Shown piece by piece: positions 1 through 38,797 of a stretch of 38,797 nucleotides of DNA. The stretch covers positions 1 through 38,797 of the forward strand of contig CADALT010000020.1 of the NCBI GenBank assembly GCA_902788785.1, read 5' to 3'. Origin of the DNA: an uncultured Ruminococcus sp. (GTDB lineage: Bacteria; Bacillota; Clostridia; Oscillospirales; Ruminococcaceae). How positions within the stretch are numbered: position 1 is the stretch's first letter; every line of letters starts with the position of its first letter. The notes under the pieces were generated by a model. It ran no database searches and had not been told where the DNA came from. It worked only from the letters and a program-made list of their open reading frames with translations. The position numbers were made by a program, and so were the translations under genes.

Positions 1-21
1 AAATTCAGAAAACCACGTATT

Positions 22-1023
22 TTAGCCCTTCATAGCCTCTTCAACAGCAACTGCGCAAGCAACTGTTGCACCGACCATCGGGTTGTTGCCCATGCCGATG
101 AGACCCATCATCTCAACGTGAGCAGGAACGGAAGAAGAACCTGCGAACTGTGCGTCAGAATGCATTCTTCCCATTGTATCGGTCATACCGTAGGAAGCAG
201 GGCCTGCTGCCATGTTATCGGGGTGCAGAGTTCTGCCTGTACCGCCGCCCGAAGCAACAGAGAAATACTTCTTGCCTGCATCGGTTCTTTCCTTCTTATA
301 TGTACCTGCAACAGGGTGCTGGAAACGTGTGGGGTTAGTGGAGTTACCTGTGATGGAAACGTCAACGTTCTCCTTCCACATGATAGCAACGCCCTCGGTA
401 ACATCATTTGCACCGTAGCAGTTTACCTTAGCTCTGAGACCCTCGGAGTAAGCCTTGCGGAATACTTCCTTAACTTCGCCTGTGTGGTAATCCATCTCAG
501 TCTCAACGTATGTGAAGCCGTTGATACGAGCGATGATCTGTGCAGCGTCTTTGCCCAGACCGTTGAGGATAACTCTCAGGGGGTTCTTTCTTACCTTGTT
601 AGCCTTCTCAGCGATACCGATAGCGCCTTCAGCAGCAGCGAAAGACTCGTGGCCTGCCAGGAAAGCGAAGCACTCTGTGTCCTCTTCCAGCAGCATCTTG
701 CCCAGGTTACCGTGACCCAGACCTACCTTACGCTGGTCAGCAACAGAACCGGGTATGCAGAATGCCTGAAGACCCTCGCCGATAGCAGCAGCAGCGTCAG
801 CAGCTCTTGTGCAGCCCTTCTTTATAGCGATAGCGCAGCCTACTGTGTAAGCCCACTTAGCGTTCTCGAAGCAGATAGGCTGAATGCCCTCTACCAGCTT
901 ATAGATATCAAGACCCTTAGCCTTGCATACATCAGCGCACTCCTCGATGGAATTGATGCCATACTCCTTGATAACGGCAAGGATCTGCTTTTCTCTTCTC
1001 TCATAAGATTCAAATAATGCCAT
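22..1023 (-). CDS. GGGtGRT family protein
   Basis: 333 aa protein with the motif GGGTGRT near residue 261, which defines the GGGtGRT family. The protein is rich in glycine and alanine, with conserved stretches such as GLGHGNLGKM and FLAGHESFAAAEGAIG, and has no signal peptide or membrane segment, so it should be cytoplasmic. The start is preceded by AAGGAGG at a normal distance. It lies 14 bp downstream of a NifU-like iron-sulfur scaffold gene in the same direction, and the two are surely co-transcribed. The pairing of this family with a NifU-like partner is known in Clostridia and related anaerobes, but the biochemical role is not established; an iron-sulfur or metal-linked job is inference from context. 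Family assignment is confident, function is unknown. Confidence 0.92.
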   Translation of the reverse strand: MALFESYERREKQILAVIKEYGINSIEECADVCKAKGLDIYKLVEGIQPICFENAKWAYTVGCAIAIKKGCTRAADAAAAIGEGLQAFCIPGSVADQRKVGLGHGNLGKMLLEEDTECFAFLAGHESFAAAEGAIGIAEKANKVRKNPLRVILNGLGKDAAQIIARINGFTYVETEMDYHTGEVKEVFRKAYSEGLRAKVNCYGANDVTEGVAIMWKENVDVSITGNSTNPTRFQHPVAGTYKKERTDAGKKYFSVASGGGTGRTLHPDNMAAGPASYGMTDTMGRMHSDAQFAGSSSVPAHVEMMGLIGMGNNPMVGATVACAVAVEEAMKG

Positions 1024-1037
1024 TTTACTGATCCTCC

Positions 1038-1730
1038 TTATTCCTTTCTGGGGTCAACGATCTTAACAGCATCAGCAACTCTGCCGTACTGACCCTGTGC
1101 CTTCTCGAAGGCTGTGTTTGCATCATCGCCGGCTTTGATGAAGTCCATCATCTTGCCGAAGTTTACGAACTTGTAACCGATGATCTCGTTGTCCTCGTTA
1201 AGTGCAAGACCTGTAACGTAGCCGTCTGTCATCTCCAGGTAGCGGGGACCCTTAGCCAGTGTACCGTACATTGTACCTACCTGTGAACGCAGACCCTTAC
1301 CCAGATCCTCCAGACCTGCACCGACTACCAGACCGTCCTCGGAGAATGCAGACTGCGAACGACCGTAAACGATCTGCAGGAAGAGCTCTCTCATAGCTGT
1401 ATTGATAGCATCGCATACGAGGTCTGTGTTAAGAGCCTCGAGGATAGTTCTGCCGGGCAGGATCTCAGATGCCATAGCTGCGGAATGTGTCATACCCGAG
1501 CAGCCGATGGTCTCTACCAGAGCCTCCTGGATAACGCCCTCCTTAACATTGAGCGTAAGCTTACAAGTACCCTGCTGGGGAGCACACCAGCCGATACCGT
1601 GTGTAAAGCCGGAAATATCCTTGATCTCCTTAGCCTTTACCCATTTAGCCTCCTCCGGGATCGGAGCAGCGCCGTGAGCAACGCCCTGTGCGATAGGGCA
1701 CATTGTTTCAACTTCGTGCGAATAAATCAT
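1038..1730 (-). CDS. NifU-like iron-sulfur cluster assembly scaffold protein
   Basis: 230 aa, first gene of a two-gene operon with the GGGtGRT gene. It resembles NifU N-terminal/IscU-type scaffolds: cysteines occur in GWCAPQQGTC, in IGCSGMTHSAAMASEILPG (the typical GCS-x-S-AS-x-M segment) and in LVCDAIN, consistent with three scaffold cysteines, and there is an extra N-terminal MCPIAQG. At 230 aa it is longer than IscU (about 130 aa) because of a C-terminal extension of unknown role. The start has AAAGGAG upstream. A TTGATT-17-TATTAT promoter lies about 55 bp upstream. Expected to be cytoplasmic, holding a transient iron-sulfur cluster; whether it serves general assembly or a dedicated target (perhaps its neighbour) cannot be told from sequence. 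Confidence 0.85.
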   Translation of the reverse strand: MIYSHEVETMCPIAQGVAHGAAPIPEEAKWVKAKEIKDISGFTHGIGWCAPQQGTCKLTLNVKEGVIQEALVETIGCSGMTHSAAMASEILPGRTILEALNTDLVCDAINTAMRELFLQIVYGRSQSAFSEDGLVVGAGLEDLGKGLRSQVGTMYGTLAKGPRYLEMTDGYVTGLALNEDNEIIGYKFVNFGKMMDFIKAGDDANTAFEKAQGQYGRVADAVKIVDPRKE

Positions 1731-1782
1731 TGATAAATACTCCTTTCGGTTTTTTGGCAGCCGGTCAAGCTGTCCTCATAAT

Positions 1783-1811
1783 ATAATACTACATTTTCTC
1801 CTTTAAATCAA
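1783..1811 (-). promoter_or_regulatory. Promoter of NifU-like/GGGtGRT operon
   Basis: Read on the minus strand, TTGATT (1811-1806) and TATTAT (1788-1783) are separated by 17 bp, placing the start point about 45 nt upstream of the NifU-like start codon. The rest of the 1731-1995 gap is AT-rich and holds only this promoter and the terminator of the neighbouring lipoprotein gene. Confidence 0.6.
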
Positions 1812-1950
1812 GTCTTTTCATAAAAATTTTTTAATTTTATCTAACTTTTATACCTGCGCTTTAACGGGGCGGTCTGCACTTGGCAGTGATAAAAGGGCTG
1901 GATTTAGTTAGTTTTATCTAACTGACAATATGTCAAGCCTGCAAAACAAA

Positions 1951-1975
1951 AAGGCGAGGAACCTGTCCTCGCCTT
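1951..1975 (-). terminator. Rho-independent terminator of lipoprotein gene
   Basis: Perfect 10-bp stem AAGGCGAGGA/TCCTCGCCTT with a 5-nt loop, followed on the minus strand by TTTTTGTTTTG. It lies 20 bp past the stop of the lipoprotein gene. Confidence 0.9.
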
Positions 1976-1995
1976 GATATATATTTATTCAGATA

Positions 1996-3516
1996 TTATT
2001 CTACACTGTAAACCGTAGCATCATCGCCGTTCAGTACAACGAGATAGCCATATGAGATGTAAGCCTTCTCAGCATCTTCTATGAGCTTTTCGCCTGTTAC
2101 CTGGTCGTAGATGGCCTTTTCCTTGGAGGAATAGAGCATATTGTGACCCAGAGATGTGCCTGAAGAACCGAAGTTCAGCTCGGGCTTAGCCTTGCTCCAT
2201 ACCATATGTACGTAGTCGTCGCCGTCCTTAACATAAGCATACTCCGCAGAGAAGCCTGAATTCTGGTCTGCAACGATGACCTTGCCTGTCTCGTCGATGA
2301 TATCGGTCTTATCGTCCTTAGCAGCGTTGAAGAAGCCGGGTACATCGAAATATCTGATGTTCTTGTAATCTTCCTTGGTGATCTCTGTGCCGTCAAGACC
2401 CAGCAGACCTACCTTGCTGCCTATATCCCCGTTGGAATAAGCAAAGAAGCCGTTGCCTACATATTCGATATTGCCATACTTAGGCTCGAGAACGATAGCG
2501 CCGTTCTTGTACATGATACCCTTCTTCTTGGACTCGGTATCAGTCAGCTGGAAGAAATCGGTGGTGAAAGCGAGCTCGTTTACCATATACTTTGTGGTGA
2601 ACATAGGTTCAAGCTCGTGGTTATATACTGTGGTGACATCGTTTTCGGACTTAACAAGGAAATCATCGCCGACGAGATTATAATCATAACCCAGATCCAG
2701 CACCTTGTCATCAGCGTTTACATAAACGGTATTGTTGTCCTTATCGCTGAATCTTACGATATCGCCCTTGGGCATATATGAAGTATTGGTAGAAGTTGTG
2801 GTGTTCTCAAGGTACTTGTTGTTTACCACATCATATATCTTTATCTTGCCCTTGTAAAGAGTATCCTCATCCTTGGGCTGGAAGCTGAACTGGTTAGCTG
2901 TAACATAGTAGATAGCCTCGTCCTCATTGGTAGTCTCGCCCTCGGGGAAGAATGCCATCAAGAAGCGGTCGCTTATCTCGCTGTAAAGACCAACGCCGTT
3001 ATCAGCGGACTGAATGATATTGCCCTCAGCGTCCATAAGACCCTCATAGATCATATCATCCTTAACAATGTCATAAGAATAAAGACCTGTCTCGCCAAGC
3101 TTGTTTACCTGCATAATATTGCCGTCGCCCAGCTTTTCGCCCTTGTAGCTGTAGCAGGTGATATGCTCCTCATCCTCGGGCGAATAGATGAAATCGCCGT
3201 AGAATTCAAGACCCTTAGCAGAGAAAGAAGCGACCTCGGTGAGCTTTGCAGTTTTGAGCTCGTCCTTAGTGAAGCTTGCTGCATCGAACTGGATATCCTC
3301 AGCAGCGGTAACTTCAGCGGAATCCTCAACAGGAGCGTCCTCAGCCTTGGACTCGTCCTCAGCCTCCGACTCTTCGGTAACTTCGCTTTCCTCAACTGCC
3401 GCAGCTGTTGTGGTGGTTTTGGTTTCTTCTTCATTGTTGCCGCTGTTTCCGCAGGCAGTCATGCTTACTGCCATAAGTGCAGCCAGCAGCACAGCGATCT
3501 TTTTGCTGTTGTTCAT
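1996..3516 (-). CDS. Lipoprotein with acidic linker and WG-repeat-like domain
   Basis: 506 aa. The N-terminus is a lipoprotein signal: positive MNNSKK, hydrophobic core, then lipobox MTAC with the lipidated Cys near residue 22. Residues about 28-75 are a low-complexity Glu/Ser/Thr/Ala linker. The rest is a beta-rich extracellular region with repeats of the kind KKGIMYKNGAIVLEPKYGNI and GLLGLDGTEITKEDYKNIRYF, which resemble WG/KWG beta repeats (a short 'GL.D..G..i.p.Y..I' unit). It should be anchored to the outer face of the membrane. No catalytic motif is visible. The start has GGAGGTC upstream, and the gene stands alone with its own terminator. Function unknown; binding or surface sensing is only a guess. 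Confidence 0.85.
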   Translation of the reverse strand: MNNSKKIAVLLAALMAVSMTACGNSGNNEEETKTTTTAAAVEESEVTEESEAEDESKAEDAPVEDSAEVTAAEDIQFDAASFTKDELKTAKLTEVASFSAKGLEFYGDFIYSPEDEEHITCYSYKGEKLGDGNIMQVNKLGETGLYSYDIVKDDMIYEGLMDAEGNIIQSADNGVGLYSEISDRFLMAFFPEGETTNEDEAIYYVTANQFSFQPKDEDTLYKGKIKIYDVVNNKYLENTTTSTNTSYMPKGDIVRFSDKDNNTVYVNADDKVLDLGYDYNLVGDDFLVKSENDVTTVYNHELEPMFTTKYMVNELAFTTDFFQLTDTESKKKGIMYKNGAIVLEPKYGNIEYVGNGFFAYSNGDIGSKVGLLGLDGTEITKEDYKNIRYFDVPGFFNAAKDDKTDIIDETGKVIVADQNSGFSAEYAYVKDGDDYVHMVWSKAKPELNFGSSGTSLGHNMLYSSKEKAIYDQVTGEKLIEDAEKAYISYGYLVVLNGDDATVYSVE

Positions 3517-3607
3517 GATTTTGACCTCCGTATCAAATCTTCAACTTGATTCCTGTATAAAAAAATAAAAGCTCCCCCAAAGCTCATTAACAGGCTGTCA
3601 CAACAAA

Positions 3608-4011
3608 CCTATAGTAAACGCTGTATTTTTTCTGCCATATCCCGACAACACCGCCAAATATCGCAGGCAATGCGTTCGTTTTAAGCAAAAATCTATTTGT
3701 CGTTTACTATATTAAACTCCATAAATTTTCCGACTTATCCCGACCACACCGCCAAATATCGCAGGCAATGCGTTCGGTCTAAGTGAAAATTTATATGTCG
3801 TTTACAATATATTAAACTCCATAAATTTTCCGACTTATCCCGACCACACTGCCAAATATCACAGGCAATGCGTTCGGTCTAAGTGAAAATTTATATGTCG
3901 TTTACTATATATTAAACTCCATAAATTTTCCGACTTATCCCGACCACACCGCCAAATATCGCAGGCAATGCGTTCGGTCTAAGTGAAAATTTATATGTCG
4001 TTTACTATAGG
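3608..4011. repeat. Four-copy 100-bp tandem array bounded by inverted repeats
   Basis: Four copies follow each other with periods of 98, 100 and 100 bp (CGAC-AACA/CGACCACA landmarks at 3643, 3741, 3841, 3941). Copies 2-4 differ by only a few bases; copy 1 is more diverged. The array starts with CCTATAGTAAACG (3608-3620) and ends with its exact inverse CGTTTACTATAGG (3999-4011). Each later unit can fold on itself: in copy 4, ATAAATTTTC (3921-3930) plus ACTTA pair with TAAGTGAAAATTTAT (3980-3994), and GACC pairs with GGTC inside. No ORF is present. It fills most of the 700-bp gap between the divergent lipoprotein and alaX genes. Its end motif is shared with elements at 7776-7858 and 34834-34935. 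Confidence 0.9.
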
Positions 4012-4157
4012 ATTATATCACACCTAAAATCCAACGTCAACGATTATGAAAAAATATCGTCACAACCATTAACTGAAATTTATTTCGTATTGATTTTCTA
4101 TATATTTCGCACAATTTTTAAAAAATACGAAACTGTTTTCCAAAACGGTCTCAGCCC

Positions 4158-4186
4158 TTGTCAAAGTGGTTTTAGCGTGTTATAAT
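4158..4186 (+). promoter_or_regulatory. Promoter of alaX
   Basis: TTGTCA (4158-4163), 17-bp spacer, TATAAT (4181-4186); the start codon is 36 bp downstream. The region from the end of the 100-bp array to here (4012-4157) is AT-rich and shows nothing else. Confidence 0.75.
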
Positions 4187-4221
4187 AATGTATATAAACA
4201 TTATCGAACGGAGAAAAAGCT

Positions 4222-5391
4222 ATGACAGACAGACTTTATGATAACGGTATGCTGATGGAGTTTGATGCGGCGGTTATATCGTGTACGCAGATAAAAAAGG
4301 GCTATGAAGTCACCCTTGACCGCTCGGCATTCTTCCCCGAGGGAGGAGGACAGTACGGTGATGTGGGAACTATCGCAGGTGTAAAAGTGACCGATACCTA
4401 CGAACGTGACGGCGAGGTGATACACCTTTGTGATGCACCGCTTGATGCAGGCGCACAGGTACACGGTGCGGTGGATAAAGACATAAGGCTGCGCCGTATG
4501 CAGAACCATTCGGGCGAACATCTTCTCATGGGCTTTATCCATGACATGACGGGTTTTGACAATGTGGGCTTTCATCTTGGGGAGGATGAGGTCATACTGG
4601 ACTTAAACGGTGTTATAGAGGCAGAACAGCTTCTCGAATGTGAACGGCGTGCAAACCGTGCTATTGCGGAAAACGTCCCCTTTACCATAAGCTATCCCGA
4701 TGAAGAGGAACTTGCGGCACTTGATTACCGCAGCAAGCTTGACCTTACGGAAAATGTCAGGATAGTCACCATCGAGGGCATTGACAAATGCGCCTGCTGT
4801 GCGCCCCATGTACAGGCGGCAGGGCAGATAGGCATTATCAGGGTCATATCCTCGGAGAATTACAAGGGCGGCACAAGGCTGCGCATACTCTGCGGAATGG
4901 ACGCCTTTGAACTCATCAGACAGCGTATGGACAGCATACGTGAGATATCCGCTCTGCTTTCCGCAAAGCCCGACAAAACCGTTCAGCACGTAAAGCGTCT
5001 GAGTGATGAGAATATCTCGCTGAAAAAACAGCTTGCAGAACTGGACAGGCAGAAAGCGCAGTCAGTCATAGACAGCCTTGCAAATGAGGGCAGGGGCAGC
5101 TTTTGCGTGTTCACCGAGGGCATCAGCCGTGATATGATGCGTGAGATAGCTAACAGTGCTGTACTCATGACAGATGGTGCGGCAGGTGTTTTCGGCAGGG
5201 AAGATGGCGGCTACAGCTACATAATAGCCTCGAAGAACCTGCCTCTGCGCACCATGGCGAAGGATATAAACTCAGCCCTTGACGGCAGGGGCGGCGGCAG
5301 TGACGAGATGATACAGGGCAGTGCCAAAGCCGACCGCAGTACCATAGAGGCGTATTTTGGCAATATAAGTGCGGTAACGCAGCAGCGATAA
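4222..5391 (+). CDS. alaX: AlaX-type alanyl-tRNA editing protein
   Basis: 389 aa, cytoplasmic. It is a free-standing homologue of the alanyl-tRNA synthetase editing region, which hydrolyses Ser- or Gly-tRNA(Ala). The N-terminal beta-barrel part carries FFPEGGGQYGD, as in AlaRS. The zinc site of the editing domain is visible as H96-S-G-E-H100 and C192-x3-H196 (CCAPH). Residues about 245-285 form a coiled-coil-like linker rich in Lys, Leu and Gln, and the C-terminal part ends in GRGGGSDEMIQGSAK, typical of the DHHA1 domain. This is therefore the long AlaX form with a C-terminal DHHA1 module. The start is preceded by CGGAG with 8-nt spacing. It is monocistronic; two repeat elements follow its stop. 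Confidence 0.9.
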   Translation: MTDRLYDNGMLMEFDAAVISCTQIKKGYEVTLDRSAFFPEGGGQYGDVGTIAGVKVTDTYERDGEVIHLCDAPLDAGAQVHGAVDKDIRLRRMQNHSGEHLLMGFIHDMTGFDNVGFHLGEDEVILDLNGVIEAEQLLECERRANRAIAENVPFTISYPDEEELAALDYRSKLDLTENVRIVTIEGIDKCACCAPHVQAAGQIGIIRVISSENYKGGTRLRILCGMDAFELIRQRMDSIREISALLSAKPDKTVQHVKRLSDENISLKKQLAELDRQKAQSVIDSLANEGRGSFCVFTEGISRDMMREIANSAVLMTDGAAGVFGREDGGYSYIIASKNLPLRTMAKDINSALDGRGGGSDEMIQGSAKADRSTIEAYFGNISAVTQQR

Positions 5392-5430
5392 AGAAGTATT
5401 TGAAAACTACAGCTGTTGCGTGCTGCTGCT

Positions 5431-5562
5431 AAATGAAAAGTGAATAGTGAATAACTAATAGTGAATAGTTAAGGTATCGCCTTTGGCGATATATTAAATA
5501 TGTCCGCAAAGCGGACACCTTGACTATTCACTATTCACTTTTCACTATTCATTATTCACTTA
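5431..5562. repeat. Palindromic repeat element with AGTGAATAGTGAAT arms
   Basis: About 130 bp built as nested inverted repeats. The left arm has GTGAATAGTGAAT-type units ending in TTAAGGT (about 5433-5475), and the right arm has ACCTTGACTATTCACTATTCACT-type units (about 5516-5560). The centre holds two perfect small hairpins: ATCGC-CTTTG-GCGAT (5476-5490) and GTCCGC-AAA-GCGGAC (5502-5516). No coding content. The window's last bases (TAAGTGAAT, ending at 38797) match the junction of this element with the next one, so a second copy probably continues beyond the window. Confidence 0.85.
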
Positions 5563-5646
5563 GCAGGCTCTTAGCTAAATAATACAAAGACACTTCTGCT
5601 GTGATACAACAGAAGTGTCTGTATAAAACTTCTTTATAGAGCCTGC
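5563..5646 (-). repeat. 84-bp inverted-repeat element (copy 1), terminator-like
   Basis: Bounded by GCAGGCTCT (5563-5571) and AGAGCCTGC (5638-5646). The interior is a strong hairpin, GACACTTCTG...CAGAAGTGTC. A nearly identical 84-bp copy lies inverted at 38705-38788. In both places it sits 30 bp past the stop codon of the preceding gene and in the same orientation relative to it, so it may serve as a transcription terminator for the CmpB-like gene here. Confidence 0.85.
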
Positions 5647-5677
5647 GCTTACCGCATCAGCCTTTTGTTTATATCGA

Positions 5678-6466
5678 TCAGTTCTTTTTCATATGCTGTA
5701 ACGCATCGTCAAGAAAATCGTTGAGGTTGCCGAGTTTTGCCATTTCTATCTGCATTTTCAGGTAGCCTTTCAAGGATTCCTTGATACTGCGCTCGCTCTC
5801 AAAGGAGCGCATGAAACGGTAGATCTCACGGTTTGCGATGGCTTCATTGCGGATATGCCGCTTGAGTTCCTCGTAACGTATGACCATTTTGTTTTCCTCT
5901 GCAAAGGTCTTTATCTTTGCGGTGAGCTTGAATGTGTTTATCAGATCCATGATGAGTATTCCGTAGAATGCTCCGATAAAGAACGAGAACAGCGGATTTT
6001 TCGAGAACCATTCAAGTCCCGTGAGTATCCTCGGGTGGATAAAAAAGTAATACACCGCACCCAGCAGTGCCCAGTATATTGAGAACCTCAGGCAGATTAT
6101 GCCTTTGTAGTTGAACTTTAGCTGTGAATAGTCCCAGAGCTTCAGGTGCCGCCTGATTATGAACAGCTCACCTGCGATGAGTTCGATGATCGTCATCGCC
6201 AGAGCCATTATCACGAACAGCACCCCTTTTCGCAGCATATCATCTGCAATGGGGATAAAGCGTTCGGTCAGAGCCAGCAGATAAAGCATCGTCAGACCAA
6301 AACCGTAAAGGGGAAGATAGGGCCCGCTGAGAAATCCGGGATTTATCCAGACACGCTCTTTGTTTGCCAGCTTGAATCTGCGGTAGAATACCTCCAGCGT
6401 CCAGCCGGTAAGACTGCCTGCGGAGAACAGGAGCATAAGTATAAGCAGTTCGTAGATTATCTTCAT
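5678..6466 (-). CDS. CmpB-like multi-pass membrane protein (putative ABC-transporter permease family)
   Basis: 262 aa from the ATG at 6466; a longer in-frame reading to 6619 lies wholly inside the upstream gene and is unlikely. The start MKIIYELLILMLLFSAGSL begins a hydrophobic helix; further membrane segments are near residues 45-65, 75-100, 125-150 and 165-185. The conserved pattern GSLTGWTLEVFYRR followed by NPGFLSGPYLPLYGFG is typical of the CmpB-like family (often labelled 'putative ABC transporter permease'). The C-terminal 75 residues are a charged, probably cytoplasmic coiled coil. It is co-transcribed with the decarboxylase gene 11 bp upstream. The transport function is unproven for the family, and no ATPase gene is nearby. 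Confidence 0.8.
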   Translation of the reverse strand: MKIIYELLILMLLFSAGSLTGWTLEVFYRRFKLANKERVWINPGFLSGPYLPLYGFGLTMLYLLALTERFIPIADDMLRKGVLFVIMALAMTIIELIAGELFIIRRHLKLWDYSQLKFNYKGIICLRFSIYWALLGAVYYFFIHPRILTGLEWFSKNPLFSFFIGAFYGILIMDLINTFKLTAKIKTFAEENKMVIRYEELKRHIRNEAIANREIYRFMRSFESERSIKESLKGYLKMQIEMAKLGNLNDFLDDALQHMKKN

Positions 6467-6477
6467 ATCAGCCGCCC

Positions 6478-7623
6478 TCACAATCTCGACTTGAAGTCGC
6501 TGTAGCCGAAACGCCTTGTGAGTTCGGTACTGCCGTCCAGTTTTTCGGTATAGATGTATGGCAGCGGCATACCGTTGAAGGTGTTGTTCTTGCACATGGA
6601 ATATATCGCCATATCGCACAGCACCAGCCTGTCGCCTGCTTTCAGCGGCTCATCGAAGGAATAGTCACCTATGACATCGCCTGCAAGACAGGTAGGTCCG
6701 CCAAGGCGGTAGGTGAACTTTTTCTCGCCTGACTTGCCCGAGCCTATTATGTTCGGTCTGTAGGGCATCTCAAGCACATCGGGCATATGACAGGCAGCGG
6801 AGGTATCCACTATCGCCAGCTCTATGCCGTGTCTGCCCGTATCGAGCACTTCCGTGATGAGCCAGCCTGCATCAAGTGCGCAGGCTTCACCGGGTTCAAG
6901 ATATACCTGTACGCCGTATTTCTGCTGCAAACGGTCAACGGTCCTGCAAAGCAGGTCTATGTCGTAACCCTCTTTGGTGATATGGTGTCCACCCCCGAGA
7001 TTGAGCCATTTCATGTCTTTAAGATATGCGCCGAAATGTTCTTCGATGTGGGGGACGGTCCTTGCCAGCACATCAGCGCCCTGTTCGCACATGGTGTGGA
7101 AGTGTAGTCCCTCTATGCCGTCAAGTTCTCCGCTTTCAAAGCTGTCGGGAGTGACACCCAGCCTCGAACCCTCGGCACAGGGGTCGTATATTGCAGTTTC
7201 GACCTCGGAATACAGCGGATTGCAGCGTATGCCGCAGGAGATATGTCTGCCGCTTTTTTTGACTGTATCACGGTGGAGTTTCCACTGTGAGAAGCTGTTG
7301 AAGATGATGTCGTCGCATATCTTCACCAGTTCTTTCATATCATCTTTTTTGTATGCAGGGCTGAATACATGGGTCTCGCCGCCGAATTCCTCATGCCCGA
7401 GCCTTGCCTCGTAAAGTCCGCTGGCGGTGGTGCCGTCGATATAGGGGCGCATCAGTGGATAAGTCACGTACATTGAAAAAGCTTTCTGTGCCAGCAGTAT
7501 GCGGCAGCCCGTGCGCTTACGGACATCCAGGAGTATCTCCATATTATGGGTCAGTGCCTTTTCGCTGACAAGATAGCATGGGGTATGCAAAGAATATATA
7601 TCTGTTTCAAAGGGATAGTTCAA
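6478..7623 (-). CDS. nspC: Carboxynorspermidine decarboxylase
   Basis: 381 aa, a PLP-dependent enzyme of the alanine racemase-fold decarboxylases that converts carboxynorspermidine or carboxyspermidine to norspermidine or spermidine. The PLP lysine is K47 in LLAQKAFS, typical of NspC. Further along are SRLGV, the phosphate-binding WLNLGGGHHI, the LEPGEA motif and the GPTCLAGDVIG segment, where the cysteine and aspartate of the second subunit's active site lie. The length matches the family. The start has GGAGG upstream and a TTTACT-17-TATAAT promoter. The partner carboxy(nor)spermidine dehydrogenase is not in this window, which is unusual because the two genes are often adjacent. Cytoplasmic, first gene of an operon with the CmpB-like gene. 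Confidence 0.93.
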   Translation of the reverse strand: MNYPFETDIYSLHTPCYLVSEKALTHNMEILLDVRKRTGCRILLAQKAFSMYVTYPLMRPYIDGTTASGLYEARLGHEEFGGETHVFSPAYKKDDMKELVKICDDIIFNSFSQWKLHRDTVKKSGRHISCGIRCNPLYSEVETAIYDPCAEGSRLGVTPDSFESGELDGIEGLHFHTMCEQGADVLARTVPHIEEHFGAYLKDMKWLNLGGGHHITKEGYDIDLLCRTVDRLQQKYGVQVYLEPGEACALDAGWLITEVLDTGRHGIELAIVDTSAACHMPDVLEMPYRPNIIGSGKSGEKKFTYRLGGPTCLAGDVIGDYSFDEPLKAGDRLVLCDMAIYSMCKNNTFNGMPLPYIYTEKLDGSTELTRRFGYSDFKSRL

Positions 7624-7681
7624 AAATATTACCTCCGTTCAAAAGCAGCAGTACGGGGACTGACCTGCATTATTGGAATAT

Positions 7682-7710
7682 ATTATATCACATTATCGTT
7701 TAAAAGTAAA
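7682..7710 (-). promoter_or_regulatory. Promoter of nspC operon
   Basis: Minus strand TTTACT (7710-7705), 17 bp, TATAAT (7687-7682), about 60 bp upstream of the nspC start codon. It diverges from the promoter at 7748-7776. Confidence 0.65.
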
Positions 7711-7747
7711 GACAATGCACAAAAGTGCCAATGGCGGAGGTTTATGG

Positions 7748-7776
7748 TTGTCTTTTGGTAAATATTATGCTATAAT
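7748..7776 (+). promoter_or_regulatory. Promoter of GNAT/GTPase-Rae1 operon
   Basis: TTGTCT (7748-7753), 17-bp spacer, TATAAT (7771-7776). The start codon of the first gene is 110 bp downstream, leaving a leader filled by the inverted-repeat element 7776-7858. Confidence 0.7.
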
Positions 7777-7858
7777 ATAATAGACGACATGAGCTCTCTG
7801 CTTTTTGTGCTTGTTACGATAAGTGTCCTATGTAAAGAAATTTATGTCGTTTAATATA
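7776..7858. repeat. Inverted-repeat element in the 5' leader (same family as the 3.6 kb array)
   Basis: 83 bp bounded by TATAATAGACGACAT (7776-7790) and ATGTCGTTTAATATA (7844-7858), which are inverse to each other at 13 of 15 positions. The outer left base belongs to the -10 box, so the transcript would begin inside the left repeat and could fold the leader into a long hairpin. The interior is unlike the other family members. No ORF. Confidence 0.75.
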
Positions 7859-7886
7859 GTATGATCTGTCATGGAGGTAGATGATA

Positions 7887-8330
7887 ATGATAAAGATAAT
7901 CGATCTTAGCGAAGTAAGTGAACTCATACCCGATGCCGCACGCTGGTTCTCATATAAATGGGGAATAGATGCAGAGACTTATAAAGAGAGCATGGAGTCA
8001 TCCTGCGAGGATAATGCAGTGCCCAGATGGTATGTGGCACTGATAAACGGCACTATAGCAGGCGGTCTGGGCGTTATCGAGAACGACTTCCATGAGAGAA
8101 AAGACCTTGCGCCCAATGTCTGCGGGCTGTATGTTGAGGAGAAATACCGTGGACGTGGCATAGCAGGCGAACTGCTCGGGTATGTCTGCAAGGATATGAA
8201 AAAACGTGGGATAGATACGCTTTATCTGTCCACAGACCATACAGGCTTCTATGAAAAGTTCGGCTGGGAATTTCTGACAATGGTAAAAAGCAATGACGGC
8301 GAGAGCAGGCTGTATATCAAAAAGAACTAA
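7887..8330 (+). CDS. GNAT family N-acetyltransferase
   Basis: 147 aa from the ATG at 7887, chosen over 7881 because GGAGG (7873-7877) is then 9 nt away instead of 3. Single GNAT domain: a central beta strand then VCGLYVEEKYRGRGIAGELL, with the acetyl-CoA pyrophosphate-binding R/Q-x-x-G-x-G/A motif as YRGRGIA, and a C-terminal GFYEKFGWEFL segment typical of the fold. Cytoplasmic; acetylates an unknown small molecule or protein. It is the first gene of an operon with the GTPase-Rae1 fusion, whose ribosome site overlaps this gene's stop codon region. Whether the two act together is unknown. Confidence 0.88.
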   Translation: MIKIIDLSEVSELIPDAARWFSYKWGIDAETYKESMESSCEDNAVPRWYVALINGTIAGGLGVIENDFHERKDLAPNVCGLYVEEKYRGRGIAGELLGYVCKDMKKRGIDTLYLSTDHTGFYEKFGWEFLTMVKSNDGESRLYIKKN

Positions 8331-8342
8331 GGAATGAGACAG

Positions 8343-10919
8343 ATGAGCAAAAAGGCAGTTATAGGCATACTTGCCCATGTTGACTCGGGCAAGACCACAT
8401 TATCGGAGGCTTTGCTGTATAAAAGCGGTGCGATACGCAAGCTTGGCAGAGTTGACCACAGGGACGCTTTCCTTGATAACAATATCATCGAGCGTGACCG
8501 TGGCATAACCATATTCTCGAAACAGGCGGTGTTCAGCTTCGGCGATGTGGACTTTACCCTTCTCGATACCCCCGGACACGTTGACTTTTCGGGCGAGACA
8601 GAGCGGACTTTGCAGGTCATTGATGCGGCAGTGCTGGTCATCAGCGGTACTGACGGTGTGCAGAGCCATACAAAGACCCTTGCACGTTTGCTGGAAAGGT
8701 ATGATATACCGACCTTCGTATTCGTCAATAAGATGGATATGGCAGGGGCAGACCGCAATTTTGTTATGAACTCCCTTACAGCGTCACTGGGCGACCGCTG
8801 CATATCCATGAAACAGCCTGCGGACGAACTTACCGAGGCGCTCTCGCTTTGCAGTGAGGAAATGATGGAGGAATATCTGGAAGAGGGTAAAATTTCGGAC
8901 ACTTCCATCATCGGTGCCATAGCCGCACGCAAGCTCATACCTTGCTTTTTCGGGTCGGCACTGAAGCTTGAGGGCATAGAGGAATTGCTGGAGGGTCTTG
9001 CGAAGTACGTGCCGCTGCCCGAACAGTCCGAGAAATTCGGCGCAAGAGTATATAAGATATCCGAGGACGGCGGTGCAAGGCTGACACATATGAAGATAAC
9101 AGGCGGCAGTCTTGCAGTCAGGGAAGCCATCACCTACACCGACCGTGAGGGCAATGAGATCACCGAGAAGGTCGGCAGGATAAGGGTGTACAGCGGTGAG
9201 AAGGCTGCGAATACCGAAAAAGCCGTGCAGGGTGAAGTCTGCGCTGTGCCGGGGCTGACAGGGACTTATGCAGGTCAGGGACTTGGATTCGAGCCCGATG
9301 ATGCAGGTCAGCTGACCGAGCCCGTGCTGAGCTACAGGGTAATACCGCCCGAGGGCACAGATGACCATACCATGCTGAAAATACTGCGTATCATGGAGGA
9401 CGAAGACCCCACCATGGCAGTTAATTACAATGAACAGCTTAGCGAGATAACCGTGGCACTGATGGGTGAAGTGCAGGCGGAAGTGGTCTGCCGCATGACC
9501 GAGGAACGTTTCGGTGTCAAGATAACCCTTGGCGAGGGCAGGATAGCCTATCGTGAAACTATCGCCGAACCTGTGGAGGGTGCAGGACATTTTGAACCTC
9601 TGCGCCATTATGCGGAGGTCCACCTGCGTTTAGAACCGCTTGAAAGGGGCAGCGGACTGGAATTTGACAGCGATTGCAGCGAGGATATACTTAGCCGCAA
9701 CTGGCAAAGGCTGATACTGACCCATCTGAAAGAGCGCATACACAGGGGCGTGCTGACCTGTTCGCCCATAACGGATATGCGCATTACACTGACCGCAGGC
9801 AGAGCGCACATAAAGCATACCGAGGGCGGTGACTTCCGTCAGGCGACCTACCGTGCGGTAAGACAGGGACTGCGCAAGGCTAAGAGCGTGCTGTTAGAGC
9901 CTTATTATGCGTTCAGGCTGGAAGTACCTGCGGCTAATACGGGACGAGCCCTCACCGACCTTGACCGCATGGGCGGCAGGACGGACCCTCCCGAGACTGA
10001 CGGCGATACCGCTGTGATAACGGGAACAGCTCCCGTATCTAAACTGCGCTTTTATCACACCGAGGTGGCAGGCTACACAAAGGGGCTTGGCAGACTTAGC
10101 TGTCGGGCGGACGGATATGATATCTGCAAGGACAGCGAAACGGTCATAGCCGAACTGGGCTACGACCCTGACAGTGATACCCGAAATACCGCAGATTCGG
10201 TGTTCTGCTCCCACGGGGCAGGTCATATAATACCATGGGACGAAGCGGACGAGTATATGCACGTCAGCGCTGAAACAGGCAGGCGGCAGTATCAGCAGGC
10301 GGAAGAACTGCGTAATCGTGCGGCAGACTATGTACGCCGTGCAGCGGATGATGAGGAACTGATGGAGATATTCGAGCGTACCTATGGCGCAGTCAACAGG
10401 AAAAAGCGCTATGCCATGCGTACCCCGAAGGAAGTCACGACCCAAAAGGCAAAGCCACGTCCGGTGCCCACAGGTCCCGAGTATATGCTGGTGGACGGCT
10501 ACAATATAATTTTCGCCTGGGACGACCTTAAAAAGGCGGCAGGACAAAGTCTTGACCTGGCAAGAAGCATACTTATCAACCGCCTTGGCAGCTTTCAGGG
10601 GTGCAGAGGCTGCGAGCTGATACTGGTGTTCGATGCCTACAGAGTCAAGGAGCCCGAACATATCGACAAGGCAGGCAGCATCAGCGTGGTATATACCAAA
10701 GAAGCCGAGACTGCCGATACCTACATCGAGCGCACCGCCCATCAGCTTTCAAAAGATCACAGGGTCACTGTGGCGACCTCGGACGGACTGGAGCAGGTGA
10801 TAATCATGGGCTCGGGCGCAAGGCGTATGTCCGCATCAGACCTTAAACACGAGGTAGAAGCTTCAGAGCGTGCAGTCAGGGAGTATATCGAGAAACTGAA
10901 CAGCAGAAGAATGAAGTGA
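8343..10919 (+). CDS. Ribosomal-protection-type translational GTPase fused to a Rae1/YacP-like NYN endoribonuclease
   Basis: 858 aa from the ATG at 8343; this places AAGGA 9 nt upstream, whereas the in-frame ATG at 8334 touches it. Residues 1 to about 640 are a full translational GTPase of the EF-G/Tet(M) class: P-loop AHVDSGKTT, switch I RDRGITIFS, DTPGH, NKMD, GSALK, then domains II-V including a domain IV segment ending TAPVSKLRFYHTEVAGYTKG. After a linker of about 70 residues, residues 713-858 are an NYN/PIN-like nuclease closely resembling Rae1 (YacP), which cuts mRNA in the ribosomal A site: LVDGYNIIFAW, LVFDAYRVK, TKEAETADTYIER and VATSDGLEQ carry the acidic residues. The arrangement suggests a protein that enters the ribosome like EF-G and delivers a nuclease. 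An automatic call of 'tetracycline resistance' would be misleading. Substrate and trigger are unknown. Confidence 0.9.
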   Translation: MSKKAVIGILAHVDSGKTTLSEALLYKSGAIRKLGRVDHRDAFLDNNIIERDRGITIFSKQAVFSFGDVDFTLLDTPGHVDFSGETERTLQVIDAAVLVISGTDGVQSHTKTLARLLERYDIPTFVFVNKMDMAGADRNFVMNSLTASLGDRCISMKQPADELTEALSLCSEEMMEEYLEEGKISDTSIIGAIAARKLIPCFFGSALKLEGIEELLEGLAKYVPLPEQSEKFGARVYKISEDGGARLTHMKITGGSLAVREAITYTDREGNEITEKVGRIRVYSGEKAANTEKAVQGEVCAVPGLTGTYAGQGLGFEPDDAGQLTEPVLSYRVIPPEGTDDHTMLKILRIMEDEDPTMAVNYNEQLSEITVALMGEVQAEVVCRMTEERFGVKITLGEGRIAYRETIAEPVEGAGHFEPLRHYAEVHLRLEPLERGSGLEFDSDCSEDILSRNWQRLILTHLKERIHRGVLTCSPITDMRITLTAGRAHIKHTEGGDFRQATYRAVRQGLRKAKSVLLEPYYAFRLEVPAANTGRALTDLDRMGGRTDPPETDGDTAVITGTAPVSKLRFYHTEVAGYTKGLGRLSCRADGYDICKDSETVIAELGYDPDSDTRNTADSVFCSHGAGHIIPWDEADEYMHVSAETGRRQYQQAEELRNRAADYVRRAADDEELMEIFERTYGAVNRKKRYAMRTPKEVTTQKAKPRPVPTGPEYMLVDGYNIIFAWDDLKKAAGQSLDLARSILINRLGSFQGCRGCELILVFDAYRVKEPEHIDKAGSISVVYTKEAETADTYIERTAHQLSKDHRVTVATSDGLEQVIIMGSGARRMSASDLKHEVEASERAVREYIEKLNSRRMK

Positions 10920-11232
10920 GCAGAGCTGTATTTTAGCAAACGAAAACCAATATTATCCTGCTGACAAATATTGTCAGGAAAACAATGGTCAAAATGGCTA
11001 AAATAGGATAGCCGGGCTGCTGCAAAATGACAAAAAATATTTCATAAATGTAAACAAATAAATTCCGCTCTTTTAACTTGCGGTGAATGTGTTATAATAA
11101 AATTGTATAGGTATGACTATTTTATACCATAGGTTAAGCGAAGTTTTGGTATTATAGTAAAAGACACAGCAATTTTTTCAGACAAGAGTTGTGGTGCTTG
11201 ATATATGCCATGGGAACGGAGGTGACGCTTCC
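10920..11232. other. Intergenic region with hairpin and ptsI leader
   Basis: 313 bp without a gene. A small hairpin CTGACAA-ATA-TTGTCAG (10961-10977) follows the fusion gene but has no T-run, so it is at most a weak terminator. The right half holds an extended -10 promoter (TGT-TATAAT at 11090-11098, poor -35) and a leader of about 130 nt with overlapping short inverted repeats: GGTAT...ATACC, and ATACCA...TTGGTAT, around 11110-11155. Confidence 0.55.
11090..11098 (+). promoter_or_regulatory. Extended -10 promoter of ptsI
   Basis: TGTTATAAT at 11090-11098 gives an extended -10 box; no good -35 is found at 16-18 bp. The next 130 nt form the ptsI leader. Confidence 0.5.
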
Positions 11233-12906
11233 ATGATCACATTGAAAGGCAGATCTGTTTACGGCGGTATAGCCAAGGGCATTATATCTTTCTATCAGCG
11301 TGATGAGATCAATATCACTAGACTAAAGATCAACGATCCCGAGAAAGAGTGGGACAGGTATACACAGGCGAAGAATGCTGCGGTGGAGGAGCTGAGGGCA
11401 CTCAGGGATAAAACTGCGGAAGAGATAGGCGATGCTGATGCAGATATTTTCTTCATACATCAGATGATACTTGATGACAGCCAGTACGAAAAAAGCATAC
11501 AGACCTTTATCTTAGAGGAAAGGTGCAATGCGGAATATGCGGTGGCAAGGACCTCTCAGATACTTGCGGAGATCATGCGAGAGGGTGACTCAGAGTACAT
11601 CAGGGAGAGGTGTACAGATGTACATGATGCCTCAGAGAGGATAATCAGGCATTTGCAGAACCGTTCCAGTGTGGATTTCAAGCTGGACGATGTATCCATA
11701 ATCTGTGCGGATGATCTTATGCCCAGCGAGACAGCCATGCTTGATAAGACGAAGGTCGCAGCTTTCTGTACAAAGGGCGGCTCGACCAATTCCCATACAG
11801 CCATACTGGCAAGGACGATGAACATACCTGCGCTGATAGGTCTGGGCGATGTCAAGCTTGAAGACTATGATGGTATGTATGCCATAGTTGACGGCTATGA
11901 CGGCATGATGTACATCGAGCCCGATAACGATACTATCATCAGGATAAACCGCCGAGAGGAAGAGGAAGGCAGGAAGCGTGAACTTCTGCAAAGACTCAAG
12001 GGCAGGAAGAATGTGACCCGTGACGGCAGGGAAGTTGAGGTCTATGCCAATATAGGCGGACTTGCCGACCTTAACTCAGCCATCGAAAACGATGCGGGCG
12101 GCATAGGTCTGCTTAGGACGGAATTTCTTTATCTCCAGCGAGACAGCTTCCCTGATGAGGAGGAACTTTTCTACAACTACCGCAGGGTAGTGGAGGATAT
12201 GAAGGGCAAGCGTGTGGTCATAAGAACGCTGGATATAGGTGCGGACAAGACGGCGGATTATTTCTGCCTTGATAAGGAGGATAACCCTGCAATGGGTGTG
12301 CGTGCAGTAAGGCTGTGCCTGCGCCGACAGGATATTTTCCGCACACAGCTGAGGGCGCTGCTGAGGGCATCAGCCTACGGCAAGCTGGCGCTGCTGATAC
12401 CCATGATAATCGACCTGGACGAGGTCTATCGTGTAAAGGACATAATCCATAAGGTCAAGGATGAACTGGTAAACAAGCACATACCCTTTGATAACGATGT
12501 GGAGTTCGGCGTTATGATTGAAACTCCCGCAGCGGTGATGATAAGCGATCTGCTGGCGCAGGAAGTGGACTTTTTCAGCATCGGTACGAACGATCTTGAG
12601 CAGTACACTCTGGCGATCGACAGGCAGAACCCAAATTATGAAACGGTAGTTCCGCCCAATCATCTGGCGGTGCTGAGAATGATAAAGCTGGTCTGCGACA
12701 ATGCCCACAACCACGGCATAAAGGTTTGTATGTGCGGCGAGCTTGGCTCGGACCTTTCGCTGACGGAGATATTGCTGGATATGCAGATAGATGCACTTTC
12801 GGTCTCGCCTCCGCAGATACTTCCCGTGCGCAGGATGATACGCAGCCTGAACCTCAGCGACAGGCGGCAGGTACACTCGAATATACAAAGAGTACTGCAC
12901 TATTGA
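11233..12906 (+). CDS. ptsI: Phosphoenolpyruvate-protein phosphotransferase (PTS enzyme I)
   Basis: 557 aa from the ATG at 11233, which has GGAGGT 9 nt upstream; a GTG at 11191 in frame lacks a ribosome site. Enzyme I takes phosphate from PEP onto a histidine and passes it to HPr, driving sugar uptake. Domains in order: N-terminal HPr-binding helical part; phosphohistidine domain with GGSTNSHTAILAR, H188 being the phosphorylated residue; and the PEP-binding TIM barrel with GIGLLRTEFLY, RTLDIGADK, FGVMIETPAA and DFFSIGTNDLEQYTLA. Length is slightly short of the usual 570-575 aa. HPr and sugar-specific components are not in the window. Cytoplasmic. The last codons are part of a 19-bp tandem repeat. 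Confidence 0.95.
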   Translation: MITLKGRSVYGGIAKGIISFYQRDEINITRLKINDPEKEWDRYTQAKNAAVEELRALRDKTAEEIGDADADIFFIHQMILDDSQYEKSIQTFILEERCNAEYAVARTSQILAEIMREGDSEYIRERCTDVHDASERIIRHLQNRSSVDFKLDDVSIICADDLMPSETAMLDKTKVAAFCTKGGSTNSHTAILARTMNIPALIGLGDVKLEDYDGMYAIVDGYDGMMYIEPDNDTIIRINRREEEEGRKRELLQRLKGRKNVTRDGREVEVYANIGGLADLNSAIENDAGGIGLLRTEFLYLQRDSFPDEEELFYNYRRVVEDMKGKRVVIRTLDIGADKTADYFCLDKEDNPAMGVRAVRLCLRRQDIFRTQLRALLRASAYGKLALLIPMIIDLDEVYRVKDIIHKVKDELVNKHIPFDNDVEFGVMIETPAAVMISDLLAQEVDFFSIGTNDLEQYTLAIDRQNPNYETVVPPNHLAVLRMIKLVCDNAHNHGIKVCMCGELGSDLSLTEILLDMQIDALSVSPPQILPVRRMIRSLNLSDRRQVHSNIQRVLHY

Positions 12907-12954
12907 GAATAGCACACACTATTGAGAATAGCGCACACTATTAAGAATAAACAC
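12898..12954 (+). repeat. Three 19-bp tandem repeats overlapping the ptsI stop codon
   Basis: CACTATTGAGAATAGCACA (12898-12916), CACTATTGAGAATAGCGCA (12917-12935) and a diverged CACTATTAAGAATAAACAC (12936-12954). The first copy contains the last two codons and the TGA of ptsI, so the array arose by duplication of the gene end. Confidence 0.9.
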
Positions 12955-12995
12955 AAACGTCGGATATAAGGATTGCATTGATATTGAAATGTTAA

Positions 12996-13034
12996 GCCAT
13001 AGTATTTCTGATATGTAGTCAGAAGTACTATGGC
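12996..13034 (+). terminator. Probable terminator of ptsI
   Basis: Long stem GCCATAGTA-TTTCTGA against TCAGAAG-TACTATGGC with a 7-nt loop, followed by ATTTCTATTT. The T-run is interrupted, so termination may be partial. Confidence 0.6.
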
Positions 13035-13099
13035 ATTTCTATTTGCATCATGCTATCATGGACACTAAGACAAAGCGTAATATATGGAGCTGATAAGTT

Positions 13100-13555
13100 A
13101 TGACAATAGAATATAGAAAAGCAGGACCGGAAGATGCAGAAATGCTGATACATATCTACAATGCTTCATTTTACAGCGATTACAGGAGATATGGTGCGTG
13201 CCCCGGTTACGGCAAAACGATAGAAATGATGGAAGCCTCCATAAGAGAGCATCCGAAATATATCATACTTTCCGATCATGAACCTGTTGGATGCATTTCT
13301 TGTAAAATGCAGGAAATAGGAGTATATGAGATCACTTGCTTGTGTATTGTTCCCGAATATCAGGGCAAAGGATTAGGTACACGAGCAGTTCGGTTTGTAA
13401 AGGCTCTTTATGAGGATTGGAAGAAGTTTACTTTAGTAACGCCTGTGGATAAGAAAGAAAATGTAAAGTTCTACACTGAAAAATGCGGATTCCATATCGT
13501 ATCCACTGAAAAAGACGGCGATGTTGAACTTGTCCGATTCGTTACAGAAAGATAG
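13100..13555 (+). CDS. GNAT family N-acetyltransferase
   Basis: 151 aa single-domain GNAT. Core features: ITCLCIVPEYQGKGLGTRAVRFVKAL with the acetyl-CoA loop YQGKGLG, and the C-terminal NVKFYTEKCGFHIVSTEKDGDVELVRF segment typical of the fold. The start has GGAG about 13 nt upstream and no better alternative. It stands alone between the ptsI terminator and the tRNA gene. Its codon use is more AT-rich than its neighbours (many ATA, TTT, AAA), which may hint at later acquisition. Substrate unknown; unrelated in detail to the other GNAT at 7887. Confidence 0.88.
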   Translation: MTIEYRKAGPEDAEMLIHIYNASFYSDYRRYGACPGYGKTIEMMEASIREHPKYIILSDHEPVGCISCKMQEIGVYEITCLCIVPEYQGKGLGTRAVRFVKALYEDWKKFTLVTPVDKKENVKFYTEKCGFHIVSTEKDGDVELVRFVTER

Positions 13556-13597
13556 ATCCGATCATATGTTAACGTAAAACAACTCATATTTGGGTAT

Positions 13598-13615
13598 CCG
13601 TCTTATGCACGACGG
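13598..13615 (+). terminator. Weak terminator-like hairpin after the GNAT gene
   Basis: CCGTC/GACGG stem with an 8-nt loop followed by CTTTTATG; a short stem and short T-run make this only a possible terminator. Confidence 0.4.
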
Positions 13616-13630
13616 CTTTTATGCATAAAA

Positions 13631-13658
13631 AAAGCCCTTGCATATAAGCAAGAGCTTT
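13631..13658 (-). terminator. Terminator of tRNA-Arg
   Basis: Minus-strand stem AAAGCTCTTGC/GCAAGGGCTTT (one mismatch) followed by a run of T; directly downstream of the tRNA 3' end. Confidence 0.85.
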
Positions 13659-13659
13659 G

Positions 13660-13736
13660 TGGCGTCGTTGAGAGGATTCGAACCTCCGACCTGCCGCTTA
13701 GGAGGCGGCTGCTCTATCCAGCTGAGCTACAACGAC
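13660..13736 (-). tRNA. tRNA-Arg (anticodon CCU)
   Basis: 77-nt cloverleaf on the minus strand: acceptor GTCGTTG/CAACGAC, D-arm GCTC...GAGC, anticodon arm GCCGC-CTCCTAA-GCGGC giving anticodon CCT, T-arm GAGG-TTCGAAT-CCTC, discriminator G and an encoded CCA end. It reads AGG codons. It stands alone with its own terminator. Confidence 0.95.
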
Positions 13737-13824
13737 ATCAGTTATCTAACTTAATTATTATACCATACTCGCCCATAAAATGCAAGGGTTTTCATGAAAA
13801 ATTCATAAATAAAAAACAGCAAAA

Positions 13825-13849
13825 AAAGGAGAGCGCAGTGCTCTCCTTT
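13825..13849 (-). terminator. Terminator of the ilv operon
   Basis: Perfect stem AAAGGAGAGC/GCTCTCCTTT, 5-nt loop, followed on the minus strand by a long T-run; 15 bp past the ilvC stop. Confidence 0.92.
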
Positions 13850-13863
13850 CGATAAACTGTATA

Positions 13864-14904
<1,041 letters not shown>

Positions 14905-14935
14905 TTATGATAGTATTGTTGTATAAGACCCGTTA

Positions 14936-14980
14936 TACCAAACGCTGCCGCAGGATAAGCTCCTGATGAAGCGTTCGGTA
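14936..14980 (-). other. Long intercistronic hairpin between ilvN and ilvC
   Basis: TACCGAACGCT pairs with AGCGTTTGGTA (one wobble or mismatch), with an inner CAGGA/TCCTG stem. No T-run follows, so it is more likely an mRNA processing or stability element than a terminator. Confidence 0.6.
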
Positions 14981-14995
14981 TCGGGAATTATTGCT

Positions 14996-15493
14996 TTATT
15001 TCTTTGCGCTGAAATATTCGGAGCCTCTCTCCACAGCGACTGTGCCTGTCCTTGCCATCTCAAGGATGCCGTAGGGCTCGATAACGTTCTCAAATCTCGC
15101 TATCTTGTCATATCTGTCACATATTTCCAGCGTCATGGTGGTCAGGGTGATATCCATGACCTTAGCGCCTGTGATCTCTGCGATGGTCATTATCTCGCTG
15201 CGCTTTTCAGCGGGAGCATCGACCTTGACGATCATCAGTTCTCTTGCCACAAAATCATCTCTGCCGAAGGTCTTTACCTTGATGACCTCGATGAGCTTAT
15301 TGAGCTGCTTTTCTATCTGCTCTACCGTATGCTCGTCACCGTCGGCAACTATAGTTATCCTGGAGATAGAAGGGTCGTTGGTAGGACCCACAGCCAGGCT
15401 GTCGATATTAAATCCTCTCCTCGAAAACAGACCCGATATCCTGGAGAGGACACCGCTGTGGTTCTCGACGAGAACAGAAATCGTATGCTTCAT
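14996..15493 (-). CDS. ilvN: Acetolactate synthase small (regulatory) subunit
   Basis: 165 aa. The N-terminal ACT domain begins MKHTISVLVENHSGVLSRISGLFSRRGFNIDSLAVG, the typical valine-binding fold of IlvN/IlvH; the second half is the C-terminal ACT-like domain with EITGAKVMDIT and EPYGILEMARTG. It binds IlvB, raises its activity and gives feedback inhibition by branched-chain amino acids. Length is normal. The start has GGAGG upstream. It is separated from the upstream unknown gene by 128 bp holding a terminator-like hairpin immediately before its ribosome site. Confidence 0.96.
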   Translation of the reverse strand: MKHTISVLVENHSGVLSRISGLFSRRGFNIDSLAVGPTNDPSISRITIVADGDEHTVEQIEKQLNKLIEVIKVKTFGRDDFVARELMIVKVDAPAEKRSEIMTIAEITGAKVMDITLTTMTLEICDRYDKIARFENVIEPYGILEMARTGTVAVERGSEYFSAKK

Positions 15494-15514
15494 GATAAAA
15501 CCTCCGTAACAAAA

Positions 15515-15546
15515 GGAATGATACCATATATATCGGTATAAATTCC
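15515..15546 (-). terminator. Terminator-like hairpin in the ilvN leader (possible attenuator)
   Basis: Minus strand stem GGAAT-tt-ATACC / GGTAT-c-ATTCC followed by TTTTGTT, lying 10 bp before the GGAGG of ilvN. In the middle of an operon this could terminate part of the transcripts. AT-rich TATAAT-like boxes at 15557-15570 might give ilvN a second promoter, but the -35 match is poor. Confidence 0.6.
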
Positions 15547-15621
15547 ATACTTCATTATTATACTATTATATTATTAACATTTCTTTAACATTCAAAGACT
15601 ATACAGTTAATGATGGACTTC

Positions 15622-16149
15622 TTATTTATCAATATATTCAGCCGCAGCAGCCATGCACTCTCTCATCTCGTAAGCGGAGTACGGCCTGCCCTTTATAGTC
15701 AGGTCAGCGATGCCTCTGTTCACCAAAGAAAGCGTGTGTTTCAGGCGCTTGTCGGTCTCCTTATCCACCAGCACGATGGTGAAATCTCCGTGGGAGGAGA
15801 GCCATTCGAGCACTTCGTCGCCTGCGGTATCGGGCGAAGCGATGACCGCCAGCCCCTCTTTTGCCTGTTCTATCAGGTTAAGTGCGAACTTTATCTCGCT
15901 GCCGAGACAAGTTATGCAGCCTTTACCTTTGGGTGTGATGACCGCATATTCGCCCACACGTTTAGAACCGTCCACATCAGCCAGCAGCTTTACCGAAAGC
16001 TCGTCCGCATAGGGTTCGTGGGGAGATATCTCATTCAGCCTGCGTATGAACTCACGCTCATTTTCCTCACGGTCACGCAGGTTTTTCAGCCCGATGAGCA
16101 GCTCCCAGTCCTCGTCATTATCATAGCTAAGTATCTTGTAATGCAGCAT
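15622..16149 (-). CDS. Unknown protein encoded within the ilv operon
   Basis: 175 aa, no signal peptide, no membrane segment, no recognised motif. Sequence features are an N-terminal acidic region (SYDNDEDWELL), a segment ADVDGSKRVGEYAVITPKGKGCITCLGSEIKFALNLIEQ with two cysteines in CITC, and a C-terminal SAYEMRECMAAAAEYI. A plausible start has GAGGTG 5-6 nt upstream. It lies 12 bp after ilvB and 128 bp before ilvN, in the same direction, so it is co-expressed with acetolactate synthase. Conserved placement would be needed to argue for a role in branched-chain amino acid synthesis; from this window alone no function can be named. Confidence 0.7.
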   Translation of the reverse strand: MLHYKILSYDNDEDWELLIGLKNLRDREENEREFIRRLNEISPHEPYADELSVKLLADVDGSKRVGEYAVITPKGKGCITCLGSEIKFALNLIEQAKEGLAVIASPDTAGDEVLEWLSSHGDFTIVLVDKETDKRLKHTLSLVNRGIADLTIKGRPYSAYEMRECMAAAAEYIDK

Positions 16150-16161
16150 AGGGACACCTCT

Positions 16162-17802
16162 TTACAGAGTGGGGAAGTCTTTATCCACGACTACCTCGCA
16201 GAGCATAGTGCCCTTATGAGTTGCCAGTTCTTCGATGGCTTTTTCGGCGCTTTTATTGCTTGTAACTCTCACCGCAGGTATGCCGTAAGCCGCAGCCAGC
16301 TTCACAAAATCGGGTGAGCCGTCGAGGAATACAGCGGTCTGCCTGTCGTTATAGCCATTGGTCTGCAATTCTCTTACCATGCCGAGCCTTGTGTTGGTCA
16401 TAACGATGACCTTTACATCAACGCCGTACTGCATAGCTGTTGCCAGCTCCATCAGGTTCATCTGGAAACCGCCGTCGCCGCAGATGGCGAAGGTGGGTCT
16501 GGTTTCGTCAGCCATTCTTGCACCTATGGCGCAGGGCAGGGAATAGCCCATTGTACCCATGCCGCCCGAGGTCAGGAAACGTCCGCCCTTTTTAAACTTA
16601 TATCTGCTTGCCCAGATCTGGTTCTGTCCCACATCTGCGCAGATATTAACGTTCTCGGGAAGTCTTTCCGAGAGCTTTTCTATGAACTCCTTGGGATTTA
16701 CAGTGCCCCTGACAGGTCTTTTGAACTTGATCTTCTCACGGTAGCTGTCAAGCTCATCCAGCCACTGCTGACGGCTTGCCTTGATGTCCATGGGCTTTTC
16801 CTTGATGTGATCCAGCATCTGACCCAGTACCAGCTTGGCATCTCCCACCAGCGGATAGTCTGCGCCGATATTCTTGCCTATCTCGGCAGGGTCGATATCT
16901 ATATGGAGTATCTTAGTGGTCTTTTCCAGCGCCAGAGGAGTTTTTACAGCTCTGTCGCCGACCCTTGCACCCACCAGGAAAAGTGTATCGCAGGCATTTA
17001 CTGCACGGTTTGCAGGGGTAACGCCGTGGGTACCTATCATGCCCATGTAAAGCGGGTCATCATCGGGGAACACGGAAATGCCCATCATGGTAGTGATAAC
17101 CGGTATCCTCAGCTGTTCCGAGAGCTCGAGGATCTCCTGCTGTGCATTGGAAGCGAACACGCCGCCGCCTATGCAGATAAGTGGCTTTTCGGCAGTCCTG
17201 AGTGCATCGGTGACTTTCTTGACCTGCCATGCGTTACCTTTGCCTGTGGGCTTGTAGCTGCGTATCAGGCAGGATTTCGGGTACTTGAAATCCACCATCA
17301 TCTTCTGAACGTCCATAGGCACATCTATCAGCACAGGACCGGGTCTGCCCGAACCTGCGATATAGAAAGCTTCCTTGAACACTCTGCCCACATCTTCGGG
17401 GTCTTTGAGCAGGTAGCTGTGTTTTACGAAAGGTTCAGCCGCACCTGTAACGTCAGCTTCCTGGAAAACGTCCGAGCCGATCTGGTCGGTGTTGACCTGA
17501 CCTGTTATGCAGACTATCGGTATCGAGTCCGCATAAGCCGTAGCAATAGCGGTTATAAGGTTCACCGCACCCGGACCCGAGGTCGCAATGCACACCGCAG
17601 GCTTGCCCGAGATACGTGCATAACCGCTTGCGGAATGACCGCCGTTCGCCTCATGTCTTACAAGAACGTTCTTTATATCATTTTCGGCATCGAGCAGAGC
17701 GTCGTAAAAGGGGCATATAGCCGCACCCGGATAACCGTAAACGACCTTTATACCCTCAGCTTTAAGGCATTCTACCATTGCCTGACTTACTGTCATTTTC
17801 AT
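16162..17802 (-). CDS. ilvB: Acetolactate synthase large (catalytic) subunit
   Basis: 546 aa ThDP-dependent enzyme that joins pyruvate with pyruvate or 2-oxobutyrate. N-terminal ThDP-Pyr domain with VYGYPGAAICPFYDAL and the catalytic glutamate in VLVRHEANGGHSASGYAR; central FAD-binding domain (GGGVFASNAQ, GMIGTHGVTPANRAV); C-terminal domain with the ThDP-Mg motif starting GDGGFQMNLMELATA. The length is at the short end of the biosynthetic family (550-590 aa). The start has GGGAGG 9 nt upstream. First gene of the operon; its promoter overlaps the end of the upstream HAD gene. A short leader leaves no room for a classic leader peptide. Confidence 0.96.
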   Translation of the reverse strand: MKMTVSQAMVECLKAEGIKVVYGYPGAAICPFYDALLDAENDIKNVLVRHEANGGHSASGYARISGKPAVCIATSGPGAVNLITAIATAYADSIPIVCITGQVNTDQIGSDVFQEADVTGAAEPFVKHSYLLKDPEDVGRVFKEAFYIAGSGRPGPVLIDVPMDVQKMMVDFKYPKSCLIRSYKPTGKGNAWQVKKVTDALRTAEKPLICIGGGVFASNAQQEILELSEQLRIPVITTMMGISVFPDDDPLYMGMIGTHGVTPANRAVNACDTLFLVGARVGDRAVKTPLALEKTTKILHIDIDPAEIGKNIGADYPLVGDAKLVLGQMLDHIKEKPMDIKASRQQWLDELDSYREKIKFKRPVRGTVNPKEFIEKLSERLPENVNICADVGQNQIWASRYKFKKGGRFLTSGGMGTMGYSLPCAIGARMADETRPTFAICGDGGFQMNLMELATAMQYGVDVKVIVMTNTRLGMVRELQTNGYNDRQTAVFLDGSPDFVKLAAAYGIPAVRVTSNKSAEKAIEELATHKGTMLCEVVVDKDFPTL

Positions 17803-17851
17803 TATTCTCGACCTCCCGGAATGCAGGACTTTTCATGTTCTGCAATAATTT

Positions 17852-17880
17852 ATTATATCATATACGGGCAGCTTAGTCAA
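17852..17880 (-). promoter_or_regulatory. Promoter of the ilv operon
   Basis: Minus strand TTGACT (17880-17875), 17 bp, TATAAT (17857-17852). The -35 box lies in the last codons and first stop base of the HAD phosphatase gene. The transcript leader is about 45 nt and can form a small hairpin (GCAGAAC...GTCCTGC, one mismatch) just before the ribosome site. Confidence 0.75.
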
Positions 17881-18523
17881 CCCGTTCATTCATGGCGTCA
17901 TCGGCTGTGACCACAAGGTCGCCGATCTTTGATATGGAATATTTCGTGTCATTCACGGTGCCGAAACCGTAGTCGGCAAAGACAAATGGTATGCCTGCAC
18001 CTTCCGCCGCCGAACGATCGTCGGTGGTATCGCCGATATATATGGCTTTATCCAGAGCGTTCCTCTTTATGATCTCTTTTATGTTCTCGGCTTTTTTCAT
18101 ACCTGTCCTGCCGGACATTTCAAAGTCGGCAAAATAGCTGTTCAGCTTATGAAAGTTCAGAAATGTCTGCAAATATCCGTCCTGGCAATTGCTGACGATA
18201 TACAGGCTGTATTTTTTATTGAGCTCCTGCAAAGTCTTTTCGAGCCCGGGATAGAGCACGCCGCCGTATTTGCTGAGGTATTCCTGTTCTTCACGGCAGC
18301 ACTCTTTCATTATATCGAGCCGCTTTTGTTCCTCCGTATCGGGCAGCATCATCTTTGCTATCTCATCTATGGTCTTCCCGAAGAATGAGTTCATCTCCTC
18401 TTGGGTTATCTGTTTATTGAGTTCGGGATATCTTTTCAGCACGATATTCCATGCGGGCATGACCTTCTCGGAGGTATCCCACAAAGTGCCGTCCAGATCG
18501 AATATTATACCTTTTTTGATCAT
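17873..18523 (-). CDS. HAD family hydrolase (phosphoglycolate phosphatase-like)
   Basis: 216 aa from the ATG at 18523, with AAAGGA upstream; an earlier in-frame ATG at 18559 adds 12 residues without homology to the family. HAD motif I is FDLDGTLWDT with the nucleophilic Asp and acid Asp; motif II is YIVSNCQ; the motif III lysine is in RTGMKKAENI; motif IV is YIGDTTDDRSAAEGAGIPFVFADYGFG. The helical cap between motifs I and II marks subclass I, as in phosphoglycolate phosphatase and related enzymes. Substrate not predictable. It follows the alarmone synthetase gene by 114 bp in the same direction with no convincing terminator between, so co-transcription is possible. Confidence 0.9.
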   Translation of the reverse strand: MIKKGIIFDLDGTLWDTSEKVMPAWNIVLKRYPELNKQITQEEMNSFFGKTIDEIAKMMLPDTEEQKRLDIMKECCREEQEYLSKYGGVLYPGLEKTLQELNKKYSLYIVSNCQDGYLQTFLNFHKLNSYFADFEMSGRTGMKKAENIKEIIKRNALDKAIYIGDTTDDRSAAEGAGIPFVFADYGFGTVNDTKYSISKIGDLVVTADDAMNERVD

Positions 18524-18637
18524 GTGGATCCTTTCTTTCGGCGGACGGAGAGCTCCCATCGTTACCTGCTTTGCTTTGCGGCGTAAATAGGCGTTTGGAA
18601 CTACTTTTCCATCCTGCCGATAATTTTGAATATAAAA

Positions 18638-19441
18638 TCAATAGATCGGCACATCGAAGTTCTTTATCTTCTCGAAGAGGATGTCGTCCTCCGAGGGTAT
18701 GTCCGCTGCCTGCTCTATCTCACTGCGGATGGAGAGCATCTCCCTGTCCGTGGAGGATATGACCTCGGCACACGCCTTTAGCCTGTCAACTATCTCCTGC
18801 TCGTTTTCCACCGCCTGCTTGTATTTCAGCTGATGTTCAAGACTTGCCCAGAAATCCATGGCGATGGTGCGTATCTGCACTTCGACCTTCATATCACGGC
18901 GCTCCTGTGCGAAAAATACGGGCACGCTCACTATAAGGTGCAAACTGCGGTAGCCGTTGGGCTTGGGCGAGGCGATATAGTCCTTTTTCTCGATGAGAGT
19001 TATATCGTCCTGCTTTATCAGAGCCTCGGCGATGGAGTATATATCATCTATGTAAGCACATATGACTCGCACGCCTGCCACGTCGCTGAGATAATTCTCG
19101 ATATTCTCGGGAGTTACCGCAAGACCTTTCCTGACCAGCTTTTCGCTTATGCTCGTGGTGCGCTTCAGCCTGGTGCTGATGAATTCTATGGGGTTGCGGC
19201 GGTAGCGGACGTTGAACTCGGTGTTGAGCACATCGAATTTCGTCTTGACCTCCTTGATGGCACAGGTGTACATCATCATAAGTTCCTTGTATTCGACCAT
19301 CGTGCCGATTATCTGCTTGGTGTGGTCATAGACCATCTGCACTTCATCAAAACTCAGCGCAGGCAGCTCCAGCTCGGGCACTTTGCCTATTACATCGTTC
19401 AGTATATCTTCAAAATTGTTCTGTTCTCTGTCGTTGCTCAT
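18638..19441 (-). CDS. Small alarmone synthetase (RelQ-like GTP pyrophosphokinase)
   Basis: 267 aa from the ATG at 19441 (AAGGAGG 6-7 nt upstream). Only a synthetase domain is present, without the hydrolase, TGS or ACT domains of long RelA/SpoT, so it fits the small alarmone synthetases. Visible motifs: KTKFDVLNTEF, RLKRTTSISEKLVRKG (ATP/GTP binding), DVAGVRVICAYIDDIYSIAEAL, SPKPNGYRSLHLIV and EVQIRTIAMDFWASLEHQLKYK, with the acidic Glu of EVQIRT as in RelQ. It makes (p)ppGpp from ATP and GDP/GTP under stress. At 267 aa it is somewhat longer than typical RelQ (about 210-230), mainly in N- and C-terminal extensions. It follows the alpha/beta hydrolase by 11 bp in one operon. Confidence 0.92.
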   Translation of the reverse strand: MSNDREQNNFEDILNDVIGKVPELELPALSFDEVQMVYDHTKQIIGTMVEYKELMMMYTCAIKEVKTKFDVLNTEFNVRYRRNPIEFISTRLKRTTSISEKLVRKGLAVTPENIENYLSDVAGVRVICAYIDDIYSIAEALIKQDDITLIEKKDYIASPKPNGYRSLHLIVSVPVFFAQERRDMKVEVQIRTIAMDFWASLEHQLKYKQAVENEQEIVDRLKACAEVISSTDREMLSIRSEIEQAADIPSEDDILFEKIKNFDVPIY

Positions 19442-19452
19442 CGTCAACCTCC

Positions 19453-20307
19453 TTACTTTTCTAAAAGGTCTTTTATATCACTGCCGTCGGGGGCGAACAT
19501 TCTGTGCTCACCGTTATCCGTGAAAAAGCCGTACACCTCTTCGTTGAACGCCTTGTTCTCGTAAGCCGAGTGCCACAGCTCCCGGAATATCCTGCATCTG
19601 CACCCTATTTTTGCCGCCATCTCGTTAGAAGCCTGCGCTGTCACGACCTTATCCTGACCTGCGCCCAGTACCAGTGCTTTGCCGTGCAATTCGCCCAGCC
19701 TTTCGTATGTGCTGCAAGTGAGGCAGGCTTTAGCAAGCCTTATGAAGCGCTGGGGGTCTTTGGGCTTTGCTGTCCTTTGCAGCAGCGGCATCAAAAGCTT
19801 GTACTTCGCCACATATTCGGGCGGATACATGGTATCGAATATATCTCTTGTTAGCTCCTGATACCTGTCATGTTCAGCCATATCTACCCATCTTGCTACG
19901 GACTTTTCGATACAGCTGTTGCTCCTCGATGTGGTAACGCCCAGCACGACTTTGTCAACAAGGTCGGGTCTGTCCAGTGCCAGATACTGTGCAGCCATGC
20001 CGCCCTGGGATACTCCCAGCACACAGGCATTTTTCAGCTCCAGCTCGTCCATGCCGAATGCTATATCACGGGCTATGTCAGCCACGGTAAAGCCCACAGG
20101 CACACGCCGCCTTCTGTCGAAGCAGTATATGCGGAAATCCTTGGTGAATTTGCGGTACATATAAGCCAGCGAAGCGCCGCTGCCTTTCACATCACGCAGA
20201 CTAAGCCCCGGTATCAGCACCATCGTCCTGCTGCCGCTGCCGAAAGCTGCATAATCCATGGAAGTGCCGTCAAGCTTTATACTGTCTTCTTTTATATCGT
20301 AAAGCAT
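19453..20307 (-). CDS. Alpha/beta hydrolase
   Basis: 284 aa. The alpha/beta hydrolase fold shows TMVLIPGLSLRDVKG (oxyanion region), the nucleophile elbow GVSQGG, the acid in VLGAGQDKVV and the catalytic His in RELWHSAYENKAF. No signal peptide, so cytoplasmic. Ribosome site GGAGG upstream. It lies directly before the alarmone synthetase gene with 11 bp spacing, so the two are co-transcribed, but any functional link is inference. Esterase, lipase or peroxidase-type activity cannot be decided from sequence. Confidence 0.88.
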   Translation of the reverse strand: MLYDIKEDSIKLDGTSMDYAAFGSGSRTMVLIPGLSLRDVKGSGASLAYMYRKFTKDFRIYCFDRRRRVPVGFTVADIARDIAFGMDELELKNACVLGVSQGGMAAQYLALDRPDLVDKVVLGVTTSRSNSCIEKSVARWVDMAEHDRYQELTRDIFDTMYPPEYVAKYKLLMPLLQRTAKPKDPQRFIRLAKACLTCSTYERLGELHGKALVLGAGQDKVVTAQASNEMAAKIGCRCRIFRELWHSAYENKAFNEEVYGFFTDNGEHRMFAPDGSDIKDLLEK

Positions 20308-20352
20308 AGTCGTCCTCCTGACCGTTTTGCAGCGGTGTTTTGTATAATAAAA

Positions 20353-20380
20353 CGGCTGCTCCCGTATTATGGAACAGCCG
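20353..20380 (-). terminator. Terminator after the 41-aa membrane protein gene
   Basis: Minus strand CGGCTGTTCC/GGGAGCAGCCG-type stem (one mismatch) with an 8-nt loop followed by TTTTATTA. It separates the small gene from the alpha/beta hydrolase gene. Confidence 0.7.
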
Positions 20381-20387
20381 AACCCTG

Positions 20388-20513
20388 TTATCTCTCAACA
20401 GAATAATATTTATTCAGCCTCGTTTTGAATATCTCGGTCAGCACATTAGCGGTAACCACTGCTGCGACCATAGATGTAAAAACGATGAGAAAAACCTTCA
20501 TACCTTTACGCAT
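20388..20513 (-). CDS. 41-aa small membrane protein
   Basis: Short reading frame beginning MRKGMKVFLIVFTSMVAAV and ending NKYYSVER: a positively charged start, one hydrophobic helix of about 18 residues (8-25) and a charged C-terminal tail. It has AAAGGA about 15 nt upstream, its own TTGAAA-17-TATACT promoter about 110 bp upstream and a terminator 8 bp past the stop, which together support a real gene. No homology is recognised. A small RNA overlapping the same interval is the main alternative. Confidence 0.6.
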   Translation of the reverse strand: MRKGMKVFLIVFTSMVAAVVTANVLTEIFKTRLNKYYSVER

Positions 20514-20625
20514 AAAACTCAGCCATCCTTTCAAATGTGTTGTCTTGGATCTCTGCATCAATTTTTTTATAAACTAATGCAGCTATAAGATCTGCGGTGA
20601 TCTAAAGTATCTCTGTCATGATTAC

Positions 20626-20654
20626 AGTATACACCATTTGCGCAGAAATTTCAA
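20626..20654 (-). promoter_or_regulatory. Promoter of the 41-aa membrane protein gene
   Basis: Minus strand TTGAAA (20654-20649), 17 bp, TATACT (20631-20626). The leader to the start codon is about 110 nt. Confidence 0.6.
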
Positions 20655-20682
20655 GTACATTAAGAAAATTTTAGGTTATGCA

Positions 20683-21693
20683 TCATCTGAGGACTATCAT
20701 TGCCTTATTTGCAGGTTCTACCAGTGCTGCGGAGGCATCTATCGTCTGTGCGCTCACCGCAGAAAGGCTTCTGCCGCCCTGCCCGTAGAAGGGGTCGCAG
20801 CAGTAGAAATAAAGCCCGTCCGTATCATCGTCCGAATAGCCGCAGACCACGATATACTGTGTTCCAGAGTCTCTTCCGAGATAGTCGCTGTGGTCGTAAT
20901 CCACAACGCCGTTATCATATCTCACCGAGATGAGCACACGTTTGCCCTCGTCTATCTTTGCTTTCAGCGTGCTTATGGTATCGCCGCTGATGTTCTCGGC
21001 TATCAGATCACCGCCCGAATAGCTGTTTATTAGCTTGACAAGATCACCGCCGCAGTTAATAACGTCCCTTGCGCTTATCAGCTCGGCTTTGTCCCATTTG
21101 CGTGACTTCTCGCTGTTGACCAGTGCCGCCGCAGCCGCCGCACCGCTTTCGGTATCAGCCACAGCATAGGTGCCGTTGTATTCATCACGTATGAAACTGT
21201 CGCCTGCGGTGGGCAGTATGACTGCCTGTGTCACCTCAGCCAGGTCGTCCACACCTATGTAGCCCTGCTGTGAAAGATAGTCGATGCTTATCTTCTTGTC
21301 AGTGCCGTAGTCCTCCAGCGCCAGCGGGTCATAGGAAGAGAAAAGCTCGCCCTCGCCTGCACCGCCGATGTAATTGCCGTCCTTATCGAGCACGGGTGTA
21401 TCGCTCGTGACCCTGTAGAGATATCCTGTAGGGACATCTTCTTTCTGCATCTCCTCCAGCGTGGGGGTGGTATTATCTGCCTCGTCCTCAGCCGCAGTTA
21501 CCTCCGCATCTGTCGCCTGCTGGACCTGAGATGAGCTTGTATCGGGCTTTTTCTTGGTCTTGGGAGCGATGCCGTAGAACACCACACCTATAATGATGAC
21601 CGCACCTATGATTAGCCCCACACCCAGCCTTGAAGCCTTGGCGATGGCATCACGGTTGTCATTCATGTAATCCTTCAATTCACTGTTCTTCAT
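20683..21693 (-). CDS. Membrane-anchored C39-peptidase-like protein, probably inactive
   Basis: 336 aa. One membrane helix at about residues 22-44 (SRLGVGLIIGAVIIIGVVFYG) after a charged cytoplasmic start, then a Ser/Thr/Glu linker, so the bulk is outside the cell. Residues about 90-336 resemble the papain-like C39_2 fold: the segment ADTESGAAAAAALVNSEKSRKWD occupies the position of the usual cysteine helix, and TQYIVVCGYSDDD...FYCCDPFYGQGG that of the usual HYVVVxGYD...xxDPyyG. In these places Cys is replaced by Ser or Gly and His by Gln, so catalysis by the standard mechanism looks impossible. The family call is moderate; a non-catalytic binding role is inference. Promoter TTTACT-17-TATAAT at 21762-21790. 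Confidence 0.65.
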   Translation of the reverse strand: MKNSELKDYMNDNRDAIAKASRLGVGLIIGAVIIIGVVFYGIAPKTKKKPDTSSSQVQQATDAEVTAAEDEADNTTPTLEEMQKEDVPTGYLYRVTSDTPVLDKDGNYIGGAGEGELFSSYDPLALEDYGTDKKISIDYLSQQGYIGVDDLAEVTQAVILPTAGDSFIRDEYNGTYAVADTESGAAAAAALVNSEKSRKWDKAELISARDVINCGGDLVKLINSYSGGDLIAENISGDTISTLKAKIDEGKRVLISVRYDNGVVDYDHSDYLGRDSGTQYIVVCGYSDDDTDGLYFYCCDPFYGQGGRSLSAVSAQTIDASAALVEPANKAMIVLR

Positions 21694-21761
21694 CGGAAGA
21701 TTCCTCCAAAACTATACTTAATGCGGTGTCTGCCGCCTGAATTTCAAAGATATCAAATTAA

Positions 21762-21790
21762 ATTATAGCACATTTCACGATAAAAGTAAA
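21762..21790 (-). promoter_or_regulatory. Promoter of the C39-like gene
   Basis: Minus strand TTTACT (21790-21785), 17 bp, TATAAT (21767-21762), about 70 bp upstream of the start codon. Confidence 0.65.
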
Positions 21791-21879
21791 GCTTTTTTGT
21801 CCGCAGGAAAGCTTTGGCATATTATGGAAACCATTTGACGTTTCGGGTACGTGTGAAAAAAATGAGCCTGCACATCTGT

Positions 21880-22385
21880 ATGTGAACATTTTATTATGCG
21901 CAGTTTAAAAATAGATTTCATGCAGCGCACAAATATTTTAACCAACTAACATACTGCACAAAAGAAAGGTAATGACAGATTATTCTTAACATCGGATGAT
22001 AAGTTTTACTGTAAAAATCTGGAAACGATAAATGTGGTATCCTGTCGATATATCAAATGTGAACTGATTATTTCAGCATAATTACCGTATTCCTACATGA
22101 GATATTGTATATTTTTACCTGTTGATATTATGCACAAATAACTTCTGCTCTGAACGAAAGATTAACCCACGAATGTAAGTTTTGCTGTAAAATAATGGTA
22201 ATCATTGAACCATTCAAAAATGGTGACGGAGAATATGAACAAAATATTTCCGATACTTAAAAGAAATATCACGCTATATTCCGGAAAATATGAAACCTTG
22301 TACCCTTTGCACAAAGGAAAGTTTGCTGAAAACGTTTTTTAGCCGATGGATGTAAATTTTACTGTAAAATACTGGAAATGCTGAG
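21880..22385. repeat. Degenerate 176-bp tandem repeat in a gene-free region
   Basis: Three landmark motifs recur at a constant spacing of 176-177 bp. TGCACAAA or its variant: 21955, 22131, 22308. AAGTTTTACTGTAAAA or its variants: 22001, 22177, 22354. TGAAC: 21883, 22060, 22236. The region between them is only weakly conserved, so the array has decayed. The best kept core is the odd palindrome TTTTAC-T-GTAAAA. No ORF longer than a few dozen codons is present in the whole 740-bp gap (21694-22433). Strand of activity unknown. Confidence 0.75.
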
Positions 22386-22403
22386 GGTTATGTCATAAAA
22401 ATA

Positions 22404-22426
22404 CCCACAGGAGATCATCCCGTGGG
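22404..22426 (-). terminator. Terminator of the Cof-type phosphatase gene
   Basis: Minus strand CCCACGGG/CCTGTGGG stem with a 7-nt loop followed by TATTTTTATG; 8 bp past the stop codon. Confidence 0.8.
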
Positions 22427-22433
22427 CAAAGCG

Positions 22434-23228
22434 TTATTTGTCAAAAAATCCGAAATGTTCCAGCGCATGGTATATGCCGTCGGCGTGTATGTCATCGGTC
22501 ACATAGTCCGCATGGGGAATGAGGTCCTTGCCGTTTCCCATGGCGATGGAAGTGCCGACTGCCGAGAACATGGGCAGGTCGTTGAGCGAATCGCCGACAG
22601 CGTAAGCCTGTGACTTATCTATCCCGTGATATTCGAGCACTTTCTCGATGCCGCTTGCCTTGCTGCACGGCTTAGGTACTATCTCTGCAAAAATACCGCC
22701 ACGGTATATCCAGTAATAGTCCTTTTCAAGTTCCTTTTTCAGCCGTTCGTTGTCGGTGTGTTCATCGTAGTAGTAAATGAACTTATCGAAGGAGAAATCC
22801 TCGTCCTCGGTATATATCACCACGTCTTTCCTGCGTTTGAGGAAGTCATTGCGTATATCTTCCACAAAGGGTATCCTGCGCATGGTCAGGTCAACTCCTA
22901 TCGCATCTCTGCGCTCGAACATGGGTACACCGTTACATTCTCTCAAAAGCTCGACAGTGCGCCTGCACAGTTCTTTCGGGACAGTCTGGTAGTAAAGCTC
23001 TTTATCGCCGCAGACCGCCATGGTCCCGCAGCCGTAGATGTAGCCGTCAAAGCCGAGACTTCTCACGTCATCATTCACATTTACCGCAGGTCTGCCCGTG
23101 TTTACGTACAAAAGGTTGCCTGCCTCCCTTGCAAGCTTCAGCGCCTTTACTGTGCTTTCGGGGATATCTCTGTTGCCTGTCTCGGGTATCAGTGTACCGT
23201 CAATATCAAAAAACATTATCTTCTGCAT
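22434..23228 (-). CDS. Cof-type HAD hydrolase
   Basis: 264 aa HAD phosphatase of the Cof/IIB subclass. Motif I MFFDIDGTLIPE with the nucleophile Asp, motif II YVNTGRP, a large cap domain (residues about 80-190), motif III Lys in PKPCSKASGIEKVLEYHGID and motif IV AVGDSLNDLPMFSAVGTSIAMGNG. Such enzymes dephosphorylate sugar phosphates, flavin or PLP intermediates; substrate not predictable. Cytoplasmic. It lies 57 bp downstream of ktrA, with a terminator between, so it is probably a separate unit or only weakly read through. Confidence 0.92.
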   Translation of the reverse strand: MQKIMFFDIDGTLIPETGNRDIPESTVKALKLAREAGNLLYVNTGRPAVNVNDDVRSLGFDGYIYGCGTMAVCGDKELYYQTVPKELCRRTVELLRECNGVPMFERRDAIGVDLTMRRIPFVEDIRNDFLKRRKDVVIYTEDEDFSFDKFIYYYDEHTDNERLKKELEKDYYWIYRGGIFAEIVPKPCSKASGIEKVLEYHGIDKSQAYAVGDSLNDLPMFSAVGTSIAMGNGKDLIPHADYVTDDIHADGIYHALEHFGFFDK

Positions 23229-23257
23229 ATTCTTTCCTTACCTTACTATATCAAAAA

Positions 23258-23277
23258 TCCGCCCACTGTGGGACGGA
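23258..23277 (-). terminator. Terminator of the ktr operon
   Basis: Minus strand TCCG-t-CCCA / TGGG-CGGA stem with a one-base bulge, followed by TTTTTGA; 7 bp past the ktrA stop. Confidence 0.75.
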
Positions 23278-23284
23278 CTTTTTG

Positions 23285-23929
23285 TTATTTTCTCATTTTG
23301 CGGATATTTTCCATAGTACCCATTACCAGCAGAGTTTCGTCTGCTGTGAAACGGTGGTCTATGGTGACCATCTTGAAATCATTGTCCTGCTTTACAGCCA
23401 GTACGTTGATATGGTACTTCTGGCGGACGTTGCTTTCGATCAGATTCTTGCCTATCCAGCCCTCGGGCACGCTTACCTCGTAGATGGCGTACTTGTCGTT
23501 GAGGTTGAAATAGTCGAACACGCCCTCCGAGCCAAAGCGCACCGCAAATCTCTCAGCGGTCTCTTTCTCGGCATAGATCACTTCGTCAGCACCGTTCCTC
23601 AGCAGGAATTTCTTATGTATATCCCTGTTGGCACGGGCGAAAACGTAGTTCGCACCCAGCTCCTTCATAAGGCAGGTGGTCTCCAGCGAAGCCTGGAAAT
23701 TATCGCCGATGGCGCAAATGCACACATCAAAATTATTTATGCCCAGTTCTTTAAGGAACTGTTCGTCGGTAGCATCGCCTATACTGGCATCGGTAACATA
23801 TTTGAGGGCGTTGTTCACCCTCTCCTCATTGATGTCGATAGCCAGTACCTCGTTGTCCATTGCGGTCAGCGATTTAGCCATATGTTTGCCGAAACGTCCC
23901 AGTCCGACGATCAGGAATGATCTTGCCAT
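23285..23929 (-). CDS. ktrA: Potassium uptake regulatory subunit KtrA (TrkA-N/RCK protein)
   Basis: 214 aa from the ATG at 23929 with GGAGA 6 nt upstream; an in-frame start 21 bp earlier is less well placed. N-terminal Rossmann RCK domain: FLIVGLGRFGKHMAKSL (GxGxxG), the acidic residue ending strand 2 in EVLAIDINEE, and the DATDEQFLKELGI and VFARANRDIHKK segments. The C-terminal TrkA-C domain (residues about 140-214) often binds cyclic di-AMP in this family. KtrA forms an octameric ring under the KtrB channel and gates it with ATP/ADP. Last gene of the operon ktrB-unknown-ktrA. Confidence 0.93.
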   Translation of the reverse strand: MARSFLIVGLGRFGKHMAKSLTAMDNEVLAIDINEERVNNALKYVTDASIGDATDEQFLKELGINNFDVCICAIGDNFQASLETTCLMKELGANYVFARANRDIHKKFLLRNGADEVIYAEKETAERFAVRFGSEGVFDYFNLNDKYAIYEVSVPEGWIGKNLIESNVRQKYHINVLAVKQDNDFKMVTIDHRFTADETLLVMGTMENIRKMRK

Positions 23930-23977
23930 ACTTACTCTCCTTTTTATCAAACAACATATATTTTTATATAGTATCTG

Positions 23978-24535
23978 TCAGAAATTCTCGGGTATCCATT
24001 TACGGAGCTCCTCGAACTGCTCTTTTTGTTTTTTATTGTTTTCCTGTACTTGCTGCTCTTCCTCGATGGAATAGTAGTGGGAGTATGCAGCCGATGCGCC
24101 GACGATGAGGTTTGAGTCAATAAGAAAACAGCTTTGTATTTCTGCATCCATGACACCGTCCTCATAGCCGCTTATAAAATTCTCATCTTCCTCGAGGGTG
24201 TTCTCCTTAAAGGTCCCTTTGAGTTTCTTGAAAGCTTTATTTGCGTCCTTTGATGAGCAGAAAACGTAATAGCTCAGGCGCTGATAATTATTTGCCTGAT
24301 CTTCATTGCGGTAACACCTAACACATTCTACGCCCCTAAGTTTGGTATCTTTATGCTTGAATTCAGTGCCTGCCAGCTTATCTATATCTTCTGCGGTATA
24401 CTTTGCATCAGGTTTGCTTTTGGATATTAAGCTGTCCCTGAAATGTTTAGGAAGCAAAAACAGCAGAAGCCCCATCGCAGCTGCAATGACTGATATTTTT
24501 ATGAGTTTACTGCGTTTTTTCTTGTCAGCGCTCAT
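23978..24535 (-). CDS. Unknown membrane-anchored protein between ktrB and ktrA
   Basis: 185 aa. Lys/Arg-rich start MSADKKKRSKLIKIS followed by one helix (VIAAAMGLLLFLLP, about residues 16-29), so the rest is likely outside the cell. The outer part is charged with three cysteines (VECVRCYR, YVFCSSKD, QSCFLID) and ends with a Gln/Glu/Lys-rich, coiled-coil-like stretch (SIEEEQQVQENNKKQKEQFEEL). It starts 9 bp after the ktrB stop and ends 48 bp before ktrA, so it is expressed with the potassium channel. It is not recognised. An accessory role in KtrAB is inference from position only. Confidence 0.75.
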   Translation of the reverse strand: MSADKKKRSKLIKISVIAAAMGLLLFLLPKHFRDSLISKSKPDAKYTAEDIDKLAGTEFKHKDTKLRGVECVRCYRNEDQANNYQRLSYYVFCSSKDANKAFKKLKGTFKENTLEEDENFISGYEDGVMDAEIQSCFLIDSNLIVGASAAYSHYYSIEEEQQVQENNKKQKEQFEELRKWIPENF

Positions 24536-24544
24536 ATCATCACC

Positions 24545-25930
24545 TTACAGCATTATCTTTTCCTCGGGCAGCAGGCTCTTGTTCGATGCATAGTTGTTGT
24601 GCAGCGAAACTAAGAACGAGATACCGCCTATACGTCCGAAGAACATTATAAATATCACGATGCAGACCGAGATATCCGAAAGGGAAGTGGTTATGCCCAT
24701 GGAAAGTCCTGTGGAGCTTATGGCACTTACCAGTTCAAATACCACAGGTGTCAATGGTATGCCGTCAACACCCGATATCACCATTGCCGATACTATAACG
24801 ACCACAAGGTAAAGCGTGGTTATACAGCAGGCGTTGCGCACGGTGGTATCATCTATTCTTCTGCCGAAGCACTCAACGCTCTTCTTTTTACGGAAGACCG
24901 TGACTATGGTCAGTATCATCACAGCGAAGGTAGTTACCTTGATGCCGCAGGCTGTGGATCCGGGGGAGCCGCCGATGAACATGAAACATATGAGCATCAG
25001 TATCGAGGTCTGCCGCAGGGCAGCCACGTTCACAGATGCAAAGCCCGCATCTCTTCCCGAAGTTATCAGCATGGACGATGCTATGAACTTTCCGCCTATA
25101 GAGAGGTCGTCCATAGTGTTGCCCCATTCGAGCAGTATCATATCCACCATGCCCAGCACATAGAAGACCACGGTGATGAACAGTATTATCTTGGACTGCA
25201 TCGAATACTTCTTGATGTGGTGCTTGTTGGTAACTATATCCTCCCAGGTGAAAAATCCCAGACCGCCGATGACAAGCAGTATGATTATCGGTATGTTCAG
25301 CAATGCGCTGTCGTTTGCGGTTATGAGCGAGCTGCCGGGCTCGAAATAACCCATCAGATCCAAACCTGCCGTACAGAACGACGATATCGAATGGAACAGC
25401 GCAAAAAAAATGCCCCTTGCCCAGCCGAGTCTTGGTACGAACCAGAAGCACAGTGCCACTGTACCCAGCGACTCGAAAAGCGCAGTACCTTTAAGTATGA
25501 ACCTTGTCATCTTTACAACGCCGCCGCTTGAGATACTGCCTATGGATTCACGCATGGTCGCACGCTGTTTAAGGCCTATCTTCTTGCCCATGAAGCTAAG
25601 AGCGAACAGCCCTATGCTCATGAAGCCGATACCGCCTATCTGTATGATGATAAGTATGATTATCTGTCCGAAAAGCGACCAGTATGTGTATGTATCATAT
25701 AATGTCAGTCCCGTACCGCTGAGCGCAGATGTGGTCGTGAAAATGCAGTGGTGCAGCGGAGTGACAACTCTGTCCGTACTGCTCACAGGCAGCATCAGCA
25801 GCAATCCGCCAACCAATATAAGAAGAGAATATCCGAACATCAGAAACTGTGTGAAAGACATTTTCTTCATGAAGCTGTGGTCGATCAGATTTTTGATCGA
25901 TCCTTCATCATCTTCCTTTTTTTTGAACAT
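24545..25930 (-). CDS. ktrB: Potassium uptake channel subunit KtrB (TrkH family)
   Basis: 461 aa, about eight to ten membrane helices in the fourfold M1-P-M2 plan of the TrkH/KtrB/HKT family. The four pore-loop glycines are visible in TTTSALSGTGLTLYD, SISSFCTAGLDLMG, MLITSGRDAGFASVN and SAISSTGLSMGIT. The sequence FIGGSPGSTACGIKVTTFAV belongs to the intramembrane gate region. Takes up potassium, usually with sodium dependence, and is controlled by KtrA. The N-terminal 30 residues (MFKKKEDDEGSIKNLIDHSF) are charged and cytoplasmic. An extended -10 promoter (TGATATAAT, minus strand, 26018-26010) lies about 80 bp upstream. Confidence 0.95.
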   Translation of the reverse strand: MFKKKEDDEGSIKNLIDHSFMKKMSFTQFLMFGYSLLILVGGLLLMLPVSSTDRVVTPLHHCIFTTTSALSGTGLTLYDTYTYWSLFGQIIILIIIQIGGIGFMSIGLFALSFMGKKIGLKQRATMRESIGSISSGGVVKMTRFILKGTALFESLGTVALCFWFVPRLGWARGIFFALFHSISSFCTAGLDLMGYFEPGSSLITANDSALLNIPIIILLVIGGLGFFTWEDIVTNKHHIKKYSMQSKIILFITVVFYVLGMVDMILLEWGNTMDDLSIGGKFIASSMLITSGRDAGFASVNVAALRQTSILMLICFMFIGGSPGSTACGIKVTTFAVMILTIVTVFRKKKSVECFGRRIDDTTVRNACCITTLYLVVVIVSAMVISGVDGIPLTPVVFELVSAISSTGLSMGITTSLSDISVCIVIFIMFFGRIGGISFLVSLHNNYASNKSLLPEEKIML

Positions 25931-26009
25931 TGTTATACTATCTTCCTTTTTGCCATTTTATCCCATAAATACGGATAATTTACGTTTTTCGTACATAATT
26001 GACCTATGT

Positions 26010-26018
26010 ATTATATCA
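26010..26018 (-). promoter_or_regulatory. Extended -10 promoter of the ktr operon
   Basis: Minus strand TGATATAAT; the -35 region is AT-rich without a clear hexamer. No cyclic di-AMP riboswitch is visible in the short (about 75 nt) leader. Confidence 0.5.
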
Positions 26019-26076
26019 TATAATTATAAACAATATATGATATATAGTGAACAAAATGTTAACAATACAGACAAAA

Positions 26077-26099
26077 GACGGAAAGCACAGCCTTCCGTC
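26077..26099 (-). terminator. Terminator of the M48 protease gene
   Basis: Minus strand GACGGAA/TTCCGTC stem, 9-nt loop, then TTTTGTC; 10 bp past the stop. Confidence 0.75.
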
Positions 26100-26108
26100 C
26101 TGTATACT

Positions 26109-27527
26109 TTATTGAGCCATTACATGGTATCTTATGGAAACAGGTGCGTTCACATTGAACCAGGTGTTGCGGTCGAACCTGTCCTGATGGTCGATGGAGA
26201 TATGGGCTATGCTGCCTTCTTTGAGAAGCAGCCTTACCTTGATATCTGCCTGTTCGGTCACAGAGAAATTCGTAAAGCCCAGCGCACGCAGTTCGTCCAC
26301 GACCTCCTGATAATTCCTGCCCATATAGCTTACGCTTGAACCGGGCACACAGACCTGTCCCGGGTGAGCGTCCTGCTGTTCCTTATGGGAGAGTGGGCTG
26401 TAATAGGTCAGCAGCCAGCTTGCGTCCGCAGGCAGCCACTGTCCCTGCTTGACATCGTATCTGTCGTTTACGGTAACAGCTGTTATCGAATTTTCTGCTG
26501 CCCTGCCCTTGCTTTCGGTGGAGCGCACTTCACTGATATTGGTAAAACCAGCCTGGCGCAGAGCATAAGCCACATCGGTCACATTCCTGCCCACATAGCT
26601 GCCGATATTTTCAGCCACAGGCACATAGCTGTGCATCATGTCCCGTTCTTCTTCCTGCATATACCTTACTATATGGCTGAAAGAAGAGGAATTTGTCCAG
26701 CGGTCGCACTCGTAGGCACGCACAGCGTTCAGTGGGTGGTTCATGCGGTTGAACATCAGGAATTCCAGTGTCTTGTTGAACTTTGAGTCGTCAACCAGCT
26801 TTTTGTATTCCGCAGCCTGCGCCAGAAAAGCCTGTTTATTGGCGGCGATGGGTATATTCTTGTCAAAGCCGGCCAGACGCATACACATCTCGACGGTCTT
26901 ATCGCCCGTCAGATCACATACAGCCGCTGCACGGTCGGCAGAATACTCGCTGCATCTCATCCAGTAGTAGAAAGCCATCTGCAAAGGTGTGGTTATGAGC
27001 GAACTCAGCCCCAGCATCTCGGTGGCACCGCCCAGTATCAGTCTGCCCATGGTGGAATAAAGTACATGGTGGCAGGCGATATGTCCGCATTCGTGGGCAA
27101 GTACAGTGGGTATAAGCTCCTCGGGTACGGTGTTTATCAGCCCCGAAGTCATGACGATGAAAGGCTCAGTATCTCCCGAGGTATAAGCATTTGCCACAGG
27201 GCTGAGAGATACGTACAGCTCGGGAACTGCAATGTTGAGTTTTTTGCATATAGGTATGAGCATATCATGGTACTTCGACATCTGCTCCTCACTTACCTTT
27301 ACAAAAGTAGACATATTCAGCAGCTTGAACTGCTTTTCGTTCCATACTTTCATGAAAGAGCGCAGTACCTGCGTAAAGCCCGGTATGGCTTTCAGTGCAT
27401 TGAGCGCTGCTCTGTCGGATTCATGGATAAATAACTCGTGATCGATAGGCATATAGGTCACCTTTCCTTTCTTCTTTCGGTCCATCGTTTTGTTTTTATA
27501 TTGTGTAATAGTGCTTTTGCTCAGCAT
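26109..27527 (-). CDS. M48-type zinc metalloprotease with C-terminal PASTA-like repeats
   Basis: 472 aa from the ATG at 27527, which has GGAG 8 nt upstream and starts 4 bp after the upstream stop. A second good start, at 27452 (MPIDHELFIHESD, with AAGGTGA upstream), would give 447 aa and also fits the family. The protease domain has zinc motif HECGH followed by the third ligand in SEYSADRAAAV, plus the N-terminal ALKAIPGF segment seen in M48 proteins. The C-terminal third holds two similar units: VGRNVTDVAYALRQAGFTNI and MGRNYQEVVDELRALGFTNF, each preceded by a VPV/VPG-type strand, as in PASTA or closely similar domains. No signal peptide is evident and the middle has only one weak hydrophobic stretch, so the location is uncertain. 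Substrate unknown. Confidence 0.85.
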   Translation of the reverse strand: MLSKSTITQYKNKTMDRKKKGKVTYMPIDHELFIHESDRAALNALKAIPGFTQVLRSFMKVWNEKQFKLLNMSTFVKVSEEQMSKYHDMLIPICKKLNIAVPELYVSLSPVANAYTSGDTEPFIVMTSGLINTVPEELIPTVLAHECGHIACHHVLYSTMGRLILGGATEMLGLSSLITTPLQMAFYYWMRCSEYSADRAAAVCDLTGDKTVEMCMRLAGFDKNIPIAANKQAFLAQAAEYKKLVDDSKFNKTLEFLMFNRMNHPLNAVRAYECDRWTNSSSFSHIVRYMQEEERDMMHSYVPVAENIGSYVGRNVTDVAYALRQAGFTNISEVRSTESKGRAAENSITAVTVNDRYDVKQGQWLPADASWLLTYYSPLSHKEQQDAHPGQVCVPGSSVSYMGRNYQEVVDELRALGFTNFSVTEQADIKVRLLLKEGSIAHISIDHQDRFDRNTWFNVNAPVSIRYHVMAQ

Positions 27528-27531
27528 ACTT

Positions 27532-28326
27532 TTATCTCCGCCTGAGCTCCCAGAAAGCCACTGCTGCCGCTGCCGCAACGTTCAGCGAGTCCACGCCGTG
27601 TGCCATGGGTATCTTGATGGTGTAGTCGCATTCGCTTATGGTCGCCGCTTTCAGACCGTCGCCCTCGGTGCCGAGAATTATCGCCAGCTTATCTGCCGAG
27701 GATAGTCTTTCATCGTCGATGGTCACCGTATCCGACCTGAGCGCCATTGCCGCCGTGACGAAGCCTTGCTCACGCAGCTTTGCTATATAGCCGCTGTCGG
27801 AAGTGCCGATGTGTGCATAGGGTATCTGAAAGACCGTGCCCATGCTGACCCTGACCGTTCGCCGAAAAAGTGGGTCGCTGCAGCCGTCTGTCAGGAGCAC
27901 CCCATCGAACCCCAGCGCCGCCGCCGAACGGAAAACAGCGCCTATATTCGTCTGGTTCATGACATCTTCCAGCACAGCTATCCTGTGGGCGCAGGACAGT
28001 ATATCTGTCGCTTCAGCCCTGCGTTTCATGGCGCAAAGCATACCCTGTGTCAGCTTGAAGCCCGTAAGCTCCGCAAGCAGAGCCTTGCTGCCGCTGTACA
28101 CGGGTATATCTCCCATGCGTGCGATAATGTCAGCGCCCTGACCTGTGATATACTTATCCTCGCAAAGCAGAGATACCGCCTCGTATCCCGAGTCCAGTGC
28201 GGTGCGTATGACTTTCGGGCTTTCTGCCACGAAAAGTCCCTGTTCTTTCAGCGTAAGTTCCGCCGTTGATGTATAGGGAAAAAGCCCCTCGGCGGAAAGG
28301 TCGGTTATGGGTATTATATCAGCCAT
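27532..28326 (-). CDS. TrmH/SpoU family RNA 2'-O-methyltransferase
   Basis: 264 aa SPOUT methyltransferase. An N-terminal substrate-binding part (LFVAESPKVIRTALDSG) is followed by the knotted SAM-binding domain with motif 1 LEDVMNQTNIGAVFRSAAALGFDGVLL, motif 2 AIILGTEGDGL and motif 3 IPMAHGVDSLNVAAAAAVAFWEL. It probably methylates a ribose in rRNA or tRNA; the exact site cannot be told. Promoter TTGCAT-17-TATAAT just upstream. The M48 protease gene starts 4 bp after its stop, so the two are translationally coupled. Confidence 0.93.
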   Translation of the reverse strand: MADIIPITDLSAEGLFPYTSTAELTLKEQGLFVAESPKVIRTALDSGYEAVSLLCEDKYITGQGADIIARMGDIPVYSGSKALLAELTGFKLTQGMLCAMKRRAEATDILSCAHRIAVLEDVMNQTNIGAVFRSAAALGFDGVLLTDGCSDPLFRRTVRVSMGTVFQIPYAHIGTSDSGYIAKLREQGFVTAAMALRSDTVTIDDERLSSADKLAIILGTEGDGLKAATISECDYTIKIPMAHGVDSLNVAAAAAVAFWELRRR

Positions 28327-28355
28327 AGTTTCTCCTAAATTGATCTATATGACAC

Positions 28356-28384
28356 ATTATATCACAATTTGTCAAAGAATGCAA
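28356..28384 (-). promoter_or_regulatory. Promoter of the SpoU methylase/M48 operon
   Basis: Minus strand TTGCAT (28384-28379), 17 bp, TATAAT (28361-28356) with TGA extension; start codon about 30 bp downstream. Confidence 0.65.
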
Positions 28385-28417
28385 TACATTTGTGAAATAA
28401 ATGCTCTCTCGTCGGAA

Positions 28418-29050
28418 TTATTTTTCTGCTTGTTTTCTATAGTCGAGCCTTACCAGCGCTTTGCCGTTCGGAAGTTGGGCAGAAGAAGAGAATATCCGCT
28501 CATAGCCCGTATCCGCCATGGCTTTTGTGAGAGAGTCCTCATCCATCTGATGATGGACTTCATCGAGCCTGTCAAAAGCGTGGATATAGGGCGAATCCGA
28601 TACCCATTGCTTATCATCGGTGTTTATCTGTATAACGCAGGAAACGTATTTTGGAGCGATCTGCGTAACTGCCTTTTTGAAGACCTCCGTACCGATGTAC
28701 TCTATCAGCAGGTCTGCAATGACAAGCTCTGCCTTTGGGAGTTTATTCGTTTCGGTCACAAGGTCGATGTGCAGAAGTTCCAGCAAATCTGAAAACTGCT
28801 CATAACGTTCTGCTGTAACACGCAGATAATCCGCATTTATATCAATGCCGTAAACTTTTCGCAGTTTTGTCTCGACGATGTGTTCCAGCCCGTTTCCGCC
28901 TGCCACGCCCAGCACCATCGCCGTATCGGCAGGATAAGCGGAAAACTGCTCTTTCATGAGCGTATTCAGCGCTTGCAGCTGCATGACGGAACCAAGGCTC
29001 ATATGTTTCTCGTAATCGCTCAGACTTATATCTTCCCATGGTCTGTTCAT
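28418..29050 (-). CDS. SAM-dependent methyltransferase (class I), unknown target
   Basis: 210 aa from the ATG at 29050 (MNRPWEDISLSDYEKHM) with GAGGTGA upstream; the same frame stays open to 29320 but that part runs antisense inside citrate synthase. Rossmann SAM-binding features: AMVLGVAGGNGLEHIV (motif I, GxxGGNG), KVYGIDINADYL with the acidic residue after strand 2, and ADLLIEYIG (motif IV region). The N-terminal helix SDYEKHMSLGSVMQLQALNTLM is typical of small-molecule methyltransferases. Cytoplasmic. It lies just beyond the citrate synthase terminator; no own promoter is evident in the 20 bp between, so it may depend on read-through. Confidence 0.85.
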   Translation of the reverse strand: MNRPWEDISLSDYEKHMSLGSVMQLQALNTLMKEQFSAYPADTAMVLGVAGGNGLEHIVETKLRKVYGIDINADYLRVTAERYEQFSDLLELLHIDLVTETNKLPKAELVIADLLIEYIGTEVFKKAVTQIAPKYVSCVIQINTDDKQWVSDSPYIHAFDRLDEVHHQMDEDSLTKAMADTGYERIFSSSAQLPNGKALVRLDYRKQAEK

Positions 29051-29071
29051 CGTTGTCACCTCATATAAAAA

Positions 29072-29105
29072 GCCGCAGTTTCCTTGATGTTCGTGAAACT
29101 GCGGC
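29072..29105 (-). terminator. Terminator of citrate synthase gene
   Basis: Perfect 11-bp stem GCCGCAGTTTC/GAAACTGCGGC with a 12-nt loop, followed on the minus strand by TTTTTATA; 7 bp past the gltA stop. Confidence 0.92.
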
Positions 29106-29112
29106 GATATCA

Positions 29113-30459
29113 TTATCTCTCGTTCAGCGGTGTGTAGGTACGTTCCTTTGCAACTGCCTTGTAAGCGGGACGGATTATCCTCTTGCCTGTCACCAGTTCC
29201 TCGAAACGGTGTGCGCACCAGCCCGGCATTCTCGATACTGCAAACATAGGTGTGAACAGATCCTGAGGTATGCCCAGCATCCTGTAGACAAAGCCGGAAT
29301 ACATATCGACGTTTGCGCACATAGCCTTGTCGCTGCCCTTGATCTTCAGGAACAGCTCGGGAGTCAGCCTTTCGATCATTTCAAGCAGCTTGTACTCCTT
29401 CTCGAACTCTGTGCCCTCTGCCATCTTCCTTGCATTTTCCTTGAGGATGACAGCTCTCGGGTCTGACAGGGTGTAAACTGCGTGACCCATACCGTAGATA
29501 AGCCCCGACTTGTCGAAAGCTTCCTTGTTCAGTATCTTTGTGAGGAAATCAGCTACCTGACCCTCGTCGCCCCAATCAGCAACATTTTCCTTGATGCACT
29601 CGTGCATTGCGGATACCTTCAGGTTCGCACCGCCGTGCTTGGGTCCCTTCAGGGAACCTATGGCTGCGGAGTATGCGGAATAGGGGTCTGTGCCCGATGA
29701 AGTCAGCACTCTGCAAGAGAATGTGGAGTTGTTTCCGCCGCCGTGTTCAGCGTGCAGCATCATCAGCAGGTCAAGAAGCTTAGCCTCTTCATCTGTGAAC
29801 ATCCTGTCGGGACGTATAGCTGCCAGTATCATCTCGGCTGTGGTATGCTTGGGGTCAAGCGGGTGCAGGAACATCGTCTTGTTATCGAATGTTCTCTTCT
29901 TCACCTGATAAGCCAGTGTCATTATATAAGGCAGCTTTGAGATTATAGATATAGCCGTTGCCATCTCGTACTCGGGCGAACGGTTCTCGGGATTATCGTC
30001 GTAAGAATAAAGCGCAAGGATAGAACGGGACATCTTGTTCATGATATCCTTTGAGGGCGCTTTGAGTATCATATCCGAGAAGAAATCCTGTGGCAGAGGT
30101 CTGTTCTCTGCGATTATCTGGCGGAAAGCCGCAAGCTCGTCCTTATTCGGCAGATCACCCATCAGCAGCAGGTATACCACCTCTTCAAAACCGAACCTGT
30201 TTTCCTTTACAGCATTGCCTACAAGGTCTCTCACATCGTAGCCTCTGTAGATAAGCTGACCCTCTATGGGCATCTTCTCGCCCTCATTGACCACATATCC
30301 GTGAACGTTACAGATGTTGGTAAGACCTGCGGTGACACCTGTACCATCGGCATTTCGCAGACCTCTCTTGACGCTGTATCTGTCATAGAACTTGGGGTCG
30401 ATAGTATTGTTTGCAACGAACTGTTGGCAGAGCAGCTTCCTCGCTGTATCGTTTACCAT
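29113..30459 (-). CDS. gltA: Citrate synthase
   Basis: 448 aa, condenses acetyl-CoA with oxaloacetate. Catalytic regions: LHAEHGGGNNSTFS (first His), GLIYGMGHAVYTLSDPRA (second His) and ANVDMYSGFVYRMLGIP (catalytic Asp), with the CoA/oxaloacetate Arg segments MPGWCAHRFEEL. The N-terminus (residues about 30-70, SVKRGLRNADGTGVTAGLTNI) matches the longer anaerobe-type citrate synthases. Standing alone with its own promoter and terminator, it probably feeds glutamate synthesis rather than a full TCA cycle. No aconitase or isocitrate dehydrogenase gene is adjacent. Confidence 0.96.
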   Translation of the reverse strand: MVNDTARKLLCQQFVANNTIDPKFYDRYSVKRGLRNADGTGVTAGLTNICNVHGYVVNEGEKMPIEGQLIYRGYDVRDLVGNAVKENRFGFEEVVYLLLMGDLPNKDELAAFRQIIAENRPLPQDFFSDMILKAPSKDIMNKMSRSILALYSYDDNPENRSPEYEMATAISIISKLPYIMTLAYQVKKRTFDNKTMFLHPLDPKHTTAEMILAAIRPDRMFTDEEAKLLDLLMMLHAEHGGGNNSTFSCRVLTSSGTDPYSAYSAAIGSLKGPKHGGANLKVSAMHECIKENVADWGDEGQVADFLTKILNKEAFDKSGLIYGMGHAVYTLSDPRAVILKENARKMAEGTEFEKEYKLLEMIERLTPELFLKIKGSDKAMCANVDMYSGFVYRMLGIPQDLFTPMFAVSRMPGWCAHRFEELVTGKRIIRPAYKAVAKERTYTPLNER

Positions 30460-30493
30460 TATGTATCATCTCTCTTTCCTAGCGTATTCTGTT

Positions 30494-30522
30494 ATTATAC
30501 ACCATTTTCAACTGATTGTCAA
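30494..30522 (-). promoter_or_regulatory. Promoter of gltA
   Basis: Minus strand TTGACA (30522-30517), 17 bp, TATAAT (30499-30494); about 35 bp upstream of the start codon. A short terminator-like hairpin (AAGCC...GGGCTTTTT, plus strand, 30521-30541) lies in the divergent intergenic region. Confidence 0.8.
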
Positions 30523-30567
30523 GCCATAAACAGGGCTTTTTACGATTATTTCGGGAAATTTGTCGCC

Positions 30568-30596
30568 TTGACAAATGTGGATAAATATGTTATAAT
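30568..30596 (+). promoter_or_regulatory. Promoter of the dockerin protein gene
   Basis: Consensus TTGACA (30568-30573), 17 bp, TATAAT (30591-30596). Confidence 0.85.
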
Positions 30597-30668
30597 ATAT
30601 GACATTGTATCATATTCATATTTTCAAAACATTTACATGAGGTACAAAGACGGAAAGGAAGAATTTTA

Positions 30669-32483
30669 ATGAAGAAAGCAAAACGCATCATACCCATGCT
30701 GACAGCGGCAGTGTTGGCAATGAACGGTACGTGTTCGGTGCTGGGAGTCACGGCACAGGTAAATGATATGGAGCTGATGAGCAGAGCTGCCGATGACAGC
30801 TTCTACACCAGTAATTACAATCATGTCATAGATCAGAAGATAAATAAGAATTATCTCAATCTGTATACTCCGTACAGTGTAAATTTTAATGATATATCAT
30901 TTGATCTGAGAGACAGCAAGGGCAGGACCGTCGCACGTCTGAAAAGTGATGAGCGCAGCAAGATCTACGATCTTGCGGACGGCATGATGGACTTTACGGG
31001 CATTCAATCTTCGTCTCAGTATAGAAATTATTGCGAACAGAATAATATCCCCCTTGAACGTATCACGGATGTGAGGATACATCTTGATGATGATAAACAG
31101 AGCTTTTATATGAGCGAGCTCAGACCCTTCGGCTCCTACCGTCTGGAGAAGGGAAAAGAGGATGATGGAAGAGACTACTATTTGATGGATCTTGATGCAA
31201 AGTATTCATATACATTTCTTGACCCACGTATTGAAAAAGTCGGTGAATTTACCTTGCCGGCAGGCTGTTTCCATATAGATATATGCGGCTGGTACAGTCA
31301 GTCCAACGACTATAATTCGGGGCTGTATATTTTTAACAACGGTGTGACTGCGGAAGAGAGGGGCTGCATTATAGGCGATCCGTGGATGCTCCACGACCGT
31401 GCGGGACAGAACCTATCTTATCAGGCAGCTCCCGGAGAATATGATGCAACATTCTACGGCAATTATTTCTGGTCCAGCGAAGGAAACCTTAAAGTCGCAG
31501 ATCATGAGACGAAGTTTATCAAGGTGAAAGCGCCCTTAAAAGCCTGTGTACCCGAGTTTTTCGACGGCTCTATCCCTGCTTTCTGTTTCAATGATGATAT
31601 GGAGACTGATTATCACGCACCTGACGGCAGCACATATCACATTGATCTTAATGGTGATGCAAGTCAGACACAGTTTAAGATGATGGTGATATCAGGCGGC
31701 ATGATACAGGTCATACTTCCCGATCCCGACGGAAATGTTGAGTTCTTCGTTGATCCCGAATTAAAAGATGCAAGGCTGTACTACTCCATAGATACGCCTT
31801 ATCAGAAATCAAGAGGCGGCGATCTGGAAAACAGTATATCTATGACTTTTGATATTAAAAAAGCCATGTATAATACCGATTTTGACTTTCCCAAGAACGG
31901 CTGGACGATATACGATATCCCCGAGGGCGACTACACTCTCCGCATAAGCAAAGACAGCAAATATGCAGAAAAGTACAGGGTAAAGGATCCTCATATACAT
32001 ATCTCGAACACCCGTGATCTTCAGAGCAGGACCATTGAGATAGAGGAGAAACCTGTCGAGAGCAGTTCAAGCAAGCCGGCGGCATCAAGCTCCAAGAAGC
32101 CTGCTGCTTCATCTTCAAAGGCGCCAGCGACAAGCTCTAAGAAGCCTGCTGCTTCATCTTCAAAGGCACCTGCGACAAGCTCGAAGAAGCCTGCTGCTTC
32201 ATCTTCCAAGGCACCTGCGACAAGCTCGAAGAAACCTGCTGACACATCTTCAAAGGCAGGCAGCACAAGCAAGCCCGCATCCAAGCTTTTAAAGGGCGAT
32301 GCGAACTGCGACGGCAAGATAACAGTTACGGATATTGCAGTTATAGCGACCCATATCAAGGGCATGAAGGCGCTGAAAGGCGACGGGCTGAAGAATGCCA
32401 ATGTAAACGGCGACAAGCAGATAGATGTATCTGACATAGCAGCTGTTGCGGCTCATATCAAGGGCATAAAGGCTATAAAGTAA
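30669..32483 (+). CDS. Secreted protein with C-terminal type I dockerin
   Basis: 604 aa. Signal peptide MKKAKRIIPMLTAAVLAMNG with likely cleavage after VTA near residue 29. Residues about 40-455 form one or more beta-rich domains (for example DGKEDDGRDYY-like and PEGDYTLRISKDSKYAEKYRV segments) that I do not recognise as any glycosidase. Residues about 460-535 are a Ser/Ala/Pro/Lys linker with a 15-residue repeat (KKPAASSSKAPATSS, three copies). The last 65 residues are a type I dockerin: GDANCDGKITVTDIAVIATHIKG and ANVNGDKQIDVSDIAAVAAHIKG are its two calcium-binding EF-hand-like loops. It should be secreted and bind a cohesin, on the cell surface or a scaffoldin. Own promoter and terminator. 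Confidence 0.9.
   Translation: MKKAKRIIPMLTAAVLAMNGTCSVLGVTAQVNDMELMSRAADDSFYTSNYNHVIDQKINKNYLNLYTPYSVNFNDISFDLRDSKGRTVARLKSDERSKIYDLADGMMDFTGIQSSSQYRNYCEQNNIPLERITDVRIHLDDDKQSFYMSELRPFGSYRLEKGKEDDGRDYYLMDLDAKYSYTFLDPRIEKVGEFTLPAGCFHIDICGWYSQSNDYNSGLYIFNNGVTAEERGCIIGDPWMLHDRAGQNLSYQAAPGEYDATFYGNYFWSSEGNLKVADHETKFIKVKAPLKACVPEFFDGSIPAFCFNDDMETDYHAPDGSTYHIDLNGDASQTQFKMMVISGGMIQVILPDPDGNVEFFVDPELKDARLYYSIDTPYQKSRGGDLENSISMTFDIKKAMYNTDFDFPKNGWTIYDIPEGDYTLRISKDSKYAEKYRVKDPHIHISNTRDLQSRTIEIEEKPVESSSSKPAASSSKKPAASSSKAPATSSKKPAASSSKAPATSSKKPAASSSKAPATSSKKPADTSSKAGSTSKPASKLLKGDANCDGKITVTDIAVIATHIKGMKALKGDGLKNANVNGDKQIDVSDIAAVAAHIKGIKAIK
32094..32228 (+). repeat. 45-bp coding repeat in the dockerin protein linker
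   Basis: Three near-identical 45-bp units (32094-32138, 32139-32183, 32184-32228), each encoding 15 linker residues, followed by a diverged unit. Typical of unequal-crossover growth of a linker. Confidence 0.9.
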
Positions 32484-32491
32484 TGATACGG

Positions 32492-32514
32492 AGAGCGGAC
32501 GGATTGTCCGCTCT
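32492..32514 (+). terminator. Terminator of the dockerin protein gene
   Basis: Perfect stem AGAGCGGAC/GTCCGCTCT, 5-nt loop, then TTTTTTG; 8 bp past the stop. Confidence 0.92.
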
Positions 32515-32540
32515 TTTTTGTGTGGGTTTTCGGGCAGGAT

Positions 32541-32569
32541 TTGACTTTATTGCTGAAATGTATTATAAT
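32541..32569 (+). promoter_or_regulatory. Promoter of the SH3/YgjP/Nudix operon
   Basis: TTGACT (32541-32546), 17 bp, TATAAT (32564-32569); start codon 45 bp downstream. Confidence 0.8.
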
Positions 32570-32614
32570 ATATAGAATAGTGTAAAATAGTATAAAACCA
32601 AAAGGAGAGTATAA

Positions 32615-33190
32615 ATGGCTGATTATAATGATAATGAGGAGTACGGCGAGGCTCGCCGACCTGTAGGTGCGGCTTCTGTTATAGTTGCGGGCATATTCGT
32701 GGTGTGTATGGTGTTCATCGGCGGAAAGGTGCTGTTTTCAAGCAATTCCGCAGAGGTACCCTCGGGGATAGATACTGCCACAATAAATACGAATGTCACT
32801 GTTCCGAAGACCGCAGAGAGCGCAGCGGTGGTAACTGCTGCACCGTCGGGTTCTCAGCCCGATGCGGTAAATTCGGTGTCGGGAGCTGTATCGGGCTCGG
32901 ATATGAGCGGTACTGACAGCAATTCGTCCTCGGCAGACAGTTCAAAGCCCGATGACAATATGGGCACAAAGTATATAACCGAGTATGCATACCTTCATAC
33001 TCAGCCTTCAAACGAGTCCGAAAACATCATTTGCATGACTCCGGGTATCGCAGTGAATGTGCTGAGCTATGAGGATAACGGCTATGTCAAGGTGACATTT
33101 GATTATCTGGACGGTCCTATGACAGGCTATATCTATCAGGATTATCTCTCGGATTATCAGACTGTAGTGCCTGAGTGGGAGCAGTATTGA
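32615..33190 (+). CDS. Membrane-anchored SH3-like protein
   Basis: 191 aa. Acidic cytoplasmic N-terminus, one membrane helix (GAASVIVAGIFVVCMVFIGGKVLF, about residues 18-41), a Ser/Thr/Gly/Asp-rich linker to residue about 115, and a C-terminal SH3b-like domain: EYAYLHTQPSNESENIICMTPGIAV, then DNGYVKVTFDYLDGPMTGYIYQDYL. Such domains usually bind cell wall peptides, so the domain lies outside the membrane. Ribosome site AAGGAG. First gene of an operon; the next gene's GTG start is 1 bp past its stop. Confidence 0.85.
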   Translation: MADYNDNEEYGEARRPVGAASVIVAGIFVVCMVFIGGKVLFSSNSAEVPSGIDTATINTNVTVPKTAESAAVVTAAPSGSQPDAVNSVSGAVSGSDMSGTDSNSSSADSSKPDDNMGTKYITEYAYLHTQPSNESENIICMTPGIAVNVLSYEDNGYVKVTFDYLDGPMTGYIYQDYLSDYQTVVPEWEQY

Positions 33191-33191
33191 C

Positions 33192-33899
33192 GTGGCTAAG
33201 TATTCGACCTGTATCACCCTGAAAGACGGCAGGGAACTGCCTTTCATACTGGACAGGGGCAGGCGCAGCAGGGCTGTGCTTGCGGTCAATGAGGGCAGGC
33301 TGACTGTCAGAGTGCCCGAAGGCTTTGGCGTTGATAAGATAAAGCGTTTCATCGAGGATAATCTTGAATGGGTCGAGAAGAACCTTTCCCTTTCCGCAAA
33401 ACAGTCGGGGCTTCCCGTGACCTTTGAGGACGGCGAGGAAATAAGGCTTTTGGGTGAGCCGCTGGTCATAACGGCTGTGAAGAGCGACAGGTATTTCAAG
33501 CCGAAGAACGAGGACGGCAAGCTTATGGTGGCGGTATGCGATGACAGCTCGCACGAATATATGATAAGGCAGGTGCAGACATATATCGTGATGCTGGCAA
33601 ATTCCGAGATAACCGAGAGCATGAAGCGCCTTACCAAGCTCACAGGGCTGTATCCCAAAAAGATAACGGTCAAGGATCTCAGCGCAAGCTGGGGCAGATG
33701 CAGCTCAAACGGGAATATCTCCATAAATTATAAGGTAGTGACCTACTCGAAGGCGCATATCGACTATGTGTGTGTACACGAACTTTGTCATCTCAGGCAT
33801 ATGGATCACAGTGCCGATTTCTGGGCGCTGGTGGAGAAATATTGTCCCGACTGGCGCAGGCTCAGGGGCAGCATGAGGGCAGATGGATCGGAGGAATAG
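33192..33899 (+). CDS. YgjP-like zinc metallopeptidase (M48-like, DUF45)
   Basis: 235 aa, GTG start 1 bp after the previous stop, so translation is coupled. The conserved C-terminal half of the YgjP family is clear: VKDLSASWGRCSSNGNISINYKV, then the zinc site VCVHELCHLRHMDHSADFW (HExxH, with the third His in MDHS) and the ending KYCPDWRRLRG. The N-terminal half (RRSRAVLAVNEGRLTVRVPEG) also matches. Cytoplasmic; the family's natural substrates are poorly known. Confidence 0.93.
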   Translation: MAKYSTCITLKDGRELPFILDRGRRSRAVLAVNEGRLTVRVPEGFGVDKIKRFIEDNLEWVEKNLSLSAKQSGLPVTFEDGEEIRLLGEPLVITAVKSDRYFKPKNEDGKLMVAVCDDSSHEYMIRQVQTYIVMLANSEITESMKRLTKLTGLYPKKITVKDLSASWGRCSSNGNISINYKVVTYSKAHIDYVCVHELCHLRHMDHSADFWALVEKYCPDWRRLRGSMRADGSEE

Positions 33900-33902
33900 G
33901 AT

Positions 33903-34322
33903 ATGTATTTTTATGAAGTGCTTGAAAAATGCGATAAGGATAAGCTGACCGAGGAGTTTATCACGCTTTGTTCCGATGCGCCGGATATCGAAGCGGTGCG
34001 TGAAAAATTCAAGGCTGCTATGGCAGATATTGAAAAGCTCACACCCGTCATAGATGATGATATGACCGTGCGCATCGACAAGACCGAGTATGACGGCGAG
34101 GAATATGAGGCTGTCCACGGAGTCAGCAAATCGGAGGGGACGGCTTACGGGCTGATAATAGCGCCCTGGGCAGAGGTGCTGGGCTACAGGACAGATGAAG
34201 ATAACGTGGCAGATTATGGGCGTGAAGCCTTTGCTGCAGCGGTGCTGTGGGAGCTCACCTATCTGGGATTTGATGAGCAGACCATCAGCAGCCATGTCAA
34301 AGAATGGGAGAGCGGAGAATAA
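33903..34322 (+). CDS. Unknown cytoplasmic protein
   Basis: 139 aa, acidic and helical, without signal or membrane segment. It contains EEYEAVHGVSKSEGTAYGLIIAPWAEVLGY and FAAAVLWELTYLGFDEQTISSHVKEW; the latter resembles small immunity-like or DUF6557-type proteins of Firmicutes, but I cannot confirm this. It starts 3 bp after the YgjP-like gene and its TAA overlaps the ATG of the Nudix gene, so it is tightly embedded in the operon. Function unknown. Confidence 0.75.
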   Translation: MYFYEVLEKCDKDKLTEEFITLCSDAPDIEAVREKFKAAMADIEKLTPVIDDDMTVRIDKTEYDGEEYEAVHGVSKSEGTAYGLIIAPWAEVLGYRTDEDNVADYGREAFAAAVLWELTYLGFDEQTISSHVKEWESGE

Positions 34323-34798
34323 TGGATATCGACGGTATAAAACTTGAAGGCACGAACTGGTGTCAGAGCGTCACCGGAGTGGTCATAGACAAGGGCAGGG
34401 TGCTGCTGGCAAGGCATACCTACGGCGGCGGAAACGGCAAGCTGATAATCCCCGGGGGATATGTGAACTTCGGCGAAACTCCGCAGGATGCTCTTAAACG
34501 TGAGTATCTGGAGGAAACGGGCGTAGAGGTCAGAGTTTGCGATATAATCGGCATAAGGTTCAATACGAAAGACTGGTATGTGGCTTTCAGGGCGGAGTAT
34601 ATCTCGGGAGAAGCACGCTCGGATAATAACGAGAACAGCGAGGTCATCTGGGTGGACGTGCAGGAAGCCCTCACAAGAGATGATGTGCCCGAGCTTACAA
34701 AAAGTCTGATAAGTGCTGCGCTCAAAAGCAGTGACGGACTTGTAAAGGCTGAATATAACGGTACACACCACGCACCGAATTCGTTTTACTGCATATGA
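34322..34798 (+). CDS. Nudix hydrolase
   Basis: 158 aa from the ATG at 34322, which overlaps the previous stop (TAATG) and has CGGAG upstream; an in-frame ATG at 34304 is less likely. The Nudix box is complete: GGYVNFGETPQDALKREYLEETGVEV fits Gx5Ex7REUxEExGU. N-terminal GVVIDKGRVLLARHTYGGGNGKLIIPGG is typical of ADP-ribose or nucleotide diphosphate hydrolases. Cytoplasmic. Last gene of the SH3/YgjP/unknown/Nudix operon; its terminator is interrupted by an inverted-repeat element. Confidence 0.92.
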   Translation: MDIDGIKLEGTNWCQSVTGVVIDKGRVLLARHTYGGGNGKLIIPGGYVNFGETPQDALKREYLEETGVEVRVCDIIGIRFNTKDWYVAFRAEYISGEARSDNNENSEVIWVDVQEALTRDDVPELTKSLISAALKSSDGLVKAEYNGTHHAPNSFYCI

Positions 34799-34822
34799 AC
34801 CGAATGATAATAAGTAATAACA

Positions 34823-34945
34823 GCCGCAGCTGATATAGTAAACGACAACGGAAATTGCACTTTGAGAAAGGGTAAAAGTCCTATCTGTGCTTTTGCGAAG
34901 TTTTCAAGGTAACGATCTCAATGTCGTTTATTATAATGCTGCGGC
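34823..34945 (+). terminator. Terminator of the Nudix operon, split by an inserted element
   Basis: GCCGCAGC (34823-34830) and GCTGCGGC (34938-34945) followed by TTTTTTTC form the classic stem and T-run, but the loop is about 107 nt long because the 102-bp element 34834-34935 lies inside it. Since the element's ends are themselves inverse, the RNA can still fold into one long stem, so termination may survive. Confidence 0.8.
34834..34935. repeat. Inverted-repeat element inside the terminator loop (same family as the 3.6 kb array)
   Basis: 102 bp with ends TATAGTAAACGACA (34834-34847) and TGTCGTTTATTATA (34922-34935), inverse at 13 of 14 positions. The left end matches the motif of the array at 3608-4011, and the right end that of 7844-7858. 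The interior differs from the other copies and has no ORF. The only bases between element and terminator stem are TGA on the left and AT on the right. Confidence 0.85.
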
Positions 34946-35023
34946 TTTTTTTCTTGCCCGAAAAGGCTGACTCTCGGTCATAATATACAAAAGTTCAAAT
35001 CGAGATTTGATAAAAATACCATA

Positions 35024-35052
35024 TTAACAAAATGGGACGAATGTGGTATAAT
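35024..35052 (+). promoter_or_regulatory. Promoter of the 35-kb lipoprotein gene
   Basis: TTAACA (35024-35029), 17 bp, TATAAT (35047-35052); start codon about 60 bp downstream. Confidence 0.7.
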
Positions 35053-35112
35053 AATGTATAGCTATGGTCGGGCGGTGTGCTACGATGCATGGCTGTTTGG
35101 GAGGTGTGCCTA

Positions 35113-36057
35113 TTGAGGATAACAAAGCAGATGATACCGCTGATGCTGGCGGCGCTTCTCTTATCTTCATGTGCGGGGAAAAAGGATCTATATAATGAGG
35201 GTACGAATATAAGCAGTGCCCCTGTGGCGGACAATGCCGCAGATGTTGAAGGCGAAAGCTTTTATTATCGCTGGAAAGGCGAGGTAGTAAGTGTGGACTA
35301 TGCCGATAAGCAGAACGCTGTGCTGCTCGGCAAAGATAATGCGGAGGGCGTACATCAGTGGCAGGAGTTCCTGATCGATCTTGAAGCTGCGGATAAGGCG
35401 GAGCTGACGGTGTGTACTCCGAAATCGGTAATGCTCGTAACGGAGAACGAATCGGGCAATGCTGCACTTATACAGATAAAACAGAGGGAAAACGGCAAGA
35501 TGGTCACTAAGGGCAGAACAGTCAGCCCTGTTGTGCTTTGCCGGGTAAGGGACGAGCAGGAAAACAGATATGACTATTATCTGAGCGACTGCAAGATATA
35601 TTCCACCCCTGCTGACGATGAGAGCAATGACTGCAGGGAGATACCTGCCGAGCTCAAAAGCTATGCGGTGGATTCTTCGGCTGCGGTGACTTTTCCTTAT
35701 CAGAAGAGATTTTCTTCCTACGGGGATTTTGAGGACTATTACAGCGAGTATCACGAAAGTCTCGGACTTGACGAGGTAAAAACCGATATGGATATGCTGG
35801 AGGAGGACGGCAGTTTTAATACCAATGTTGTATTTCTGTACGGTGCGCTTTCCTCGGGCAACTGCGAATATGAATTGTTGAGAGCCGTTGAAGAGGACGG
35901 CAGACTTGTGATATACGTCAAGCGTAAGATAACCGAGAAGACGGGCGATGTCAATAAATGGCAGCTGACCTGTCAGATCAGCAGCGAGTATCTCTCGGAC
36001 GTATCTCCCGATTCGATAGAATGGGTGGTATACGATGATGAGGAGTCAAGAGGATAG
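35113..36057 (+). CDS. Lipoprotein of unknown function
   Basis: 314 aa from a TTG start at 35113, chosen because GGGAGGTG lies about 7 nt upstream and a clean lipoprotein signal begins there: short charged start, hydrophobic PLMLAALLL, lipobox LSSC. The upstream in-frame ATG codons (35077, 35089) have no ribosome site and would add a non-signal extension. The mature part is acidic and beta-rich, with no recognised domain. It should be anchored to the outer membrane face. A PH-domain gene follows 102 bp downstream with its own promoter. Confidence 0.78.
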   Translation: MRITKQMIPLMLAALLLSSCAGKKDLYNEGTNISSAPVADNAADVEGESFYYRWKGEVVSVDYADKQNAVLLGKDNAEGVHQWQEFLIDLEAADKAELTVCTPKSVMLVTENESGNAALIQIKQRENGKMVTKGRTVSPVVLCRVRDEQENRYDYYLSDCKIYSTPADDESNDCREIPAELKSYAVDSSAAVTFPYQKRFSSYGDFEDYYSEYHESLGLDEVKTDMDMLEEDGSFNTNVVFLYGALSSGNCEYELLRAVEEDGRLVIYVKRKITEKTGDVNKWQLTCQISSEYLSDVSPDSIEWVVYDDEESRG

Positions 36058-36065
36058 GTCATCCA

Positions 36066-36094
36066 TTGACAAAAGGCTTTAAATGTGTTATCCT
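36066..36094 (+). promoter_or_regulatory. Promoter of the PH-domain gene
   Basis: TTGACA (36066-36071), 17 bp, TATCCT (36089-36094), starting 8 bp past the lipoprotein stop. Confidence 0.65.
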
Positions 36095-36159
36095 ATTATC
36101 ATACGGCAAAGGGTACAGGTACAGACTGCCGTGAACTACATGAAATGAGGTGCGTCCTT

Positions 36160-36570
36160 ATGAAAAAAGATGTTTTCGAGTATGTATGGACCGACAAGAA
36201 AAGGACATTTCTGGGACTTCCGTGGTCATTTACCAGGTATTATCTGACAGAGACAAAGTTCGTTACACGCACGGGCTTTCTGAGTGTGCAGGAGGATGAG
36301 CTTGAGCTGTACAGGGTACTTGATAAGAAGCTTGTGCTCACCGCAGGCGACAGAATGGTAGGCTGCGGTACTATCGAGATGAATGTGCGTGATGTGGATA
36401 CTCCCAAGAAGATAATCAAGTCGGTGAAAAATCCAAGAGAGGTCATGAAGCTGCTGGATAAGTATATCGACATAAACAGGGATAAGTACCGCACCAGGGG
36501 CAGGGATATGTACAGCGGCTATGATGAGCCCGACTATCATGACGGTCACGACGATCATGACGATTATTGA
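36160..36570 (+). CDS. Bacterial PH-domain-like protein with His/Asp-rich tail
   Basis: 136 aa from the ATG at 36160 with GAGGTG upstream; the earlier in-frame ATG at 36085 lies in the promoter region. The core WSFTRYYLTETKFVTRTGFLSVQEDELELYRVLDKKLV, then GCGTIEMNVRDVD...IKSVKNPREVMKLLDKY, matches the bacterial PH (YdbS/bPH2-like) fold: beta strands with 'T...l..r.G.l....e.ip..ri.d' and a final helix. There is no membrane helix. The C-terminus is unusual: a short tail of alternating Asp/His/Tyr (ending HDGHDDHDDY) that could bind metal. Function unknown. Confidence 0.75.
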   Translation: MKKDVFEYVWTDKKRTFLGLPWSFTRYYLTETKFVTRTGFLSVQEDELELYRVLDKKLVLTAGDRMVGCGTIEMNVRDVDTPKKIIKSVKNPREVMKLLDKYIDINRDKYRTRGRDMYSGYDEPDYHDGHDDHDDY

Positions 36571-36585
36571 TAAGTAAAAAATACG

Positions 36586-36608
36586 GGGCGCAGAGGTCTT
36601 CTGCGCCC
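36586..36608 (+). terminator. Terminator of the PH-domain gene
   Basis: Perfect stem GGGCGCAGA/TCTGCGCCC, 5-nt loop, then TTTTTG. The next gene's ribosome site begins only 7 bp later. Confidence 0.9.
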
Positions 36609-36628
36609 TTTTTGTGAGGTGTGAGAAT

Positions 36629-37693
36629 GTGGAACTTTCCGAGCTTTGCGGCTTGAAGTCCTGTGAGGACAGCATAAAAGAAAGCGGACTGCCCGTGTAC
36701 ATCTACGGTATGGGCAACGGCGGCGAAAAGGTGCTTAAATGGTGCAGTGACAGGGGCATAAAGGCTGAGGGAGTATTTGCCAGCGATGACTTTGTGAGAG
36801 GGCAGAGTTTCATGGGCTATAGGGTGCAAAAGCTCTCGGATATAGAAAGGAAAGTGGGAGAGTTCACGGTGCTGTGTGCTTTCGGGACGGAGCTTCCCGA
36901 GATAATGGCGCATATTGACGAAATAGAGCGCAGGCATCCGCTGTATGCGCCCGATGTCCCCGTAGCAGGGGACGAGGCATTCACGAAAGCAGGCCTTATG
37001 GAGCGTTTTGCAGATGTGCAGAGGGTGTATGATGCGCTGGCTGATGAGCAGTCAAAGCGTGTGTTCACGGGGCTTAGCGCCTATAAGATAACGGGCAGGC
37101 TCGGGTATCTGCGAGAGATATTTACCGATGAGCCTAAGCCGTCGCCGCTGCTGGGGCTGAGTTCGGACGAGATAGTCTGTGACCTGGGTGCTTATAACGG
37201 CGATACCGTCCTTGGGCTTTTAAAAGCCACGGGCGGCTGTAAAAAAGTTTATGCGGTGGAGCCTGAAAAGCGCAACTTTCAAAAGTGTGTAAAAAATTGT
37301 ACTAATATATCTAGCGCCGAGTTTTACAATGCGGCAGCCTGGTCCCATGATGGGGTGCTGGATTTTGAGGGCGGTTCGGGCAGGCAGGCGAAGCTTGAAA
37401 CGGGCGGCAGCGGAAAGATAGCCGCACGCAGCCTTGACAGCATACTTTCGGGCAGAAAATGCACCTACATCAAATACGATGTGGAGGGAGCGGATATACC
37501 TGCGCTGGAGGGCTCCTGCGAGACGATCAGGCAGTATCACCCAAAGCTGTACTGCTCGCTGTATCACCGATGCTTTGACTATATCGACATACCACTGTAT
37601 CTGATGGAGCATTTTGAAGGCTACCGTTATTTCATGCGCCAGGACAGGTACTATCCTGCGTGGGAAACTTACCTTGTGGCTGTCGATGAGTAA
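36629..37693 (+). CDS. FkbM family methyltransferase
   Basis: 354 aa from the GTG at 36629, which has GAGGTG 7 nt upstream; a GTG at 36614 has no ribosome site. The N-terminal 110 residues form a Rossmann-like domain (VYIYGMGNGGEKVLKWCSDRGIKAEGVFASDDF) of the kind often placed before methyl- or glycosyltransferases. Residues about 165-354 are the FkbM methyltransferase: EIVCDLGAYNGDTVLGLLKAT (motif I), KKVYAVEPEKRNFQKC (acid after strand 2), then YIKYDVEGADIPALEGSCETIRQYHPKLYCSLYH, the FkbM signature. It O-methylates a sugar or small molecule; target unknown. It follows the PH-gene terminator so closely that it may depend on partial read-through. Confidence 0.9.
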   Translation: MELSELCGLKSCEDSIKESGLPVYIYGMGNGGEKVLKWCSDRGIKAEGVFASDDFVRGQSFMGYRVQKLSDIERKVGEFTVLCAFGTELPEIMAHIDEIERRHPLYAPDVPVAGDEAFTKAGLMERFADVQRVYDALADEQSKRVFTGLSAYKITGRLGYLREIFTDEPKPSPLLGLSSDEIVCDLGAYNGDTVLGLLKATGGCKKVYAVEPEKRNFQKCVKNCTNISSAEFYNAAAWSHDGVLDFEGGSGRQAKLETGGSGKIAARSLDSILSGRKCTYIKYDVEGADIPALEGSCETIRQYHPKLYCSLYHRCFDYIDIPLYLMEHFEGYRYFMRQDRYYPAWETYLVAVDE

Positions 37694-37704
37694 ATGTGCA
37701 ATAA

Positions 37705-37870
37705 AATAAAAGAACACCCGCTGAAATAAGCGGGTGCCAAAAATAAAAAATTATAGGGGAGAAGCCGGCAGATCGCTCTGCCAACTATGTATATATGCAG
37801 GCTTGGGGTAAAAGCCAACATACCTAAACACAAGCTGTCGGGTCTCTTCCGACAATATAACTATACTTTA
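37705..37870 (-). ncRNA. Candidate structured non-coding RNA
   Basis: The 255-bp gap between the FkbM and RsmE genes is not coding but rich in inverted repeats: GGCAGA-TCGC-TCTGCC (37767-37782), GGCTT...AAGCC (37800-37816), TGTCGG-GTCTCTT-CCGACA (37836-37854), and a competing long-range pairing of GAAGCCGGCAG (37760-37770) with CTGTCGGgtctCTTC (37835-37849). With the minus-strand terminator at 37715-37736 this looks like a transcript of about 150 nt on the minus strand. A plus-strand leader or riboswitch for the RsmE gene is the alternative. It matches no RNA family I can recognise. Confidence 0.4.
37715..37736 (-). terminator. Terminator hairpin facing the minus strand
   Basis: CACCCGCT/AGCGGGTG stem with a 6-nt loop. 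On the minus strand it is followed by TTCTTTTATTTTATTG; on the plus strand it is followed by CCAAAAAT, so it terminates a minus-strand transcript better than the plus-strand FkbM gene. Confidence 0.65.
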
Positions 37871-37948
37871 ACTATGTGTTATCAATGTGAAAACAGTTTG
37901 TAATAAAAATGAAAATGTAAATATTTTGCTTTTGCGGAGGTGCATGAT

Positions 37949-38674
37949 ATGCCGAGATTTTTTGTTGAGCCCTGCGATATAAACGGGCAGAATGCCGTGA
38001 TAAAGGGGCAGGACGCTGTACATATAGGAAGAAGCCTGCGTATGCGGCTGGGTGACGAACTGACCGTTTCCTGCGAGGGCAGGGACTACAGATGCGTGCT
38101 CAAGACCATTTCAGATGAGCTGTGTACCCTTGATGTGCTGGAGGTCAGCGAGGGCAGCGGAGAGCCCTCTGTGAGCCTGACTTTGTACCAGGCTTGCCCA
38201 AAATCGGATAAGCTTGAACTCATCGTGCAGAAGGCGGTGGAGCTTGGTGCGTGCAGAATCGTTCCCGTGCTGACATCAAGGTGTGTTTCACGACCCGATG
38301 AGAAAAGTTTCCGCAAAAAGCGTGAACGCCTGAATAAAATAGCCCTTGAAGCCGCTAAGCAGTGCGGACGCAGCATAGTCCCCGAGGTAGGCGAAATGAT
38401 GAGCTTTGAGGAATGTGCGAAGGCGCTTGGCGGTCACGAACTGGGGCTTATGTGCTACGAGAAGGGCGGAGTGCCCCTGCGTGAAACTGTGCCCGAGGGT
38501 GCGAAGGATATAGGGCTGTTTATCGGCAGCGAGGGCGGCTTTGAAGAGTCCGAGGTGGATAAATGTGCCGAGAATGGTGCGAAGATAATAAGTCTCGGAT
38601 CAAGGATACTGCGCTGTGAAACTGCACCGCTTGCCGCAATAGCGGTGATAATGAGCCTTACCGGGAATATCTGA
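37949..38674 (+). CDS. rsmE: 16S rRNA (uracil1498-N3)-methyltransferase
   Basis: 241 aa from the ATG at 37949 with GGAGG 8 nt upstream; an in-frame GTG at 37940 overlaps that site. The N-terminal PUA-like domain (MPRFFVEP, then HIGRSLRMRLGDELTV) is followed by the SPOUT domain with YQACPKSDKLELIVQKAVELGACRIVPV, TSRCVSRPDEKSFRKKRERLNKIALEAAKQCGRS, LFIGSEGGFEESEV (SAM-binding knot) and ISLGSRILRCETAPLAAIAVIM. All RsmE hallmarks are present and the length is normal. It methylates U1498 of 16S rRNA in the assembled small subunit. The usual upstream partner prmA is absent here. Confidence 0.95.
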   Translation: MPRFFVEPCDINGQNAVIKGQDAVHIGRSLRMRLGDELTVSCEGRDYRCVLKTISDELCTLDVLEVSEGSGEPSVSLTLYQACPKSDKLELIVQKAVELGACRIVPVLTSRCVSRPDEKSFRKKRERLNKIALEAAKQCGRSIVPEVGEMMSFEECAKALGGHELGLMCYEKGGVPLRETVPEGAKDIGLFIGSEGGFEESEVDKCAENGAKIISLGSRILRCETAPLAAIAVIMSLTGNI

Positions 38675-38704
38675 CATCGAAAATAAAAAGAGAGTTACAT
38701 AAGC

Positions 38705-38788
38705 GCAGGCTCTATAAAGAAGTTTTATTCAGACACTTCTGTTGTATCACAGCAGAAGTGTCTTTGCGTTATTTAGCGAAGAGCCTGC
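38705..38788 (+). repeat. 84-bp inverted-repeat element (copy 2), terminator-like
   Basis: Ends GCAGGCTCT (38705-38713) and AGAGCCTGC (38780-38788); interior hairpin AGACACTTCTG...CAGAAGTGTCT followed by TTG. It is the inverse of 5563-5646, the same length, with only a few changes, and identity runs a few bases past both ends. It lies 30 bp past the rsmE stop. The window stops 9 bp after it, at the start of what looks like the AGTGAAT-type element seen at 5431-5562. Confidence 0.88.
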
Positions 38789-38797
38789 TAAGTGAAT

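Follow-up and report, generated by a model that had tools for sequence, protein, structure and literature searches.

Introduction

Domain IV of EF-G-type GTPases enters the A site of the 30S subunit, and the nuclease Rae1 of Bacillus subtilis has been modelled in the same A site. RelE-type toxins and Rae1 are described as cutting mRNA in the ribosome (in the part of PMC12320835 consulted), and Rae1 is characterized as an A-site mRNA nuclease (PMC12320835 and PMC6613710, likewise in part), with S1025 as one of its targets (PMC10632193). Rae1, also called YacP, is a single-domain protein of 170 aa encoded between rlmB and sigH, whereas the tetracycline-protection proteins Tet(M) and Tet(O) are EF-G-like, five-domain GTPases with a short C-terminal extension. 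To our knowledge, no nuclease that cuts mRNA in the ribosome, be it a RelE-type toxin or Rae1, is brought there by a GTPase.

A YacP-like NYN domain was reported in Tet proteins of ten Clostridiales species, and a role in antibiotic resistance or as an rRNA RNase was suggested for it in a single paragraph of the text consulted (Atkinson, 2015; PMC4342817). That text calls the proteins Tet and raises resistance or rRNA cleavage, but replacement of Rae1 is not mentioned in it. No further paper was recognized as treating the fusion among those listed in the literature searches; Condon (2018), on Rae1 distribution by its title, may mention fusions. Here, we describe a gene from a 38,797-nucleotide stretch of DNA of an uncultured Ruminococcus sp. 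(the window) that fits the earlier proteins in architecture, an EF2-family GTPase joined to an NYN domain, and in bacterial group (Clostridia). The fusion is real and widespread and its architecture was already known, while its function is uncharacterized in the literature as far as searched; new here, to the same extent, are three findings: the fusion stands in for Rae1 almost one for one, a motif in the Rae1 tail has been lost from it, and it fails a test for Tet identity. We think it reasonably likely that, in part of the Clostridia, the separate enzyme has given way to this fusion, a Rae1 that is brought to ribosomes by the GTPase to which it is joined.

Results and Discussion

The gene is a single intact frame of 858 aa, stop-free on translation. 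An alternative start at 8334 is permitted by the ORF finder, and an AAGGA at the end of the upstream gene suits the ATG at 8343. Its features are as follows:

8343..10919, + strand: whole fusion gene, 858 aa; stop-free frame, start at 8343 with AAGGA upstream
8343..9014, + strand: GTPase (G) domain, residues 1-224; Pfam GTP_EFTU at 6-224, 169 bits
9015..9533, + strand: domains II and III, residues 225-397; Pfam, and EF-G fold in the AlphaFold2 model
9537..9884, + strand: domain IV, residues 399-514; Pfam EFG_IV at 399-514
9888..10133, + strand: domain V, residues 516-597; Pfam EFG_C at 516-597
10134..10262, + strand: C-terminal extension, residues 598-640, with the motif DSVFCSHGAG...W; common to unfused relatives
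10275..10478, + strand: linker, residues 645-712, of low confidence and little conserved; AlphaFold2 pLDDT and alignment
10479..10916, + strand: NYN_YacP/Rae1 domain, residues 713-858, with D718, D764, D792, and D814; Pfam, structure match, and alignments

EFG_III (residues 325-397) scored above the Pfam cut-off, and domain II, for which the Pfam match was weak (EF-G_D2, 19 bits, below the cut-off of 27), is present in an AlphaFold2 model built from 22 aligned sequences (mean pLDDT 84.9), in which both halves are well folded. The nuclease half matched NYN_YacP (PF05991) at residues 715-855 with 154.9 bits, well over the cut-off of 24.6, and matched the B. subtilis YacP structures 5mq8 and 5mq9 (E about 8e-27). 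With the intact frame, these results bear out the first-pass annotation, which had read an EF-G-type GTPase and a Rae1-type nuclease within one protein. The halves are joined by a tether of ~65 residues; the stretch 641-710 is of low confidence (pLDDT 34-62 per ten-residue block), and residues 656-712 contain no invariant position among 30 aligned rows. A sequencing join or a frameshift between the halves, a possibility that the same annotation had raised, was ruled out, since intact fusions occur in many families and, in each of the 29 long-frame loci retrieved from elsewhere in the class, one ORF encodes both parts. Frame-broken copies occur in three other genomes (L017, L081, and L082).

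The GTPase half has the G motifs and domains I-V of the EF-G-type superfamily. G1, G3, and G4 are present and conserved (P-loop AHVDSGKTT, DTPGH including the histidine, and NKMD), with D75-H79, N129, K130, and D132 invariant across 29 fused proteins, and a Foldseek search led from this half to structures of EF-G (lowest E 1e-53, ~25% identity). Although fold and G motifs are held in common with EF-G, identity to it is about 25-31%, the cut-offs of the EF-G equivalog models are not reached (TIGR00484, 308 of 659 bits; NF009381, 345 of 583), and the domain IV loops and C-terminal extension differ; two further EF-G-like genes are present in the window's genome. In a comparison of domain IV loops, in which the L127 row is the wrong ORF, the fusion showed a GHFEPLRHYAE-like loop and AHIKHTEGGDFR as loop III, different from both Tet(M)/Tet(O) and EF-G. 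Domain IV is also the best conserved region of the fused GTPase (mean 0.79 vs. 0.675 for the G domain, 30 fused rows), whereas EF-G has the reverse pattern (0.66 for domain IV vs. 0.72 for the G domain, 51 rows). In the extension, S619, F621, G625, and W632 are invariant in 29 fused proteins, and the Tet(M), Tet(O), and EF-G rows of the comparison showed no DSVFCSHGAG motif. This motif and the W that follows it (window 10194-10223, residues 618-627) are conserved in fused and unfused members alike.

Bifidobacterium, Collinsella, and some Bacillota have unfused GTPases whose loops are identical to these or resemble them. Three of them, from Bifidobacterium and Collinsella (L108, L111, and L112), have the same loop III and an SVFCAHGAG extension with no NYN domain, and close variants of loop III and the extension occur in Neobacillus and Intestinibacter. 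Given such unfused forms, the GTPase is also of use by itself, and from the sequences we read it as a subfamily of its own, found with and without the Rae1 domain. In a first tree, three unfused actinobacterial GTPases fell inside the fused group, and monophyly of the fused rows was rejected by an AU test (p 0.003) for this set, which held L109, counted as unfused though its contig ends within the gene. With a reduced set that left out L109, L116, L120, L103, L084, and L128 (L103 and L084 having short N-terminal ends), the tree holding the fused rows together was better than the free tree (p 0.678); the fusion may, therefore, still have a single origin, and the actinobacterial GTPases may either have lost the NYN domain or be an older form.

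The unfused lineages also bear on an alternative in which the protein performs two successive jobs: the NYN domain would cut mRNA, the EF-G-like part would then move or split the ribosome, and fusion would only keep both in step. Independent use of the GTPase, to which these lineages point, would suit such an arrangement, as would the long, flexible linker of the AlphaFold2 model and the activities of EF-G in translocation and as an aid to recycling (PMC4342817, in the part consulted). Considering that the domain IV loops are unlike those of EF-G and that the GTPase scores below the EF-G model cut-offs, we regard this alternative as unlikely, albeit one to be taken seriously.

The first-pass annotation had also called the GTPase EF-G/Tet(M)-type, and the Tet(M) part of that label found no support. 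The top NCBIfam profile, tet_protect, gave 426 bits against a cut-off of 775, and none of the five tetracycline-protection models found among the best 25 of 42 rows scored the fusion as high as its cut-off, while a Tet(M) used as positive control passed (1485 bits against 1420 and 880 against 775). The fusion shares 28% identity with a Tet(M) and 31% with an EF-G; the range is 28-29% for Tet(M) and Tet(O), which also differ from the fusion in having no NYN domain. A Tet-type loop III was not found in the fusion, where the loop reads AHIKHTEGGDFR vs. YYSPVSTPADFR in the Tet(M) comparison; the role of the domain IV loops is taken from PMC4342817, as far as consulted. Among plasmid records matching at E<=1e-20, 2 of 1050 cover 80% of the fusion protein. 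A mobile resistance gene was ruled out as the main reading by the scores, the loops, and this plasmid coverage.

The suggestion of Atkinson (2015), by which a Tet-type protein clears a drug from the A site and the nuclease acts on RNA, would give antibiotic protection with the help of an RNase. It agrees with the classing of clostridial members as Tet (PMC4342817, in the part consulted), with the rank of tet_protect as top profile, and with an Agathobacter rectalis record that has a matching NYN domain and is named as TetM/TetW/TetO/TetS family. It does not agree with the sub-threshold scores beside a passing control, the low identity to Tet(M), the differing loop III, or the scarcity of plasmid records covering the protein, and it leaves the replacement of Rae1 unexplained. 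We, thus, consider it improbable.

Over 146 aa, the NYN domain of the fusion shares 41% identity with B. subtilis Rae1, and it keeps D7, D53, D81, D104, and Q108 of that enzyme. The four acidic residues are retained in 68/68 fused and 31/31 stand-alone rows, so the loss of active-site residues against which the first-pass annotation had cautioned is not observed. D7 and D81 of Rae1 have reportedly been tested as catalytic. Rae1 differs from the fused domain at its C-terminus, where it has a basic motif (R165, R/K166) that is absent from the window's fusion. R165 is present in 31/31 stand-alone rows vs. 2/68 fused rows (2/20 among fused rows with any letter at that position), and R/K166 in 30/31 vs. 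8/68. All 31 stand-alone rows run to the end of the 169-position profile, which was built from them, vs. 45/68 fused rows that end at or before position 150 and 15/68 that reach 159 or more. Those 31 rows are mostly best-scoring matches, which could favor complete domains; among lower-scoring matches, Pfam position 159 (of 166) or beyond is reached by 46/48 stand-alone rows (the exceptions being G266 and G429) vs. 10/52 fused rows. In those fused proteins that are long enough to cover the tail, the aligned rows mostly lack the arginine. The 68 fused rows, in which the window is represented by its duplicate L001, over-represent the window's genus, and R165 is present in 2/44 when L001-L025 are left out. 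In B. subtilis, the R166P substitution acts as a loss-of-function allele of Rae1 (PMC6613710, in the part consulted). We infer that the tail of Rae1 serves something now supplied by the GTPase, ribosome contact being the simplest candidate.

To follow the two forms across the class, we used a sample of 393 genomes, for which a completeness of 90 or more was requested. NYN_YacP matched in 250 of them and in 249 the match was usable: 128 genomes have a fused form only, 112 a stand-alone form only, 1 has both, and 8 are unclear, counts that are not independent of phylogeny and in which any frame of at least 700 aa is taken as "fused" (a GTPase was confirmed in 29/29 such loci fetched, the other calls being based on frame length). 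The unclear genomes comprise four in which the frame runs off the contig end by arithmetic (G228, G212, G351, and G241), two that are frame-broken (G103 and G246), one with an NYN gene and no GTPase (G342), and G291. Left out of the count were fragments in two pieces (G426), second matches below the cut-off (G177, G230, and G264), and 27 aa at a contig end (G317). Fusion and stand-alone gene are, thus, nearly always mutually exclusive. Families with a match show the same division, with fused forms in 25/54 and stand-alone forms only in 28/54; both kinds occur in five families (f42, f43, f47, f48, and f67), in none of which does a single genome have both. The sole genome with both (G340, family f71) has, besides its fusion, an NYN copy flanked by rlmB and sigH (L078 and L079).

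The window's own genome (90.6% complete) has one PF05991 match, the fusion itself. The absence of stand-alone rae1 beside the fusion, put forward for checking in the first-pass annotation, is seen there and, with the one exception of G340, in the class sample. Among 61 genomes (its own and 60 relatives), NYN_YacP was found in 25, and the same 25 have the GTPase at E<=1e-100; the NYN frame exceeds 700 aa in 21 of these and is cut or broken in 4. One relative (G056) has the GTPase only (41% identity, 636 aa) with no NYN match. Most of the named carriers come from metagenome assemblies. In a scan of genome contigs that covered 80 loci out of at least 593 candidates, they were Lachnospiraceae, Oscillospiraceae (Lawsonibacter), a MAG of the Clostridiaceae, an Erysipelotrichaceae MAG (L116, 33% identity), and the isolate AC2029. 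A further carrier is Monoglobus pectinilyticus (54% identity over 99% of the query), in which the product is named "translation factor GTPase family protein."

The remaining 143/393 genomes of the class have no NYN_YacP match, so the function is dispensable; on this ground, and because Rae1, the nearest characterized relative, is an mRNA nuclease, we find it very improbable that the fusion is an rRNA- or tRNA-processing enzyme brought to ribosomes by its GTPase, even though a part for the NYN domain in the maturation of rRNA and tRNA has been proposed (Anantharaman and Aravind, 2006, cited in PMC4342817, consulted in part).

Genomic context separates the two forms as well: Rae1 lies between rlmB and sigH, while the fused domain is part of a GTPase gene at another place in the genome. 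The naming of genes is based on annotated records of C. difficile and B. subtilis, where the order is cysS, mini-RNase III, rlmB, NYN/rae1, and sigH, with thyX in addition in C. difficile. Among nine loci without GTPase, eight adjoin rlmB and/or sigH (rlmB directly before NYN in 7/9, sigH directly after in 7/9), vs. 0/30 fused loci, the window included. The exception, L093, is a stand-alone NYN gene with neither neighbor; the 18 other sampled matches of its family (f48) are fused. The nine include a 330-aa NYN_YacP gene that follows rlmB and has no GTPase (G342; L083:6669-7661). In 5/8 fused genomes with rlmB located, sigH lies about 90-590 bases further on and no NYN ORF intervenes, which fits loss of the old gene from the operon after the fusion arose; in the other 3/8, the window's genome included, sigH is not next to rlmB. 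A partial match to an RlmB methyltransferase model, below the cut-off, lies within a 270-aa frame at window 27538-27981 on the minus strand. A conserved operon partner of the fusion was sought and rejected, as the 30 fused loci have no common neighbor. In the window, a GNAT acetyltransferase gene (7881-8330) overlaps the fusion's ribosome-binding site with its end, and this gene was not found within about 1.5-2 kb upstream in 12 relatives.

If the fusion is indeed a Rae1 delivered by its own GTPase, the EF-G-like part, through GTP and its specialized domain IV, would select and bind ribosomes whose A site is empty or blocked. Rae1 docked in that site would probably compete with domain IV, which makes a sequential mechanism likelier than joint entry; the picture of A-site entry coupled to cleavage in the first-pass annotation, thus, needs an order of events. 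In its GTP-bound state, the protein could first recognize and clear the A site, domain IV would then leave or move, and the flexibly tethered NYN domain would cut its presumed substrate, the mRNA, at or near the A site. Such cleavage would allow decay of the mRNA and rescue of the ribosome, and in this way the fusion would have come to do the work of the separate Rae1 in some Clostridia. More tentatively, and with somewhat less confidence than in delivery itself, we propose that the protein could be a bacterial answer, within one protein, to no-go decay: a dedicated translational GTPase that is neither EF-G nor Tet might spot the free or jammed A site and hand the tethered Rae1 to the mRNA, having replaced a ribosome-engaging part of Rae1, with the C-terminal motif decaying after fusion.

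If true, a nuclease carried by a GTPase would mean that ribosomes are selected for cutting in another manner, and in common bacteria of the gut and rumen. The replacement pattern opens a direct genetic test. At least one public record labels a relative as a tetracycline resistance protein; the tests above argue against that label for the window's protein, and mislabelling would matter for counts of resistance genes in microbiome data.

Two plasmid records, L179 (C. difficile; 1 of 12 C. difficile plasmid records was inspected) and L209 (B. subtilis), contain the rlmB-NYN-sigH region beside ribosomal and translation genes and are probably mislabelled pieces of chromosome. Unannotated faecal contigs recorded as "Bacteriophage sp." (L180 and match H52), which may be host or phage DNA, also have NYN domains, 50-53% identical to that of the window.
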